From Sulfuricurvum sp. (GTDB lineage Bacteria > Campylobacterota > Campylobacteria > Campylobacterales > Sulfurimonadaceae): 64,000 nt of DNA. The number at the start of each line of letters is the position of its first letter. The first letter of the stretch is position 1. Shown here in pieces: positions 1-64,000 of the stretch. The translations under genes and the position numbers were made by a program. Location of the stretch: the NCBI GenBank assembly GCA_020721585.1, contig DYMK01000007.1, positions 1 to 64,000 on the forward strand, written 5' to 3'. The notes under the pieces were generated by a model, which was given only the letters and a program-made list of their open reading frames with translations, was not told where the DNA came from and did not search any database.

Positions 1-43
1 GGCATCGATGTGCAATAGCACCGATGTCACTAAATCCAGCTAG

Positions 44-63
44 ACTCCCGTCTTCACGGGAGT
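44..63. repeat. Palindromic intergenic hairpin, stem class ACTCCCGT
   Basis: Perfect 8-bp inverted repeat (44-51 and 56-63) around a CTTC loop, followed by TGACG. It belongs to the hairpin family found in many gaps of this window. No coding potential was recognised around it. Confidence 0.8.
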
Positions 64-98
64 GACGAAACCCAGTCACCCAAAACATCGACCCCGTC

Positions 99-119
99 AC
101 CCTGAGCTTGACTCAGGGT
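99..119. repeat. Palindromic intergenic hairpin, stem class ACCCTGAG
   Basis: Inverted repeat 99-106 / 112-119 with a 5-nt loop CTTGA. GTC precedes it, so the TGACG-type flank lies on the minus-strand side. Same family as the copies at 44 and 125. Confidence 0.8.
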
Positions 120-124
120 CTTAG

Positions 125-145
125 ATTGCGGATCAAGTCCGCAAT
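125..145. repeat. Palindromic intergenic hairpin, stem class ATTGCGGA
   Basis: Inverted repeat 125-132 / 138-145 with loop TCAAG and TGACG flank. A partial echo (TCCGCAATGACA) follows at 158-169. The hairpin abuts the 5' end of tex, where no normal start codon can be found. Confidence 0.8.
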
Positions 146-312
146 GACGAAGAGGTGTCCGCAATGACAGCGTATGTCGCCCTGACCACAACGTTATACC
201 AATCCCCCTTTTAGCCCAAAAAACTGGACTCTCTTCCACCGCCATCAATGCCATTATCAAGCTTCTAAACGAGGGATCGACCATCCCCTTTATCGCCCGT
301 TACCGCAAAGAG

Positions 313-2301
313 ATGACCGGTGGTGCCACCGATGAGCAGTTACGGGAGTTTGAGATCCTTTATGGGTATGTTCAAAAACTCTCTCAACGCAAAGGGGAAA
401 TTCTCCGCCTTATCCAAGAGCGTTCCACCCTCACGGCTGAACTCCAAAAGAGCATTGATAACGCCCAGACCCTTCAAGTGTTAGAGGATATTTACCGTCC
501 GTTTAAAGAGAAAAAAAATACACGCGCCTCTGTGGCGATTACACACGGGCTTCAACCCTTGGCGGATGCGTTACGCAGTGGTCAATGGGAGATGGACGCG
601 TTTCACGCACGGGCAAAAACCTTTGTAAACGGGTCGATCCAAACGGTAGAGGATGCACTTCAAGGGGCAAAAGATATTCTTGCCGAAGCCTACAGCGATG
701 ATCCCAAAGAGCGTGAGTATTGGCGTAAACAGCTTTTTGATTACGCCTCATTTGAGATCAAAGGGACAAAAACGCTCCAAGCCCAAGGGCTGTTTGCCAA
801 ACTCGTCGGTAAATCCGAACGGATCAGTACTATCCCTTCTCACCGTTATTTGGCGATGATGCGGGGGGTAGCGGAAAAAGAGTTAAGTGTCAAAATCGCT
901 TATGACAACGAGCGGATTGAAACCACCATTGCCTCCTATCATCTCCCTAAAAATGCTAAAGGGAGCAAGGCATTCCTCCTGATGGCCTATGTTGATGGGT
1001 TTAAACGGTTGCTTTTCCCCTCCTTGGAGCGGGAAATTCATGCCATGACCAAAGAGCGATGTGATGGTCAAGCCATTGCTACGTTTGGGAAAAATCTCAC
1101 GCAGTTGCTCCATACTCCGCCTGTAATGGGATGGGTGATTTTGGGGGTTGATCCTGCCTATCGAAGCGGGTGTAAATTAGCCGTTGTGGATGAACAGGGG
1201 AAATACGTCGCCCATAGCGTGATCTATCCCACTCAACCTGTGAATGACTATGCCACTTCAGCCAAGGTGGTTAAAGGGTTGATCGACAACTATGGTATTG
1301 GCGGTATTGCCATCGGAAACGGAACCGCCTCTCGGGAGACCCAAGAATTTTTTGCCCGTTTTAATCGGGAAGAGGGGATGAATCTTCCCTATACGGTGGT
1401 CTCAGAAGCGGGGGCTTCGGTCTATTCGGCTTCCAAAATTGCCCAAGAGGAGTACCCAAACCTCGATGTGACCATTCGGGGGGCTATCTCCATTGCCCAA
1501 CGGTTACGGGATCCCATGGCGGCGTTGGTCAAAATTGATCCCAAGTCGTTGGGAATCGGGCAGTATCAACACGATGTGGATCAAAAACGGTTGGAAAAAC
1601 AGCTCCATGCGGTGACCGAAGATTTGGTCAATCGTATCGGTGTCGATCTTAACAGTGCGTCGGTGTCCCTTTTGTGCTATGTGGCAGGGATTGGGACTAA
1701 AGTAGCACAATCGATTATCGCCCATCGCGAAACCAAAGGGATTTTCACCCGTAAAGACGAACTGTTGAGTATTAAAGGGTTAGGGGCAAAAGCGTACGAG
1801 CAATGCGCGGGATTTTTTCGGATACGGGAGGGGAAAAGCATCCTTGATAATACGGGGGTTCATCCCGAAAGTTACCCCATCGCGCAGAAACTTCTGGACT
1901 CCTATCCGATTAAAACCATGGGATCAGAGGAGATACGCACCCTTGCCCAAGCGTGGGGGGTGGGAGAAATAACGTTGCGCGATATCCTCACCGAACTCCA
2001 AAAACCCGGATTTGACCCCCGTGAGACGTTGCCCCCCATTGTATTTCGTTCGGATTTGACCGATATTAACGAGTTGCACGTGGGAACCATCGTCTCAGGG
2101 GTGGTACGTAATATTGCCGATTTTGGGGCGTTTGTCGACATTGGGCTTAAAAACGATGGCTTGATCCATATCTCAGAGATTTCCCAAAAACGCCTTTCCC
2201 ATCCGCTGGAGGTGTTAAGTGTCAATCAACACCTCCCATCAATTCGGGTCATCGAAGTCGATGTGGCTAAGGGGAAAGTGTCGCTGAGTCTTAAGGAATA
2301 G
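313..2301 (+). CDS. tex: Tex family RNA-binding transcription accessory protein (5' end uncertain)
   Basis: Cytoplasmic nucleic-acid-binding protein linked to transcription. Order seen: Tex N-terminal helical region, YqgF/RNase H-like domain (about residues 270-390, GVDPAYRSGCKLAVVD), helix-hairpin-helix region (about 430-530, GIGTKVAQSIIAHRETKGIF) and a C-terminal S1 domain (GTIVSGVVRNIADFGAFVDIG). The first ATG at 313 falls inside the conserved N-terminal motif: the same frame reads LLAQKTGLS then IPFIARYRKEMTGG from about 211, so the true protein is about 35-45 residues longer. Between the upstream in-frame stop (145-147) and 313 there is no in-frame ATG, GTG or TTG. The start is therefore lost, frameshifted or non-canonical, next to the palindromic repeats. 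Family identity is certain; the start is not. Confidence 0.9.
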   Translation: MTGGATDEQLREFEILYGYVQKLSQRKGEILRLIQERSTLTAELQKSIDNAQTLQVLEDIYRPFKEKKNTRASVAITHGLQPLADALRSGQWEMDAFHARAKTFVNGSIQTVEDALQGAKDILAEAYSDDPKEREYWRKQLFDYASFEIKGTKTLQAQGLFAKLVGKSERISTIPSHRYLAMMRGVAEKELSVKIAYDNERIETTIASYHLPKNAKGSKAFLLMAYVDGFKRLLFPSLEREIHAMTKERCDGQAIATFGKNLTQLLHTPPVMGWVILGVDPAYRSGCKLAVVDEQGKYVAHSVIYPTQPVNDYATSAKVVKGLIDNYGIGGIAIGNGTASRETQEFFARFNREEGMNLPYTVVSEAGASVYSASKIAQEEYPNLDVTIRGAISIAQRLRDPMAALVKIDPKSLGIGQYQHDVDQKRLEKQLHAVTEDLVNRIGVDLNSASVSLLCYVAGIGTKVAQSIIAHRETKGIFTRKDELLSIKGLGAKAYEQCAGFFRIREGKSILDNTGVHPESYPIAQKLLDSYPIKTMGSEEIRTLAQAWGVGEITLRDILTELQKPGFDPRETLPPIVFRSDLTDINELHVGTIVSGVVRNIADFGAFVDIGLKNDGLIHISEISQKRLSHPLEVLSVNQHLPSIRVIEVDVAKGKVSLSLKE

Positions 2302-2311
2302 ATAATTCTGC

Positions 2312-2317
2312 TATAAT
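2312..2317 (+). promoter_or_regulatory. Candidate -10 box for the ATPase/nuclease pair
   Basis: TATAAT 11 bp after the tex stop and 29 bp before the ATPase start. A GAGGT ribosome-binding site lies at 2333-2337. The -35 is weak (TTAAGG at 2290-2295). It suggests the module has its own promoter rather than tex read-through. Confidence 0.45.
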
Positions 2318-2345
2318 CTCCCCATGAAAAATGAGGTAAAAAACT

Positions 2346-3449
2346 ATGGGTAGACTGTGCGTAAAATCTTTTGGACCGCTCAAAGAAATTGATATAGAAA
2401 TTAATCATGTCAACCTTTTTATCGGTGCAAACGGAAGCGGCAAGAGTGTTTTAGGAAAGCTTTTGACAATTGTGCTAGATTTTAATATACAGAGCGAAGA
2501 CATTTTTCTAAAAAAATTAAGAGAGTTCGGAATTGATTTTTTGACGGATGAAACGGTGATTAGAGTTTATGGCGAAAAAGAGCAGTTTGTTGAAATAATT
2601 GATAAAAAGATTACTTTTTCTTCGCAATTAGAAAAAAGCCATAAAGCATTACTTAGCTTAATTGATATAGTGTCCAAAAAGTTAGAAGCGTTAGAAGAAG
2701 TTTCTAAAGAAGAAGTTTCTAAAAGGCTAGATGAGATAGAAGCAATGGTTTCTTCCCAATATATCCCAGCAGAACGCAATCTTATCTCTCTTTTTAGTCA
2801 ATCCCTCAGCAGCTTTGTTGTAGCAGAAATACCCCTGCCAAAATTTCTTTTGCACTTTAGCAGCCAATATGAAAAAGCGCGAAACGAGATAAAAGAGTTA
2901 GATTTACTTGGGATGAGGTATCTGAACAATGGAAAAGATTTGGTCTATTACAATGAAGATGAATATCTTGAATTGGCGCATAGCTCAAGTGGGATGCAGT
3001 CTGCATTGCCTCTCTATCTGACGATGAGATATTTTGGACACAAAAACCATCATACGATTGTTGTGGAAGAGCCAGAGCTTAATCTTTTCCCCAAAGCACA
3101 AAATGAAACGATAAAATACCTTGTTCAAGAGTGTAATGATAAAAATAATTTATTTTTAATGACCCACAGCCCGTATGTGCTGAGTAGTCTCAATATTTTG
3201 CTTTATGCCCATAAGGTAGGCTCTCTTAATGAAAATACCAAAGCAAAAGTTTCTGCCTTAGTTCCTGAAAGTCAGTGGATCAATCCTGATAAATTTTCCG
3301 CCTATTATTTGGAAAATGGCACCGTGCGTTCTCTTAAAGGTGCTACGGGACTCATCGGTGAAAATGAGATAGATGCCAGTAGCGATGAGATAGATAGTGA
3401 GTTTAATGAACTCGTTGAAATCTATCGAGAACACAAGCATGATAGATAA
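2346..3449 (+). CDS. SMC/ABC-type AAA ATPase (AAA_15/AAA_21-like), possible defence ATPase
   Basis: 367-residue P-loop ATPase of the kind found in two-gene defence modules such as PtuA. Visible motifs: Walker A GANGSGKS (27-34), YIPAERN-type loop near 138, signature-like SSSGMQSALPL near 216, Walker B IVVEEPELNLFP near 240, and switch histidine in LMTHSPYVLSS. The middle (about 85-130) is charged and probably coiled coil. The ORF is AT-richer than tex and lpxL on either side. The 3' end overlaps the next gene by 11 bp, so the pair is translationally coupled. There is no TOPRIM domain, so it is not a full OLD nuclease. The ATPase fold is certain; the defence role is inferred from its partner and isolation between housekeeping genes. 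Confidence 0.8.
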   Translation: MGRLCVKSFGPLKEIDIEINHVNLFIGANGSGKSVLGKLLTIVLDFNIQSEDIFLKKLREFGIDFLTDETVIRVYGEKEQFVEIIDKKITFSSQLEKSHKALLSLIDIVSKKLEALEEVSKEEVSKRLDEIEAMVSSQYIPAERNLISLFSQSLSSFVVAEIPLPKFLLHFSSQYEKARNEIKELDLLGMRYLNNGKDLVYYNEDEYLELAHSSSGMQSALPLYLTMRYFGHKNHHTIVVEEPELNLFPKAQNETIKYLVQECNDKNNLFLMTHSPYVLSSLNILLYAHKVGSLNENTKAKVSALVPESQWINPDKFSAYYLENGTVRSLKGATGLIGENEIDASSDEIDSEFNELVEIYREHKHDR

Positions 3450-3945
3450 TCTCAAAGAAGCTTTTGCCACAGTAGAGAGCAATGCGTGTTTAGAAACTAC
3501 CCGTGAAAAAGTATTTGAGATAGTGGATGATGAGGTACGAAAACGCTCCGTAATGGTCAAAGAGGGGCAATTTAAGGTCAATAATCCTCAACAAAAGCTA
3601 ATCCATTTTTTGGCGGTTGATTCCTGTGTTTTTTCCGATAGCGATGGTTCTCGGTGTGATTGTATGGTATTTGATGAGGTAACCTGTTGCTTTATTGAAC
3701 TCAAAAGCTGTAAAAATAAAAACGAACCTAAACATAGACAAAAAGCCAAAGAACAACTCAAAACAACGATTGAATTCTTGAAGGAAAAAATTGATTTGAG
3801 TTTAGTAGGGCTAGAAGCGTATATCTGTATCGCTTGCACACCAGCAAGTATAAAACCTCGTGCTGACAATATGAATGCCATTGCGGAGTTTGCAGAACAA
3901 TTAGAGACCAAACTTAGGTATGGGTGCGAAAAAGTATTTGAGTGA
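3439..3945 (+). CDS. Predicted PD-(D/E)XK-like nuclease partner of the ATPase
   Basis: About 168 residues from ATG 3439, which overlaps the ATPase stop. An earlier in-frame ATG at 3397 would lie deep inside the ATPase gene and is less likely. The core reads RCDCMVFDEVTCCFIELK: D74 followed 13 residues later by E87-x-K89, the spacing of a PD-(D/E)XK active site, followed by a Lys-rich helix and a strand (LEAYICIACTPA). The family was not recognised by name. Tight coupling to an SMC-type ATPase resembles Septu (PtuA-PtuB), but PtuB is an HNH protein, so this would be a different effector. The 3' end converges on lpxL with a 10-bp gap. Confidence 0.6.
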   Translation: MIDNLKEAFATVESNACLETTREKVFEIVDDEVRKRSVMVKEGQFKVNNPQQKLIHFLAVDSCVFSDSDGSRCDCMVFDEVTCCFIELKSCKNKNEPKHRQKAKEQLKTTIEFLKEKIDLSLVGLEAYICIACTPASIKPRADNMNAIAEFAEQLETKLRYGCEKVFE

Positions 3946-3955
3946 CCCCTTAGGA

Positions 3956-4825
3956 TTAAGGGCGATACATCTCTGGATTTTCCCCTTTCCACCGTTTGTG
4001 ACACCAAAACCAAAAGTGTGGATTGGCGCGGATAATGGTCTCTAGTTGGGTCACTTGCGTTTGGGTTGCTTGGTGAATATCGTCCTCTTCACCTACTTCA
4101 ATGGGGTCTTCAAAACGGATCGTATAGTGGTGTTCATCCTCGGTGAGAATGTATAAGGGGATGATGGGGGCGTTGTATTTTTTCGATAATTGGGCAGCCG
4201 CTGCGGTGTGATAGGTCGGATGACCAAAAAAATCGACGCTGATTCCCGAAGCAGCATTGCTGGCTTGGTCGATTAAAAGAGAGACACATTGACCCTGTTT
4301 TAATGCGCGTGTGAGGTGTTTGAGTGCACCATTTTTATCGACCAAGGTGAGGCGATGACGCTCTCGTGCCTCCACGAGATAGGGGTTAAACGCCTCATTA
4401 GCGAGTTTTTTATAAATGGCCGTTGTTGGGGTAATCAAAGCAGCTAACGCACTTGCCCCTATCTCCCAATTCCCAAAATGGGCAGAGATAAAAATGATGG
4501 GGCGATTGTGGGCTAAATATTCATCCACCTTTTCGCGATTTTCAAAGGTCACTTGGCGCGCCAAATCCTCAGCGGTGTTGCGTCGGTTCTCCATCACTTG
4601 GAGGAGATTGAGGGCTAAATTTCGGTAACAGTACGATTCAATGGTTTTTTGGGTTGTGAGGGTATCCCCAAAGGCAAAGGTAAGATTGTTTTGGATGATG
4701 GTGTTGCGGGAAAAAGCCAGACGATGGGCAAGGGAGGAGAGTGTCGTAAAAAGCCCTTTTCGCCACGAGGCGGGGAGAAGCATAATCACAAAATCGACCA
4801 TTAAAAAAAGACGATACCCTAACAT
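3956..4825 (-). CDS. lpxL: Lipid A biosynthesis lauroyl/myristoyl acyltransferase (LpxL/HtrB family)
   Basis: 289-residue membrane-anchored acyltransferase that adds a secondary acyl chain to Kdo2-lipid A at the inner membrane. It has an N-terminal hydrophobic anchor (MLGYRLFLMVDFVIML), the catalytic HxxxxE motif HFGNWE near residue 116, and the family's C-terminal FWFWCHKRWK. Its start overlaps the waaC stop by 7 bp, making a waaC-lpxL operon like the waaC-htrB pair at the Campylobacter LOS locus. The choice between LpxL and LpxM specificity cannot be made from sequence alone. Confidence 0.9.
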   Translation of the reverse strand: MLGYRLFLMVDFVIMLLPASWRKGLFTTLSSLAHRLAFSRNTIIQNNLTFAFGDTLTTQKTIESYCYRNLALNLLQVMENRRNTAEDLARQVTFENREKVDEYLAHNRPIIFISAHFGNWEIGASALAALITPTTAIYKKLANEAFNPYLVEARERHRLTLVDKNGALKHLTRALKQGQCVSLLIDQASNAASGISVDFFGHPTYHTAAAAQLSKKYNAPIIPLYILTEDEHHYTIRFEDPIEVGEEDDIHQATQTQVTQLETIIRANPHFWFWCHKRWKGENPEMYRP

Positions 4826-5808
4826 GATAAAAGTTCCTTAGCATACGTTGCGATAGAGTGAGGGTCAATGGCACTAATCGAAAAATCGTTGTGATTAATC
4901 TTAAAAATATTCACCTCTGAGGGGGAATTGATAAAACGATTGATGTGTGTGGGGTAGATCATCCGTTCATTGGTCGGGCCAAAGAGGGTGAGGGAGGGGC
5001 GGTTCATTGCCCATGCGATGTGCGTGGGTCCCGTATCGTTACCGATGGTCAGATCACAGTGCGCGATAAAGGTGACCAGTTCTTTTAACCCCATTTGGGG
5101 GGCGATAAGGGCATTATGACTGTGGTGTGCGATCCATTGCGCGTCCTCATATTCGTGGCTGCTCCCCCACACGAGATGACATGGATAGGGGAGAAGATCA
5201 CACAAAAGGGCAAAGTGTTCTTTGGGATAACATTTACTTGCTCTCGATGCCCCGATGACCAACGCGATTTTAGGGTCACTTTGGAGGAGAACATCGAGGG
5301 GGAAAACGGGGGTTTTGGTCGCGATCATTGCCTCTTCAAAGGGGATACCCAGCGCGTCGGTGATCACCATCACATTCCGACGGATGACGCTGATGTCGTA
5401 AGGGATCGTGGAAGTGGTACGATAAAACCATGCCGCAACGCCCTCCCGCGCACTTTTGCGATCAAACCCATGGACAGAACCTTTTAAAAAAGCGGTAATG
5501 AGGGCGGATTTAAGTAACCCTTGCGCATCGATGATATGGTCATAACGTTCACACGCGCGTAACGTCGCGATGGTCTTTCTTAGAAGGGCAAACGATTTGG
5601 TTTTCTTGAGTCGCTTAAGTGGGATGGGGATCACCGCATGGAGCAACGGATGACTCTCTAAAATCGGAGCAAACGCCTCTTCGACGAACCAATCCACCAC
5701 CGCATGAGGGTAATGGTGATGGATGATTTGCAACACAACAGCGGTATTGATGATGTCCCCCAATGCGCTGAGCCGAACGATGGCGATGCGTGGATGTGGA
5801 TTTTTCAC
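4819..5808 (-). CDS. waaC: Lipopolysaccharide heptosyltransferase I
   Basis: 329-residue GT9-family glycosyltransferase that adds the first L-glycero-D-manno-heptose to Kdo in the LPS/LOS inner core. Seen: N-terminal RIAIVRLSALGDIINT, which is the start pattern of GT9 enzymes; the middle IDAQGLLKSAL; and the C-terminal nucleotide-sugar motif DLTIGNDTGPTHIAWA followed by LFGPTNERM. Length is usual for WaaC. It is first in a two-gene minus-strand operon with lpxL. The upstream region (5809 on) carries a palindromic repeat but no obvious strong promoter. Confidence 0.9.
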   Translation of the reverse strand: MKNPHPRIAIVRLSALGDIINTAVVLQIIHHHYPHAVVDWFVEEAFAPILESHPLLHAVIPIPLKRLKKTKSFALLRKTIATLRACERYDHIIDAQGLLKSALITAFLKGSVHGFDRKSAREGVAAWFYRTTSTIPYDISVIRRNVMVITDALGIPFEEAMIATKTPVFPLDVLLQSDPKIALVIGASRASKCYPKEHFALLCDLLPYPCHLVWGSSHEYEDAQWIAHHSHNALIAPQMGLKELVTFIAHCDLTIGNDTGPTHIAWAMNRPSLTLFGPTNERMIYPTHINRFINSPSEVNIFKINHNDFSISAIDPHSIATYAKELLSC

Positions 5809-5883
5809 TTTATTCCTTTCGATAATATTGTCGTGACAGGGCTATGACATTTGGTGCGCATATACGTATTGTTAAAAAGCTGG

Positions 5884-5903
5884 ATTCCCGCCTTCGCGGG
5901 AAT
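5884..5903. repeat. Palindromic intergenic hairpin, stem class ATTCCCGC
   Basis: Perfect 8-bp stem 5884-5891 / 5896-5903, CTTC loop, TGACG flank. Compared with the copy at 44, the two stem arms differ in a compensating way (ACTCCCGT versus ATTCCCGC). It sits in the 365-bp gap 5809-6173, where nothing else was recognised. Confidence 0.8.
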
Positions 5904-6173
5904 GACGGGTTTGGTCATCTTATCTTCGTATTTTTATTTTAGCGTTTTGGAATTAAAAAATAGAATTTACTGGTTTTATTTTAGGGACTCATTATAGTTA
6001 TTTTTACATTGCCTTCTTGAGCATTTTACCCTTTCTTTTGTGAGAAAAAGATTTTCACTGAAACTCTCCATGGTTTTTGTTTTCCTAAAAGGTCGTTCAA
6101 TCAATCCTACTGAGTGATGATTGAGGTAATGACGCCAATTCAAGTCATAAGTGCAACACCTATGCTTTTTTGT

Positions 6174-6644
6174 TTAGAGTTGCATTCGTAACGGAATCAT
6201 AGAGGATTTTTTAAACCCCATGCGCGCATAAAAGCGGTGTGCCGCGCTATTGTCTCCATCGGTGAGGAGAGTAAGGCGTTGAACCCCTTTTTCTTTGCTG
6301 ACCGTGAGAACGTATTCGAGTAAAGACGAGCCGATATCCTCTCCTCGGTGATTCTCATCGATAACCATATCTTCGAGAATAGCGACTCTTCCGCCCAATG
6401 CCGTCGACACGGTATAGAGCAGATTCACCATCCCCATAATCTCATCTTCTTTGGAGGCAACGTATATTTCTCCAATCTCATCATTGTCGATGATTGTTTT
6501 CAACGCCTTCGTCTGATTTGCACTATCGGGGGTGAATTCGGCTTCTTGGGAGAAGAGCTGATCTAGTAGGCGACAGAGACTTGGGATATCCTCTAGTGTT
6601 GCTGTTCGGTACGTGATGGAAATCTTTTTGTGCTCTTGCATCAA
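6174..6644 (-). CDS. GNAT family N-acetyltransferase
   Basis: 156-residue GCN5-related acetyltransferase, cytoplasmic, substrate unknown. The acetyl-CoA site reads EDMVIDENHRGEDIGSSLL (R-x-x-D/G-x-G/S loop), and the C-terminal part has DGDNSAAHRFYARMGFKK, the usual tyrosine-containing segment. Starts: ATG 6644 or the next codon. It stands alone on the minus strand, divergent from tag, with about 150 bp between them. Whether it acts on a small molecule or a protein cannot be told. Confidence 0.8.
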   Translation of the reverse strand: MMQEHKKISITYRTATLEDIPSLCRLLDQLFSQEAEFTPDSANQTKALKTIIDNDEIGEIYVASKEDEIMGMVNLLYTVSTALGGRVAILEDMVIDENHRGEDIGSSLLEYVLTVSKEKGVQRLTLLTDGDNSAAHRFYARMGFKKSSMIPLRMQL

Positions 6645-6726
6645 TCGCCTTTAATTAAGTTGCATAATTATAGACGCTAAAACCCCTCAATGACCATTAT
6701 GCTTTAGAGGAGGATTGCGGAATGAA

Positions 6727-6753
6727 TTGTCATTGAAAATTCTCAGCTATAAT
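6727..6753 (+). promoter_or_regulatory. Sigma70-type promoter for tag
   Basis: TTGTCA (6727-6732), a 15-bp spacer and TATAAT (6748-6753). The promoter is 41 bp upstream of the tag start, and AAGGAG is seen at 6783-6788. Confidence 0.6.
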
Positions 6754-6794
6754 GGAGGAAAAACAAAAAAATTTAGTACAGCAAGGAGATCACA

Positions 6795-7364
6795 ATGTCA
6801 GGTTTACGTTGCGGATGGGTCAAATTAAGCGACTCAATTTATGTAGCATACCACGATGAAGAGTGGGGGAAACCGTTGCACGATGATCGTGCATTATTTG
6901 AGCTGTTTAGTTTAGAGACCCAATCAGCAGGCTTGAGTTGGCTGACGATTCTTAAAAAGCGTGAGGGGTATCGTGAGGTATTTGAAGGGTTTGATTTAGA
7001 GAAAGTGGCTTCCTACACGGATGAGGATGTTGAGCGGATACTTCACAGCGGTTTGGTTGTAAGAAGTCGTCCGAAAATTGAAGCGATTATCTCTAATGCT
7101 CGTGTTTTTGTAGAGATTACAAAAGAATACGGTTCATTGGATGCGTATTTTTGGGGAAAAGTGGGCAGTAAACCCATCATCAATGATGTCAAACATTACC
7201 GTAGTGCAGCGTGTACCTCCGATATTTCCGATGCTATGACCAAAGAGCTCAAAAAACGGGGGTTTAAATTTATCGGTTCGACCACGATTTATGCTTTTAT
7301 GCAAGCGTGTGGGATGGTGGACGATCATGAAAATAGTTGTCTGTGCAAACAAAAGTGTACATGA
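6795..7364 (+). CDS. tag: DNA-3-methyladenine glycosylase I
   Basis: 189-residue base-excision repair glycosylase that removes 3-methyladenine. The family's zinc ligands are present: C6 (RCGWV) and H20 (AYHDEEWG) near the N-terminus, H178 and C182 (HENSCLC) at the C-terminus, with the same spacing as Escherichia coli Tag (Cys4, His17, His175, Cys179). E41 in FSLETQSAGLSW matches the base-recognition glutamate. The start follows an AAGGAG ribosome-binding site at 6783-6788. It is monocistronic with its own promoter. Confidence 0.95.
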   Translation: MSGLRCGWVKLSDSIYVAYHDEEWGKPLHDDRALFELFSLETQSAGLSWLTILKKREGYREVFEGFDLEKVASYTDEDVERILHSGLVVRSRPKIEAIISNARVFVEITKEYGSLDAYFWGKVGSKPIINDVKHYRSAACTSDISDAMTKELKKRGFKFIGSTTIYAFMQACGMVDDHENSCLCKQKCT

Positions 7365-7430
7365 ATGGGCAAATCACGTCATACCTTTGTCACACCTCGA
7401 TTCTTTTAATCCTGTTAGTCATAAATATGT

Positions 7431-7454
7431 TATAATGTCCGTACATAATCCGTA
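7431..7454 (+). promoter_or_regulatory. Promoter and candidate operator of the DUF1778/GNAT toxin-antitoxin pair
   Basis: TATAAT at 7431-7436 is followed by two direct TCCGTA repeats (7438-7443, 7449-7454) spaced 11 bp, one helical turn, overlapping the expected transcription start. This is the sort of site expected for a ribbon-helix-helix autorepressor. A GGAG ribosome-binding site follows at 7457-7460. Confidence 0.45.
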
Positions 7455-7466
7455 TAGGAGTTAATA

Positions 7467-7769
7467 ATGCAAGCACTCTCTTTTTACAATGGGATGTTAG
7501 ACAATACTAAAGATGCAAGGTTTGAAGCGAAGCTAAATTCTAAACTCAAAGATTTCATCCAACTAGCCGCAGGATTACAAGGATGTGATTTGACCGCATT
7601 TGTCCTTTCAGCAGCAGCAGAAAAAGCAAGAGCCGTAGTAGCCGAAGCGGAAATGCTTGCATTAAATGAGAAAGATCACAACGCATTCATGGAAATTTTG
7701 ATGAATCCTCCCAAAGCCACTCCACAGTTGAAAGAATTGATGGCTATGGAGAGTTTGAATGAGCGTTAA
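7467..7769 (+). CDS. DUF1778 (TacA-like) ribbon-helix-helix antitoxin
   Basis: 100-residue antitoxin. An N-terminal ARFEAKLNSKLKDFIQLAA segment fits the ribbon-helix-helix DNA-binding fold that dimerises and autorepresses. The tail (MLALNEKDHNAFMEILMNPP) is the conserved DUF1778 region that wraps the toxin. The residues before ARF are a short extension. The stop overlaps the toxin start by 11 bp, so the two are coupled. In the family this antitoxin masks the acetyl-CoA or active-site region of a GNAT toxin. Confidence 0.85.
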   Translation: MQALSFYNGMLDNTKDARFEAKLNSKLKDFIQLAAGLQGCDLTAFVLSAAAEKARAVVAEAEMLALNEKDHNAFMEILMNPPKATPQLKELMAMESLNER

Positions 7770-8286
7770 TACAATCGTATTAGAACGCTTGGATATTACA
7801 AAAAGCTACAACGGAATCAAAAAATTTGATTGTGGCCATGAGATGATCAATCGCTTCGCCATAAATTCTCTGAAACAAAATGTCAAAAATAATATGTGTC
7901 AAGCCTATGTATTACTCGATACGTCATTGAACGACAAATTTATCGGTTACTACACTATTATGGCTTTTTCGATAGCCAAAGAAGTGTTTAACACAGCTCT
8001 AAGTGGTTCAACAAAGCAGATACCCGTTTTGCGATTGGTAATGCTTGGTGTTGATCTCTCTTATTCAGGTCAAGGACTTGGTAGTAAACTTTTAAAGCAT
8101 AGTCTTGAATTGACTCACAGACTTGCAGCACAAACAGGAATCGCGGGTCTTTATTTGGATGCCGAGGATGGCAAACATGATTTTTATCGGAATAGGGGGT
8201 TTGTGGGGATTCAAGACCCTGACCCACTAACCAATATTCTCCCTATGTTTATTAGCGTTAGTACGATTGAAGAAGCAATGCGATAG
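7759..8286 (+). CDS. GNAT toxin (TacT/AtaT-like tRNA acetyltransferase)
   Basis: 175-residue GNAT domain protein paired with a DUF1778 antitoxin. Known members acetylate the amino group of aminoacyl-tRNAs and block translation. Seen: opening ERLDITKSYNGIKKFDCGHEMINRF typical of TacT-like proteins, acetyl-CoA loop SYSGQGLGSKLL, and HDFYRNRGF carrying the conserved catalytic-type tyrosine. Length and operon order (antitoxin first, overlapping) match the family. Which tRNA would be attacked is not predictable. Confidence 0.85.
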   Translation: MSVNTIVLERLDITKSYNGIKKFDCGHEMINRFAINSLKQNVKNNMCQAYVLLDTSLNDKFIGYYTIMAFSIAKEVFNTALSGSTKQIPVLRLVMLGVDLSYSGQGLGSKLLKHSLELTHRLAAQTGIAGLYLDAEDGKHDFYRNRGFVGIQDPDPLTNILPMFISVSTIEEAMR

Positions 8287-8495
8287 AGATCTTTGTTTCC
8301 ACATGAATTTGAGATAAGATATTTCTCGGAGTCAAGAAACCATAAAGTGTTGATGGAACAATAAACCATATACATAATGCGAATTTGCCATGGCTTGAAA
8401 GCCCTAAAGAGGAAGTTAGGTTGATTACATTCTCCTTGGATTACCCCACATAATACGCTACAATAAGCCCCATCAACCTTACCAAAAGAGTCTCC

Positions 8496-9578
8496 ATGAA
8501 CATCACCCCCCAACAAAACCGTATCCTACGACTTGGAGCAGGAATCATTATCCTCATCTATCTCTTATTGACCTTTTTCTTTGGAAATTTCTTATCCGAA
8601 GCACGCCATGGCTCCCTCACCATGCACGCTTATCAGTTGACGCTGAAAAACTTAAAAACCGTATATCCCCCCAAAAAACAGGATTTTACCGAAGTGAAAG
8701 TGGGGACGTATTTGGAAAACATCCATAATCTCTCGATTGCAAACTCCTCTTTTTCAGCCGATTTATATGTCTGGTTTTCATGGAAAGGTGCCAAAGAACT
8801 CGATCCTGGTGAGACCTTTCAAGTCGCGGGGGGAACCATTGATGCCAAAGAACTCTCCAGTGAACACCATCTAGCAGATGGTCGTAACTATCAACGGTAC
8901 AAATTACGGATTACGATGAATAAAGTATTCGATATTCGACGGCTCTCGCTGGAAGATCATCTCATCCGTATCTTTATCGAAGACAAAAAACATGATGCGG
9001 CGACCATGCGCTATGTTCCTGATGAAAATTCCGCCATCGCCCCTAAGATTCATATCCCCGGTTTTACCGTTACAGGATTCGATGAAGTGGCCAAACCGCA
9101 CGAGTACAAAAGTACCTTCAGCTCCCCCAATGCAGAAGGGTTAAGCCGTGTTTTTTCAGAATACACCTTAGCCATCGCGATTCATCGACCGGGATTTGGG
9201 TTTTACCTCAAAATCTTTTTACCGTTTTTTCTTTCGGTTGTCTTGGGGCTAATGGTCTTGACTACCACCCCTGATATGGTCGATTTGCGGATGGGATTAG
9301 CAGGTGCTGCCTTTTTTGGGGTGATGGCAAATACCTATGTCATCAGTGCGCTTGTCCCCCCTGAGAGTGGGACATTTGGCTTATTGGATATTTTGAATAT
9401 TATTTCCCTCTTTTCGGTCATTTTGATCGTGGCGGGGGGATTGATCGCCCATAAGTTGGAAGTCAAAAATCATCACAACGATTTTATCGTCGCGTTTGAT
9501 CGGATGTTGCTGTATACCATTGGCATGGGATACCTTACCCTCTCGATTGTCTTGCCGTTATGTGCGTATTCGTTTTAG
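8496..9578 (+). CDS. Pentameric ligand-gated ion channel-like membrane protein
   Basis: 360 residues. The plan matches bacterial Cys-loop-type channels: extracellular beta domain, then four membrane helices M1-M4. Features: VGTYLENIHNLSIANSSF (69-86), SADLYVWFSWKG (88-98), FDIRRLSLEDHLIRIFIED (145-163, position of the Cys/Pro loop), IPGFTV, then M1 (about 236-258), M2 (262-285), M3 after PPESGTFGLLDI (298-318) and M4 (335-358). Unusually, the N-terminus (11-32) is a long hydrophobic helix with charged residues before it, either an uncleaved anchor or a signal peptide. There is no Cys loop. Ligand unknown. Monocistronic. The assignment rests on pattern recognition. Confidence 0.65.
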   Translation: MNITPQQNRILRLGAGIIILIYLLLTFFFGNFLSEARHGSLTMHAYQLTLKNLKTVYPPKKQDFTEVKVGTYLENIHNLSIANSSFSADLYVWFSWKGAKELDPGETFQVAGGTIDAKELSSEHHLADGRNYQRYKLRITMNKVFDIRRLSLEDHLIRIFIEDKKHDAATMRYVPDENSAIAPKIHIPGFTVTGFDEVAKPHEYKSTFSSPNAEGLSRVFSEYTLAIAIHRPGFGFYLKIFLPFFLSVVLGLMVLTTTPDMVDLRMGLAGAAFFGVMANTYVISALVPPESGTFGLLDILNIISLFSVILIVAGGLIAHKLEVKNHHNDFIVAFDRMLLYTIGMGYLTLSIVLPLCAYSF

Positions 9579-9737
9579 GGAAGTTTGTCACCCTGAAGTG
9601 CGAATTCACATAAGACGTGCTTTTGTAGCTTGCTTCTAAAATTCTACCCTAAAAGTAGATTAAACCCCTTTTTTGCCCTACCAATGGAGATGAAACTTGG
9701 TCATAATAGCACCCATACTATCGATAAAAGAGGCATT

Positions 9738-10685
9738 ATGAACATTGCGGTATCCGGTTGTTTGTTAGGGGAATCCATCCGATTTGATGGGGGGCATAAA
9801 CGGGATCGTTTTATCACCGATGCGTTGGGGGCGTTTGCTACGTTTGTCCCATTTTGTCCCGAGCATTTGGCGTTTGGGACACCTCGTCCCTCCATTCGGT
9901 TGGTGAGTGTGGAGGGGGAGATTAAGGTCTATTCCAACAAAAGCGATACGGATGTGACCCAAGAGCTGCTTCGTGCCAGTCACACCGAACTCTCCCGACT
10001 TTCTCCTCAACCCTTAAGTGGCATTATTTTTAAATCCAAATCCCCCAGTTGTGGGATGAAAAGTGCCAAACGGTATTGGGAAAATGGTCACTGTGAGGGG
10101 AAAGAGGATGGGGTTTTTATGGCGTTGTGTCGTGCGCGTTTTCCCCTCCTTCCCATGGAAGAGGAGGGGCGATTGGAAGATGCGTGGTTAAGAGAAAATT
10201 TCGTGATGCAGCTTTTCGCCTACCATGCGTTTGAAACGTTCAAAACCGCTTCTCCGACCATGGGGGATTTGGTGGCGTTTCATACGAAAAATAAATTCAT
10301 GCTCCAATCCAAAAATGAGTCCCTGTATCGACAATTGGGAAATATTGTCGCCAATCGTGATGCGCTTTCCCTTTCACACCTTATCGATGCGTATGAAGTG
10401 GGGTTTAAAACCGCCATTGCGACCAAAAGTTCCATCAAAAAAACGCGTAATGTGTTAGAGCATTTGGTAGGATTTTTCAAAAATGAGCTAACTCACGGGG
10501 AAAAAGAGACCCTCCATACCCAAATAGCGGACTATGCGACCAAGATTATCCCCCTGATCGTCCCCCTCTCGACGATTTATCTCTATGCCAAAAAGTACGC
10601 GATTAGCTATTTATTGGCGCAAACGTTTTTGGATCCGTATCCCAAAACCTTGGCATTGCGTTCCCATATTGAGAGTGGGAAATAG
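9738..10685 (+). CDS. DUF523 and DUF1722 (YbgA-like) domain protein
   Basis: 315 residues from ATG 9738 (AGAGG at 9729-9733). The longer reading from 9630 adds 36 residues with no similarity and has no ribosome-binding site, so it was rejected. The N-terminal DUF523 part starts NIAVSGCLLGE and holds conserved cysteines (VPFCPE, KSPSCGMKS). The C-terminal DUF1722/YbgA part contains KNKFMLQSKNESLYRQLG. It lies 3 bp upstream of the photolyase gene, as ybgA does next to phr in Escherichia coli. Function unknown. Residues consistent with metal or Fe-S binding suggest a link to light or DNA-repair chemistry, but this is not shown. Confidence 0.85.
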   Translation: MNIAVSGCLLGESIRFDGGHKRDRFITDALGAFATFVPFCPEHLAFGTPRPSIRLVSVEGEIKVYSNKSDTDVTQELLRASHTELSRLSPQPLSGIIFKSKSPSCGMKSAKRYWENGHCEGKEDGVFMALCRARFPLLPMEEEGRLEDAWLRENFVMQLFAYHAFETFKTASPTMGDLVAFHTKNKFMLQSKNESLYRQLGNIVANRDALSLSHLIDAYEVGFKTAIATKSSIKKTRNVLEHLVGFFKNELTHGEKETLHTQIADYATKIIPLIVPLSTIYLYAKKYAISYLLAQTFLDPYPKTLALRSHIESGK

Positions 10686-10688
10686 TTC

Positions 10689-12056
10689 ATGCGACGGCTG
10701 TTGTGGTTTCGGCGTGATCTGCGCATGGAGGACAATCCTCTTTTAGCACACGCAGGGGAGGTATTGCCACTGTTTATTTTTGATCCCCATCTCCTCTCAG
10801 CGCTTTCCCCCCATGATCGTCGCGTGAGCTTTATCTTTGAATCGCTGATCCACCTCAAAGCCCAATTGCACCACCACGGTTTGGATGTGGCACTTTTTTA
10901 CGGAAACCCCACTGACGTAGTGGCGTGGCTTTTGACCCAAGGCACTTTTGATGAGGTGGTAGCCTCCGGAGATTATGACCCCTATAGCATTCAACGCGAT
11001 ACCCACATCTCCCACCTTTTGCCTTTTAATGCCCTGCACGATACCTACCTTTTGGATCCAAACGAAGTCCTCAAAAAGGATGGAACCCCCTATTTGGTTT
11101 TTACCCCGTTTTATAATCAGGTGAAAAAAATCTTTTCCCCCGACCATATTGCCCCATCCTCCCCCTCCAAACAGACCCTGATCCCTTTTGACTATGGTGT
11201 CATTCATCAGATTCACGACACGCATGAGACCCTTTTGCCCCTTGCGTTGGCATCGATTGGATTTATCCCGCAAGCACTACCGCTTCTTTCTCTGCACGAA
11301 AAACTCAATCGTTTTAGGGAAAAAATAGCGCACTATTCGCACGATCGGGAGATTATGGCATTGGAAGCGACTTCGGATCTGGGTGTCGATTTACGGTTTG
11401 GACGTTTGAGTATTCGGGCGTTAATGCGCTGGTTGGTGGAGCGAAAAAAGGAAGGAATAGAGACCGAACCGTTTTTTCGTCAGCTGATCTTTCGAGAGTT
11501 TTATGCGATGCTTTTGTACCATTTTCCCCATTTGGTCGACACCAACTTTCGGTATAGCTTTAGGGGAATACCAAACGAAGCCTATTTTGAGGCGTTTTGT
11601 ACCGCCCAAACGGGGGTGCCGATGGTCGATGCGGGGATACGAGAGTTGCTTGCAAGCGGAGAGATGCACAACCGTGTCCGTATGATTTGTGCGTCGTTTT
11701 TTACCAAAAATTTGCTATTGCCATGGCAGTGGGGGGAGGCGTTTTTTGCCCGCCATCTCTTAGATTATGATACGGCAAGCAATGTATTATCGTGGCAATG
11801 GAGTGCGGGGACGGGGATTGATCCTCAACCCTATTTTCGGATTTTTAACCCCTATACCCAAACCGTGAAATTTGATAAAGAGGGACGCTACATCACACGC
11901 CATCTTCCGCAACTTACCCACGTTCCCCCTAAACTTTTTTCGGATGAAACGGCACTCACGCAGTATCGGTGGGGTGCGTATCCCCCGCCTATTGTCAATC
12001 ATAAAGAGAGTGCGCAAAAGGCGTTGGCGTATTATAAAACTTCGTTGTCGCAGTGA
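10689..12056 (+). CDS. phrB: Deoxyribodipyrimidine photolyase (class I CPD type)
   Basis: 455-residue flavoprotein that splits cyclobutane pyrimidine dimers with light. It starts LLWFRRDLRMEDNPLL (photolyase N-terminal alpha/beta domain for the antenna cofactor). The C-terminal FAD domain has FFRQLIFREFYAMLLYHFP, GVPMVDAGIRELLASGEMHNR, and WSAGTGIDPQPYFRIFNP, all typical of the FAD pocket. Length matches class I enzymes. It forms an operon with the YbgA-like gene. CPD rather than 6-4 specificity is inferred from overall type. Confidence 0.92.
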   Translation: MRRLLWFRRDLRMEDNPLLAHAGEVLPLFIFDPHLLSALSPHDRRVSFIFESLIHLKAQLHHHGLDVALFYGNPTDVVAWLLTQGTFDEVVASGDYDPYSIQRDTHISHLLPFNALHDTYLLDPNEVLKKDGTPYLVFTPFYNQVKKIFSPDHIAPSSPSKQTLIPFDYGVIHQIHDTHETLLPLALASIGFIPQALPLLSLHEKLNRFREKIAHYSHDREIMALEATSDLGVDLRFGRLSIRALMRWLVERKKEGIETEPFFRQLIFREFYAMLLYHFPHLVDTNFRYSFRGIPNEAYFEAFCTAQTGVPMVDAGIRELLASGEMHNRVRMICASFFTKNLLLPWQWGEAFFARHLLDYDTASNVLSWQWSAGTGIDPQPYFRIFNPYTQTVKFDKEGRYITRHLPQLTHVPPKLFSDETALTQYRWGAYPPPIVNHKESAQKALAYYKTSLSQ

Positions 12057-12071
12057 TAATTCTAATGTTAT

Positions 12072-13313
12072 TTACTTCAACAACCCCGCCACATACCCAC
12101 TGGAAAACGACCATTGGAGATTGTACCCTCCACACGGACCATCGAGGTTCATCACTTCTCCACAAAAATAAAGCCCTTTGAGCTTTTTACTCTCCATAGT
12201 GTGGGGGTTAATCTCTTTGAGCGAAACACCCCCACGGGTGATCATCGCCTTATCAAATCCCTCATGACCGGTGATGGTCAGCGGTGTCCATGCTAAGAGT
12301 TTAAGGAGTCGATCCCGCACAATTCCCTCTAGGGCATTAAACCCTTTTTCCCCATCCGCTCCCGCAAGAAGACACAGCTCACGACACACCGACTCGGGTA
12401 GGAGCGTTTGGAGGTGGGTGAGGGTGGATTGTTCGGGATTTTGGCGAATAGATGTTTTGAGGTGTTCACGCACTTGCTCTTCGTTCATCCCTTTGGTCAT
12501 ATTGACTAATAATTCAATGGTGCCGTATGTGTCCAATAACGGGGTGATTTCACGGGAGATGTCCAGCACCACAGGACCTCGAATCCCATTTTTGGTAAAG
12601 ATCAAATCCCCTGTGGCACGAATCCCTTTGCTTTTGGGGTGATTGACTTTGATGGTCACTTTGGGGAGGGTATCGGCACGACACTTTTCCCCCCACGTCT
12701 GGTGGGTACGTAAGGGCATCATGGCAGGATAGAGTCGGGTAATGGTGTGTCCCACGGAGGAAGCAAGGGGAAATCCATCTCCTTGCGCACCTAAGGTGGG
12801 ATATCCCAATCCCCCCGTAGCAATGATGACATACGGGGCGTGATAGGTATCCGTCGCGGTACTTACCCCTTGTATCCTCATCCCATCCTGATGGAGTTGT
12901 TCTACCCGCGAAGAACCAATCACGGTAACGCCCAAACGTTCCAGTTCATTTTCCAGTGCGGTGATAATGGTGGCTGAACTGTGGGAAATGGGAAAGACCC
13001 TGTACCCATCAGGGGCATGACTCTCTACTCCAATCTCGGCAAAAAATGTCATGAGGGCTTTATGATCCAATGCCTCCAAAGCAGGGGTCATAAATTTCCC
13101 CTCACGACCAAAACGCGCCATAAACGCTTCGTTGGAGAGGGTATTGGTCAGATTGCACCGTCCCCCTCCGGTGGCTTTGAGTTTGGCGGCAATTTTGGGA
13201 AGTTTTTCCAGTAGAAGAACCCGATGATGGTGCCGTGCAGCGGTGATGGCGGCAATGAGTCCCGCTGCACCACCACCTACGACAATGAGGTCAAAAGGGG
13301 AAGCGTGTTTCAA
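12072..13313 (-). CDS. BaiN/HI0933-type NAD(P)/FAD-dependent oxidoreductase
   Basis: 413-residue flavoprotein. Dinucleotide-binding VVGGGAAGLIAAITAA at the N-terminus, KATGGGRCNLTNT (family signature) near residue 46, GGLGYPTLGAQGDGF in the middle, and the C-terminal FAD loop CGEVMNLDGPCGGYNLQWSF. The family (HI0933, YhiN, BaiN) has no agreed physiological substrate outside bile-acid metabolism. It is convergent with phrB. The upstream small gene overlaps its start by 4 bp, so the two are probably co-translated. Confidence 0.88.
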   Translation of the reverse strand: MKHASPFDLIVVGGGAAGLIAAITAARHHHRVLLLEKLPKIAAKLKATGGGRCNLTNTLSNEAFMARFGREGKFMTPALEALDHKALMTFFAEIGVESHAPDGYRVFPISHSSATIITALENELERLGVTVIGSSRVEQLHQDGMRIQGVSTATDTYHAPYVIIATGGLGYPTLGAQGDGFPLASSVGHTITRLYPAMMPLRTHQTWGEKCRADTLPKVTIKVNHPKSKGIRATGDLIFTKNGIRGPVVLDISREITPLLDTYGTIELLVNMTKGMNEEQVREHLKTSIRQNPEQSTLTHLQTLLPESVCRELCLLAGADGEKGFNALEGIVRDRLLKLLAWTPLTITGHEGFDKAMITRGGVSLKEINPHTMESKKLKGLYFCGEVMNLDGPCGGYNLQWSFSSGYVAGLLK

Positions 13314-13540
13314 TGGGATTGAATTTTCCCTTTGAGTTTACCGGCAATGGTATCCCCCACTTCGGTGAGGGGTTTTCCTGCATAGGGATCAGATTCATTG
13401 GACTCTCCCGTGGCATTGACTTCTGCTTGAGGTATTGTTGCATTGGTCTCCGTGGTTGATGCGTGATGCGAATCCCAATAAAACGCCTTAAAAACGATCA
13501 ATCCAATGAGCAAAAGGACAGCGTAAACAAACGTTTTCAT
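13310..13540 (-). CDS. Small membrane-anchored protein, unknown
   Basis: 76 residues. A single N-terminal hydrophobic helix (about 4-20, FVYAVLLLIGLIVFKAF) is followed by a short acidic, Thr/Asn/Glu-rich stretch and a conserved-looking end DPYAGKPLTEVGDTIAGKLKG. It probably sits in the inner membrane with a periplasmic tail. It overlaps the flavoprotein start by 4 bp. Family not recognised. Confidence 0.6.
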   Translation of the reverse strand: MKTFVYAVLLLIGLIVFKAFYWDSHHASTTETNATIPQAEVNATGESNESDPYAGKPLTEVGDTIAGKLKGKIQSH

Positions 13541-13689
13541 TATAACTCCTTTGATAAATAGATAATGTTATCATACCCAGTATTTTTAAATGCAAGGATA
13601 GCATAATTAACACTGTAACCAAATACCACATCGCCACTAAAACCCGATGATCTGCTTGAAAAACCCATTATATTTTATGCGGGATACTC

Positions 13690-13695
13690 TATAAT
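13690..13695 (+). promoter_or_regulatory. Candidate -10 box upstream of the secreted protein/DUF2235 pair
   Basis: TATAAT 29 bp before the start at 13725. No clear -35 was seen. Confidence 0.4.
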
Positions 13696-13724
13696 CAAGC
13701 CCATCTAAGCCAAAGTGGGTCTCT

Positions 13725-14624
13725 ATGAGAATATTTTTGTTCGCCCTTTTACCCTTAAGTCTCCTTTTGGCGCAAGAGACTTCTCTCTATACCCTCACAG
13801 GTAAAAAAGATCCCCGCTTGGAAGTTGGTTATGCCCTGACGTACGTTGCGACTATCCTTAAAGCAGGATGCAGTGTCAGTGGTTCGACTACGGGAACCCT
13901 CAAGCCCTCCCTCACCAAACGAACCGTAATGCTCCCTGATGGTCACTACCACATTTCCCTTCCTCTTATAATGGCTCCCCAAGAAGATACCGCAGGGTGT
14001 GGTTATCGCTTTGGGGGATTGGAGCTAAGTGTACGACGTAAGGGGGATACCTCTTTGTACTCACGCTTTCAACTTTTGGGCGATTTTAAACGCTATACCC
14101 CTACCCAAGAGCCACTATTTATTTATCGTGGATCCAAAGAGGGGGAACTTAGTGGCGGGTTTGCGGGGATGAGTCCCCAAGAGACCCCTCAACTGATTGC
14201 CAATAAACCCTATTTTCGCATTGCCCCTGAAACGACTTTTGTCTGTATGACGCAAGAACGGGTCTTTGACTATCCTTTACCTTCATGGCAACAACAAAGC
14301 ATTGCGAAATTTGGTCATACCGATTTTATGTGTGCTATGCAAATGAAATCCGATACGCAAGGGGGAAAATACCATTTTAATGAGTGTACCAAAGCGCAAC
14401 AACAAAGCGATACCCAACATCAGTGTGGCAAAATGACCCATCCTGACTTTGGGGTCAATGAGATCAGTAGTGGAACACTCCACATTGATATTGTCGTGGA
14501 TGAATCGAAATGTCAACTTTTACGCTACAGCGGAAATTTACGCTTTACCAAAGAATCGGATAGTTTTAGAGAAGTGCCACAAACGGCTCCTTCTCCCTTC
14601 CAATCCTTTAAATCACGGTTTTAA
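13725..14624 (+). CDS. Secreted Cys-rich protein, possible immunity protein of the DUF2235 hydrolase
   Basis: 299 residues with a clear signal peptide (MRIFLFALLPLSLLLA, cleavage near residue 16-17) and no lipobox. The mature part has about seven cysteines (AGCSVSG, AGCGYRF, FVCMTQ, FMCAMQ, NECTK, HQCGK, SKCQL), suggesting periplasmic disulphides. No family was recognised. It sits 24 bp upstream of a Tle1-like hydrolase gene, on the same strand and probably in the same transcript. Periplasmic proteins beside phospholipase effectors are often their immunity proteins, but known Tli1 proteins are usually lipoproteins, so this is inference. Confidence 0.55.
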   Translation: MRIFLFALLPLSLLLAQETSLYTLTGKKDPRLEVGYALTYVATILKAGCSVSGSTTGTLKPSLTKRTVMLPDGHYHISLPLIMAPQEDTAGCGYRFGGLELSVRRKGDTSLYSRFQLLGDFKRYTPTQEPLFIYRGSKEGELSGGFAGMSPQETPQLIANKPYFRIAPETTFVCMTQERVFDYPLPSWQQQSIAKFGHTDFMCAMQMKSDTQGGKYHFNECTKAQQQSDTQHQCGKMTHPDFGVNEISSGTLHIDIVVDESKCQLLRYSGNLRFTKESDSFREVPQTAPSPFQSFKSRF

Positions 14625-14648
14625 TTTTACAAAAAAAAGGGGTCAATA

Positions 14649-15989
14649 ATGGCAGAAGTAATCAGAATTGGGGCGTGCTTTGATGGCACAGGGAATAATA
14701 TGTGGAACGATTTAGCCATTGGGGATAAATCCGAAACCAATGTCGCCAAAATCTACAAAATGTATAAAGATGCAGGGTACATCGCCTTGTACGTTGAGGG
14801 GGTTGGAACCGAAGATTATCGCGGTAAAACGTTAACGCCTGAGCAAATCAAAGAGGTACGCACCGCCTCATCTCGCAATAACTATTACAATACGGTCAAT
14901 ATGGCATTTGGTGGAGCGGCTAAAGATAAAGTGGTGTGGATGTTGGCGCAAGTGACCAATAAAATCGCGGAGGTTAAGCAAGCGCATCCTGATGCAACCA
15001 TTATTGTCGATGTCTATGGCTTTAGTCGCGGGGCGACCGAATCGCGCGATTTTGTCAATGAATTTAATGCCCGTTATGCCGATGTGGAGCGGGGAAGTGT
15101 GATTGGTTTTGTGGGATTGTTTGATACGGTCTCTTCCATCGGCTTTGCCAGCAGTGTCCATATTGGGTTTAATCTCAATATCAGTGACCACTCCGCGACC
15201 AAAATTGTGCAAATCGATGCTGCCGATGAGATGCGTGCCAACTTCCCCCTTGAGTCCTTGGGTAATGGTACTAACCGTGTTGAGGTCTCGATGATCGGCG
15301 CGCACGCGGATATTGGTGGAGGGTATGGCAATTCATTGGGAGATAGCGAAGAGCTGTTGATTCTTGATGTAGTCAGTGAAAGTTTCATCCCTATGGCGAT
15401 TGCGGAGATGGCGATTAACAAACGTGCGGATCGTATTGCCCAGCTTAACGCCCAAGCCAAAGACCAAGCGACCAAAACCGGTAAAGCCATTGAGTTTAAA
15501 TACGATGAGCGTATCACGTATGCCCGTAATGGTAATTTGGAACTCCATGGGGTCTTGATCGAAACGCGTCACGTAGGGTTTGGCTTGAGTAACAATGCGT
15601 TGCACAAACTCTATGAGTATATGGCCGCGCAGGGAATTTCGCTCACTCTTAGTGATTACCCCATGGTGCCTAACCATCATGACTACGTTCACACCTCCTC
15701 CATGAACCGTTTGTACAACCGCAGAGGGTTGGCGGATTGGATTGCAAATCGTGATGAGTGGAGTCCTGTGGATGGAAAACGGGACACCCATGCCAACTAC
15801 CCTGAGGGGGCAATGACGAAATTGCTTCTCCTCTCTCCCGAAGATAAAACGATCCTCTCCATGAACAACACCCCCTACACGATCATTGGCACCCCCGCAC
15901 AATTTGCCAAATATGAATCAAGTATTAAGGCTAAAGGGGCAGATTTTAGCACCAAACGCCTCGCCGAAATTGTGCAACTGCTCACATAA
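14649..15989 (+). CDS. DUF2235 alpha/beta-hydrolase (Tle1-like phospholipase effector family)
   Basis: 446 residues. Motifs of the DUF2235/Tle1 family: CFDGTGNNMWND at 10-21, lipase elbow GFSRGA with S126 (124-129), GLFDT with D159, and IGAHADIGGGY with H219; these give a plausible Ser-Asp-His triad. There is no signal peptide, as expected for a type VI secretion cargo or a cytoplasmic enzyme. Tle1 enzymes hydrolyse phospholipids of rival cells. No type VI secretion gene is in this window. Upstream is a secreted protein that could be the immunity partner. The C-terminal 200 residues have no recognised domain. Confidence 0.8.
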   Translation: MAEVIRIGACFDGTGNNMWNDLAIGDKSETNVAKIYKMYKDAGYIALYVEGVGTEDYRGKTLTPEQIKEVRTASSRNNYYNTVNMAFGGAAKDKVVWMLAQVTNKIAEVKQAHPDATIIVDVYGFSRGATESRDFVNEFNARYADVERGSVIGFVGLFDTVSSIGFASSVHIGFNLNISDHSATKIVQIDAADEMRANFPLESLGNGTNRVEVSMIGAHADIGGGYGNSLGDSEELLILDVVSESFIPMAIAEMAINKRADRIAQLNAQAKDQATKTGKAIEFKYDERITYARNGNLELHGVLIETRHVGFGLSNNALHKLYEYMAAQGISLTLSDYPMVPNHHDYVHTSSMNRLYNRRGLADWIANRDEWSPVDGKRDTHANYPEGAMTKLLLLSPEDKTILSMNNTPYTIIGTPAQFAKYESSIKAKGADFSTKRLAEIVQLLT

Positions 15990-16026
15990 TTTTCTCTCTC
16001 ATTCCCTAGAGAGCAGGCGTTTATAG

Positions 16027-16047
16027 ACCCTGAGTCAAGCTCAGGGT
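16027..16047. repeat. Palindromic intergenic hairpin, stem class ACCCTGAG
   Basis: Stem 16027-16034 / 16040-16047, loop TCAAG, TGACG flank. Almost the reverse complement of the copy at 99. It lies in the gap between the DUF2235 gene and the EamA gene. Confidence 0.8.
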
Positions 16048-16113
16048 GACGATCTCTCCTAAAAATCTAAACTTCGTTAAAATGGCACCCTAATTTTCCA
16101 AAAAAGAGACGCT

Positions 16114-17001
16114 ATGCCCCAAAACATCGACAATCAAACCCAAAAAGGGATTTGGTTTATGCTTCTAGCCTCCTTTTTATTCGCTCTGACCATGCTTTTT
16201 GCCAAATTATTATCGGGTTCGATGGGGGCAGTGGAGGTGACGTTTTGGCGTAATGGTATCGGGTTGCTCGTGATTTTAGCGACCCTTTTCCAAACGCCGA
16301 TTCGCAACGTTGGAGGCAAACCCGTGACCCTCATGTTTCGAGGGATTATTGGGACGGTGGCATTGATCACTTTTTTTTACACCATTGGAGTAACTTCCCT
16401 CTCCCATGCCATCGTTTATGCCAAAACCGAACCTATTTTTACCGCCATTTTGGCATTTTTTCTCCTCAAAGAGAAACTCCGATGGGATGCCCTTCTTGCC
16501 ATTGGGATTGGATTTGCGGGGGTGGTGGTTTTGAGCCGTATGGCGTTTGAGACGATCCATATTATGGGGATTTTGACGGGGTTTCTTTCGGCATTGGCGT
16601 ATACCAGTGTCCGAAGTCTCAAAGCCTATTATGACCCACGAACAGTGGTTTTGTCGTTTATGGTCTGGGGGGTCGTTTTGCCCTTCGTGTTAATGGTGGG
16701 ATCAAACGAATTCTTTGGGGTGGGGTTGATGCGCACGTTAAGTTGCTTCGTGATGCCCATGGGATGGGATTGGGTGTGGATTATTCTCATGGGAATCGCC
16801 GCAGCTGGAGGGCAAATGTACATGACCCGTGCCTATTTTTACGCCAAAGCGGGGTTGGTGAGTACCATTAGCTACTCAGTGGTGCTGTTTGCGACCCTTT
16901 TTGGGATTCTTTTGGGGGATGTGCTACCCGATGGGAGCGTTATTGTGGGTGCGATATTGATTGTGGCAAGTGGGGTGATGCTCTCGCGGTCGAAGGGGTA
17001 A
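16114..17001 (+). CDS. EamA family (DMT superfamily) transporter
   Basis: 295 residues, about ten membrane helices arranged as two EamA repeats. The first repeat includes WFMLLASFLFALTMLFAKLL and KTEPIFTAILAFFLLKEKLRWDAL; the second includes GQMYMTRAYFYAKAGLVSTI and LFGILLGDVLPDGSVIVGAILIVASGV. These are inner-membrane metabolite exporters or importers whose substrate cannot be read from sequence. It is monocistronic, downstream of a palindromic repeat. Confidence 0.88.
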   Translation: MPQNIDNQTQKGIWFMLLASFLFALTMLFAKLLSGSMGAVEVTFWRNGIGLLVILATLFQTPIRNVGGKPVTLMFRGIIGTVALITFFYTIGVTSLSHAIVYAKTEPIFTAILAFFLLKEKLRWDALLAIGIGFAGVVVLSRMAFETIHIMGILTGFLSALAYTSVRSLKAYYDPRTVVLSFMVWGVVLPFVLMVGSNEFFGVGLMRTLSCFVMPMGWDWVWIILMGIAAAGGQMYMTRAYFYAKAGLVSTISYSVVLFATLFGILLGDVLPDGSVIVGAILIVASGVMLSRSKG

Positions 17002-17073
17002 AGTTTTACCGTATGAGTAGTATATTTAGACATGACTATTCGTTAATGATGCAAATTTGCCGTGGTTAATTGA

Positions 17074-18420
17074 TTAAAACCATTCCAAAAGCTTATTCAC
17101 TTCGTCAATTTCGTAACATTTAATCGCCGTTTTTTCGAGCGGTTTTTTGGGGATAAGGGCTTTGGTGATCTGTTGCGAATGGGCTTCTTTGAGACGTTGA
17201 TCCAGACTGTACACCTCCCTAATATCCCCCACCAACGAGACTTCGCCGATAAAAACGGTCTCTTTGGAGATAGCACGATTGCGAAAACTGCTGATAATGG
17301 CGGCCAAGATCGCCAAGTCAGCGGAGGTTTCGGTGATCTTGATCCCTCCGGTAATATTGACAAAAACATCATAGCTATTAAGGGGGATTTCGAGTTTTCG
17401 CTCCAACAAGGCTAACAACATATTAAGTCGATTGGTATCAAATCCCGTCGCTTGCCGTTTGGGGTTGGGGGCGTGGGTGTCACTGACCAACGCTTGCACC
17501 TCCAATACAATGGGACGAGACCCCTCCATAACGACCGTTAATGCCGAACCGCTTTGGGATTTGGCGCGGTTAAAAAAACGGCTGGAGAGATTTTTGGCAG
17601 AGACCAACCCTTCGCAACGCATCTCAAACACCCCAATTTCACTCGTTGCCCCAAAACGGTTTTTAAATCCCCGTAAAATACGTAATTCTTGAGAACTATC
17701 CCCCTCGAAATACAACACCACATCGACCATATGTTCCAACACGCGCGGCCCTGCAATCGATCCCTCTTTGGTGATATGACCGATGATAAAAATGGCGATG
17801 CGACGCTCTTTGGCAATGCGCATCAGATCAAACGTAATTTGGCGCACTTGGGTGACCGATCCTGGAGCTGAGGCAATGGTCTCTGAATAAAGGGTCTGAA
17901 TCGAATCGATGATAATACACTCATACGCGCGCTCGTGCAATTCGCTCAAAACCTGTTCCAAACGAATTTCGGCAAGAAGGTACAAATTATCCACCGTCGC
18001 CCCCAACCGATTGGCGCGCAGTTTGATCTGACCTTGACTCTCTTCACCACTGACATAGAGGACATTACGGTTTTGGAGGGCGAGATTCGCCCCAATTTTG
18101 AGCAACAGGGTCGATTTTCCCACTCCGGGACTGCCACCGATCAGCACCAACGATCCTGGAACAACCCCACCGCCTAAGACCATATCCAGTTCCATATCGT
18201 CGGTGCTGTAGCGTTGGATGGTCTCCTCTTGGATTTTGGTAATCTCCGTGGCTTTGGTGATGGATGAGGGGGAAGTGGTAAGCTTAACGATCTCTTGTTG
18301 TTGTTCATTCAGCTCGACAAACGAGTCCCAACCTCCACAATTGGTACATTTTCCCATCCATTTAGGGGTGGTGAATCCGCAATGTTGACACTCAAACAGG
18401 GTTGTTTTTTTCTTAGCCAT
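17074..18420 (-). CDS. radA: DNA repair protein RadA (Sms)
   Basis: 448-residue RecA-like branch-migration ATPase/helicase acting in recombination. N-terminal C4 zinc finger (CQHCG and CTNCG, residues 10-30), Walker A GGSPGVGKSTLL, the RadA-specific GFKNRFG motif, and a C-terminal Lon-protease-like domain (ITGGIKITETSADLAILAA). Length is standard. Two small genes (DUF4160, DUF2442) lie immediately upstream on the same strand, with a 15-bp gap. A 62-bp near-copy of its 3' end is found at 23.7 kb. Confidence 0.95.
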   Translation of the reverse strand: MAKKKTTLFECQHCGFTTPKWMGKCTNCGGWDSFVELNEQQQEIVKLTTSPSSITKATEITKIQEETIQRYSTDDMELDMVLGGGVVPGSLVLIGGSPGVGKSTLLLKIGANLALQNRNVLYVSGEESQGQIKLRANRLGATVDNLYLLAEIRLEQVLSELHERAYECIIIDSIQTLYSETIASAPGSVTQVRQITFDLMRIAKERRIAIFIIGHITKEGSIAGPRVLEHMVDVVLYFEGDSSQELRILRGFKNRFGATSEIGVFEMRCEGLVSAKNLSSRFFNRAKSQSGSALTVVMEGSRPIVLEVQALVSDTHAPNPKRQATGFDTNRLNMLLALLERKLEIPLNSYDVFVNITGGIKITETSADLAILAAIISSFRNRAISKETVFIGEVSLVGDIREVYSLDQRLKEAHSQQITKALIPKKPLEKTAIKCYEIDEVNKLLEWF

Positions 18421-18435
18421 TAGTGTTCTTCTTTG

Positions 18436-18717
18436 CTACGCAACATAACCCCATTGTTCAAAAAGAGGTTTGAGATTTTGATCGTTCTGAAATGCTTTGA
18501 AATAGAGATATTCAGGAGCAATATCCAACGCATCTGACCATCGTATTGTATAGCTTACCTCAAAATTTGAAAATAAATTTTTATCTTGCAAAATAGTAAA
18601 GGGCTTAAAACTTTTTATCATTGATTCCAAATCTACAATGCCATCACGTCCGTCACTAAATTCTAGGGATAATGTGTAATCGGCAAGGTATTTGGCGTTT
18701 AGTATCGTTAGCATCAT
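18436..18717 (-). CDS. DUF2442 domain protein
   Basis: 93-residue protein of the DUF2442 kind: LADYTLSLEFSDGRDGIVDLESM, then IRWSDALDIAPEYLY near the end. In many genomes DUF2442 is coded beside DUF4160, and the pair has been proposed as a toxin-antitoxin-like module without a known mechanism. Its ATG directly abuts the DUF4160 stop. It is upstream of radA and likely in the same transcript. Confidence 0.75.
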   Translation of the reverse strand: MMLTILNAKYLADYTLSLEFSDGRDGIVDLESMIKSFKPFTILQDKNLFSNFEVSYTIRWSDALDIAPEYLYFKAFQNDQNLKPLFEQWGYVA

Positions 18718-18978
18718 CTACACCAAAGGGGTGATTTTAAAGTATTCACCCGTTGATTGGAGGCTTTTCCAATTTTTCATCAATTCATCTTGATGATCTT
18801 CTGCCCACTCAACAACCAGCCCCATCACTTTAGAGGGGACTTTCCCCTCCAAAATTCCTAACGTATCAATGTGGATAGAAACTTTATACTCGTTATACTC
18901 TACATGAAAATGGGGAGGATTATGCTCATTAAAATACATAAAAATTTGTATTCCAAGAAATCGACTTATCTCTGGCAT
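18718..18978 (-). CDS. DUF4160 domain protein
   Basis: 86-residue protein with the DUF4160 signature: N-terminal MPEISRFLGIQIFMYFNEH followed by NPPHFHVEYNEYKVSI (conserved PPHFH-type motif), and WAEDHQDELMKNW toward the end. First gene of a probable DUF4160-DUF2442-radA transcript. Its role is unknown; a toxin-like partner of DUF2442 is the usual guess. Confidence 0.75.
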   Translation of the reverse strand: MPEISRFLGIQIFMYFNEHNPPHFHVEYNEYKVSIHIDTLGILEGKVPSKVMGLVVEWAEDHQDELMKNWKSLQSTGEYFKITPLV

Positions 18979-19080
18979 ACTATTTCTCCTCTTTTATTTG
19001 GTTCTTTTTTGCTTATTGTATCCAAAATACTGAACACAACACATGGTATTATTTACCCAAATTCTAGCATAATTGCGTCC

Positions 19081-19893
19081 ATGGAACTCTATGCAACCCT
19101 TGAACACATTATAACCGCTCCCACCGTCGTGGAAAAAATAGGACGTTTTGAGGCGTTTTATCCCCTTTATTGCCAAGGGGTCGTGACCCTGAATCCTATG
19201 GCGGCATTGCGCGTTTTTGACCACCCTTCGTATGCCAATTTTTGTACCGTCATTGACCCAAAAACGGTAACGAGACGACCCAAGCTTGGGGGAATTCGAG
19301 GACAAATTGCGTTGTTGCATTCAGTGGCGCATATCGAATACAGTGCGATTGATTTAGCCTTGGATGCAGCGTACCGATTTCGAGATGTGGGGAAAGCCTT
19401 TATCGATGATTGGCTCAAAGTTGCAGAAGATGAGATACGCCATTTTAGGATGATTGAGCAACTTTTGATTGAGTGCGGCAGTTTTTACGGTCAGTTGGAT
19501 GTCCATAATGGTCTTTTTGAAGCGTCGATGCAGACGTTGACTTTTTTGGAACGGATGGCGGTGGTACCGCGCTATTTGGAAGCCAATGGGTTGGATGCGA
19601 CCCCCTTGATAGTTGCCAAGCTCTCTACCCTTCCATCCACCCCTTTGATCGCTAAAATCCTTGATGCTTTGCACATTATCGTTGAGGAAGAGGTGGATCA
19701 TGTCCTCAAAGGGAATCATTGGTTCAACGTCGCGTGTGCGAAAGAAAATCTCCCCAGTGAGTGCTATTTTACGATCATCGAAGACCATTATCCCAACAGT
19801 TTTCCCCGCAAAGTTCCCATCAATTGTGATGCGCGGCGACTTGCAGGGTTTGATCCGGAGGAATTAAAGCGTATTGCCTTTGTAGCGTGTTAA
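19081..19893 (+). CDS. DUF455 family ferritin-like protein
   Basis: 270 residues from ATG 19081. The open frame extends 70 codons upstream, but that part is antisense to DUF4160 and shows no similarity. Ferritin-like helices carry the metal-ligand pattern: SVAHIEYSAIDLALDAAY, VAEDEIRHFRMIEQLL, FLERMAVVPRYLEANGLD, and IVEEEVDHVLKGNHWF, i.e. repeated E...ExxH. This is consistent with a di-iron MiaE-like oxygenase family, substrate unknown. It is upstream of nadE, which has its own promoter. Confidence 0.82.
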   Translation: MELYATLEHIITAPTVVEKIGRFEAFYPLYCQGVVTLNPMAALRVFDHPSYANFCTVIDPKTVTRRPKLGGIRGQIALLHSVAHIEYSAIDLALDAAYRFRDVGKAFIDDWLKVAEDEIRHFRMIEQLLIECGSFYGQLDVHNGLFEASMQTLTFLERMAVVPRYLEANGLDATPLIVAKLSTLPSTPLIAKILDALHIIVEEEVDHVLKGNHWFNVACAKENLPSECYFTIIEDHYPNSFPRKVPINCDARRLAGFDPEELKRIAFVAC

Positions 19894-19915
19894 CAACTTA
19901 ACGGAAAAGATTAGT

Positions 19916-19921
19916 TATAAT
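19916..19921 (+). promoter_or_regulatory. Candidate -10 box of the nadE-degT-lpxK-argB operon
   Basis: TATAAT 34 bp before the nadE GTG. TTAACA at 19891-19896 could be a -35 with a 19-bp spacer. AAGG at 19943-19946 may serve as ribosome-binding site. Confidence 0.45.
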
Positions 19922-19954
19922 ACAATTGATTTATTTTTTAATAAGGTTTTTAGA

Positions 19955-20755
19955 GTGAGTAAGTACGCGTTAATCAGTCGCTATTTAATCCATTTTTTAC
20001 GCTCGGAAGTACATAAAACGGGTCTAAAGAGGGTGGTTATTGGTCTTAGTGGTGGGTTGGATTCTGCCGTTGTGGCGGTTTTGGCCCATCATGCGTTTGG
20101 GGATAAATTGCTGTGCATTGCCATGCCCTCACACTATTCATCGGCAAGTTCCCTTGAAGATGCCCAACGTTTGTGTGACACCTTTGGACTACGGTGCGAA
20201 ACCCACTCCATTGAGCCAATGTTACGGGCGTACGATACCTCTACCCTTAGCCCTTTACGCATTGGGAACCTCTCTGCCCGTTTGCGGATGGTGACCCTCT
20301 TTGACCTCTCTGCCCGTGAGAGTGCGTTGGTGTTGGGTACCAGTAACAAAAGCGAACTGATGTTGGGATACGGAACCCTCTATGGGGATTTGGCTAGCGC
20401 ACTCAATCCCATTGGGGATTTGTACAAAACTGAAGTGTTTGAATTGGCGCGCTATTTGGGGGTCAATGAGAGCATCATCACCAAAGCACCCTCCGCAGAT
20501 TTGTGGGAAGGGCAATGCGATGAACACGAAATCGGGTATCCCTACAGCGATTTAGACCGTGTCTTAAAAGGCTACGTCGAATCGCGTATGACCCGTGAAG
20601 AGCTGCTTGCCCAAGGGGAAGAAGCACCTTTGGTTGATTTGATTATGGGAAAAATTTACGCCAATCAATTCAAACGCACCATGCCCATTATTGCCAAACT
20701 CACCTCTCGAACCGTGAATCACGATTTTAATTATCCCAGAGATATAACCCACTAA
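19955..20755 (+). CDS. nadE: NAD+ synthetase (ammonia- or glutamine-dependent)
   Basis: 266 residues from a GTG start. It catalyses the last step of NAD synthesis, amidating nicotinate adenine dinucleotide. PP-loop ATP-binding motif VIGLSGGLDSAVVA near residue 30; LVLGTSNKSELMLGYGTLYGDLASALNPIGDLYKTEV is the conserved NadE core, cited here by its parts GTSNKSE and GDLYKTEVFELA. It lacks a nitrilase-type glutaminase domain, so it is the short form. First gene of a run nadE-degT-lpxK-argB. Confidence 0.95.
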   Translation: MSKYALISRYLIHFLRSEVHKTGLKRVVIGLSGGLDSAVVAVLAHHAFGDKLLCIAMPSHYSSASSLEDAQRLCDTFGLRCETHSIEPMLRAYDTSTLSPLRIGNLSARLRMVTLFDLSARESALVLGTSNKSELMLGYGTLYGDLASALNPIGDLYKTEVFELARYLGVNESIITKAPSADLWEGQCDEHEIGYPYSDLDRVLKGYVESRMTREELLAQGEEAPLVDLIMGKIYANQFKRTMPIIAKLTSRTVNHDFNYPRDITH

Positions 20756-20765
20756 GGAGCTTATT

Positions 20766-21884
20766 ATGACCATTCCCTTTTATAAAATAGATATTGGCGG
20801 CGACGAACGCGAAAAGATTGATGAAGTATTTGATGGGGAAGCCCCAACAATTATTCAGGATTTAGAAGCAGCCTTTGAAGCATACTGTGGAGCCAAATAC
20901 GCGTTGGCTACGTCGCATGGTACCTCTGCACTCCATCTGGCAATGTTGGCGATTGATCTTAAACGGGGGGACAAAGTGGTCTGTTCGATCAACGCTTACC
21001 CCAGTGTCCCCGAAGTGGTACGCCATTTTGATGCGGAACCGGTCTTTATCGATATTGATCCCGATCTTTTTACCATTGATTTGGGTAAATTAGAGCGCTA
21101 TTTGCATGAACACAAATCCAAAAAACTCAAAGCGGTCATCGTCTCCCACATCGCGGGACAAAGTATCGATTTGGATCGGCTCTACGCTATTGCCAAACTT
21201 TACGATGTCAAAATCATCGAAGATGCCGCCGATGCACTGGGTGCGACCTACAAAGGGAAAAAAATTGGCTCCACAGGAGGTGATATTACCTGTTTTGACT
21301 TTAGTCCCCATTTGCGTCGCAATGTGTGCAATGGAGGGATGATGGTCAGTGATGATGAAGACATCATCGAACGGGCAAAATCGTTACGACACCACGCCCT
21401 TGAAGTAGACAGTGACTCCTTGGGTTACATTTACGATGTGACCGATATTGGGAGCCAATACACCATTAGTCCCTTGGATGCAGCGGTGATTTTGGTACAA
21501 TTGGAAAAACACGATGACCATATTGCACGCCAAAAAGCGATTGCAGCAATGTTTCATCAAAAACTCTCCGCCGTCCCCCACATTACGTTGCCGGTGGTGA
21601 AATACGATCACAGCTTTTCGTTGTACATCATCAAAATTGATAAAAATCGGGACTCCTTTGCCCGTGAACTCAAAGAGCGTGGGATCGAAACAGGGTTGCA
21701 TTACATTCCGTTGCATTTGCTCAATTACTACAAAACCAAATACGCGTTGCGCATCAATGACTTCCCCATTGCATTGCGTAATTACAGCCAAATCCTCTCC
21801 ATCCCCAACTACGCCGATCTCAGTGACCGTGAAGTCCAAACCATCTGTGATGCCATTATTGATGTGGCTGCCACCCGCGTTTGA
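20766..21884 (+). CDS. DegT/DnrJ/EryC1/StrS-family PLP-fold protein lacking the Schiff-base lysine
   Basis: 372 residues. It has the family frame: GTSALHLAM for phosphate binding (52-60), IEDAADALGA with D153 for the pyridine nitrogen (151-160), and the GG turn at 190-191. The segment that normally reads SFxxxKxxxxGEGG is CFDFSPHLRRNVCNGGM: leucine 183 or a neighbouring arginine sits where the PLP-linking lysine belongs, with H182 next to it. ColD-type dehydratases use histidine there, so a dehydratase-like or non-catalytic role is possible. It lies 10 bp after nadE and overlaps lpxK by 4 bp. Family identity is sure, activity is not. Confidence 0.85.
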   Translation: MTIPFYKIDIGGDEREKIDEVFDGEAPTIIQDLEAAFEAYCGAKYALATSHGTSALHLAMLAIDLKRGDKVVCSINAYPSVPEVVRHFDAEPVFIDIDPDLFTIDLGKLERYLHEHKSKKLKAVIVSHIAGQSIDLDRLYAIAKLYDVKIIEDAADALGATYKGKKIGSTGGDITCFDFSPHLRRNVCNGGMMVSDDEDIIERAKSLRHHALEVDSDSLGYIYDVTDIGSQYTISPLDAAVILVQLEKHDDHIARQKAIAAMFHQKLSAVPHITLPVVKYDHSFSLYIIKIDKNRDSFARELKERGIETGLHYIPLHLLNYYKTKYALRINDFPIALRNYSQILSIPNYADLSDREVQTICDAIIDVAATRV

Positions 21885-22795
21885 AACGCACCCTTGTCGC
21901 GTGGGGTGAGGGGTATCTCTACCGCCCCTCCTTGATCCAAAAACTCCTTGCGTTAATCCTTTTGCCCTTGAGTGGAGTGTATTGTCTCCTCGCCTATCTC
22001 CGTTATCGTCGTAGTACACCTAAAAATTTTGGCATCCCCATCGTGAGTGTGGGCAATTTGACCGTAGGGGGGAGCGGTAAAACTCCTTTGATCATCAACT
22101 TAGCCCACCATTTTGCCCAACCTGCCATTATTTTACGGGGATATGGACGCAAAAGTGTGGGGATGCTAGTGGTCAAAGATCACACTGGGATACGGTGCGA
22201 CATTGCCAACAGTGGGGATGAAGCGATGCTTTATGCTACCACAGTGCCGCATGCCATCGTAATTGTGAGTGAAAAACGGGAAACGGCGATTGAACACGCC
22301 AAACGTATGGGGTGCGAAATGATTTTTTTGGACGATGGGTATGGCAAGCACGCCATCCAAAAACTCGATTTGCTCATCATGGTAGAGACTCCTAATAAAT
22401 TTTGTCTCCCCAGCGGTGCCTACCGAGAAGCGCAATGGCATTCCAAAAAAGTATTTACCCTAGAGGAGGGGAGTGATTTTACACGCCATGTTACCATCAC
22501 CGACCCCACGGCTAACATGGTCTTGGTCACCGCCATCGCCCGACCCCAACGGCTTGATGCGTATCTCCCCTTAGGGATCGAAAAATACTATTTTGAAGAT
22601 CACCACTTTTTTACCTATGAGGAGTTGCACACGATTTTAGCCACAACCCATGCTACAAGTCTCTTGGTAACCCACAAAGATTGGGTTAAAATGTCATCGT
22701 TTACTCTCCCCCTCTCTTTGTTGAACCTCACACTGGAGTTGGATGAGACCTTAATTACCACCGTAAAGGAATACGTTTATGCAAAAAAAGATTGA
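21881..22795 (+). CDS. lpxK: Tetraacyldisaccharide 4'-kinase
   Basis: 304-residue inner-membrane kinase that phosphorylates the lipid A precursor at the 4' position. Walker A-type VGNLTVGGSGKTPL near residue 60, ILRGYGRKS just after it, and EMIFLDDGYGKHAIQKLDL in the middle are LpxK hallmarks. The start is a TTG at 21881 whose last bases form the DegT stop (TTGA), giving tight translational coupling. The next gene argB begins 17 bp before its stop. Confidence 0.93.
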   Translation: MKRTLVAWGEGYLYRPSLIQKLLALILLPLSGVYCLLAYLRYRRSTPKNFGIPIVSVGNLTVGGSGKTPLIINLAHHFAQPAIILRGYGRKSVGMLVVKDHTGIRCDIANSGDEAMLYATTVPHAIVIVSEKRETAIEHAKRMGCEMIFLDDGYGKHAIQKLDLLIMVETPNKFCLPSGAYREAQWHSKKVFTLEEGSDFTRHVTITDPTANMVLVTAIARPQRLDAYLPLGIEKYYFEDHHFFTYEELHTILATTHATSLLVTHKDWVKMSSFTLPLSLLNLTLELDETLITTVKEYVYAKKD

Positions 22796-23630
22796 TACCG
22801 TTAAAACCCTGATGGATGCAATGCCCTTCATCAAAGAGTTTCGTGATGAGATTGTGGTCATTAAATATGGCGGTTCTGCCCAAAGTTCCGATGAACTCAA
22901 AGCCAAATTCGCCCAAGACATTGTCTTGCTCCATCTGGTCGGGGTCAAAGTGGTGATCGTCCATGGGGGAGGCAATCGGATCAGTGAATTGCTCAAAGAT
23001 CTCTCCATCCCCACCCACTTTATCGATGGCGAACGGGTCAGTACCCCCGAAGTGATGCGGGTGGTGGAGATGGTACTCAGTGGTGAAATCAACAAAGAGA
23101 TCACCTCGTTGCTCAACTCTTACGGAGCCAAAGCGATTGGTATTAGCGGTAAAGATGCCCATTTCTTGCGAGCTAGACCCAAAGATGAAGCAAAATTCGG
23201 TCTTACAGGGCGGGTCAGTGAGGTCAAAGCCGATGTGATCCACAATCTCTTACGTGAGGGATTCATCCCCGTCATCGCCCCCATTGGTGCGGATCCCATC
23301 GTTGGTCATCCGGGCTACAACATCAATGCCGATTTGGCAGCCTCTGCCATCGCTTCGGCGATTGGGGCGTGCAAAGTGATCTTTATGACCGACACCGCAG
23401 GGGTACTTAATAACGACAAAGAGCTTTTTTCAACCCTCACCGAAGCGCAAGTGGAAGCGTTAAAAGCAGATGGAACGATTCACGGCGGTATGGTGCCTAA
23501 AGTTGATTCGTGCTTGGAAGCCGTCGATGGAGGTGTCCAAAAAGCCCACATTATCGATGGACGGATTGAACACGCGATCTTGCTGGAACTCTTTACCTCC
23601 GAAGGGGTCGGGACGCAAATCACCCTCTAA
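22779..23630 (+). CDS. argB: Acetylglutamate kinase
   Basis: 283-residue amino acid kinase for the second step of arginine synthesis. Motifs: VVIKYGGSAQSS at the N-terminus, VVIVHGGGNRISELL for the substrate/ATP loop, NINADLAASAIASAIGACK, and MTDTAGVLNNDKEL plus HGGMVPKVDSCLEAVDGGV at the C-terminal end. It overlaps lpxK by 17 bp. Only the nadE-degT-lpxK-argB order is seen; no other arg gene is in the window. Confidence 0.95.
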   Translation: MQKKIDTVKTLMDAMPFIKEFRDEIVVIKYGGSAQSSDELKAKFAQDIVLLHLVGVKVVIVHGGGNRISELLKDLSIPTHFIDGERVSTPEVMRVVEMVLSGEINKEITSLLNSYGAKAIGISGKDAHFLRARPKDEAKFGLTGRVSEVKADVIHNLLREGFIPVIAPIGADPIVGHPGYNINADLAASAIASAIGACKVIFMTDTAGVLNNDKELFSTLTEAQVEALKADGTIHGGMVPKVDSCLEAVDGGVQKAHIIDGRIEHAILLELFTSEGVGTQITL

Positions 23631-23681
23631 GTACCTATCCTCTCGTCATTTATTCACAGTGTCACCCTCACCAAGATTGTC

Positions 23682-23702
23682 ACCCTGAACTCGATTCAGG
23701 GT
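23682..23702. repeat. Palindromic intergenic hairpin, stem class ACCCTGAA
   Basis: Stem 23682-23689 / 23695-23702, loop CTCGA, preceded by GTC. A truncated copy (GTCACCCT) lies just upstream at 23661-23668. It is adjacent to the radA 3' remnant. Confidence 0.8.
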
Positions 23703-23715
23703 CTTAGTACCTCTG

Positions 23716-23779
23716 CAAAAAAACGGCGATTAAAGGTTACGAAATTGACGAAGTGAACACGCTTTTGGAATGGTTTTAA
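23716..23779 (+). pseudogene. Remnant of the radA 3' end
   Basis: About 62 bp match the last codons of the intact radA (17074-17135, minus strand) with three mismatches. Translated it reads KTAIKGYEIDEVNTLLEWF then stop, against KTAIKCYEIDEVNKLLEWF in RadA. It has no upstream coding sequence and follows a palindromic repeat. It looks like a scar from a rearrangement that moved or replaced radA, leaving the old 3' end before the next gene. The promoter of the following gene starts inside or just after it. Confidence 0.85.
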
Positions 23780-23790
23780 TCTATCTTTTG

Positions 23791-23796
23791 TATAAT
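23791..23796 (+). promoter_or_regulatory. Candidate -10 box for the small Cys protein/carbonic anhydrase pair
   Basis: TATAAT 33 bp before the start at 23829, with AAAAGGA as ribosome-binding site at 23815-23821. Any -35 would fall within the radA remnant. Confidence 0.45.
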
Positions 23797-23828
23797 TAAC
23801 GACTTATCATTTTAAAAGGATTTTACCC

Positions 23829-24101
23829 ATGTCTAAATGTTCCATCATCGCCGATCACAAATCTGAAGAGCGTTACAGCAAACTCTCACTTGCCTACTCC
23901 ACCGAAGAAGAGCATCAAGAGGTCGAAAAAGCGATTAGTGACTGTACTGCAAAATGTGCCTTAAAACCCAATATTTACGGGGGAGATGTGACCGGAGGGA
24001 TGAAAATGATCACTATTGAGTACCATGATGACTGTGACCGTGAGGGGGGAAATGTCTTTGAAGCGATCATTAAACAATTGGGAATTGATCAGTGTCATTA
24101 A
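23829..24101 (+). CDS. Small Cys-containing protein, unknown, coupled to carbonic anhydrase
   Basis: 90-residue soluble protein, not recognised. Five cysteines: one near the start (SKCSII), a CTAKC pair in the middle, DDCDRE, and one at the end (DQCH). There is no signal peptide or membrane segment. A Glu-rich helix (STEEEHQEVEKAI) is followed by short strands. Its 3' end overlaps the carbonic anhydrase start by 10 bp, so the two are co-translated. A thiol or metal role is possible but unproven. Confidence 0.7.
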   Translation: MSKCSIIADHKSEERYSKLSLAYSTEEEHQEVEKAISDCTAKCALKPNIYGGDVTGGMKMITIEYHDDCDREGGNVFEAIIKQLGIDQCH

Positions 24102-24787
24102 GCGTTACCGTGTCGGATAAAAGTGCGCAACGGCTCAAAGAATTTGCCCAAGGGAATGAGACATTCCAAAAAACCTATTTCAAAAAAAATGAGGCGGAAT
24201 TACTCAATCTCGTCCAAGAGGGGCAAAATCCCAGAGCGTTGTTTATTGGGTGTTCGGATTCGCGGGTTATTCCTGATTTGATCGTCCAAACCCGTCCCGG
24301 AGATTTGTTCGTAGTACGTAATGTGGGGAATTTTGTCGCCCCGTATAAACCTGATGAAGATTTTCACTCCACTGCTGCGGCGATTGAGTATGCCGTTGGG
24401 GTGTTAAAAGTTTCGGAAATTATCATTTGTGGTCATTCCCATTGTGGCGCGATTGAAGCGTTGTACAATCCTACGTGCGAGATGTCGATGATCCATACCG
24501 CCAAATGGTTAACCTTGGGGGAGAAAGCCAAATCCATGGCACTTTTGGCACTGGGAAATGGGGTTGCCAAAGAGACCCTCTTGCGTGCCACAGAGCACCT
24601 CTCTATCGTCACACAAATTGAAAATCTTTTGACGTATCCGTATGTCAAAAAAATGGTAGAAGAGGAGACCCTTTTTATTCACGGTTGGTATTACGATATT
24701 GAAACGGGAGCCATTGAATACTATGACCCCGATATGTATCAATTTCGCCCGCTCAGCGAGTTAGGCGATGCGCAATCACCAATTTAG
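24092..24787 (+). CDS. Beta-class carbonic anhydrase
   Basis: 231 residues from a GTG start overlapping the previous gene. It hydrates CO2 to bicarbonate in the cytoplasm. The zinc site is complete: CSDSRV (Cys, and Asp/Arg dyad), RNVGNFVAP, and CGHSHCGAI (His and Cys). Length fits the plant-type beta family. In autotrophic Campylobacterota such enzymes feed carboxylation reactions; that link is inference here. The 3' end overlaps mlaE (minus strand) by 12 bp. Confidence 0.93.
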   Translation: MSLSVTVSDKSAQRLKEFAQGNETFQKTYFKKNEAELLNLVQEGQNPRALFIGCSDSRVIPDLIVQTRPGDLFVVRNVGNFVAPYKPDEDFHSTAAAIEYAVGVLKVSEIIICGHSHCGAIEALYNPTCEMSMIHTAKWLTLGEKAKSMALLALGNGVAKETLLRATEHLSIVTQIENLLTYPYVKKMVEEETLFIHGWYYDIETGAIEYYDPDMYQFRPLSELGDAQSPI

Positions 24788-25606
24788 GTACAAGAACAAC
24801 GAAGAGATAAAATAGTTAGCCACAAAAATGGCTACGGCTGAATAGACCACTGCCGTAATGGTCGATTGCCCGACCCCGCGCGCCCCTCCAGTGGTGTGGT
24901 ATCCGATGTAGCTGCCAATCATACTGACAATCCACCCAAATACCGCCGCTTTAATCACCCCACTCATAATGTCATGGATATGTCCCAAGCGCATGATGGT
25001 CTCTTGATAGACAACCGAGTTAATCCCCAACGCACCCGTTGAGATAAAATACGCCGAAGCAATAGCGACAAAGTCAAACCATATTACCAATAATGGAAGC
25101 GAAATAAGCGTCGCGATGATACGGGGAACCAAAAGGTACTCTTTGGAATCGACCCCCAAAATATCAATGGCATCAATTTGTTCACTCACTTTCATCGTCC
25201 CCAATTCCGCTGCCATAGCACTTACCGAACGGGAGATAAGCATAAGCGAGGCGAAGACGGGTCCCAGTTCCTTACTAATCGAGAGAAAAATGGTGTACCC
25301 AATGAACCCCTCAATCCCAAATTGGTGAAATCCACTGTAGAGCTGAATCGCTTCGACCATCCCCGTAAACACCCCCGTTAAGGTGACAACGCCCACACAC
25401 CCAATCCCAATAATTTCAATTTGGGTGAGAAGACTCACAGGGCGTTTGATTACCTTGGGGTAGAGACGTATCAAACGCATTTGAAATAAAATAAAGACCC
25501 CAAACCGCTCAAATGTCCCAAAGAGTTGCAAAAAAGGACGACCGATAAATCCAAAAAAACGTTCCATCATTGTAAAACCCCACTTTAATGGCATAAGTTT
25601 ACTCAA
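24776..25606 (-). CDS. mlaE: MlaE family phospholipid-transport ABC permease
   Basis: 276-residue inner-membrane permease of the Mla lipid-trafficking type. It has several hydrophobic helices and the MlaE-conserved block YTIFLSISKELGPVFASLMLISRSVSAMAAELGTMKVSEQIDAI, seen here as KELGPVFASLML and ISRSVSAMAAELGTMKV, then LLVPRIIATLISLP. The C-terminus carries GARGVGQSTITAVVYS. No mlaF or mlaD lies in this window, so the rest of the transporter is elsewhere. It is divergent from acpS. Confidence 0.9.
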   Translation of the reverse strand: MSKLMPLKWGFTMMERFFGFIGRPFLQLFGTFERFGVFILFQMRLIRLYPKVIKRPVSLLTQIEIIGIGCVGVVTLTGVFTGMVEAIQLYSGFHQFGIEGFIGYTIFLSISKELGPVFASLMLISRSVSAMAAELGTMKVSEQIDAIDILGVDSKEYLLVPRIIATLISLPLLVIWFDFVAIASAYFISTGALGINSVVYQETIMRLGHIHDIMSGVIKAAVFGWIVSMIGSYIGYHTTGGARGVGQSTITAVVYSAVAIFVANYFISSLFLYLNW

Positions 25607-25634
25607 ATCACCATAAATTTCAAAGGAGTTTGGC

Positions 25635-25640
25635 TATAAT
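25635..25640 (+). promoter_or_regulatory. Candidate -10 box for acpS
   Basis: TATAAT in the 84-bp gap between the divergent mlaE and acpS genes, 50 bp before the acpS start. No clear -35. Confidence 0.4.
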
Positions 25641-25690
25641 CCACCCCATTTTAACGTGGATACGTAAAAATAAATTGCTTTGGATGGGTC

Positions 25691-26053
25691 GTGATGATCG
25701 GGATTGATCTTATTGCTGTATCGCGAATGAAGCGGTTCATGGATCGTTTTGGTCAGAAGGGGTTACGCCGATTTTTGGATGAGAACGAAATTGCCTTGGT
25801 CAAAAATCACCGCACCGCTGCGGGGTTTTGGGCTGCCAAAGAGGCGTGTTCCAAAGCATTGGGGTGTGGTATTGGTCGTGAGTGTGGTTTTCACGATATG
25901 CGCATTGCCAAAACGTCCAAAGGGGCACCTTATATCACCCTTAGCAACACCGTACACAATGCGTTTTCGATTACCGAAATAGCTATCTCAATTACCCACG
26001 ATGGCGCGTATGCCATTGCTGTGGTCACATTACAACAAGGAAAAAAATTATGA
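25691..26053 (+). CDS. acpS: Holo-[acyl-carrier-protein] synthase
   Basis: 120 residues from GTG 25691 or ATG 25694. It transfers 4'-phosphopantetheine to apo-ACP. Conserved IGIDLIAVSRM (metal-binding Asp) and FWAAKEACSKALG (Glu and Lys of the active site) are both present, with ISITHDGAYAIA near the C-terminus. The last codons overlap the next start by 4 bp. Confidence 0.94.
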   Translation: MMIGIDLIAVSRMKRFMDRFGQKGLRRFLDENEIALVKNHRTAAGFWAAKEACSKALGCGIGRECGFHDMRIAKTSKGAPYITLSNTVHNAFSITEIAISITHDGAYAIAVVTLQQGKKL

Positions 26054-26610
26054 GTATAAACGACGTATTAGCCCAACGAAGCAATCATCAATGTGAATTG
26101 TGTGGCGCAACCGAGAATTTAGCAGTTTTGAATCTGGGAGACAACAGCGCTGAACAATCGCTGTATCTGTGTGAGACGTGTCGCACCCAAATTTCCAATC
26201 CCGATGCTTTGGATGCGAGTCACTGGCGTTGTCTGAGTGATGTCATGTGGAGTGAAACTCCTGCCGTGCAAGCGATGTCGTACCGTTTGTTACAAGCTTT
26301 GGGGGAGATTGATTTGGTCGATATGATGTATTTGGAAGATTCTACCAAAGCCTTAGCCGATAGCATCGTCCTAGCAAGCGCGAGTACTGAAACCGCGGTC
26401 GTACAACGGGACAGCAACGGGACAATTTTGAGTCAAGGCGATACGGTCACCCTCATCAAAGATTTAGAGGTCAAAGGGGCGAACTTTACCGCCAAACGGG
26501 GGACAATTGTGAAAAACATCCATTTGACCGATGACCCACGCTACATTGAGGGGAAAATCAACGGTACCCACATCGTCCTTGTCGCCGAATACATGAAAAA
26601 GAGCAATTAA
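26050..26610 (+). CDS. PhnA/YjdM-like zinc-ribbon protein
   Basis: 186 residues. The N-terminal zinc ribbon has CELCG and CETCR cysteine pairs; the C-terminal PhnA domain reads GDTVTLIKDLEVKGANFTAKRGTIVKNI then EGKINGTHIVLVAEYMKK. Despite the PhnA name, this family is not the phosphonoacetate hydrolase, and its role is unclear. It is longer than YjdM because of a middle helical insert. It is translationally coupled to acpS. Confidence 0.85.
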   Translation: MSINDVLAQRSNHQCELCGATENLAVLNLGDNSAEQSLYLCETCRTQISNPDALDASHWRCLSDVMWSETPAVQAMSYRLLQALGEIDLVDMMYLEDSTKALADSIVLASASTETAVVQRDSNGTILSQGDTVTLIKDLEVKGANFTAKRGTIVKNIHLTDDPRYIEGKINGTHIVLVAEYMKKSN

Positions 26611-26689
26611 GGCGCTACCCCCTTCTCAAGCACTGTCACTTTTTTGGGGGGTGACTGTACTAAAACCACTACCTAAGGTATACAATAGC

Positions 26690-29600
26690 ATGACATTCAC
26701 TGAAAATGATATTCGCAACGCCGTTAAAGCCATTGATTTCATTAAAGGGAAAGAATATTTTGAGTACGGATATGTTGTTGACTGTGAGCCTAAGATTGAA
26801 AACGATACGTTATTGATCTTCTCTTCTGAAACACGAGGATCATCTCATAATTATTACCAGCAAAAAATTCAACTTCAAAAAACGATATTCGATACTTTCA
26901 AACTACATGGTCTTTGCAGTTGTCCTGTCGGATTAAACTGTAAGCACGTTGTTGCAGCGTGTTTAGCGTATACGTCGTTTAATGCAGTGGGGACAACAAG
27001 AGCTTTAAATCAATGGATCAACCGTTTCAAAGAGGCAGCTTCCCCTAAAAAAGAGTTTTTTCCTTCTTCCTCTGAACAACATATTATCCTTTATCGATTG
27101 TTTCATGATAGGCATCCTTACTCTCCAAGCGATGTTAGTTTTTACAAAACCAAGCGAGGGAAGCATGGGAAACTTAACAAAGGGAATCAAATTTCGATTC
27201 AAAGCTTTTTGTATAACGGAAATTTTGATGGTATTGTCAACGAAGAGGATTGGATCATTATAGGATTGTGCAAACTTCTTTACTCGCAAAGATTGGGAAA
27301 TATTCGTATCGAAGGGGAGGCGGGCTATAAACTTTTGAAAAAATTGGTTGAGACGCAACGGTGCTTTTTGGATGCAAATACGGAGCCTTTAAGTTTTTCT
27401 TCCGAACCATACGAATTAACGTTTCAATGGATTGCGCACGACATCGATCATTCAATGCTATGTTCCAATTTGACTCCCTATCAAGCCATTGTGCCAACGA
27501 TTCCCAAAGTGATGCTTGATGAGACAGCGAATATCCTCTACGAGATGACCACACAGCTGAATCAAAATAGCTTAGCATTGTTACTAAAAGCACCCGTACT
27601 CCAAAACGACCAGCTGATCAACGTGTATGAATCCCTGTATACGTTAGCACCCATCCCAGTCCCGATAGGCTATAGCATTGAAACGCTTCATGTCGCTCCC
27701 ATTCCGCATATCACCTTACAAAAAAACAGTGAAACCAAGGAATATAAAATCCATTTGACGATGAAGTATGAAGAATTTCAGTGCGAATGCTCTTCCGATG
27801 CAGATCGACATTATGTGAGTAAACAGGAGAAACGCATTGAAATTATTCGGGATAAAAAAGGGGAAAATGAGGCGATTAAAACGCTGAATCATTGTGGATT
27901 TATCCGTGAAATCATCAATAATCAACTTTATTTTTTCACCAAAAATTCTTTGAACACACAAACAGCGTTACAAGTATGGAACGATTTTCTCACCCTTCAT
28001 CGTCAAATTCTGGAAGATAACGGGTGGATTATTGTAATTGAAGAGGATTTTACCCTTCGTTTTGACGTTGCAGAATCCATCAGTGCAGAAAGTGAAGCGA
28101 TTAATGCGTGGTTTAGTCTCTCTTTTGATTTGGAATTTGATGGCGTATCCCGTCCTCTCGTACCCTTGTTGGCATCTATTATTAGCCAATATGATCATTA
28201 CCATACACTCCCCCCTAAACTGAATGTGGAGATTAAAGAAAACCATTATGTGAGTATTGATACTATCGAGATGGAACCCATTTTAAAGACAATTTTTGAA
28301 CTCTTTGACCAACGTGATGAAGAGGGCAATCTTAAAATTGGAGCGTATGAATCCCACTTGATCTATGATCTGGATGAGAATGTAGCATGGAAAGGGTCAC
28401 GTGAACTTCTCACACTGGGTGAAAAACTCAAAAATTTTGAGACCATCGAACGTGCCACTCCCCCCCAAGCATTAACGGCTACCCTAAGAGAGTATCAGCA
28501 GGAGGGACTTGATTGGCTTGGGTTCTTGCACGAATTTCGATTTGGCGGTATTTTAGCCGATGATATGGGGTTGGGGAAAACAATCCAGACTCTATCACAC
28601 CTCTCACTGCTTAAAGAAACGGGAAAACTTACTCTCCCCTCGCTTATTATTATGCCAACCTCGCTCATCGCTAACTGGCGTAACGAAACACACCGTTTTA
28701 CCCCCAATCTCTCAGTCTTAATACTGCATGGTTCCCAACGGATGGATGTGTACGAAAAGATCGATGAATATGACATCGTCCTCACTACCTATCCTCTTAT
28801 TGTGCGTGATGTGGACGTATTAGAGAAAAGACAGTTTGACTATATCATTCTTGATGAAGCTCAAAAAATCAAAAACCCTAAAACGAAGATGGCACAAGCC
28901 ATTAAAACGTTACACGCTCATCATCGTTTAGCCCTTAGTGGTACTCCGATTGAAAATCATTTGGGAGAATTGTGGTCGATTTTTTCGTTTTTAATGCCTG
29001 GATTTTTGGGAAATATGAGCTTCTTCAGAGAAGCCTACCAAAATCCCATCGAAAAAGAACGTGACATACATGTACAAGAGCGGTTGAATCGTCGTATCAA
29101 GCCTTTTTTACTGCGTCGTACAAAAGAATCTGTGGTCTTAGAGCTTCCTCCCAAAACGGAAATTATCAAATATACTCAGTTTGAACCCAAGCAAGCCAAA
29201 CTTTATGAGACCATTAGGGTTACTATGGAGAAAAAAGTACAAGACGCGATACGCTCTAAGGGGATTGGAAGTTCTCACATTACGATCCTTGATGCCCTCC
29301 TTAAGCTACGTCAAGTATGTTGTGACCCCTTGCTCCTCTCACTTGATGAAGCCAAAAAAGTTAAAGAATCCGCCAAACTGGAATTGTTGATGGATTTGCT
29401 CGAAGAGCTACTCTCTGAAGGGCGTAAAATTCTTATTTTTTCGCAATTTACTTCAATGCTCTCTATTATCGAAGCCAAACTCAATGGAGAGAAAATACCC
29501 TACACTAAACTCACCGGTCAGACACGCAAACGCGAAGAAGCGATTAAAGCGTTTACCGATGGGGAAGCAGAAATTTTTCTGATCAGTCTCAAAGCTGGAG

Positions 29601-29878
29601 GGGTAGGTCTAAACCTTACCCAAGCCGATACCGTTATCCATTATGATCCATGGTGGAATCCAGCTGTAGAAAATCAAGCGACTGATAGAGCGTATCGCAT
29701 TGGTCAAGATAAGCCAGTATTTGTTTATAAACTCATCGTTGAAAATTCGATTGAGCAGAAGATTTTAGAACTTCAAACTAAAAAACAACGTATTCAAAAC
29801 ACCATTTATGAGGGTGAAGAGAACGATAAAGAGAACGTATTTAAAGGAGAAGAACTTTTAAATCTTCTTAAAAGTTAA
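26690..29878 (+). CDS. SWIM zinc-finger SNF2-family helicase (copy 1)
   Basis: 1062 residues from ATG 26690, which has AAGGT upstream. A GTG at 26651 adds 13 weak residues. It opens with a SWIM finger (CSCPVGLNCKH), followed by a long middle region without a recognised domain, then the SNF2 motor: Walker A ILADDMGLGKTIQT, DEAQ box IILDEAQKIKNPKT, SGTPIENHLGELWSIF, and helicase C motifs LKAGGVGLNLTQADTVIHYD and DRAYRIGQDKPVF. It is a DNA-translocating ATPase of bacterial HepA/RapA-like type, function unknown. A diverged paralogue lies at 51022. Confidence 0.92.
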   Translation: MTFTENDIRNAVKAIDFIKGKEYFEYGYVVDCEPKIENDTLLIFSSETRGSSHNYYQQKIQLQKTIFDTFKLHGLCSCPVGLNCKHVVAACLAYTSFNAVGTTRALNQWINRFKEAASPKKEFFPSSSEQHIILYRLFHDRHPYSPSDVSFYKTKRGKHGKLNKGNQISIQSFLYNGNFDGIVNEEDWIIIGLCKLLYSQRLGNIRIEGEAGYKLLKKLVETQRCFLDANTEPLSFSSEPYELTFQWIAHDIDHSMLCSNLTPYQAIVPTIPKVMLDETANILYEMTTQLNQNSLALLLKAPVLQNDQLINVYESLYTLAPIPVPIGYSIETLHVAPIPHITLQKNSETKEYKIHLTMKYEEFQCECSSDADRHYVSKQEKRIEIIRDKKGENEAIKTLNHCGFIREIINNQLYFFTKNSLNTQTALQVWNDFLTLHRQILEDNGWIIVIEEDFTLRFDVAESISAESEAINAWFSLSFDLEFDGVSRPLVPLLASIISQYDHYHTLPPKLNVEIKENHYVSIDTIEMEPILKTIFELFDQRDEEGNLKIGAYESHLIYDLDENVAWKGSRELLTLGEKLKNFETIERATPPQALTATLREYQQEGLDWLGFLHEFRFGGILADDMGLGKTIQTLSHLSLLKETGKLTLPSLIIMPTSLIANWRNETHRFTPNLSVLILHGSQRMDVYEKIDEYDIVLTTYPLIVRDVDVLEKRQFDYIILDEAQKIKNPKTKMAQAIKTLHAHHRLALSGTPIENHLGELWSIFSFLMPGFLGNMSFFREAYQNPIEKERDIHVQERLNRRIKPFLLRRTKESVVLELPPKTEIIKYTQFEPKQAKLYETIRVTMEKKVQDAIRSKGIGSSHITILDALLKLRQVCCDPLLLSLDEAKKVKESAKLELLMDLLEELLSEGRKILIFSQFTSMLSIIEAKLNGEKIPYTKLTGQTRKREEAIKAFTDGEAEIFLISLKAGGVGLNLTQADTVIHYDPWWNPAVENQATDRAYRIGQDKPVFVYKLIVENSIEQKILELQTKKQRIQNTIYEGEENDKENVFKGEELLNLLKS

Positions 29879-30026
29879 AAACCTCATTTTCCCTATCTCT
29901 CTTGGCGGTATGGGAAGAGTGATGGTTTCTACTTTACAACTAAGGATAAGCGAGGATGGAATTCAGCTATTTTTTAGGATAAATTCTTTAGTATTTCTAT
30001 ATGTTTAAGTTTTTAGGAATATAGTT

Positions 30027-31022
30027 ATGAAAACCGTTGATATGCACACTCACCTCCTCAGCAGTGATGTTAGGTTTGATCGTTTTTACGACAAATTGGC
30101 CTTGCATTTTTTCGCCAAAAAGTTCGGAATGAACCTCAAAGCACTCTTGGATGATCCCTACGGCGAATACACCCGTGCGTTGCTTGCATCGGTCAGAGGC
30201 TCTCACTACGTCAAAAAAATTGTTCTTTTCGGTGTCGATGCACGGGTCGATGAGGCGGGAAAAGTTCTTCACAAAGACATCACCGTGTGTGCGACCAATG
30301 AGGACGTGGCGGCGTTGTACCGAGGGAACGAGGATGTCATCATCCCCTTTTTCTCCATCAACCCCAAACGTCCCGATGCACTTGATCTCATCGACCGCTA
30401 CGCCGATGCGGGATTTGTTGGGGCGAAGTTTTTGCAAAACTACTGGGGGGTGGATACCCGCGAAGAACGTTATCGTCCTTATTTCGACAAACTTTCCCAG
30501 CGTGGTCTGCCGCTGATCGTCCATGTGGGAAGTGAGAGCAGTGTTCACTCTTTTAAATCGTGTGAGAGTATTCAGATGCTGAATCATCCGCTAGAGGCGG
30601 GGGTTCAGGTGATCTGTGCGCACATGGCACTGAGTTATGATGCCCTTCACCCCTTCAAATCGCTTTCTAAAAATCCCAAATATTTTAATGCCGAGTATTA
30701 CACCCTCATCGATATGCTCAAGGGTTATCCCAATCTCTACGCCGACATCAGCGCATTGCTTACCCCTGTGAGAGCGAAAGTATTGCGTCATCTAAGCACG
30801 CAAAACGACATCCATCATAAGCTTCTTTTCGGTACTGATTTTCCTGTCCCGTTTAGTACGGTGTTTACCAGTTACGACCTTCCCTACGCCAAACGGTTTG
30901 AACTCTCTCGAGAAATAAATCCATTTGACCGCTATGCCAAAGCGATTTTAGAGTATTTCCCCGCAAGCAATCCCCTCTATACCAACTACACTAAACTATT
31001 AGGAGAAATTTTATCAAACTGA
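30027..31022 (+). CDS. Amidohydrolase_2 family metal-dependent hydrolase
   Basis: 331-residue TIM-barrel hydrolase. N-terminal VDMHTHLL supplies the HxH metal ligands; GLPLIVHVGSESS and CAHMALSYD provide further histidines; KLLFGTDFPVPFS carries the C-terminal metal Asp. This is the pattern of ACMSD/amidohydrolase-2 decarboxylases and hydrolases. The substrate cannot be predicted. The 148-bp gap before it holds no obvious promoter. It is 44 bp upstream of the cyclase gene, though that gene is visibly AT-richer. Confidence 0.85.
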   Translation: MKTVDMHTHLLSSDVRFDRFYDKLALHFFAKKFGMNLKALLDDPYGEYTRALLASVRGSHYVKKIVLFGVDARVDEAGKVLHKDITVCATNEDVAALYRGNEDVIIPFFSINPKRPDALDLIDRYADAGFVGAKFLQNYWGVDTREERYRPYFDKLSQRGLPLIVHVGSESSVHSFKSCESIQMLNHPLEAGVQVICAHMALSYDALHPFKSLSKNPKYFNAEYYTLIDMLKGYPNLYADISALLTPVRAKVLRHLSTQNDIHHKLLFGTDFPVPFSTVFTSYDLPYAKRFELSREINPFDRYAKAILEYFPASNPLYTNYTKLLGEILSN

Positions 31023-31066
31023 AAAACAGGATAAAATTTGTATTATTACAAAAAAAGGATTACTCT

Positions 31067-32254
31067 ATGACCGTCGAAGAAGAATTGATCCTTCTGAGAG
31101 ATGAAAATATTCGACTCAAAAGTTTACTACAGTTGAATGATTCCCTTCAAAAGCAAAATTTTACTATTGAAGAATTAGTTGATATTGATAAACTTAAAAT
31201 AATTTTTGAAAAGTTTTCTAAGTTGACAGGCTACACAGCAGGTTTTGTTAAGCAAGATACACGCGAAGTTTTGATTTCAACAGGTTGGACTGAAATTTGT
31301 AAAACACATCATCGTGGTCATGAATCCAGTGCTCAAATTTGTCAAAACAGTAATGCAGAGCTAACAAAAAATTTAAACACTAGCAAGCACATTCACCTCC
31401 ATCAATGTCAGCATGGGATGGTTGATGGTGCTACCCCTATTATTATTGATGGAAAACATCTAGCAAATCTTTTTAGTGGTCAAGTTCTCTTTCACAAACC
31501 TGATTTAGAAGATTTTAAAGAGAGTGCTGAACATTTTGGCTACGATATAGAAGGGTATTTAAAGGCTCTTTCAGAGGTAAAAATTATCTCTCAAGAGAAA
31601 TTGCACGATGTTTTAGAATTTTTAGCTTCCATTGCTAAATTAGTCGCTGAACTGGGAAAAGAAAAAAAAGAGTATTTGATTTTGATGAATTCTCTTGAAG
31701 GTATTGTGCTAAAAAGGACTGAAGAGCTGGAACAAGTGAATAAAAAATTGGAAGTTTTTGCCAATAATGATGCATTGACCCACTTGATGAATCGCCGTAA
31801 AATTGATAATGAACTTACGCATTTGTACAATCAGTATATAAAGTGTCAAACGCCTTTTTCTATTATTATTATGGACATTGATTTTTTTAAATCCGTGAAC
31901 GATCTACATGGTCACCATGTTGGTGATGTGGTTCTGAAAGAGGTTGCTCATATTTTACGATCCAATGGACGCAATAGTGATATTATTGGAAGGTGGGGAG
32001 GTGAAGAATTTTTGATTATTTGTAGCTACACAGATGAAAAAGGGGCTTTTTGTGTTGCTGAAAAATTGCGAAATAGTATTCAAAATCATCTGTTTACAAC
32101 AATTGGTCATAAAACAGCCAGTTTTGGTCTTTCTCAAATGCGTGCGAATCTTACACCTGAAGAAATTTTACAAGAAGCAGATCAAGCTTTGTATTATGCT
32201 AAAAAGCATGGACGAAACCAGTCAATAAAATTTTCTGATTTACTGTGCGACTAA
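31067..32254 (+). CDS. PocR-domain diguanylate cyclase (GGDEF)
   Basis: 395 residues. A short N-terminal coiled coil (2-30) is followed by a PocR sensory domain (about 40-180) with CKTHHRGHES, QCQHGMVDGATPIIIDG and LFSGQVLF, then a linking coil (200-240) and a GGDEF domain with active site GGEEF. RNSD five residues before it is an intact RxxD product-inhibition site. It makes the second messenger c-di-GMP. No transmembrane segment, so it senses a cytoplasmic ligand. The base composition is AT-richer than the neighbours recN and the amidohydrolase. Confidence 0.9.
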   Translation: MTVEEELILLRDENIRLKSLLQLNDSLQKQNFTIEELVDIDKLKIIFEKFSKLTGYTAGFVKQDTREVLISTGWTEICKTHHRGHESSAQICQNSNAELTKNLNTSKHIHLHQCQHGMVDGATPIIIDGKHLANLFSGQVLFHKPDLEDFKESAEHFGYDIEGYLKALSEVKIISQEKLHDVLEFLASIAKLVAELGKEKKEYLILMNSLEGIVLKRTEELEQVNKKLEVFANNDALTHLMNRRKIDNELTHLYNQYIKCQTPFSIIIMDIDFFKSVNDLHGHHVGDVVLKEVAHILRSNGRNSDIIGRWGGEEFLIICSYTDEKGAFCVAEKLRNSIQNHLFTTIGHKTASFGLSQMRANLTPEEILQEADQALYYAKKHGRNQSIKFSDLLCD

Positions 32255-32265
32255 ACGCATTTATT

Positions 32266-33801
32266 TTACCGACTCCCCCGTTTGAGGAGATTTTTGGCAA
32301 AGCCTCGTGCCTCTTCCCCAATCGCCTCTCCGCTGATGATACGAGCAATCTCTTCAATGCGTTCTTCGTGGCTTAGTTCACGAACACGGCTTTGATCCTC
32401 TTTGTAGACCAAAAAGTGTTGATCCCCCATGGAGGTGAGTTGGGGTTGGTGGGAGATGACAAAAATTTGGTAATTTTTGGAGAGATGACGTAACACTTTG
32501 GCGACACTCATCGACTCTTCGCCACTGAGATTGGCATCGATTTCATCGAGCATTAATACCCCGCCTTGACCCTCCATGCACTCCACTTTCAGTGCCAAAA
32601 GAGCCAAGCGGAGACGGTTAAACTCTCCTGAGCTGAGTTTGTCTAATTGTGTCCCCTCCAACCCCAAAACCACCCGACCAATCCCAAATGCACTCAATTC
32701 GATGGGTTCGACGGTGAGGGTCGCATTGCGTAAATACAGCATCGAAAGGTAGCCATTGAGCCTATCATGCAGTGTAGGAAGAATCGTTTTACGTCGTTTG
32801 GAGAGGGTCTTTGCAAGGGTTGAGAGCTGTTTTTGGTGTTTTTCGATACGGGCGTAGAGGTGGGTTTTGGAGGTTTCGATATTTTGGTAGGATTCTAACT
32901 CTACTATCTTTTGTTGGCGATAGTCCAATGCCTCTTGGATCCCTCCGTAGCGTCGTTTCAATTGCGCAATGTGTTCAATGCGATCCAAAATTGCTTCAAT
33001 GGACACCTCTTCTAAAAGTTCTAAATTTTCCAATTCCCCCTCGAACACGTTGCGCAACTCATTCATCGCATCATCGAAAAAAGCAGAGGGGTTGTCCAAA
33101 AGGGTCAAGGCAGTGGAGACACTGGATTCAAAACGGAAAATGGCTTGGGCTGCTTGGATTGCTTCGTGAATTTTTTCTTTTTTGGAGAGCTGTTTTTTGA
33201 TCTTTTGAAGTTCCTCATCTTCCCCGATTGTGGGGTGAATCGCATCAATTTTTGCTATCTCAAATTCGGCAAACTCTTTGAGTTGAAGGAGTTTTTTCTC
33301 TTGCGCAAGAAGGGTTGCTAATTGCTCTTTTTCGTCGATGAAAGTGGCATACAGGGTTTGGTAGGTTGCAAGATCATCCTTGTGGTCGGGATGGGTATGG
33401 GCAAGGTGGGCATCGACCAAACGCATCAGTGAAGCAGGTTCAAAATCCCCATAATGTTTGAGGCTGAGATGGCGTAAATAGCCCTTACTGATGGCCTCAA
33501 TGGCGGATTTGGATGTGCGTTGATGGTTGATAAAATAGGAGGTCTTCTCTTTTTTGACCTGACGAAAGATATTGGGAAATTCATTGATAATACCATACTG
33601 CTCTTCATTAATATGCCATCTGACCGAGGACTCACAGATACCAGCTTCAACATTGTCCAGTCCCACAGAGGCTAAAATCGAGCGCATCAAAATCGATTTA
33701 CCACTGCCGCTTGGCCCTGTAAACACAACAAGCCCCGATTTGAACTCCAATTGAGCTTCTTTGAACGATAAAAAATCTTTGAGATAAAAGCGTTCAATCA
33801 T
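32266..33801 (-). CDS. recN: DNA repair protein RecN
   Basis: 511-residue SMC-like ATPase for double-strand break repair. Walker A GPSGSGKSILMRSIL at 30-44, a central coiled coil (about 150-350), ABC signature LSSGEFNRLRLALLALKVE, Walker B VLMLDEIDANLSG, and VISHQPQL switch. Slightly shorter than E. coli RecN. It ends a five-gene minus-strand run pgsA-rseP-yggS-nadK-recN, with 3 bp between it and nadK. Confidence 0.93.
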   Translation of the reverse strand: MIERFYLKDFLSFKEAQLEFKSGLVVFTGPSGSGKSILMRSILASVGLDNVEAGICESSVRWHINEEQYGIINEFPNIFRQVKKEKTSYFINHQRTSKSAIEAISKGYLRHLSLKHYGDFEPASLMRLVDAHLAHTHPDHKDDLATYQTLYATFIDEKEQLATLLAQEKKLLQLKEFAEFEIAKIDAIHPTIGEDEELQKIKKQLSKKEKIHEAIQAAQAIFRFESSVSTALTLLDNPSAFFDDAMNELRNVFEGELENLELLEEVSIEAILDRIEHIAQLKRRYGGIQEALDYRQQKIVELESYQNIETSKTHLYARIEKHQKQLSTLAKTLSKRRKTILPTLHDRLNGYLSMLYLRNATLTVEPIELSAFGIGRVVLGLEGTQLDKLSSGEFNRLRLALLALKVECMEGQGGVLMLDEIDANLSGEESMSVAKVLRHLSKNYQIFVISHQPQLTSMGDQHFLVYKEDQSRVRELSHEERIEEIARIISGEAIGEEARGFAKNLLKRGSR

Positions 33802-33804
33802 GGT

Positions 33805-34659
33805 TTAATTCCCCCATCCTAATTTTTCTTTGAGTACGTCAAAATAGTTAAACTCTTTACGGTGGATAAGATGCGCCCCGCTTTGCGCCAGTTTAATATG
33901 CACCGTATCGTGATGGGTGATTTTTATCATCTCTTGCCCATCCAAGATCACCAACGCATTGGCATCAAGGGTCTTAATCTCAATTTCAAAATGCCCCGGA
34001 AGGACAACGGGGCGTTGAGTCAGCGAGTGGGGACAAATGGGGGTAAGGGCAAAAACATTGGTATTGGGAAATAATACTGGCCCCCCAGCAGAGAGGTTAT
34101 ACGCGGTGGAACCTGTAGGGCTAGAGACCACCACCCCATCACCATAATAGGTATTAAAATTACGCCCATCCACATACGTCTCTAGGCGAATCATTTTGGA
34201 AATCGAAGGGCGGGTAAGGACGATGTCATTAAACGCGACGACTTCACGAATCCCATGTTTGGTGCTAATGGTCGCTTGTACCATCACCCGATCATCGATA
34301 CGAAAATCCCCCACAAGGAGTTTATCGACAAAGCTTTCCAATTCATTAAAATCCAAATCGGCTAAAAAACCCAATTTCCCCGCATGAATCCCCAAAACGG
34401 GTAATTGAAACGGATAGACCCGTCGCACCGCAGAAATAAGGGTGCCATCCCCCCCAACGGTGACCAAAAAATCGCAATGACTGCACATCATCTCAAATGG
34501 TTCCCCCATCACATCAATCATCCCCCCACTAATATGGTCGATGAATACCTCAATGTTACGGGACTCGAAAATCCGCTTGGTCTCTAAAAACATCGTTTTG
34601 AGTTCGGGCGTTGAGGGGCGTAAAATGATCCCAACGCTTTTAATGGAAGTGAGTATCAC
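33805..34659 (-). CDS. nadK: NAD kinase
   Basis: 284-residue kinase that phosphorylates NAD to NADP. Family GGDGT motif VTVGGDGTLISAVRRV, then FNDIVLTRPSISKMIRLE, and GDGVVVSSPTGSTAYNLSAGGP are all present. It lies between yggS (45-bp gap) and recN (3-bp gap); the nadK-recN pairing is widespread in bacteria. Confidence 0.95.
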   Translation of the reverse strand: MILTSIKSVGIILRPSTPELKTMFLETKRIFESRNIEVFIDHISGGMIDVMGEPFEMMCSHCDFLVTVGGDGTLISAVRRVYPFQLPVLGIHAGKLGFLADLDFNELESFVDKLLVGDFRIDDRVMVQATISTKHGIREVVAFNDIVLTRPSISKMIRLETYVDGRNFNTYYGDGVVVSSPTGSTAYNLSAGGPVLFPNTNVFALTPICPHSLTQRPVVLPGHFEIEIKTLDANALVILDGQEMIKITHHDTVHIKLAQSGAHLIHRKEFNYFDVLKEKLGWGN

Positions 34660-34704
34660 GGCGAATCTCGTTTGTGTGGATTTTGAGGTTATTATAACGA
34701 ACTT

Positions 34705-35382
34705 TTAGCACGCAGGAAACAGAATCGATCCCAGTCGTACCAACGTCGAGCCACACGCGATGGCAAGCTCGAAATCCTCACTCATCCCCATCGAACAGAT
34801 AGTTGCATTGGGAAGTTGGTCAAAAATCAAGCGGGTACGTTCAAAACTTTTTTGAATCGTGGGGCGATCGTGGGTATGTGCGCCGATGCTCATCACCCCT
34901 TTGAGGTGGATATGGGGGCATTGCTCTTGAATTTGGGCGTAGGCTTGGAGTGAGGCTTCGGGTAAAAATCCCGATTTGGTCGATTCGTAGGCGGAATTAA
35001 TTTGGATCAGTGCCGAAACGTTTTTCCCCTCACGAGCGAGGCGATCATTCAAGGCAAGGGCCAATTCCACCGAATCAATCGAGTGAACTAACGCAGGGTT
35101 CAGAGAAATAAGGGGATTAATCTTATTTTTTTGGAGCGAACCAATAAAGTGCCACTCCAGTGGAAGCGCATCAAGGGCAGTGGCTTTAAGCTGGAGCGAT
35201 TGGACTTTATTCTCCCCAAACGCCCGCTGACCGATGGTATATAACGCTTCAATAGCTACTTCATGAACGTACTTGCTCACCGCAACCATTTTGACGATAT
35301 GGTGGTCACTCACCCCCAAACGCGCTTTTTCGATCCGTTCAATCACCCCATCTACGTGGCGTTTATAGTCTAATTGTGTCAT
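34705..35382 (-). CDS. yggS: YggS/PLPBP family pyridoxal phosphate homeostasis protein
   Basis: 225-residue PLP-binding TIM barrel without known catalysis, which buffers PLP and affects amino acid homeostasis. KMVAVSKYVHEVAIEAL contains the PLP lysine. FGENKVQSLQLKA, EWHFIGSLQKNKI, and CSMGMSEDFELAIACGSTLVRLGS are family signatures. It overlaps rseP by 4 bp. Confidence 0.93.
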   Translation of the reverse strand: MTQLDYKRHVDGVIERIEKARLGVSDHHIVKMVAVSKYVHEVAIEALYTIGQRAFGENKVQSLQLKATALDALPLEWHFIGSLQKNKINPLISLNPALVHSIDSVELALALNDRLAREGKNVSALIQINSAYESTKSGFLPEASLQAYAQIQEQCPHIHLKGVMSIGAHTHDRPTIQKSFERTRLIFDQLPNATICSMGMSEDFELAIACGSTLVRLGSILFPAC

Positions 35383-36431
35383 GGTAATAACCTCATAATA
35401 TCGTTAAATAATCCCAACATCATCAATCCCATCAAAATCACCCACCCCATAATGGTCGCTTGCGTAATAAACGATTCACTGGGGGCTTTGCCTCGAATCA
35501 TCTCATAAAGATTTAAGACAATATGCCCCCCATCGAGTGCGGGGATGGGGAGAAAATTCAGCACCCCTAAATTAATGGAGATGAGTGCCGCAAGAAAAAA
35601 GATCGACATCCATCCGTAGGCGGTAGCATCTGCCGTGATTTTGACGATGCTCACCACTCCCCCTACCTCTTTAGCCGGAACCACTCCTGTGAGGAGCTTT
35701 TGGACACTCTCTACAATAAGTACGGTAGTATCGTAGGTTTGCTTGGAGGCATAGTTAAATTTCCCTTCCCAATCAAGCTCTAGGGTATGGGTCTTGCCCA
35801 AAGGGGCAATCCCTACTAGCCGTTTTTGGATTTTTTCTTTAAAAAGATTGGTACTTTCTTGCACCTTTGGGGTGACGATGAGCGGTTGTTGTGTCCCATT
35901 ACGATCCACAACAAGGGTCAATGCGCCAGTAGAGTGGGTAATCGTTTCGGAAAGCTCTTCCCATTGGGTAATAGCTTTTCCATTGACCGAGAGGATCGTA
36001 TCGTTGGGTAAGAGTCCCCCCCTTTGGGCAGGGGAGTCTTTGAGTACCTCTCCCACAACGGGTGAAAGAACCTGTGGATTACCAAACGCAATCCCAAAAA
36101 AAAGTACCCATGCGGTGAAAAAATTCGCCAGAGGACCCGCAGCGAGGATAAGGATTTTTTGCCACGGTTTTTTGACCGTATAGCTATCGATGTCGTAACT
36201 CAACGCCCTAGGATCCATATCCTCTTGCCCTTTCATCTTGACATATCCCCCCAAGGGGATGGCGGAGACTTGCCATTGGGTGCCAAACGCCTGAAACGAA
36301 AAGAGTTTTTTCCCAAAACCAATGCTAAAGACTTCGACATACACCCCAAAAAAACGGGCAGCACTGTAGTGTCCTAATTCATGTAAAAAAATCAAAAGGG
36401 ATAAAACCAGTAAAGCGACAATCCAACTCAT
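35379..36431 (-). CDS. rseP: Site-2 intramembrane metalloprotease RseP
   Basis: 350-residue zinc protease in the inner membrane that cleaves anti-sigma factors and leftover signal peptides. HELGH zinc motif at 17-21 inside the first helix, one PDZ domain (about 110-180, SPAQRGGLLPNDTILSVNG), and the second metal motif NFLPIPALDGGHIVLNLYE near residue 285. It is single-PDZ, shorter than the 450-residue E. coli enzyme, as in other Campylobacterota. It overlaps pgsA and yggS by 4 bp each. Confidence 0.93.
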   Translation of the reverse strand: MSWIVALLVLSLLIFLHELGHYSAARFFGVYVEVFSIGFGKKLFSFQAFGTQWQVSAIPLGGYVKMKGQEDMDPRALSYDIDSYTVKKPWQKILILAAGPLANFFTAWVLFFGIAFGNPQVLSPVVGEVLKDSPAQRGGLLPNDTILSVNGKAITQWEELSETITHSTGALTLVVDRNGTQQPLIVTPKVQESTNLFKEKIQKRLVGIAPLGKTHTLELDWEGKFNYASKQTYDTTVLIVESVQKLLTGVVPAKEVGGVVSIVKITADATAYGWMSIFFLAALISINLGVLNFLPIPALDGGHIVLNLYEMIRGKAPSESFITQATIMGWVILMGLMMLGLFNDIMRLLP

Positions 36432-36982
36432 AATGATTCCTTTGCACGATACGCTTTGGAAAATCCAACCAAATACTCACCCCCTGAATAGAGCGTCAAA
36501 GCAACGGCAATCCACAATAAAACGGTTCCCCCAATCCAGTGCATGAGCAAAAACCCAATGGCGATCATTTGTGCTACGGTTTTGATTTTTCCCGCAAACG
36601 AGGCACTTACATCAATCCCCTCAGACAACGAAAGGGTGCGTAACCCTGTGATAAAAAGTTCCCGAACGATAATGATATAAATCGCCCACACCGAAGCCGT
36701 TCCCATCATCATGAGTCCCAAAAAAGCCGCTAAAGTGAGCATTTTATCCGCCAAAGGATCAAGAATCTGCCCCACGATGGTGATTTGATTGAGTTCACGG
36801 GCGACATAGCCATCGAAAAAGTCGGTCACCCCTGCAATGACGAACAGGAATGCTGAGGCGTAATAGTTCCATGAGATATGCCACCCATTGTCGGTAAACC
36901 ACTGAGGATTAAGGATAATCCAAAACATAAACGGAGCGATCAAAAGACGCGAAAAAGCCAAAAGATTAGGAATATTGAACAA
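36428..36982 (-). CDS. pgsA: CDP-diacylglycerol-glycerol-3-phosphate 3-phosphatidyltransferase
   Basis: 184-residue membrane enzyme for phosphatidylglycerol synthesis. The full CDP-alcohol phosphatidyltransferase motif DGYVAR followed by G-x3-D-x3-D (GQILDPLAD) is visible at about 60-85. Several hydrophobic helices span the rest. First gene in the pgsA-rseP-yggS-nadK-recN run. The 158-bp gap upstream contains no recognised promoter. Confidence 0.94.
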   Translation of the reverse strand: MFNIPNLLAFSRLLIAPFMFWIILNPQWFTDNGWHISWNYYASAFLFVIAGVTDFFDGYVARELNQITIVGQILDPLADKMLTLAAFLGLMMMGTASVWAIYIIIVRELFITGLRTLSLSEGIDVSASFAGKIKTVAQMIAIGFLLMHWIGGTVLLWIAVALTLYSGGEYLVGFSKAYRAKESL

Positions 36983-37108
36983 AAGTTCCCTTTGTGAGAT
37001 AGATTGTGTGGATGTAATTATAACTAAAAAGGGTTATGTCTAAGAATACGAATAATACTCCATTGCGAGGTATTTTCGTGACGCGGAAAGGGTATAGACA
37101 AGGAACTC

Positions 37109-37128
37109 ATCCTCATGGTAATGAGGAT
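37109..37128. terminator. Inverted repeat downstream of yebC
   Basis: Perfect 8-bp stem (37109-37116 / 37121-37128) around GGTA, 12 bp after the yebC stop. There is no U-run on the minus strand, so it may be a processing or stability hairpin rather than a full intrinsic terminator. Not a member of the TGACG family. Confidence 0.4.
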
Positions 37129-37140
37129 AGTTTAAATACG

Positions 37141-37851
37141 TTAGATAATATTGCTATAAACAGCTAAAACGTCTTCGTCGTCTTCGAGCTTATCAATCAA
37201 TTTTTCAATATCCACCATTTGCTCATCGGTAAATTCTACTGGGGAGTTGGCAATCCGCTCCAAAGCTGCTTTGGTCAGTTCAAATCCCATAGTATCCAAC
37301 GCTAAGGACAATGCTCCAAAAGCGGTATAATCTCCATACACCGTTACTTCGCCTTCTTCTTCTTCTTCAAGGGATTCTAACCCTGCATCGATGAGTTCAA
37401 GCTCTAGCTCTTCCAAATCCATGGTAGGCGTTTTAAAACTAAACACCGCTTTACGACTAAACATAAATTCCAATGCCCCATTATTAAGGGTCTCCCCTTT
37501 GGATCGTCCAAAATGGGTACGAATATTGGAGACCGTACGGGCATTATTATCGGTGGTACACTCCACAAATAACAACACACCATGCGGCCCTTTCCCCTCA
37601 ATGTTCATCTCAAACATGGTCGTCGCATCTTTGCCACTGGCGCGTTTGATGGCAGCTTCGATGTTATCTTTGGGCATATTTTGCGCTTTGGCACTTAAAA
37701 TAGCGCTGCGAAGCTTAGGGTTCATATCGGGATCAGTCCCCCCATCTTTGGCTGCCATCGTAATCATTTTACCCAATTTAGGGAATACGCGTGACATATT
37801 CCCCCATCGTTTCATTTTTGCCGCTTTGCGGTATTCAAACGCTCTTCCCAT
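37141..37851 (-). CDS. yebC: YebC/PmpR family regulatory protein
   Basis: 236 residues, cytoplasmic. It opens with the family's [20 protein letters not shown] and [14 protein letters not shown], then [20 protein letters not shown] and [20 protein letters not shown]. The YebC family acts on DNA as a regulator and, in recent work on some members, helps ribosomes on proline stretches. It contains a Glu run ([11 protein letters not shown]). It is 20 bp downstream of the P-loop ATPase gene on the same strand. Confidence 0.93.
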
Positions 37852-37871
37852 AAGTTATTCTCCTTTTAAAA

Positions 37872-38591
37872 TTAGTCAATCAGTGCAATATCACTACGGA
37901 TGTCGTTAAAGAGTAACGAACGTGAATCCATACGGTATTGGTAGTAAAACGTGTTGGTTTTTAGACTGCGCAACACAGCGGTATTAAAATAGTGGGCATT
38001 GGAACACCGTCCCAAATAGAGGAACGTAAACAACAATTTAATGCGAGGATTTTCAAAAATTTCATGCGGTTGGGTCAAAAAGGTAAACCCAAATTTTTTC
38101 ACATTCACCAAATCAAAAATATAATAGACAAAGTCCTCAAATTTGGTATAAAATCCATCCAAACTGGCAATCTCTTGGAAAAAATAGTAGTAATTATCGA
38201 GTAACTCTTGTTTTTGAATTACTTGAGAGAGTCTACTTTTGATGTTTCGTTTACGGGCAAAATAGTTGGGATTGGCTGCCATATAGATATTACGACGATC
38301 GGCGATGGCTTGATTGAGTGCTGTATCAAATGCCTCACTCTCTTCAAATCGGAGGTAAAAAAATGCCTCTGAATCTTTGAATTTTTCTTCAATTTGTTCA
38401 ATAGAAGGATCCGAAAAATCAAAGTAAATAGTGGGGATACCCACAGCCATTACATAATGACGAATTTTATTGGCCAAATACGTTTTTCCAGAACCCTCTT
38501 CTCCTAAGATAAGGGTGTTTTGGTATAACGTCCGTTCTTGAAGCTCTAGCTTTGCAATACTGTTTTGAAGTCGTCCAATTACTTGTTTCAT
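37872..38591 (-). CDS. P-loop ATPase of unknown role
   Basis: 239 residues from ATG 38591; a longer reading from 38657 adds 22 residues with no support. Walker A GEEGSGKTYLANKI near residue 30; YFDFSDPSIEQIEEK and a weak Walker B-like strand (NIYMAANPNYF) follow. The C-terminal half is rich in Tyr and Phe. HerA-like or AAA ancestry is possible, but no family was firmly recognised. Probably conserved in Campylobacterota upstream of yebC. It has no membrane segment. Confidence 0.7.
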   Translation of the reverse strand: MKQVIGRLQNSIAKLELQERTLYQNTLILGEEGSGKTYLANKIRHYVMAVGIPTIYFDFSDPSIEQIEEKFKDSEAFFYLRFEESEAFDTALNQAIADRRNIYMAANPNYFARKRNIKSRLSQVIQKQELLDNYYYFFQEIASLDGFYTKFEDFVYYIFDLVNVKKFGFTFLTQPHEIFENPRIKLLFTFLYLGRCSNAHYFNTAVLRSLKTNTFYYQYRMDSRSLLFNDIRSDIALID

Positions 38592-38722
38592 GTTGCGTAT
38601 CCATTGACGATAAAAATTGATGGGACAAGTATAGCAAAAGGAGTTGGAGTTAACCATTAAGAAGATTTAAATTGTGTTCTATTCGCATCCCCCCTCTTTA
38701 CAAGGGGAGAAAATACTAAAAG

Positions 38723-40684
38723 TTACCCTTTCACTTTTGCTTCAATTGTTGCTACGATAGAGGGGTCTTCGAGGGTGGAAATATCTTGGGTAATGGCTTC
38801 CCCTTTAGCAATTGAGCGCAAGATACGGCGCATAATTTTACCCGAACGGGTTTTGGGCAATCCAGGGACGAAGGCAATGTCGTCACAAATGGCAATGTTA
38901 CCGATCTCTTTCATGATCACTTTATTGATCTCTTTGACCATCTCCATCTCTTCGGCGATGGTATCTTCCCCTTTGAGAACGATATAAGCGAAAATTCCCT
39001 CACCTTTAATCTCATGCGGTTTACCCACAACCGCGACTTCAGCGACATTAGGGTGTTTTTTACACGCTGCTTCGACTTCAGCTGTACCCATACGGTGACC
39101 GGAGACGTTGATGACATCATCGGTACGTCCTGTAATGGTAATATACCCTTGCTCATCATAGACTGCGCCATCACCGGTGAAATAGACCGGTTTTCCCTCT
39201 TTTTTGACATCCCCAAAATAGGATTTAACAAAACGTTCAGGATCACCCCAGATACCACGAATCATAGAAGGCCAAGGACGGGTCACACACATATAACCGC
39301 TCTCACCCGCAGCTACTTTTTCACCCGTTAGGGGATCAAGAATTTCGGCAATAATCCCTGGAAGGGGGAAAGTTGCACACGCAGGTTTAATGGGTGTTGC
39401 CCCCGGTAGTGGAGAGACGATATGCCCCCCCGTTTCAGTTTGCCAGTAGGTATCTACGATGGCACATTTACTGCCACCTACGGCTTCATAGTACCATTTC
39501 CATGCGGGAGGATCGATAGGCTCACCGACGGTTCCCAAGACTTTGAGAGAGCTAAGGTCATATTTAGCAGGCTCATCGGCTCCGGTTTTGTGCAATACAC
39601 GAATGGCGGTAGGGGCAGTATAGAATTGGTTAATTTTGTACTCTTCGACCATTTTCCAACAACGTCCTGCATCGGGATACGTCGGAACACCCTCAAACAT
39701 CACCGTCGTTGCTCCCATTGCCAATGGTCCATAGACGATGTAGGTGTGTCCTGTGATCCACCCAATATCAGCCGTACACCAGTAGGTGTCATTTTCTTTG
39801 ACATCAAAGACCCATTCCATCGTCATTTGCGCCCAAAGAATGTAGCCCGCCGTGTTGTGTTGCACCCCTTTTGGTTTACCCGTAGAGCCTGAAGTGTAGA
39901 GTAAGAAGAGGGGATCTTCGGAATCCATAGGCTCAGGTTCACATTTATTGGGTTGGTATTTCACCAATTCATTATACGAATAATCCCGTCCTGCAACCCA
40001 CGTAATCTCTTCGCCATTACGCTCAACAACACACACGGCTTTAACACATTCACACCCATGAGAGAGGGCATCATCGACGACGGGTTTGAGTAAATAAGGT
40101 TTTCCTTTACGGTAGGCACCATCGGAAGTGACCACCAATTTAGCTTCCGCATCAATAATACGATCACGTAACGCTTCTGCTGAGAAACCACCAAAAACGA
40201 TGGAGTGAATCGCCCCAATACGCGCACACGCCAACATTATAAACGCGGCTTCGGGAATCATCGGCATATACAAAACAACGCGATCCCCTTTGGTAATCCC
40301 AAATTGCGTTTTAAGCAAATTAGCGGTTTTGTTCACTTCATAGGAAAGTTCACGATAGGTAATAATACGTTGATCCCCATTGTCCCCCTCGAAAATAATC
40401 GCCGCTTTGTTTTTGCGGGTAGTGAGGTGACGGTCAATACATTGATACGAAACGTTGAGTTTCCCCTTCACAAACCATTGGTAAAACGGGGCATTGCTCT
40501 CATCTAAAACCTTAGTATACGGTGAGAACCAATCAATTTTTTCGTTGGCAAAATGACCCCAAAATCCTTCATAGTCCTCGTGCGCCCATGTTTGTAAATC
40601 GTGATATTCACACATATTTTTAATACGAGCCTCTTTTGAAAACTCTCGATTAGGGTTAAAAATGGATTTGACAGTATCGCTCAT
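38723..40684 (-). CDS. acs: Acetyl-CoA synthetase (AMP-forming)
   Basis: 653-residue adenylate-forming enzyme making acetyl-CoA from acetate. P-loop [51 protein letters not shown] for AMP binding, [13 protein letters not shown], and the C-terminal [12 protein letters not shown] bearing the lysine that is acetylated to switch the enzyme off. Standard length. It starts a minus-strand block whose upstream partners (exonuclease, DUF294, actP) make up an acetate-use cluster. Confidence 0.96.
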
Positions 40685-40701
40685 GATGTAATGCTCCTTT
40701 T

Positions 40702-41316
40702 TTAATGTAATTTTGGTGTGTGTTGTAATTTTATGTAGACCATAGCGGTCATAATTGCATCGTTTAACGCGTTATGTTGACCCATTTTGGGAATCTTCAA
40801 ATCCCGCAAGATTGTATCAAAGCGTAAATCAATATGTCCTTGCGGAATCAACGCAACTTTTTTGTCGAAGTAAAGACCTGAGATCTCTATTTGTTGATTG
40901 GGTAACGTCACCCCAAGCCACGGCTTTACCAAGCGATTCATCATCGCCATATCGAACTCTAAATAATACCCAACGAGAGGTCGATTTCCAATAAAATCCA
41001 AGAATTTTTTGGCTCCTTCTAAGGGTTCTACCCCTTGCTCCAAATCACACGGTCGAATGTGGTGAATTTTGATACTTTCAACACTAATTTCTTTGGAAGG
41101 TTTAAGGAAAATTTCAAAGCTTTGGGAGGTAAGAATACGATCCCCTTTGACCTTTACCGCACCGATGCTCAATATGGCATCTTTTTTGGTATTCAGTCCC
41201 GTCGTTTCGGTATCAAAAACGACCACTTCATCCCCAACATAGGGATCAAACATCCACGCATACGTTTCATCGTTTAACCCTTTCGCGTTCCATCTCCGTT
41301 TGAGAGACTCAAACAT
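40702..41316 (-). CDS. DnaQ-type 3'-5' exonuclease
   Basis: 204-residue DEDDh exonuclease: [23 protein letters not shown] (DxE), [14 protein letters not shown] (second Asp) and [13 protein letters not shown] (HxxxxD). Alone it would degrade single-stranded DNA or RNA ends. It overlaps DUF294 by 1 bp and is 17 bp before acs. An exonuclease beside a DUF294/CBS protein in acetate clusters is a recurring arrangement in proteobacteria, but its role there is unknown. Confidence 0.9.
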
Positions 41317-43139
41317 TACACCACCATCCCCAAATGAAAATGGTAGGTCAAAAACTTTTTGAACGTGTTGACAATTTTAAACGCATCCTTAAGCAAATCG
41401 CGTTGCGCTTTGCTCAATAACTTTGGATTCACATAATTTTGTTCACTGGATCCTTGTTTTTGCCCCAAAATAAAGCGTAATCGAATACTTAAAAGGGTGT
41501 CATACGCTTCAATCAACTCACTGGCGAATCGTTTATCAAATAATCCCAAATTATTGAGTTCTTTGATCCGTTCGGTGGTATTGGTTGTCGTAATTTTATG
41601 TTCCAAAGAGAGGATACGGATCCCATGTACCATGGCAAATATTCCCCCCTTTTTAATATCAAATTCACTCTCATGCTCTGCTTTGCCTAAAACAAAACCT
41701 GAAAAGAGGCTCAAAGGGGTTTCAAATGCCAAAGCCGCTTTGGCCAAGTGGGCTAAAATGTCACTGCGTCCCTCAAAATGGTCAAACAAAAAGGTTTTGC
41801 ACTCTTCCAAAAGGGTCTCATCTCCCGCAACACACTGTGCATCGAGAAAAATGGATAATCCCATTAAGCCTTCTTCGCTGAGGCTATCGCTCCATCCTTG
41901 AATCTTTTTTTGGTATCCCAAAACGGTATTACGCCAATAGGGGTTAGAGACCATCACATTCCCCGTACATTTTGGGAAGCCCAATTGAAGAAGATGCTCA
42001 TTAAGTTGCATCATATAGGGTTCAAAACGTTCAACCGCTTCCCCCTCTTGGACAATAAGGGCATTGTCTTGATCGGTACGCAATATTTGTTCACCGCGCC
42101 CCTCCGACCCCATCACGATCAAGGCACATTTATCCTGAAGCGTTACGGGGACGACCATCTCAAAGACTTTGCGATACATCTTGGCATTGAGTTCACTCAC
42201 CAACTTAGAAACATACCGAACCCGTACCCCTTTGGTGGTCAATGATCTGACCAAATGGGTCAATGAGCGTTGGGCATTATGCAGCTCATCAATGCTCACT
42301 GCCCGATCAATGGAAGCTGCGATGAGATGGGTATGATTGGCAAAATGGCTCAACAAATCCAGTTGCTCTAAAATACCAACCACCACCTCATTTTCGGTGA
42401 CGACCAGCCGTTTAATCCCATGCTTGGTAAAAAGCAACAAAGCATTAAAAAGAAAATCACTTTTTTCAATCCCAATCAATCCATACGTGGCAATATCACC
42501 AATGGGATCATTACGACTTTTCGTACTTAAAAGAACTTTTTCCCGTAAATTGGTATCGGTCACAATGCCTAACTTCTCCCCATCTCTGACTAAGATAACT
42601 TTAGCGTGTTGATCTGCCATTTGTCGTAACGCATTTTGAATAGAGACCGTAGCCTCCACAAAACAGGGCGTATGGAGATAAATTTCATCGACACGGGAGA
42701 CCATAAAAGGGGTCAGCTCATTTTGGTGCTGTCGCTCTTTAAGATTTTGGTGTTTGGTAATGAAATCTTGCATAAAATAGTTTTGAAAAAGTTCAACATC
42801 TTGAAGGAGGTTTAGGAAAGATTCTTTAGGAAGTTCATAGCAGATGAGATCTTCTGCCACCGTAAACGTACTTTGGGTATTGCCATAGATGAGCGCGTTA
42901 GCATCAAAGCTATCGCGCTCTCCATACACATTTTGGAGTTCCCCCTCAACGGTTTCGTTGACCACCCCTTTAATAATGATATAAAGAGATTCTCCCCTCA
43001 CCCGAGGTGCTACTAAAATACTCTCCTTAGGATAATAGGCAATATCCATTTTAGTCAGAAGATTCTCAATCATCCGCTCACCCAAAAGATCGAAGGGATG
43101 GATTGACATCAATAGTGCTTTTTGGTCAAATAGACTCAA
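41316..43139 (-). CDS. Cyclic-nucleotide-binding/CBS/DUF294 nucleotidyltransferase-like regulator
   Basis: 607 residues. Order: cNMP-binding-like domain (about 15-130), CBS pair (155-275), DUF294 nucleotidyltransferase-like domain with GSEGRGEQILRTDQDNALI (the G-S...D-x-D motif of GlnD-type enzymes, about 345-365), and the DUF294 C-terminal helical domain (460-600). Predicted cytoplasmic sensor that may modify a protein by nucleotidylation in response to nucleotides. The location between actP and the exonuclease/acs genes suggests control of acetate metabolism. Confidence 0.88.
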   Translation of the reverse strand: MSLFDQKALLMSIHPFDLLGERMIENLLTKMDIAYYPKESILVAPRVRGESLYIIIKGVVNETVEGELQNVYGERDSFDANALIYGNTQSTFTVAEDLICYELPKESFLNLLQDVELFQNYFMQDFITKHQNLKERQHQNELTPFMVSRVDEIYLHTPCFVEATVSIQNALRQMADQHAKVILVRDGEKLGIVTDTNLREKVLLSTKSRNDPIGDIATYGLIGIEKSDFLFNALLLFTKHGIKRLVVTENEVVVGILEQLDLLSHFANHTHLIAASIDRAVSIDELHNAQRSLTHLVRSLTTKGVRVRYVSKLVSELNAKMYRKVFEMVVPVTLQDKCALIVMGSEGRGEQILRTDQDNALIVQEGEAVERFEPYMMQLNEHLLQLGFPKCTGNVMVSNPYWRNTVLGYQKKIQGWSDSLSEEGLMGLSIFLDAQCVAGDETLLEECKTFLFDHFEGRSDILAHLAKAALAFETPLSLFSGFVLGKAEHESEFDIKKGGIFAMVHGIRILSLEHKITTTNTTERIKELNNLGLFDKRFASELIEAYDTLLSIRLRFILGQKQGSSEQNYVNPKLLSKAQRDLLKDAFKIVNTFKKFLTYHFHLGMVV

Positions 43140-43168
43140 AGATAACTCCTAAGATATATTTTTCCGTC

Positions 43169-43189
43169 ATTGCGGACTCGATCCGCAAT
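43169..43189. repeat. Palindromic intergenic hairpin, stem class ATTGCGGA
   Basis: Stem 43169-43176 / 43182-43189, loop CTCGA, preceded by CGTC. First of two tandem copies in the 96-bp gap between actP and DUF294. Confidence 0.8.
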
Positions 43190-43203
43190 CCAATGCATTA
43201 TAG

Positions 43204-43224
43204 ATCCTGAATCACGTTCAGGAT
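43204..43224. repeat. Palindromic intergenic hairpin, stem class ATCCTGAA
   Basis: Stem 43204-43211 / 43217-43224, loop TCACG, TGACG flank on the other side. Together with the previous copy it forms a head-to-tail-inverted pair flanked by CGTC and GACG. Confidence 0.8.
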
Positions 43225-43235
43225 GACGTATTTAT

Positions 43236-44903
43236 TTAATGTTCTACTGCACCCTCAGCACCGATACCCGTTTGACTGCGGATATATTGCGCTTCAAATC
43301 CTTCTCTCTCTCGACGTGAATTTTCACTACGATCGGTAATTGAGAAGAACCAAATACTCACAAATGCCGCCGTTACGGAGAACAATGCGGGGTATTTATA
43401 CGGGAAAATAGGATCGGTATTTTTAAGGAAATCAACCCATACGGTAGGCCCTAGTACCACAAGAACCGCTGCGGTTAGCAATCCAATCGAACCACCTAAT
43501 AATGCACCCCGTGTGGTCAGTTTAGACCAGAACATAGACAAGAACAAGATTGGGAAGTTCGCACTTGCCGCAATGGCAAACGCTAATCCAACCATGAACG
43601 CAATGTTTTGTTCTTCAAAGGCAATCCCTAAATAGATTGCAATAATCCCCAAAGCAACCGTAGCAATTTTAGAAACTTTCATCTCCATCAATCCATCGGT
43701 TTTCCCTTTTTTGATAACACTGGCATAAAGGTCATGAGAGATTGCCGAAGCACCCGCCAACGTAAGACCCGAAACAACCGCTAAAATCGTTGCAAAAGCA
43801 ACCGCTGAGATAAATCCAAGGAAGAAATCACCACCAACCGCGTGTGAAAGGTGAATCGCTGCCATATTGTCACCACCAAGAATAGGGAAACCGCCTTCTG
43901 TCGCTTGTTTCGCCAAATCAAGATATTGTGGGTTTTTGAACACCATAACGATCGCACCAAAACCGATAATGAAGGTCAAGATATAGAAATACCCGATGAA
44001 TCCTGTTGCGTAGAAAACCGATTTGCGTGCCTCTTTCGCATCACTGACGGTGAAAAAGCGCATTAAGATATGGGGAAGTCCCGCAGTACCAAACATCAAC
44101 GCAATACCCAAGGATAAGGCTGAAATAGGATCACTCACCAGTTTACCCGGAGCCATAATTTCGGCTGTCTCTTTCATCTCTACTGCGGTTGCGAATAGGG
44201 TCTCAAAGTTGAAGTTATAATGTGCCATAACCGCAATCGCCATAAAGGTTGCCCCTGAGAGTAACAAGAACGCTTTAATGATTTGAACCCATGTTGTTGC
44301 CAACATTCCTCCAAACGTTACGTAAAGGATCATCAACACACCCACAAGGACAACCGCTACTTCATAATCCAATCCAAATAAAAGTTGGATTAATTTACCC
44401 GCTCCAACCATTTGTGCAATCAAGTACAAAATAACGGTCAAAATAGAGCCAAATGCCGCCAACGTACGAATTGGAGTTTGTTGAAGACGGTACGAAGCAA
44501 CATCAGCAAAGGTATATTTACCCAAGTTACGAAGCTGTTCAGCCACCATAAACAAAATAATGGGCCATCCAACCAAGAATCCAATCGAGTAGATGAGACC
44601 ATCATACCCTTTTCCGTACACAAGAGCCGAAATACCCAAGAACGATGCTGCTGACATATAATCCCCAGCAATCGCCATACCGTTTTGGAACCCTGTGATC
44701 CCTCCACCCGCGGTGTAAAAATCTTTGGCGGTTTTCGTCCGTTTGGCTGCCCAATAGGTGATCCCCAACGTTGCTCCAACGAAGATCAAGAACATGATAA
44801 TCGCTGACATATTAAGCGGTTGTTTCTCTACCGCACCACTAAGCGCCTCTGCGGCAAAAATGCCCGCTGATCCAAGAAGTAAAAAAAGTAGTGCTTTCAT
44901 CAT
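43236..44903 (-). CDS. actP: Cation/acetate symporter
   Basis: 555-residue sodium:solute symporter family permease, around 13-14 membrane helices after a signal-like N-terminus. It shows the ActP-type [30 protein letters not shown] block near residue 62 (given here as [15 protein letters not shown] and [11 protein letters not shown]), and [20 protein letters not shown] in the middle. It moves acetate and related carboxylates inward. It overlaps the upstream DUF485 gene by 4 bp, the usual partner arrangement. Confidence 0.94.
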
Positions 44904-45214
44904 TCCCCCTTTGCTTTAGCTTTGATTCTAGCGGTCAATTCATCAAATTCACCGTTGGCACGACGGGTATAAATTCCGGTCAAAACAAACGCGATAAGAA
45001 TAACCGCTACCCCTACAGGAATTCCAATAGTGGTCACAGAACCCTCAGATAGGGGCGTACCCAATAACTTTGGATCAAATGCAATGGTCAAGACGAAACC
45101 AAAGTAAACAACCAACATAATAATGGTCAAAGTCCACGCAAATGAACTGCGTACTTTAACAAGATGATGAAAATCCGGATCGTTTTTGATACGATCAACC
45201 AGTTCTTGTTTCAT
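44900..45214 (-). CDS. DUF485 membrane protein (YjcH-like ActP partner)
   Basis: 104 residues with two hydrophobic helices (about 28-50 and 66-92) and the family opening [26 protein letters not shown]485 proteins are coded directly before actP in many proteobacteria (yjcH-actP) and are presumed accessory subunits. It overlaps actP by 4 bp and lies 12 bp after the porin stop. Confidence 0.9.
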
Positions 45215-45226
45215 AATAGATCTCCT

Positions 45227-46582
45227 TTAAAAGTTGTAGTTGATGATAAAACGGTATTCATCCCACGTAACGGTTCCCGTAGCATTGGCATAAAAATCAC
45301 CGGCATGGTTGGCTCTAAGACGGAATTGGAGATTTTTTACCGTTTGAGGGGTAAAGATTACATCGGCACCGTATTCTTTGGCAGTCCATGCATAATTGGT
45401 TGAATATCCATTTAATGAATCCATTTTGTAACTGGCATAAAAAGCACTGGTGTTAAGGTTGATACCAAAGTTTTTCCAATCGTATCCTCCTGAGAGTTTC
45501 CACGCGTCGGTTCCTGCCATAAATTGGTGACGAGAAACCATCCCTTGGGTATACGCGGGTGATCCACCCCACGGAGAGAGTGTTCCCCCATTTATCGTAG
45601 CGGAAGCATCTTTGCTGTTATGGGAGAGTGCACCATAAAAGTCAAAATTAGCCACTTTAACGCCTACTTTTCCTGCGACGAAATCACTTTTCACATTTCC
45701 TGCGTATTTGCCTCCTACACCATTTTCTTTGATGTATTGCGCGGCTATGTAGGGAGAAAGACCATTGCTCAAGGAGAGACCATAATTCCCCTCAGCATAG
45801 ATAAGATTGAGAATATCGTGCGCGTAGTAGTCCCACAATTGAAGTTTTAATCCAGCAATGCCACTGTACGTAGCGGCTAATACACTCACCCCTTCGGTAT
45901 TTCGGTTAATGGCGTATTTTCCCATGTTGGTAAACGTTCCCGTTTGATTACGAGAATCCCAGTAGGAATACCCCGAAGTCGCACTTAACACAGCATTTCC
46001 AGCACTGGCATTGGCATCATACACCCGTCCAAACGTCCCTTGAGAAAATGAGGTAACGTGCGCTGCAATAAGGGTCGTATCTTTAATGTCACTGTTGCTT
46101 AAGACATACGCTTCAAATAAGTTAGGCAACATCCGCGCATCATCGCTTCCTGCCATGGGGGTATCAAGTTTTTGGCGACCCGCTTTAAAGTTGGTATTCC
46201 CATTTTTATAATTAAGGTACGCTTCCCCAATATAAAGATCGTTGGTATTATTGTTACTCAATAACGTAGGATCAACTTGTCTAAGATCAGGTCGATCCCC
46301 CAATCCAAAACCGACCGTAGCGTACGCTGCAACCCCCAAACTTACCCCATTCCATGCACCCGTTTCGTATTTGAGGTATCCCCCCATCGCATTGGCTTTA
46401 CGGGTATAATCATTATTGGCTACAGCATGGGTATCGTTATAGGCACGAGTGATCGAAAATTCGCGGAATTGCCCGCTCACTTTCCCTCCATCCACAAGTG
46501 CGGAAAGATTATCTGCCATAACCGTGTTAGCGACCACCATTGAGGCTAACAACGATAATTGCAATTTTGAGTTCATACTCAC
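45227..46582 (-). CDS. OprD-type outer-membrane porin
   Basis: 451 residues with an N-terminal signal peptide (MSMNSKLQLSLLASMVVANTVMA) and alternating beta strands to a C-terminal phenylalanine (DEYRFIINYNF), as expected for an outer-membrane barrel. The front part (SALVDGGKVSGQFREFSI) and KAGRQKLDTPMAGSDDARMLPNLFEA fit the OprD/Campylobacterota porin family. It precedes DUF485-actP in the same orientation, so carboxylate or acetate uptake across the outer membrane is likely. Confidence 0.85.
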   Translation of the reverse strand: MSMNSKLQLSLLASMVVANTVMADNLSALVDGGKVSGQFREFSITRAYNDTHAVANNDYTRKANAMGGYLKYETGAWNGVSLGVAAYATVGFGLGDRPDLRQVDPTLLSNNNTNDLYIGEAYLNYKNGNTNFKAGRQKLDTPMAGSDDARMLPNLFEAYVLSNSDIKDTTLIAAHVTSFSQGTFGRVYDANASAGNAVLSATSGYSYWDSRNQTGTFTNMGKYAINRNTEGVSVLAATYSGIAGLKLQLWDYYAHDILNLIYAEGNYGLSLSNGLSPYIAAQYIKENGVGGKYAGNVKSDFVAGKVGVKVANFDFYGALSHNSKDASATINGGTLSPWGGSPAYTQGMVSRHQFMAGTDAWKLSGGYDWKNFGINLNTSAFYASYKMDSLNGYSTNYAWTAKEYGADVIFTPQTVKNLQFRLRANHAGDFYANATGTVTWDEYRFIINYNF

Positions 46583-46711
46583 TCCTTAAGTTGGTTTCTT
46601 AGAGCATCATCATAAGAAGGTAACGTAGCATGAACGTAGCAATTCACGCATTACAAAAAATTATCCGCTAAAAAGTAACATTCCCTCTATCTTGTGGGTA
46701 AAAACGTAACA

Positions 46712-47377
46712 TCAAATCCCTTGAGGAATATCAATCATGTAGCCCAATGCCCGAATATTTTGGATGAAATCCTCTTTGAGACTTTTTTTCAGGCGGCTTA
46801 CTTCGGCACGAATGGTCGCGTTATCAACATACTCATCGTCCCAGATATAGGTACGAAATTGGTCAAAATCAACTACTCTTCCCCGATTACGTCCCAATAA
46901 GTCAATAATTTGCAATTGCCGTTTGGAGAGCATTTGAGGGAGGTTGTCACACAACAGTGTTGAGGTAGAGGCATCATAGGCGTAACTTGGGGATAAACGG
47001 AGATGGTTTTGGGGAACCCCACGGACGTTCATCACTTTATCCATTCGTAAGCTCAACTCTTTAAGATGAAACGGTTTTTTGAGATAATCATAGCACCCCA
47101 AATCGTACGCTCGACTGATCCCCTCAATGTCCGCTAGCGCACTGATATAGATGGTCGGAAAGCGAATTTTTAGCTGATGGAGACGCTCTAAGAGATCCAA
47201 ACCATCGATTCCGGGGACATTAATGTCTAAAATCAATACATCAAACGACTCTTTTTGCAACGTAGCCAATGCTTCTAACCCATCCAAAAAAACGGTCACA
47301 CGGTGACCTAAAACACTCAGATACTCTTCGATTGCCTCACTTAGCATCACCTCATCTTCAAGTAAAAGGATTTTCAT
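46712..47377 (-). CDS. OmpR-type response regulator
   Basis: 221 residues. Receiver domain with phospho-acceptor D51 in DVLILDINVPGIDG, E7/D8 acidic pocket, and K at YLKKPFHLKEL; C-terminal winged helix with LSKRQLQIIDLLGRNRGRVV and NATIRAEVSRLKKSL. It overlaps the kinase gene by 4 bp. It lies upstream of the porin-actP block, so it may activate acetate uptake genes. No operator was identified. Confidence 0.9.
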   Translation of the reverse strand: MKILLLEDEVMLSEAIEEYLSVLGHRVTVFLDGLEALATLQKESFDVLILDINVPGIDGLDLLERLHQLKIRFPTIYISALADIEGISRAYDLGCYDYLKKPFHLKELSLRMDKVMNVRGVPQNHLRLSPSYAYDASTSTLLCDNLPQMLSKRQLQIIDLLGRNRGRVVDFDQFRTYIWDDEYVDNATIRAEVSRLKKSLKEDFIQNIRALGYMIDIPQGI

Positions 47378-48585
47378 ACTTCCCCCTTTTTTGGAAATTG
47401 GTAGGTAAATTGGGTGTACTCAACCGTAGAATCGATATGGATAGCAACCCCCTCTTCGTCGCAAATGGATTTGACTAAATTAAGCCCCAACCCAAAACCA
47501 TCACTTTTTTTCCGTTCACGATAATACGCTTCAAAGATTTTATGGACATCTTCAATCTTTTGGGAAGCACTTTTAACCCAAAAGGTACACGCATCAACAT
47601 CAGAACTTACGGTCACCGTAATGGTTTCTCCCGATTTGGTATAACGAATCGCATTGGTAAGATTGTTATCGATGACCCGTTGCAGTTTGGTCTCATTAAA
47701 AGAGACCCATGCAAGCAAAGTGGGTTCATGGTAGACAAAAGAGAGATTGGAAAAGAGTGCCACTTCATCAAAAAATTCAAGTCGCTTTTTAACGTATTCC
47801 CCCAAGTTAATGGCCGTTTTGGGATAGTGTATCTGATCTTTTTTGACCAAATAACTTAGATCATCGTAGATACTAAAGATGTTTTTGACCGCCGCTTCAA
47901 TTTTTGCCAAATAGCGATTACGCCCCTCACTCATCGTAAAAAGTTCGATGTTTGCCATAATGACCGAAAGGGGAGTGTGGGTCTCATGAATGGCGTAACG
48001 GATAAACTGTTTGTGGGACTCTAGCAACCCTTGCGAAAACATCCGTTCCTCTTCCAATGCTTTATTTTTATGCTGTAACGCTTTGGTTTTGGTTTGTACC
48101 CGATCTTCCAAACTCGCATTAAGCATCCGTAATGACTCTTGTTGCTCATAAATCATCGCTGCCATCGCATTGGCATGCACCGCCATTTTTTTAAACTCCT
48201 CAAAATAGAGTTCCTTTGGGAGAATCGAAGCATCATGGGTTTGTGCCGATTCAAAAAAGGCTAAAAACCGCTCCATATCACGTGCGACCATACTGTTAAG
48301 AATTTTTGACACCCCAATAACAAATCCAAAAAGGATGAGGGCTAAGGTGGCAATTTCCACTATCACTTTGATTAAACGGGTTTTAGGGACATTAGTAAGA
48401 GCTAACGCCCCCTTAAGGGGAAAATTTTGATGCAATTGTAAAAAATCGTTATACTCATCGTAAATTAAAAGCGACGAAAATACCACCGTCACCAACAAAA
48501 TAGCCACAATCATGTAAAAATTGAGTTCTCGTAAGGAAAGATGGGACAATTTACGCTCGAAAAACCGCTCCATAATCACTCCCAA
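47374..48585 (-). CDS. Membrane sensor histidine kinase
   Basis: 403 residues. Two membrane helices (about 24-43 and 73-95) flank a very short periplasmic loop (about 30 residues). A coiled linker follows, then the H-box AIHETHTPLSVIMANIEL with the phosphorylated histidine, N-box DNNLTNAIRYTKSG and G-box GFGLGLNLVKSICD. Translationally coupled to its response regulator. The short periplasmic loop suggests that it senses membrane or intracellular state, not a bulky ligand. Confidence 0.9.
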   Translation of the reverse strand: MGVIMERFFERKLSHLSLRELNFYMIVAILLVTVVFSSLLIYDEYNDFLQLHQNFPLKGALALTNVPKTRLIKVIVEIATLALILFGFVIGVSKILNSMVARDMERFLAFFESAQTHDASILPKELYFEEFKKMAVHANAMAAMIYEQQESLRMLNASLEDRVQTKTKALQHKNKALEEERMFSQGLLESHKQFIRYAIHETHTPLSVIMANIELFTMSEGRNRYLAKIEAAVKNIFSIYDDLSYLVKKDQIHYPKTAINLGEYVKKRLEFFDEVALFSNLSFVYHEPTLLAWVSFNETKLQRVIDNNLTNAIRYTKSGETITVTVSSDVDACTFWVKSASQKIEDVHKIFEAYYRERKKSDGFGLGLNLVKSICDEEGVAIHIDSTVEYTQFTYQFPKKGEV

Positions 48586-48674
48586 ATAATTTAAATAGCT
48601 TTATTATAACCGATTACTATAGGAGAGAGATAGGAGAAGCGATAACGAAGAAAAAAAAGAAAGGCTAAAAGCAC

Positions 48675-48691
48675 CCCACCTTAGGAGTGGG
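48675..48691 (-). terminator. Hairpin overlapping the stop of the 288-residue membrane protein
   Basis: GTGGG/CCCAC 5-bp stem (48675-48679 / 48687-48691) spanning the stop codon at 48681, followed on the minus strand by GTGCTTTT. A modest intrinsic terminator candidate between this gene and the two-component system. Confidence 0.45.
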
Positions 48692-49547
48692 ATTGCTCTT
48701 CCCCCTTGCGCACCAAATAAATAAAGATGGCAAAGACCAACAGCAAAAATGCCAAGGCAGCAATAAGGGTTGAGGCGTAGGGGAGATCTTTGTAGTTGTG
48801 CAAGGATATTTTAAAGACGACCAACAACGCTTCGATCAACAGTGCGATGATAATGGAGACCGAAAAATTGAGCAATGTTTTGGGATTAAAGACATCACTC
48901 ACGTGTTGAGTATGGGGCAGTACCTCTTGTTCAAAAATCGTTTTTCCCAAATCATAGACCGCCAATCCCAGCGTAAGGGCGATAATGGGCTTAAAGACCG
49001 TATCGATGGAGAGGGGTTCTACGCCGATGAGATACCCAAAAAAGGTATAAAATCCGTACAAAATCACAAAAAGCCCAAAAAAGAGTAACCCTCCGCCGAT
49101 AATGGCGTACGAACTGCGGTTTAATATTCTAAAAAGGTCATTACGTTCGATAAGACCAAACCGTTCCAGCAGTTTGCGCAGATGAAAATCCAAAAAGATA
49201 TACCCATCATTCACCGCATAGACCACCGTGATACATAAAGACCCCGTAGCAGTGGAGATATAGGGTTCGCTGATATAATACCCTTTTTGAATCTCCAACT
49301 CATTGACCAGATAACTTCGATCGACTCCGATGGCGTGTTGTTCTTCTCGGGTGGCATAGACATTGGGGGAGTTTTGGACAAATCCTTCATCCGATTTGTA
49401 AAACAGTTCCAATGAGGGAAAAGCTTTGTAGAGACGTTGTACCAAATGGACATTAAACGCTTTGATGCTCACATTGCCCAACGTGTTGAGGATAAATTTT
49501 TGGATAAGCGGAGCGTTGGCATTGTAGCTTCGGACTAAATCTTGCAT
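48681..49547 (-). CDS. Membrane protein with N-terminal sensor-like (PDC-type) domain
   Basis: 288 residues. The first ~130 residues are soluble and resemble an extracytoplasmic PDC/Cache fold (FPSLELFYKSDEGFVQNSPNVY, YYISEPYISTATGSLCITVVYAV, YIFLDFHLRKLLE). Four hydrophobic helices follow (about 145-172, 185-205, 227-248, 262-283), reminiscent of PsiE-like proteins. There is no output domain. The family is common in Campylobacterota but has no assigned function. It is upstream of the kinase gene with a hairpin between them. Confidence 0.7.
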   Translation of the reverse strand: MQDLVRSYNANAPLIQKFILNTLGNVSIKAFNVHLVQRLYKAFPSLELFYKSDEGFVQNSPNVYATREEQHAIGVDRSYLVNELEIQKGYYISEPYISTATGSLCITVVYAVNDGYIFLDFHLRKLLERFGLIERNDLFRILNRSSYAIIGGGLLFFGLFVILYGFYTFFGYLIGVEPLSIDTVFKPIIALTLGLAVYDLGKTIFEQEVLPHTQHVSDVFNPKTLLNFSVSIIIALLIEALLVVFKISLHNYKDLPYASTLIAALAFLLLVFAIFIYLVRKGEEQSHS

Positions 49548-49650
49548 GGTTTGGCTCCTTGAGCGTATTTGAATACAAAAATTATAGTCTAAAAATGGTC
49601 GTGAAAGTGATTATAAATTAAGCAAAAAAAAACAATAGCTTAAATCGGCA

Positions 49651-49756
49651 ATTTTATCCGCAAAGATTTTAAAGTTTTTAGGCGTATAATGGTCAGGGAA
49701 ATTCGATGAATTGGGAATCTCTACCTAATTTTTATCCGTAAAAATATCCGCAAATT
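49651..49756 (+). promoter_or_regulatory. Promoter region of fic with repeated TATCCGYAAA elements
   Basis: TATAAT at 49685-49690. Three similar elements surround it: TATCCGCAAAG near 49655, TATCCGTAAAA near 49734 and TATCCGCAAAT near 49746. Their spacing around the -10 suggests an operator for a regulator of the Fic gene, but no protein can be named. Confidence 0.35.
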
Positions 49757-49787
49757 TTATACATCAATCCCCAAAAAAAGGATTTTT

Positions 49788-50981
49788 ATGAATTTTACAC
49801 CACTCTTGCCTACCGATAATGGGGGGAATATTGATAAAAAATTACTCTCAATGGCTGAAAAATTGTGTATTGAAAGTGCGACCTTATGTGGTGTATATGC
49901 CCCCCAAATACTGCAAGGCATTCAAGAGTTATTGCGAAAAGTGAATAGTTATTATTCCAATCAAATCGAATCTGAGGGTACCCATCCCATCGACATTGAC
50001 AAAGCGACACGCCAAGAATTTTCAACCAATACCAAAGAGAGACAACTTCAACAACTCTCTTTGGTGCATATAGAGGTTCAAAAATACCTTGAAGCCTATT
50101 GTCATAATGGGGAAAAAAATCCTTTTGATAGAAATTTTATTAGAGAAGTTCATCGTGTTTTATATGCGCATCCTGATATGCGCTATTTTTTACAGATCAA
50201 AGAGGAAGGGAAAATGTTGGAGATGATCCCCGGTGAATTACGCAAAGCGAATGTGCAAGTGGGAAACCATATCGCCCCTGAGTATACGCAACTTGCGAGT
50301 TTGTTTGATATGTATGAGTTGAATTACAAACTGCCCTCTTATGCAACCCAAGCTACCAAGGTTATTTACGCCTTTGCATCTCACCACCGGCTTACATGGA
50401 TCCATCCTTTTTTGGATGGAAATGGAAGAACCGCACGATTGGTTTTGGATGGAATAATGACCAGTATACAATTACAAGGGTATGGATTATGGAATATTTC
50501 ACGTGGTCTTTCACGTCGTTCAGATGACTATAAGAAGTACTTAGCCATGGCGGATATGCCACGTCAAGGGGATTTGGATGGTCGAGGGTCATTATCGACC
50601 AAAGCATTGATTTTGTATGTGCAGTTTATGTTAGAGATTGCCTTGGATCAAGTAGAATTTATGAAAAAGAACCTCAAAATGGAGGGGTTACATGAGCGAA
50701 TTGAGGGGTATGTCCGTCTCTCTAAAGAGGGATTGTTGGGAATTCCCCCCCTTCCTAAATACAGTGAAGCCCTTTTTAAAGCGTTATTGATGGTGGGCGA
50801 AGTTTCACGAGGTAAGGTTATGGCTATAATACATACCAAAGAACGAACGGCAACCTCTTTGATCAAAGAGTTGATCCAACGCGATTTTTTAGAATCAGAC
50901 ACCCCTAAAAGTGCCATTCGTTTGAAGTTTAATGCCCATTTTGCTTCGTATATTTTTCCTGATTTGATCCCGCAAAAATAA
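49788..50981 (+). CDS. Fic domain protein (AMPylase-type)
   Basis: 397 residues. The Fic motif HPFLDGNGRTAR is intact near residue 204, with the catalytic histidine. The N-terminal helix carries an inhibition-like SNQIES segment (YYSNQIESEGTHPIDIDKA): the consensus is S/T-x-x-x-E-G/N, so the last position is changed to S. The C-terminal part (about 290-395) looks like a winged-helix region with a DNA- or protein-binding role. Fic enzymes transfer AMP to target proteins. It is 41 bp before the SNF2 gene on the same strand. Confidence 0.88.
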   Translation: MNFTPLLPTDNGGNIDKKLLSMAEKLCIESATLCGVYAPQILQGIQELLRKVNSYYSNQIESEGTHPIDIDKATRQEFSTNTKERQLQQLSLVHIEVQKYLEAYCHNGEKNPFDRNFIREVHRVLYAHPDMRYFLQIKEEGKMLEMIPGELRKANVQVGNHIAPEYTQLASLFDMYELNYKLPSYATQATKVIYAFASHHRLTWIHPFLDGNGRTARLVLDGIMTSIQLQGYGLWNISRGLSRRSDDYKKYLAMADMPRQGDLDGRGSLSTKALILYVQFMLEIALDQVEFMKKNLKMEGLHERIEGYVRLSKEGLLGIPPLPKYSEALFKALLMVGEVSRGKVMAIIHTKERTATSLIKELIQRDFLESDTPKSAIRLKFNAHFASYIFPDLIPQK

Positions 50982-51021
50982 TGATTCGACCAAAAAGATA
51001 ACTATTTAAAGAAAGAGAACT

Positions 51022-54000
51022 ATGGCAAAAGTAAAACAACACTACGGACTCACCCCATGGGGGAAAGCATTTTATGAACGTTTGGTTGCAGTCTATGATG
51101 ATGAGGGGCGATTGACGCGGGGAAAAACCTATTTTACTAAAGGGTCTGTCCAATCGTTGAATCTTCAAGGATCGATGATTCATGCCAAAGTCAAAGGGAG
51201 TGGCGGATCGGTTTATCGGGTTTCTGTTGCGTTTGAACCTTTTGATGCAGCAACCCAACCACGGTTGATTGAACGGATCAAAGGGGATGCTTTGCTCCAA
51301 TCGGCGTTGTTAAATGGTACCCTCCCTGAGACGTTAATTCAGTGGTGTGAATCAGAAAAGATTGATCTTTTTACGACTACGACGCAGCAGGATAATGAGA
51401 CCGATTCGTTGTGCAGTTGTCCCGATTACGAAAACCCGTGCAAACATATTTTTGCGGTGTTGTTGGCATTAAGTACCGAAATAGACCATAATCCGTTGCT
51501 CCTTTTTTCGCTTCACGGGCTTGATCTGAGCGTTGAATTGGAAAGCTTAGGGGGAAATGAGATTCCCCCTCCCATCGTATTTGTCCCATGGGAAAGTACG
51601 ACGTGCGAGCAGCCACTGGAAATTCTCCACCATGAAAATGCATTTTTGCTTATTGATTCGCTTCTTTTGGAAAACCCCTCCTTTGCCCCCATTGATTATA
51701 AAGCGGTGATGCGGGAGTTTTACAAAGCCCATACCAAAAGTTTACCCCACATTATCGCTCCCATCGTCACCGAAGAGAAAGAGCAGTTGGAACGTTTTTT
51801 CAAAGATGCCCGATGTGAATGCAAGCTCGATGAGGTGTGGCAAAATGGTTCGATACGCATCTCCCATCCCCTATTGAAGCAACAGCCCCACATTCTCCAG
51901 CTCCTTGCCCCTTATATGACCAAACAGACCCAAGAGGGGTGTCTTGTCTCCGTACTTAGTTTTGTGACGTTGTTTCTCTCGTTTCACAGCGATGAGGGGG
52001 ATGGTGCGGCGTATCGCTATTATCACGCGTTGAGTCAAACCCTCTATCTTTTGTTACACGCCAATGCGTTTATCCCTACGGTGGTCAAAGACCACGAACG
52101 CCCCCGCTTTTTTATCGGATGGATCCCCCTTTTGACCCCCGCTTCGGTACGCGAACAGATTCAACGCTTGGCGTGTTATGCTACCCCTTTTGTCCGTTTG
52201 GGGAATCATGAAGCCTTTGCCAATGGATACAGTGGGACATTATTATTTTTGTCCAAAGCGATGGGAGAGTATGTTTATGAGATGAATTTTATGCATAAAC
52301 GGCTCTTTATGAATCCCCCTCCCATTAGTCAAAGCTTCTTTCAAGGGAGACCTTTTGTCCAAAAGGAGGGGGGAAAAAGCCATACTGACCGTGCGGTCTA
52401 TAACTATTTTTCGGTGTTTTCCCTTGCGTTAAATCCCTATCCCCTCACGTTGACACTGGATAAAGGGGAAGAGGATCACGCATACGGGATTGCGTTGAGG
52501 GTGCATGATGACCAAACCCAAACAACGCATTATTTATGCGATGCCCTTAAACAAGGGAAATTTCAAGGGCTACTTAAACTGCTTGCCCTGTTGCGCAATT
52601 TTTTAGCTGAAATAGAGTTGCTAACCCTTCATCCACGGGTTTTACTGGAGGGGGAACGGTTTGAGACGTTTATCAAAGAGAGTTCCCCTCTGTTAAGTTC
52701 TTTGGGAATTAGTGTTATTTTGCCCCGTGAATTGCGCCATCTGCTAAAACCCCGTTTGGCGATGCGGGTGCGTGCCAAAAAAAGTCCCACCAACTTTTTG
52801 ACACTGGATAAAGTACTCGAATACGATTGGACGATTGCCATTGGGGATACCCATATTACCCTTGAGGAGTTTCAATCGTTGGTCGAACACCAAAGCGAAT
52901 TGGTACTGTTTCGGGATTCGTACATTAGCATCTCCCCCGAAGAACTCAAAGCGTTGTTCGCTCGCGCCAAGAAAACCCCCAAACTAAGCCGTTTTGACCT
53001 AATACGGGGAAAATTTGAGGGAAATGTTCTTTTGGATACGGAGTTAGAAGATTTTTTTGACACGCTCTTTCGCCTCCAAAATCTCCCCATCTCCCCTAAC
53101 CTCAAAGCGACCTTACGCCCCTACCAAATACGGGGAGTGCAATGGTGCATCTCCAATCTTTTGAGTGGATTTGGGATTATTTTAGCCGATGATATGGGAT
53201 TGGGAAAAACCATTCAGACCATTGCGACGCTGTTGTATCTTTACGAGCAAGGGGAGGTCAAAGGGGAGACATTGATCGTCGTCCCTACCTCCTTGCTCCC
53301 CAACTGGGAGAATGAATTGGGCAAATTTGCCCCTTCATTGAGCGTGGAACTGTATTATGGCATTGGGCGTATCCTTGGTAACGCGCAGATTATTTTGACC
53401 ACTTACGATATTTTTAGACGGGATGAAAAACTTTTTTCATCGAAAAAAATTGAGATATTGGTCATTGATGAGGCGCAACGGATTAAGAATCCCACCACCC
53501 AAGCTGCCATGGCACTCAAAGGGTTTAAGAGCAAATTCCGTATTGCCCTAAGCGGTACCCCAGTGGAAAATTCGCTCACCGAATTGTGGAGTATTTTTGA
53601 TTTTGCTTTGCCTGAGTACCTCAAAGACCTTGGCAGTTTTGTCACCTCCTACGTCCGACCCATCGAGATGGATCACGATCATACCGTCGCGAAAAACCTC
53701 AAAGCACTCACCGCCCCCTTTATGCTCCGTCGTCTCAAAACCGATAAAACCATTATCGATGATCTTCCCGACAAAATTGTGGTCGATGAGTACGCGACCC
53801 TCTTACCTGACCAAGCAGCGTTGTACCAAAGTGTCGTAGAGGGTGCGATGAAACAATTAGACCACGCAAGCGAATCCAAAAACCGTGCAGGGTTGATTTT
53901 TAAACTGATTACGGAACTGAAACAAATCTGTAATCACCCCCGAAATTACGATAAAACCTCCCCCACCGATTCGGCATTGAGCGGAAAAAGTGAATTGCTC

Positions 54001-54498
54001 TTAACCCTCCTTGAACCCATTTTAGCCCGTGGAGAAAAGGTGCTTATCTTTACTCAGTATGTGGAAATGTTAGCCATTTTGACCCAGATTATTGAGACCA
54101 AATTTTTGATCGAACCCCTCACCTTTGAGGGGTCTATGGCGACCAAAGCACGCGAATCGGTGGTGGATGCGTTCCAGAATGATCCTAAAAAATCGATTTT
54201 GATCCTCTCTCTTAAAGCCGGAGGGGTGGGGCTTAATCTCACCCAAGCTGCCAATGTTATCCACTACGATTTATGGTTTAACCCCGCAGTGGAGAATCAA
54301 GCGACCGATAGAGCGTTTCGGATTGGGCAAAAAAATAATGTCTTTGTCTACCGTTTTATCACCAAAAACAGTTTTGAAGAGAAAATTGATGCGATGATTA
54401 AAGCCAAAACGGCAATGGGGGAGATGAGTGTGAGTGTCGGAGAGACTGCATTGGCATCGTTAAGTAATGAGGAACTTCACCATCTTTTTACCCGCTAA
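51022..54498 (+). CDS. SWIM zinc-finger SNF2-family helicase (copy 2)
   Basis: 1158 residues. SWIM finger CSCPDYENPCKH at about 131-142, then a long unassigned middle, then the SNF2 motor: ILADDMGLGKTIQTIATL, LVIDEAQRIKNPTTQ, SGTPVENSLTELWSIFDF, LKAGGVGLNLTQAANVIHYD and DRAFRIGQKNNVFVYRF. It likely moves along DNA. The C-terminal TKNSFEEKIDAMIKAKTAMG is coded again at 57112-57258 (see there), so this gene may be a recombinant at its 3' end. It is downstream of fic and diverged from the copy at 26690. Confidence 0.92.
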   Translation: MAKVKQHYGLTPWGKAFYERLVAVYDDEGRLTRGKTYFTKGSVQSLNLQGSMIHAKVKGSGGSVYRVSVAFEPFDAATQPRLIERIKGDALLQSALLNGTLPETLIQWCESEKIDLFTTTTQQDNETDSLCSCPDYENPCKHIFAVLLALSTEIDHNPLLLFSLHGLDLSVELESLGGNEIPPPIVFVPWESTTCEQPLEILHHENAFLLIDSLLLENPSFAPIDYKAVMREFYKAHTKSLPHIIAPIVTEEKEQLERFFKDARCECKLDEVWQNGSIRISHPLLKQQPHILQLLAPYMTKQTQEGCLVSVLSFVTLFLSFHSDEGDGAAYRYYHALSQTLYLLLHANAFIPTVVKDHERPRFFIGWIPLLTPASVREQIQRLACYATPFVRLGNHEAFANGYSGTLLFLSKAMGEYVYEMNFMHKRLFMNPPPISQSFFQGRPFVQKEGGKSHTDRAVYNYFSVFSLALNPYPLTLTLDKGEEDHAYGIALRVHDDQTQTTHYLCDALKQGKFQGLLKLLALLRNFLAEIELLTLHPRVLLEGERFETFIKESSPLLSSLGISVILPRELRHLLKPRLAMRVRAKKSPTNFLTLDKVLEYDWTIAIGDTHITLEEFQSLVEHQSELVLFRDSYISISPEELKALFARAKKTPKLSRFDLIRGKFEGNVLLDTELEDFFDTLFRLQNLPISPNLKATLRPYQIRGVQWCISNLLSGFGIILADDMGLGKTIQTIATLLYLYEQGEVKGETLIVVPTSLLPNWENELGKFAPSLSVELYYGIGRILGNAQIILTTYDIFRRDEKLFSSKKIEILVIDEAQRIKNPTTQAAMALKGFKSKFRIALSGTPVENSLTELWSIFDFALPEYLKDLGSFVTSYVRPIEMDHDHTVAKNLKALTAPFMLRRLKTDKTIIDDLPDKIVVDEYATLLPDQAALYQSVVEGAMKQLDHASESKNRAGLIFKLITELKQICNHPRNYDKTSPTDSALSGKSELLLTLLEPILARGEKVLIFTQYVEMLAILTQIIETKFLIEPLTFEGSMATKARESVVDAFQNDPKKSILILSLKAGGVGLNLTQAANVIHYDLWFNPAVENQATDRAFRIGQKNNVFVYRFITKNSFEEKIDAMIKAKTAMGEMSVSVGETALASLSNEELHHLFTR

Positions 54499-54559
54499 GG
54501 GGCAATTTTGGGTAGTATATGGATCATATATGACCCAAAGGAGAAGCATTAAGGGGCGT

Positions 54560-54588
54560 TTGGCTTCGTTGCCCTATCTTTGTATAAT
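54560..54588 (+). promoter_or_regulatory. Promoter of the lipoprotein gene
   Basis: TTGGCT (54560-54565), 17-bp spacer, TATAAT (54583-54588), 28 bp before the start. AAGGAG ribosome-binding site at 54605-54610. Confidence 0.55.
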
Positions 54589-54616
54589 TGCCCCAATGTT
54601 ATATAAGGAGTCGATG

Positions 54617-55186
54617 ATGAAACAAGGGTATCTTTTGGCCTTGGTGACCATGATGGTCATGACAGGGTGTGCGTACAAAAATGAGGCGATTGAACTCTCT
54701 TCGTACAAGGGGCAATATGTGGGGAGAACGACACAGGATAAAACCCCTATCGCCCTTATCTCTGTCACCGATGTGCGACCTAATCCGATGTATGTGGGGT
54801 ATGTCGTTTCTGATAATGTCGCCACGGCGAAGCTGTACAGTTATGTCAATTTTGCTGATCGGTATAAAGAGGCCCTCAATCGGGCGTTGCAAGCGGCCCG
54901 TTTTACGATGGTTCAAAAGCCAAGCGATACCACGACCCTGCTAACCGTCGCGATCAAAGAGATTCACCTTACCTACAATGACACCAAAAAATTGGATGAA
55001 AATCTCCATGGAAAAGTGGTCGTGGAAGTAACGGTGAAAAAAGGGGAAAAAAGCCTCATCCGAACCTTCACCCAAGAGCAGGGGAAATGGATCAAACCCT
55101 CCTACACGTCCAAAGACATCGAACCGTTTTTAGATACCCTCTTTGTCGACAATATCAACCAAATTGTTACCAAATTGGCGGAATAG
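54617..55186 (+). CDS. YajG-like lipoprotein
   Basis: 189 residues from ATG 54617, best spaced from AAGGAG (54605-54610); 54614 is also possible. Longer readings run back into the SNF2 gene. Signal sequence YLLALVTMMVMTGC with lipobox ending at Cys 16, so it is lipid-anchored. The mature part, with ALISVTDVRPNPMYVGYV and a C-terminal DTLFVDNINQIVTKLAE, resembles YajG/LPP20-type outer-membrane lipoproteins of unknown role. It has its own promoter and lies inside the duplicated SNF2 tail interval. Confidence 0.7.
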   Translation: MKQGYLLALVTMMVMTGCAYKNEAIELSSYKGQYVGRTTQDKTPIALISVTDVRPNPMYVGYVVSDNVATAKLYSYVNFADRYKEALNRALQAARFTMVQKPSDTTTLLTVAIKEIHLTYNDTKKLDENLHGKVVVEVTVKKGEKSLIRTFTQEQGKWIKPSYTSKDIEPFLDTLFVDNINQIVTKLAE

Positions 55187-55195
55187 TTAGGGTAG

Positions 55196-55375
55196 CTATC
55201 TGTCCCTTTTTTTCCTTTTTTCCTTGAGACGGTCAATCAGATCGCGTGTTGTTTGAAGATTGTACACCGCCTTGGCAATAAACGCTCTGGCAATCTCCTT
55301 ACGGTGCTTCGGAGGATTGGTGATTTTTACTTCTGAAACGTAAAGCTCTATTTGTGCAAGCTCAAGAATTCGCAT
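55196..55375 (-). CDS. Small basic helical ORF, unknown
   Basis: 59 residues on the minus strand from ATG 55375. The open frame continues upstream for about 20 codons (…FPSASRREEKL) without a start, so it may be a truncated 3' part of a longer gene. It contains TNPPKHRKEIARAF and LIDRLKEKRKKRDR, all helix-forming. The stop overlaps GTAGCTATCTGTCCC, which recurs inverted near 57.09 kb. Family not recognised. It could be a fragment of a transposase-associated or cargo gene. Confidence 0.4.
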   Translation of the reverse strand: MRILELAQIELYVSEVKITNPPKHRKEIARAFIAKAVYNLQTTRDLIDRLKEKRKKRDR

Positions 55376-55642
55376 CAGCTTCTCTTCTCTTCTTGAAGCA
55401 CTGGGAAAAGAGTTACGTTGAAATTTAAGATTTTAAGCCACATTTTTGAAAGAGAGGGTACACTTTTTGTCATAGAGTTTCTTGTGTCTTGGTTGTTTTT
55501 TGTTGTAAAGAAATTTTACCTAAAACATCAAGAAACTCGGCTTTAATGAGCTTTTTTTTAAACTTCCAATAGCCTTAAATTAGAGGATGGATTTGGAGAT
55601 TTGAAAGAGGCTCGATATTATTGATTTATTAAAAGGAAAAAT

Positions 55643-56989
55643 ATGTCACGTTATATGCTATCAGACGCAGTAAATTTAGAAATCTATAACAAATTTTTAG
55701 AGTTTAAGAAGGTTTTTTTTGAAGATGGTGTGTCAATATTTAATAAAAACCTAAAATTATTTGATAATGATGAAGTTTTTCAAGAATATGAAGACAGAAT
55801 AATTAAGAATTATGATGATTCTAAACGCCCAAATCTCGTCAAATATATAGAACAATTATCATCCGCTAACGAAAAAGTAAGACATTTTTTTGCGAATTTA
55901 ATATGGCTATATAACTATCCAATATATGATAAAAAAAATGAAACAAAGATAAAGACAATTGAAATTTATTTAGACAAATATTATGATGAAACTAGCGTAA
56001 AAGAGTCTTTACCAAAACATGGAATAGCTTCATATGGACGTTTATCACAGTATTTATACTTTGATATTAATTTTATATATTTTTTCACGAAAGAATATAT
56101 AAGACAAAAAAACAATCCAAATGAAATAATCAATAGTATCAATTTATACGATTCGATGAAAAAAATCTCTACAGAACATTTCAAAGAGATGAATCATTTG
56201 GCATCAAAGCATATGTTAAATTATTTGTTTGATCCTGATTATTATGAACCAATTGTTAATACATCATGTAAAAGAAAAATCGTTGAGACTTATTATGATG
56301 AATATAACGATCAGACGCTTGATAATGATATCTACAAAATACGCAAAGAAACTTTTGGTTTTGAAAACAGCATTTATGGTGAAATCTGTGGTACACATGC
56401 TATATATAAGAGAGCTAATGGGGATCAAATTACAAAAAAAAGAGCTCAGGTTTCAGAAGTTGGAAGTATTGGGTCAAAAACCGATTTCGATTTAGATCTT
56501 AATCAGAAAACATATGAAGATGATATTTTAGCTGATGTGAAGAAGAAAATAGAAAATGGTATGCGAGCTGAAGAGTTAGTCTATGAAATAATAAAGCACA
56601 ATGTCGATAGAAAAATTTTGATCAATAAAATTAGCCAAATATACAAAATTAAAGCATTTGATGTTTTAACGGAAAACATAGAAAAAGTCATTCATTATTC
56701 TAAAAATTATGATCGGTATGCGCCATTTGATTTAATTTCAACTCATAATGATGACATCTTGTATATTGAAGTTAAAAGTACTACTGGAAATACTATTTAC
56801 TTTTCAAAGGCTGAAATTAAATTTGCATATGATCATTTAGAAAATTATGAGGTCGTTATTGTAAAGGGCAATACAATATATGAAATAGATATCTATGACA
56901 CAATAATAGATGTTTATAGCATAATGATTAATAATGAAGTAAATTGGTCATATGAGACTATTAGTTTTAAAATAGATTTTTTTGAATAA
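55643..56989 (+). CDS. DUF3883-domain protein (predicted restriction-like, accessory)
   Basis: 448 residues, with base and codon use far more AT-rich than all neighbours. The N-terminal 300 residues have no recognised domain. The C-terminal part has the DUF3883 pattern: GMRAEELVYEIIKHN, then HYSKNYDRYAPFDLIS, DILYIEVKSTTGN (E-x-K of a PD-(D/E)XK-type core) and a helix FSKAEIKFAYDHLENYEVVIV. DUF3883 often appears fused or next to helicases in phage-defence islands. AGGAAAAAT precedes the ATG. No partner gene adjoins it except the SNF2 helicase upstream. Confidence 0.75.
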   Translation: MSRYMLSDAVNLEIYNKFLEFKKVFFEDGVSIFNKNLKLFDNDEVFQEYEDRIIKNYDDSKRPNLVKYIEQLSSANEKVRHFFANLIWLYNYPIYDKKNETKIKTIEIYLDKYYDETSVKESLPKHGIASYGRLSQYLYFDINFIYFFTKEYIRQKNNPNEIINSINLYDSMKKISTEHFKEMNHLASKHMLNYLFDPDYYEPIVNTSCKRKIVETYYDEYNDQTLDNDIYKIRKETFGFENSIYGEICGTHAIYKRANGDQITKKRAQVSEVGSIGSKTDFDLDLNQKTYEDDILADVKKKIENGMRAEELVYEIIKHNVDRKILINKISQIYKIKAFDVLTENIEKVIHYSKNYDRYAPFDLISTHNDDILYIEVKSTTGNTIYFSKAEIKFAYDHLENYEVVIVKGNTIYEIDIYDTIIDVYSIMINNEVNWSYETISFKIDFFE

Positions 56990-57062
56990 AAAAATATGTA
57001 TTTATTTACTTAAGATAGTGCTCCGTAATATTTGCACGATTATGTTTCATCTCCCAGCTTAC

Positions 57063-57110
57063 AGCCTGTAAGAAAACAAGAAAAGGGGACAGGCTACTTT
57101 TCCCCCTTTT
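57063..57110. terminator. Hairpin with crossing alternative stems downstream of the DUF3883 gene
   Basis: AAAAGGGG (57081-57088) pairs with CCCCTTTT (57103-57110), followed by T-rich sequence: terminator-like. AGCCTGT (57063-57069) pairs with ACAGGCT (57089-57095), crossing the first stem. It also resembles the inverted partner of the motif at 55192-55210. Confidence 0.45.
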
Positions 57111-57111
57111 T

Positions 57112-57258
57112 CGTTTTATCACAAAAAACAGTTTTGAAGAGAAAATTGATGCGATGATTAAAGCCAAAACGGCAATGGGGGAGATGAGTGTGAGTGTCGG
57201 AGAGACTGCCTTAGCTTCGCTCAATAACGACGAACTCAAAGCCCTTTTTGTGCGATAG
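57112..57258 (+). pseudogene. Duplicated 3' end of the SNF2 helicase gene
   Basis: Codons for RFITKNSFEEKIDAMIKAKT, MGEMSVSVGETALASL, NNDELKALFVR then stop, matching the last 48 codons of the helicase at 51022. Bases 57124-57209 are identical to 54364-54449 (86 bp, offset 2760 bp); a single mismatch lies just upstream. After that the copies diverge in DNA but keep the protein pattern (HLFTR versus ALFVR). No start is attached. It looks like the original 3' end left behind after an exchange or insertion of the preceding 2.7 kb. Confidence 0.9.
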
Positions 57259-57317
57259 TCGTTTATCATGGTGCTAAGACTCATCTCATAGAGTACTAAA
57301 CGCCACAAGGAGTGATG

Positions 57318-58742
57318 ATGCGTATTGTATTAACAGGCGCGAATGGGTATATTGGTCGGCGGTTAAAACATCACCTCTTACGCAACAAAGAGCATACCCT
57401 TCGTCTCATGGTGCGTAATCCCAACAGTCTCTCCCCTTGGGTAATTGGGGAGTGCGAAGTTGTCCAAGCCGATGTGATGCACCCTCAAACCCTTGATGCG
57501 GCGTTAGCGGGGGTGGATATTGCCTATTATCTTATTCATGGTTTAGCCCATTCCAATTTCAAAGAACTTGATCGTCAAAGTGCCCAAAACTTTTTGGAGG
57601 GGTGTATCCGCCAAAAAGTTTCCACGATTATCTATTTGGGCGGGTTGGGGGACAAAACCACCGGCAGTGAGCATCTCCTCAGTCGCATCGAAACGGGGGA
57701 AATCCTTAGCTCACGTCCCGATAAAGTGCGGTGTTTGTGGTTTCGTGCGGGGGTTATTATCGGCTCGGGGAGCGCGAGTTTTGAGATTATGCGCCATCTC
57801 ATCCAAAAGCTTCCGGTCATGATCACCCCCAAATGGGTCACAACGCATATAACCCCCATTGGGGTGGAGGATGTCTTGCGCTATTTGGTGGAGGGATTGA
57901 CTCTTGACCTTTCCCACAATACCATCATTGATATAGGGGAAGAGGTGATGAGCTATGGGGAACTTATGGAGCGGGTTTCGGTGGCGATGGGACTTAAACG
58001 CTATTTTATCCCTGTGAATTTTTTTAGCCCCAAATTTTCATCGTATTGGTTGGTGCTGTTTACCCCTGTCCCGTTTTCCATCGCACGCTCGTTGATTGAG
58101 GGGTTAAAAAGTGATGCCACCATCCAAAATAATCTTCGTCACACCCTTTTTTCGTTTCCCCTCCACTCCCTTGAAGCAGCAGTCCATACCGCTGAAGCGG
58201 AGATTGAGACCAATCAGGTGTTAAGCCGTTGGAGTGATAGCGGGGGGATTGAGGGAGAAGTCGATCATGACCACGATTTGTCCAATGCGTTGTTTATCGA
58301 TCGTCGCAGTATCCCCCTTCATGGAGCTTCTCCCGCACAGGTGTACCGAACGTTTTGCGCCATCGGGGGAGACAATGGGTGGTTTGGGTACGATGGATTG
58401 TGGAAACTTCGTGGGTTGATTGATAAACTCTTTCACGGAGTGGGGATCAATCGGGGGCGACGCGATGGAGCAGAGGTGCGCATCGGAGACAGCGTCGATT
58501 TTTGGAAAGTGGTCGATGTGGTGGAAAATGAACGGTTGTTGCTTTTTGCTCAGATGAAACTACCGGGAAAAGCGTGGTTAGAATTCAAGCTTCATGAGGG
58601 ACACTTAATCCAAAGTGCCTACTTTTACCCTTATGGGGTGTTGGGAAGACTCTATTGGTATGCGTTGGTTCCCCTTCACGCCCTTATCTTTACGACGATG
58701 GCAAAGACGATTGTGACGCGCGCGTTAGCGCACGACGCTTAA
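57318..58742 (+). CDS. NAD(P)-binding SDR/epimerase-like protein with C-terminal DUF2867
   Basis: 474 residues from ATG 57318 (best spaced from AAGGAG at 57306-57311; GTG 57312 and ATG 57315 are alternatives). Rossmann motif RIVLTGANGYIGRRLK at the start, IIYLGGLGDKTTGSEHLLSR for the catalytic region, then a DUF2867 domain from about 310 (PAQVYRTFCAIGGDNGWFGY, WLEFKLHEGHLIQSAYFYP) and a C-terminal hydrophobic helix. The same two-domain build is found in many proteobacteria, with unknown substrate. It converges on the rhodanese gene with an 18-bp overlap. Confidence 0.88.
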   Translation: MRIVLTGANGYIGRRLKHHLLRNKEHTLRLMVRNPNSLSPWVIGECEVVQADVMHPQTLDAALAGVDIAYYLIHGLAHSNFKELDRQSAQNFLEGCIRQKVSTIIYLGGLGDKTTGSEHLLSRIETGEILSSRPDKVRCLWFRAGVIIGSGSASFEIMRHLIQKLPVMITPKWVTTHITPIGVEDVLRYLVEGLTLDLSHNTIIDIGEEVMSYGELMERVSVAMGLKRYFIPVNFFSPKFSSYWLVLFTPVPFSIARSLIEGLKSDATIQNNLRHTLFSFPLHSLEAAVHTAEAEIETNQVLSRWSDSGGIEGEVDHDHDLSNALFIDRRSIPLHGASPAQVYRTFCAIGGDNGWFGYDGLWKLRGLIDKLFHGVGINRGRRDGAEVRIGDSVDFWKVVDVVENERLLLFAQMKLPGKAWLEFKLHEGHLIQSAYFYPYGVLGRLYWYALVPLHALIFTTMAKTIVTRALAHDA

Positions 58743-59180
58743 CCCTGCTGCTTGCCATGCGCTAATCCCCCCCTCCATATTAAGGGGGATGATTCCCTCA
58801 TCGGCTAAAACACGTGCTGCGACCCCACTGCGATTACCACTGTGACAATAAACGACTATTTTTTTCCCTTTGAGGGGGGCAAGTTGGGGGAGATTTTCCT
58901 CTAACACCTGAACGGGGAGAAGAACGGCACCTTGCAGATGACCTTGGGCAAACTCTTCGGGCGTTCGGACATCCAAAACCGTCATGGTCGGGTTTTGTTG
59001 GATCATGAGGGAAGCTGCTTGGGGAGAGATGGAGGTATAGTTAGGGAAAATCCACCCTTTGATGTATGCCACATACACTGCAACTACGATAATGGCAAGA
59101 TAATACCCAGCATTAAGCAGATTTTTTTTGGTCATCAAACCCTTTACGCGGGTAAGGTAAAAATTTTGTGTGTTTGCCAT
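58725..59180 (-). CDS. Membrane-anchored rhodanese domain protein
   Basis: 151 residues. One N-terminal membrane helix (about 25-43, YYLAIIVVAVYVAYIKG), then a rhodanese domain with TVLDVRTPEEFAQGHLQGA and the active-site loop VVYCHSGNRSGVAA. It is probably a periplasmic-facing sulphurtransferase or sulphur carrier. It faces the epimerase gene, overlapping 18 bp tail-to-tail. A second rhodanese (62615) is coded nearby. Confidence 0.88.
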   Translation of the reverse strand: MANTQNFYLTRVKGLMTKKNLLNAGYYLAIIVVAVYVAYIKGWIFPNYTSISPQAASLMIQQNPTMTVLDVRTPEEFAQGHLQGAVLLPVQVLEENLPQLAPLKGKKIVVYCHSGNRSGVAARVLADEGIIPLNMEGGISAWQAAGLSVVR

Positions 59181-59259
59181 AAAGACACTCCTCTTTTTGT
59201 ATGTGGTATTGTACCCAACCCAATGGGTTGAATAGTGATAATGAAATGCAGTGTGTACC

Positions 59260-61386
59260 TTAAAAAGTAAAGGGTATTCGCACTACAAATGAAATATCCC
59301 GTCCCATCGCCAGAGCGTACCCTTTGTAGGTATCGAGAAAATCGCGATAGTGGGTATTCAATACATTGCTGACTTTAACCCCAAGTTGTCCTTTTTGGTT
59401 TCCGATGACAATGTCTGCAGTGTACCCAAGTCCCCATACGGTATAGCCTGCTGTGTCAGCGGAACCAAAGGGAAATTTGGTTTTGTCGTTGTATTGGGCA
59501 AACGGTTCGTACGCTCCTGCAACGCTTTGCGACGCAGCACTTTTCATGGTGACTGAAAAAGTAGAATTTTCAAACGATCCTAATGTCCCCACGTTTTGAT
59601 GAATCGCCAATCGAAGATTATTGGCAGGCATCATGGTGAGTTTACGGTCGTTGGTCGTATCGCGCCCACGGATAAGCTCAAATCCCCCCTCAAAGCGGGT
59701 CATATCGGTGAGGAACGTATCGAATGAAAACTCTATCCCCTCCATGATCGCGTTGGTTTGTTCATTTCGCATATTGGGGAGGGTTCCTGTCCATGTACCT
59801 GTATTGGCGAGATAAATATAGTCATTTATGATCGTATGATAGACGCTTAGTGAGGCTTTCGTTTTGGTATCTTTGTACCGTAATGCAAGATCTCCGCCTA
59901 AGGTTTTTTCCGCATTGAGATTGGGATTTCCCAGTTGATACGCTTGTACCCCTCCATGAATCCCACCCGCGTAGAGTTCAAAAATACTTGGGGTTCTAAA
60001 GCCTCGTGCGATATTCCCCGCAATATTCCAGTGAGGGGTAAGGCGGTAGGTTGATCCAAGAGAGCCGCTAAAACCTGAAAACGTTTGGCTGTTATTGGTA
60101 GCATTGAAAATTCCAGTACTAACAAAGGGGGTATTGATTCCATTCGTGGGGGCGGTGATGGTTTTCGTGTCATAGCGTAATCCTGTTTGGAAAATCCATT
60201 TTTCATAGTCAGCTTCTTCAAATATATAAAGTGCAGATCCTTTTTCACTAGCAGTTGGGGCAAGTTTTCCTTCGATGAGGGTTTGGTCTTTATCAAATCC
60301 CTCAATTCCTATCTCTCCTTCAAAATCCCCTATCTTTGGATGTTCAAGTGCCAAACGCCCATCGAGTCGATCCGTTTGAATATTGAGGTAATCGGCGGTT
60401 CCTTGTTTTGTTTCCATTATTTCGTAGGGGGTATTGGTCGCTGCTTCACGTTGGTTTAGGGTTCGAGAAAGGGTGGGTTTGAGTATCCAATCCCCAAGCA
60501 AAAATTCCCCTTTAAGCTGTGTTTCATTGTTGGTGAGTTTTTGTCCAGCGGAGGCAACAGCGGTAAAATTAGGAGCTGTCGTGTGTCCTAAATAGTTTTG
60601 AAAACTTTGCCAGTAGATATGTTGGAGGGAGACTTTTCCCCAATTGTCCGTGTACCCAATAGCCGCAAGTGCGGAAGTGGTCTCAAAGTTTGTGTAGGGG
60701 AGTTCTCCCGCAAAACGGGGGTTACTACCTGTTGGTTCCCCCTTTTCCCATGTGTCGGCATTTGGGGTGCTGAAATTCCCCGCTTTGCGTTTCATGATAG
60801 CGGCATTAACCCCAAGTTTTCCGTGCGCTGCTTGGATTTTAGCCCCTCCCATGCGCTCTTCATTATTCGTATGATATTCCCCCGTAACTTCACCCTTGAG
60901 GATGCTTTTTCCAACGGGTGCTGTGAGTATTTCAGGGGAGAGGATATTAACCACTCCCCCCAACGCGTCGGAGCCGTATAATACCCCCTGCGCCCCACGG
61001 ACGACTTCGATACGATCGGCGATAAAGGGATCGCTATTAACGACATGACGAATACCGTAGGTTTGTGAATCGGTGGCACTGCCGTTGGAGAGAACTTTGA
61101 CCCGCTCACCGGTCATACCGCGAATAACCGGTTTGCCCGCTTGTGTTCCGGTGGAGATGGTATTGACCCCAGTAATCTCTTCGAGAATTCCCCCTAAGGA
61201 CGCAGTGGCTTTAAGGGCTTTTTCTTTCCCATCGAGTATGTCGATTTGATTGGGAACATCAAAGGTCGTGTGGTCATGGACGGGAGAGGCTGAGATAACG
61301 ATAGGCTCCATAAAAATCTTTTCAGAGGTCGTATCATTGGCAATTAACGCGGTAGCTGCTAGAGTAGAAAGTACTAATTTTTGCAT
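59260..61386 (-). CDS. TonB-dependent outer-membrane receptor
   Basis: 708 residues. Signal peptide to about residue 16, a TonB-box-like stretch EPIVISASP, plug domain (ILEEITGVNTISTGTQAGKP, RIEVVRGAQGVLYGSDALGG) and a beta barrel ending in FVVRIPF/TF. His-rich VHDHTTFD after the TonB box. It resembles ZnuD/OprC-like metal receptors in outline, so a zinc, copper or heme-type substrate is plausible. A small CxxC/His protein precedes it, 50 bp upstream. Confidence 0.9.
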   Translation of the reverse strand: MQKLVLSTLAATALIANDTTSEKIFMEPIVISASPVHDHTTFDVPNQIDILDGKEKALKATASLGGILEEITGVNTISTGTQAGKPVIRGMTGERVKVLSNGSATDSQTYGIRHVVNSDPFIADRIEVVRGAQGVLYGSDALGGVVNILSPEILTAPVGKSILKGEVTGEYHTNNEERMGGAKIQAAHGKLGVNAAIMKRKAGNFSTPNADTWEKGEPTGSNPRFAGELPYTNFETTSALAAIGYTDNWGKVSLQHIYWQSFQNYLGHTTAPNFTAVASAGQKLTNNETQLKGEFLLGDWILKPTLSRTLNQREAATNTPYEIMETKQGTADYLNIQTDRLDGRLALEHPKIGDFEGEIGIEGFDKDQTLIEGKLAPTASEKGSALYIFEEADYEKWIFQTGLRYDTKTITAPTNGINTPFVSTGIFNATNNSQTFSGFSGSLGSTYRLTPHWNIAGNIARGFRTPSIFELYAGGIHGGVQAYQLGNPNLNAEKTLGGDLALRYKDTKTKASLSVYHTIINDYIYLANTGTWTGTLPNMRNEQTNAIMEGIEFSFDTFLTDMTRFEGGFELIRGRDTTNDRKLTMMPANNLRLAIHQNVGTLGSFENSTFSVTMKSAASQSVAGAYEPFAQYNDKTKFPFGSADTAGYTVWGLGYTADIVIGNQKGQLGVKVSNVLNTHYRDFLDTYKGYALAMGRDISFVVRIPFTF

Positions 61387-61436
61387 AGAAATATCCTAAT
61401 TTTTTTATTAAAATTGTGTAAGTTAATGAAAAAGAA

Positions 61437-61694
61437 TTAGGCCATCGGGGGCGAACGGTTACGAAGCGAAATCGCTTCTTGATGGGATTGATTTACCAAT
61501 GCACCATCAAAAGGTTCATAGAAAGAGGAAACAAAGGTAAGCGTCAAGGGATCACTTAAGAGCGTCGGGGAATGGGCAATGAGACACACTTCACACGTTC
61601 CATCATGAAGATGATGAGGGTTTAGCTCATGGACAACCCCGACAAAAAGGGAAAGTATGAATAAAAACGCAAAAAATCGTTTGAATTGTTTCAT
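61437..61694 (-). CDS. Small exported His/Cys protein upstream of the receptor
   Basis: 85 residues: an N-terminal hydrophobic segment (FFAFLFILSLFVGVV) serving as anchor or signal, then HELNPHHLHDGTCEVCLIAH with four histidines and a CxxC pair, a likely metal site, and an unremarkable tail. Small proteins with this layout often precede metal-linked TonB receptors. Family not firmly recognised (DUF2946-like at best). Confidence 0.65.
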   Translation of the reverse strand: MKQFKRFFAFLFILSLFVGVVHELNPHHLHDGTCEVCLIAHSPTLLSDPLTLTFVSSFYEPFDGALVNQSHQEAISLRNRSPPMA

Positions 61695-61984
61695 ATTTCC
61701 CCCCTTGAAAGTTATTTTGAAAGTATAGCTAGTCAGCCCTAAAAAACTAAATTTCAGTTCAATTCTGAAAGCGGATTAACGACGATCACAGGCAAATTAT
61801 TTCACTTCTTGGGAAGCATTATGAGAAAAGGCGAATTCGCCTATGTTTAGAAGTAATGCAACAAAGAAATGGGATCACAAATATGGTGCCTAGGGAAAAA
61901 AGGTGCCAGTCACCATTTTTTGTATTGTGTCTTTTCGGGTATAATAATAACTGAACTATCAACGTTTTGTAAGGAGATTTTCCA
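61695..61984. other. Intergenic region, mostly unassigned
   Basis: 290 bp. It holds GGTGCCTAGGGAAAAAAGGTGCC (61900-61922 approximately) followed by AGTCACCATTTTTT, reminiscent of REP-transposase end sequences; a short AGGCGAATTCGCCT palindrome near 61814-61827; and TATAAT at 61940-61945 for the next gene, with AAGGAG near 61972. No gene seen. Confidence 0.4.
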
Positions 61985-62527
61985 ATGACCGATCAAGAAT
62001 TAAAAGACCTCGTAGCAGGATTGGCTATCAAATCGGATAGACTCGATGCCCAAATGCAACGCACCGACGAACAAATGAAACGCACTGACGAAAAACTAGA
62101 ACGCATTGGCATTACTTTGGGAAATATCTCCAACAACCAAGGTTCAGTTGCCGAGGAGTTCTTTTATAACTCATTGGCACATACCCAAACCTTAGCAGGG
62201 ATTCATTACGATTTTGTGGATAAAAATATGACACGCTCTAGTAATGGTGTTAGTGATGAATACGATATTGTCATGATAAACGGAAAAAACGTTGCCATCA
62301 TCGAAGTCAAATACAAAGCTCACGAAAGTGACTTAGACAAATTATTGACCAAAAAATACGAGAACTTCAAAAAGCTTTTCCCAGTATATAAAGATTATAA
62401 TCATCATCTCGTATTAGCTACCTTTTCACTGTATGATGACCTAAAAGAAAAAGCACTTGCCAATGGAGTAACCGTATTGCAACGCAAAGGGGACACGATA
62501 GAAAGTTTTGTACCCGAAGCAGCATAA
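61985..62527 (+). CDS. PD-(D/E)XK-like nuclease with N-terminal coiled coil
   Basis: 180 residues. The N-terminal 45 residues form a coiled coil with a repeating TDEQMKRTDEKLER pattern. The rest has GVSDEYDIVMINGKNVAIIEVKYKA: D...(13)...E-x-K as in PD-(D/E)XK nucleases, then helix KKYENFKKLFPVYKDY and LVLATFSLYDDLKEKA. Related small proteins are widespread in bacteria, often annotated DUF3782-like, and have no established role. Monocistronic. Confidence 0.7.
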   Translation: MTDQELKDLVAGLAIKSDRLDAQMQRTDEQMKRTDEKLERIGITLGNISNNQGSVAEEFFYNSLAHTQTLAGIHYDFVDKNMTRSSNGVSDEYDIVMINGKNVAIIEVKYKAHESDLDKLLTKKYENFKKLFPVYKDYNHHLVLATFSLYDDLKEKALANGVTVLQRKGDTIESFVPEAA

Positions 62528-62614
62528 GAAATTACACCCCTGTGAGTGAATATCCACTTTTGAAAAGGGGTGTCAAAATACGCGTCGGGCGTTAAATATT
62601 AAGAAAAATAAGAG

Positions 62615-63085
62615 TTATTTGAGTATACACGTTTTAGGCGAGCTAATACTTGCAAGCCCTACAATACCGTTTTTTAGAACGTGAATATTTTTAAAGCCCA
62701 CCATCTTTAGACTAATTGCCGCAGGAATAGCACGTGTTCCTGAATGACAAAAAACAACAATACGTTTGTCCGTCGGGATACGATCAAGGTTTTTGGCTTC
62801 AAAAAGCTCTTCAAGAGGCATTTCGAGTGTGTGGGGATAGCCCGTTTTAATAAACGCTTGCTCTTGTGGGGTACGTACATCGATCAAGACAATAGAAGGA
62901 TCTTTTTTGACCTCCGCAACAAAGGCTTCAGGCTCAAGTAAAAAAGTACTTTGGGAGAGGGGGACAAACGTCATTTTCTCATAAAAGCTATCCATTTTTT
63001 GAGCCAATTGAGCATCGTATGCTGATGCAGAGGTGACACTAAGGGTCAACGTTGCTAGTAGGGTAATAAGGGTGTTTTTTTTCAT
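62615..63085 (-). CDS. Exported rhodanese domain protein
   Basis: 156 residues from ATG 63085 (GGAG six bases upstream; the longer reading from 63154 is not supported). Signal peptide MKKNTLITLLATLTLSVTSASA, then a rhodanese domain with IVLIDVRTPQEQAFIKTGYP and active-site VVFCHSGTRAIPAA. Periplasmic sulphurtransferase or sulphur-sensing protein. Two rhodaneses, both with extracytoplasmic targeting, lie in this 4-kb stretch. Confidence 0.85.
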   Translation of the reverse strand: MKKNTLITLLATLTLSVTSASAYDAQLAQKMDSFYEKMTFVPLSQSTFLLEPEAFVAEVKKDPSIVLIDVRTPQEQAFIKTGYPHTLEMPLEELFEAKNLDRIPTDKRIVVFCHSGTRAIPAAISLKMVGFKNIHVLKNGIVGLASISSPKTCILK

Positions 63086-63120
63086 TTGGTTCTCCATAGT
63101 ACGTGTGTTGTTTTGGTTGT

Positions 63121-63546
63121 TTAAGCGTGTACGTGGTGTCCGCCACATCCGCATCCTATTGAGTGATTGTGTGTATGGCTATGTGAAGCATGGTGATCGC
63201 TTCCCAATAGAGCTTCATAATTTTCCGCTGTTACTTGAATGAGTTTATCTTCATGAAATGCCGCTACCGCTTGGGAAATCGTCATTCTCTTCTCCCCGCC
63301 AAAATAGACTTTTATCCCATACGTTTTGAGTAGTACAAACGGATTGAGTCCCAAATGGGAGACGATAAGCACATCAACATTATGCGTTAAAAGGGTACGG
63401 GCGACATCTTTCCCCCCATTTTGTTCCATTGGTTGGGTTGTAATAACCCCTTCCTCATCAACAAAGGCGAAATGTTTAGCGTTTCCAAACAAGGGAGCCA
63501 ATGTGGCATCGGTACGAGCAGATTTGATAGGCAGTGAGAGTATCAT
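63121..63546 (-). CDS. NifX/NifB-type (dinitrogenase cofactor-like) protein with His-rich tail
   Basis: 141 residues. The NafY/NifX-like core has LPIKSARTDATLAPLFGNAKHFAF and NGGKDVARTLLTHNVDVLIVSHLG. The C-terminus is HHASHSHTHNHSIGCGCGGHHVHA: eight histidines and three cysteines, a strong metal-binding tail. Outside nitrogenase clusters such proteins are thought to handle metals or Fe-S units. No nif gene is in this window. It is 36 bp upstream of the exported rhodanese gene on the same strand. Confidence 0.85.
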   Translation of the reverse strand: MILSLPIKSARTDATLAPLFGNAKHFAFVDEEGVITTQPMEQNGGKDVARTLLTHNVDVLIVSHLGLNPFVLLKTYGIKVYFGGEKRMTISQAVAAFHEDKLIQVTAENYEALLGSDHHASHSHTHNHSIGCGCGGHHVHA

Positions 63547-63628
63547 ACTTTTTCCTTTTAATTATTATCTGATGAAATTATAGTTAATATGACGAAAAAA
63601 GTCAAGTATTAGACCTAGTTGTAACGTC

Positions 63629-63705
63629 ATTCTGGTCTTAACTCAGGGTCTAAAAGAGAAGATACTGAATTCAACTAGACTCCTGTTTACGTGGGAGTGT
63701 ATGGA
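63629..63705. repeat. Decayed palindromic intergenic repeats
   Basis: CGTCATTCTGGTCTTAACTCAGGGTCTA near 63629-63655 and GACTCCTGTTTACGTGGGAGT at about 63683-63703 are degenerate members of the TGACG hairpin family; stems no longer pair fully. Another half-site (GTCACCCTGAA) lies at about 9587. Confidence 0.5.
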
Positions 63706-63720
63706 TTCAGGCGGGTATTT

Positions 63721-63828
63721 TTACACTAAAAGCCAGTAAAGTCCACCCCCGACCATCGCTGCGATAAGGGCAATCACGACAAACGTGAGAATAATACGGG
63801 TGATAAGGAAAAAGAAAAATTTAGCCAT
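63721..63828 (-). CDS. Small one-helix membrane protein
   Basis: 35 residues from ATG 63828: MAKFFFFLITRIILTFVVIA, then a Gly-rich end. Single transmembrane helix. AAAAGG lies just upstream. It sits 12 bp after the stop of the partial gene to its right on the same strand, so the two may be one transcript. Confidence 0.5.
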   Translation of the reverse strand: MAKFFFFLITRIILTFVVIALIAAMVGGGLYWLLV

Positions 63829-63840
63829 CGGTAGCCTTTT

Positions 63841-64000
63841 TTAGGGGTAAGAAAATAGGGGGGTCATCCCCTCTGTTTCTTGGGATGGAACCCTTGTCAT
63901 GGGATGTTTTGGGGTGATACTCGTAGAACGTGGTGTGGTCGTCGTGCAAGGTGGTGTCGCGGTGAGATGCGGTAATTTCCGTTGATTAAAAGCTACCCAT
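63841..64000 (-). CDS. Partial gene at window edge (C-terminal 52 residues only)
   Basis: Open minus-strand frame running off the right end (frame 63841-63999) with stop at 63841-63843. The visible tail is Thr/Pro-rich (TATPPCTTTTPRSTSITPK), so no family can be named. The 12-bp gap to the next start on the same strand supports it being real. Confidence 0.35.
   Translation of the reverse strand, partial: WVAFNQRKLPHLTATPPCTTTTPRSTSITPKHPMTRVPSQETEGMTPLFSYP

Follow-up and report, generated by a model that had tools for sequence, protein, structure and literature searches.

The 3′ end of an SNF2-family helicase gene is duplicated in the 64-kb stretch of Sulfuricurvum DNA analysed here (hereafter the window), with a sharp boundary between near-identity and divergence, two family-type tails, a truncated tyrosine recombinase gene, and a REP-like sequence at the right-hand junction. 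We favour a homologous crossover combined with a non-homologous junction over integrase-mediated insertion, deletion of a paralogue or assembly error, and consider it somewhat probable that the locus is a recombination scar formed by a homologous crossover at one end and a second, non-homologous junction at the other. The window lies within an 88-kb contig (C90) of a 2.29-Mb genome (99.9% complete, 112 contigs), which was compared with 40 other Sulfuricurvum genomes, all distant (about 69% protein identity).

The duplicated helicase 3′ end

The helicase gene, the two copies of its end and the right-hand flanking gene are arranged as follows.

51022-54498, plus strand: SNF2-family helicase gene, 1158 aa, with SWIM zinc finger, DUF3670, SNF2-rel and Helicase_C; bears tail A
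54352-54498, plus strand: repeat copy A, the last 49 helicase codons; divergent tail A at 54450-54498, ending ...SNEELHHLFTR*
57112-57258, plus strand: repeat copy B, an orphan helicase 3′ end; tail B at 57210-57258, ending ...NNDELKALFVR*
57318-58742, plus strand: NAD-dependent epimerase/DUF2867 gene, the right flank, conserved in the genus

A single direct-repeat family is present between positions 50000 and 60000 (54352-54489 and 57112-57249; 138 nt, 89% identity, spacing 2760). The full repeat is 147 nt long and contains 20 mismatches; sequence outside it matches at chance level (25/100 upstream and 30/100). Copy B begins 2.76 kb downstream of copy A and is an orphan, lacking the helicase gene body, as the preliminary description had reported. 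The mismatches are distributed very unevenly, with one in the first 98 bases (at 54363) and 19 in the last 49 (Fisher p = 8e-10). Between these lies a block of 86 bp free of any mismatch (54364-54449 and 57124-57209), beyond which the DNA diverges and the protein pattern is kept, again in agreement with the earlier account. Fourteen codons differ between the copies, nine of them silently (including the stop codons, TAA and TAG) and five non-silently.

No other exact direct repeat in the 64-kb window is as long as the 86-bp block; the runner-up measures 21 bp. The same 86 positions in congeneric helicases match at only 67-69, so protein conservation alone is insufficient to produce an identity of 86/86, which at congener-level similarity has an expectation of 0.79^86, or about 2e-9. 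Chance and protein conservation are ruled out by these values as sources of the identical block.

Both tails fit the C-terminal pattern of about 75 relatives. The sequence KALFVR is common to tail B and all six aligned congeneric helicases, where tail A has HHLFTR instead, and over the last 49 bases the number of positions that agree with the congeners is 27-30 for tail B and 22-25 for tail A. This greater similarity of tail B, over a segment of 49 bases, weakly suggests that the gene originally ended in tail B and that tail A was acquired. The helicase itself has remained complete, and expression of the orphan tail B is improbable. Homologues of the helicase occur in 7 of the 40 congeners, with 66-70% amino acid identity for full or near-full copies, and always carry a single tail wherever the 3′ end is present in the sequence. 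The nearest relatives come from Sulfuricurvum MAGs or a Campylobacterales MAG.

Two further elements were observed in the window. A near-perfect 33-bp palindrome, TTTGGGTAGTATATGGATCATATATGACCCAAA, is located at 54507-54539, just past the helicase stop codon, and is a candidate operator or terminator; because it occurs only once in the genome, a role as a recurring recombination site is ruled out. Another SNF2 helicase (1075 aa, 26651-29878), 21 kb from the first, gives strong matches to DpdE profiles (E about 1e-240).

The composite interval and its right-hand junction

The following elements lie between the two copies of the helicase end.

54617-55186, plus strand: lipoprotein gene (Lipoprotein_16, Pfam match), 46.5% GC, which is genome-like; sole copy in the genome
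55194-55420, minus strand: truncated ORF remnant, an open frame, which we take to be four-helix-bundle-like, without an HMM match
55421-55613, plus strand: dispersed repeat unit of about 193 bp
55643-56989, plus strand: DUF3883/NOV_C protein gene, 448 aa, 26% GC (Pfam match, NOV_C E = 8e-7)
57007-57070, minus strand: tyrosine recombinase C-terminal remnant, 21 codons, LQAVSWEMKHNRANITEHYLK*, its body missing on the tail B side
57071-57111, plus strand: REP-like sequence with a GGGGACAGGCTAC core, between the integrase remnant and tail B

Homologues of the lipoprotein (52-59% identity) are chromosomal and occur in eight other Sulfuricurvum genomes. Congener copies of the dispersed unit, at L217:3583-3770, L218:3099-3293, L219:3228-3427, L220:3151-3332 and L221:1563-1756, are 73-88% identical, and the left part of a match in congener G063 reaches into the 55194-55420 ORF remnant. 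The unit ends 20-64 nt upstream of the start codons of unrelated ORFs, always in the same orientation; the downstream genes encode DUF3883, PAS chemoreceptor-like, GAF-type and 835-aa proteins, among others. Its 3′ half is predicted to fold into a conserved hairpin of 66 nt, with which the unit terminates. The unit is possibly a mobile promoter, a leader RNA or a MITE; the interval gave no match above chance to a known RNA family.

The DUF3883 protein contains a D..EVK motif (DLIS...YIEVKSTTG) and gives weak matches to Hjc. Recognised by reading, this motif supplies the conserved D and E-x-K that characterize the PD-(D/E)XK class, and these features point to a PD-(D/E)XK nuclease; the gene is likely to be defence cargo. 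No relatives were found in the 40 congeners, plasmids or viral contigs. Because the lipoprotein gene has genome-like GC content and chromosomal homologues, and the DUF3883 gene has 26% GC and is unique in the genus, the interval is a composite of at least three pieces: a chromosome-like lipoprotein segment at 54499-55186, the dispersed repeat and what is best read as truncated AT-rich defence cargo. The lipoprotein gene and the AT-rich DUF3883 gene noted in the preliminary description are real ORFs with Pfam matches, and its treatment of the interval as one insert gives way to this mosaic.

The same description saw no integrase, a point corrected by the 21-codon remnant on the minus strand, which shares 95% amino acid identity with the intact protein P0002. 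Intact relatives are about 306 aa long and occur in congeners and once elsewhere in the source genome (C7:25335-26249); in all, 15 of 41 Sulfuricurvum genomes contain this tyrosine recombinase. The family is divergent, with weak or no Pfam matches and weak HMM matches to integrase/XerA/XerC. The intact relatives contain the R ... HxxR ... catalytic Y signature, identified by reading as a GGxRLEG-type box, H[AG][FL]R and MKH[NR]RxxI[ST]EHYL. No relatives were found in viral contigs, and those on plasmids are distant (the best, from Aliarcobacter faecis, at 50%).

In the integrase loci L257-L266, the neighbours include BREX, type I restriction, PDC-M62 and HipA-like genes, and small upstream genes are conserved. 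The intact integrase is convergent to BrxL and PglZ in L264 and to a type I restriction R-like gene in L266; the C7 copy adjoins a PDC-M62-like pair and a HipA-like gene. In the window, the end of the DUF3883 gene is 17 bp from the stop codon of the remnant, and the two are convergent as in the congeners. Since this layout is the same as that at the congener defence genes, the AT-rich part is best read as truncated defence cargo.

Because homology to the integrase extends only to 57070 and homology to the helicase begins again at 57112, the right-hand junction is a second, non-homologous one. The 41-bp gap between the remnant and tail B holds the REP-like sequence, the core of which, GGGGACAGGCTAC, is present in six exact copies in the genome, whereas the reversed pattern is absent. 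One of these copies lies beside the end of an ORF finishing ..GRPKKE*, an arrangement that we take to resemble that of REP-associated transposases. REP-like repeats with a GGGGACAGGCTACTTTT core are found across the genus, and one pair in the source genome is inverted, its members about 60 bp apart. No helicase microhomology was seen at 57101-57112.

Origin of the locus

The abrupt passage from near-identity (1/98) to divergence (19/49) within homologous sequence, in one frame and with a congener-like tail B, supports well a crossover between two divergent helicase alleles. The preliminary description had proposed such an event, between a resident and an incoming helicase within the conserved block, and that part of its model is supported. 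A single crossover does not suffice, because the REP-like sequence joined to a truncated integrase at the right-hand junction calls for a second, non-homologous junction or a deletion.

In the reading that we prefer, the resident helicase gene would have had one of the two tails, probably tail B, with the epimerase gene downstream of it. The incoming DNA would have carried a divergent helicase allele with tail A, the lipoprotein gene and defence-type cargo (the DUF3883 nuclease and the integrase). RecA-type homologous recombination within 54364-54449 would then have joined the resident body to the donor tail and produced a complete helicase. The other end could have been made by direct non-homologous joining to the resident helicase at a point 12 bp upstream of the block (homology-facilitated illegitimate recombination, HFIR), or by single-crossover integration of a circle and a later deletion with one end within the integrase and the other within the second helicase copy; the REP-like sequence would mark this non-homologous junction. 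We infer the identity of the resident tail, the order of events, the recombination pathway and the timing from the arrangement of the sequence.

A helicase tail joined directly to the epimerase gene, which the preliminary description had suggested looking for in related genomes, was found in none of the 40 distant congeners, and a search next to the epimerase in 20 congener and related loci showed no helicase there. The donor arrangement, with helicase and lipoprotein genes as neighbours, was likewise absent from the loci read. Neither an empty site nor a donor was therefore found, among relatives only about 69% identical, and at that distance the comparison is uninformative rather than negative.

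Two congener pairs retain the sequence to the left of the helicase gene but show breakpoints near the same gene end. L081 and L082 are 95% identical over 11.7 kb and lose synteny 231 bp past the helicase stop codon (at 11729), and L080 and L078, with 87% identity across efp and the helicase, part at the final codons of the helicase (11476/4317). Because the genus is rearranged in general, the two breaks are only a hint that the helicase 3′ end is rearrangement-prone.

Among the alternatives, an origin from ancient paralogues is unlikely. Two full helicase genes, one with tail A next to the lipoprotein gene and one with tail B next to the epimerase gene, would have been reduced by a deletion that began in the integrase and reached into the second gene; the joint would be where the REP-like sequence now lies, and gene conversion would have kept the block identical. 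Both tails are indeed full family-type ends, and one deletion would remove the body of the second gene together with that of the integrase. However, no other fragment of a second helicase copy is left in the source genome, none of the 40 congeners has two copies of this helicase, and a separate conversion event is required for the identity of 86/86.

Site-specific integration is quite unlikely. Here a tyrosine-recombinase island would have inserted at the helicase 3′ end, supplying tail A as a replacement and displacing tail B, with the 86-bp blocks as attL and attR, and would since have decayed. The layout fits such an event: an intact gene with a foreign tail lies on one side and a native-type tail is left as an orphan on the opposite side, 41 bp away from an integrase remnant. 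However, 86 bp is long for a crossover core, and the neighbour of tail A is a lipoprotein gene of genome-like GC content rather than mobile-element DNA. In none of the ten loci with an intact integrase is that gene bracketed by direct repeats longer than 20 bp within about 10 kb on either side, and none contains helicase-like sequence. The congener integrases, moreover, have island genes on both sides and are not positioned at an island edge. The 64-kb window also contains no tRNA that could provide an attachment site.

An assembly effect, in which the 86-98 bp repeat was misjoined (e.g. by merging the variants of two strains or by linear insertion of an excised circle), is very unlikely: the block is short enough to mislead a k-mer assembler, the assembly consists of 112 contigs, and a circle plus an empty site would yield the same k-mer graph, but the left junction of tail B, with its REP-like sequence and integrase remnant, is unlike a simple chimera of two helicase genes, and both copies are well inside the 88-kb contig.

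On the preferred reading of a crossover with a non-homologous junction, the locus is most simply a recombination scar of an ordinary kind, informative in its composite structure and a trace of the shuffling of defence cargo. It shows a chromosomal gene end taking up foreign sequence, including a likely anti-phage nuclease, with the host gene left complete, and the cargo is linked with a recombinase that is a marker of defence islands throughout the genus. A bolder reading, to which we give little credence, is that the conserved 3′ end of the helicase is a recurrent docking point, at which defence cargo bearing an alternative tail recombines, leaves the gene unbroken and can excise between the 86-bp repeats; the synteny breaks in the two other congener pairs would then be earlier rounds of docking. 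A gene end targeted repeatedly in this manner would represent a scarless docking site of a new kind, at which the data only hint.

Comparison with known systems

The element e14 and phage 21 integrate in the 3′ end of E. coli icd, supplying a replacement tail and displacing the original one. The helicase locus resembles icd in having an intact gene with one tail, an orphan alternative at the far end and a tyrosine recombinase trace beside it. It differs in its 86-bp identical block, in the chromosome-like lipoprotein gene inside the interval and in the lack of an intact integrase, and we know of no use of a helicase 3′ end as a target by this integrase family.

Another parallel in layout is provided by the tyrosine-recombinase-marked defence islands of Sulfuricurvum (BREX, type I restriction), where the integrase stop codon is likewise a few bases from a convergent defence gene. 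In the window, by contrast, the integrase is reduced to 21 codons and the genes 5′ of it are gone.

Recombination that is homologous at one end and illegitimate at the other gives related products, with target duplications making up the majority in conjugation tests with E. coli (PMC3240628). HFIR junctions usually have 3-10 bp of microhomology and a target deletion (PMC3240628). That the right-hand junction showed no helicase microhomology is a point against this reading. The helicase locus shares with such HFIR and single-crossover products the combination of one homologous and one non-homologous junction, and in both cases the insert may be flanked by a duplicated portion of the target gene (PMC3240628). 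It differs from them as a natural event in which divergent alleles are joined and a REP-like sequence is positioned at the joint.
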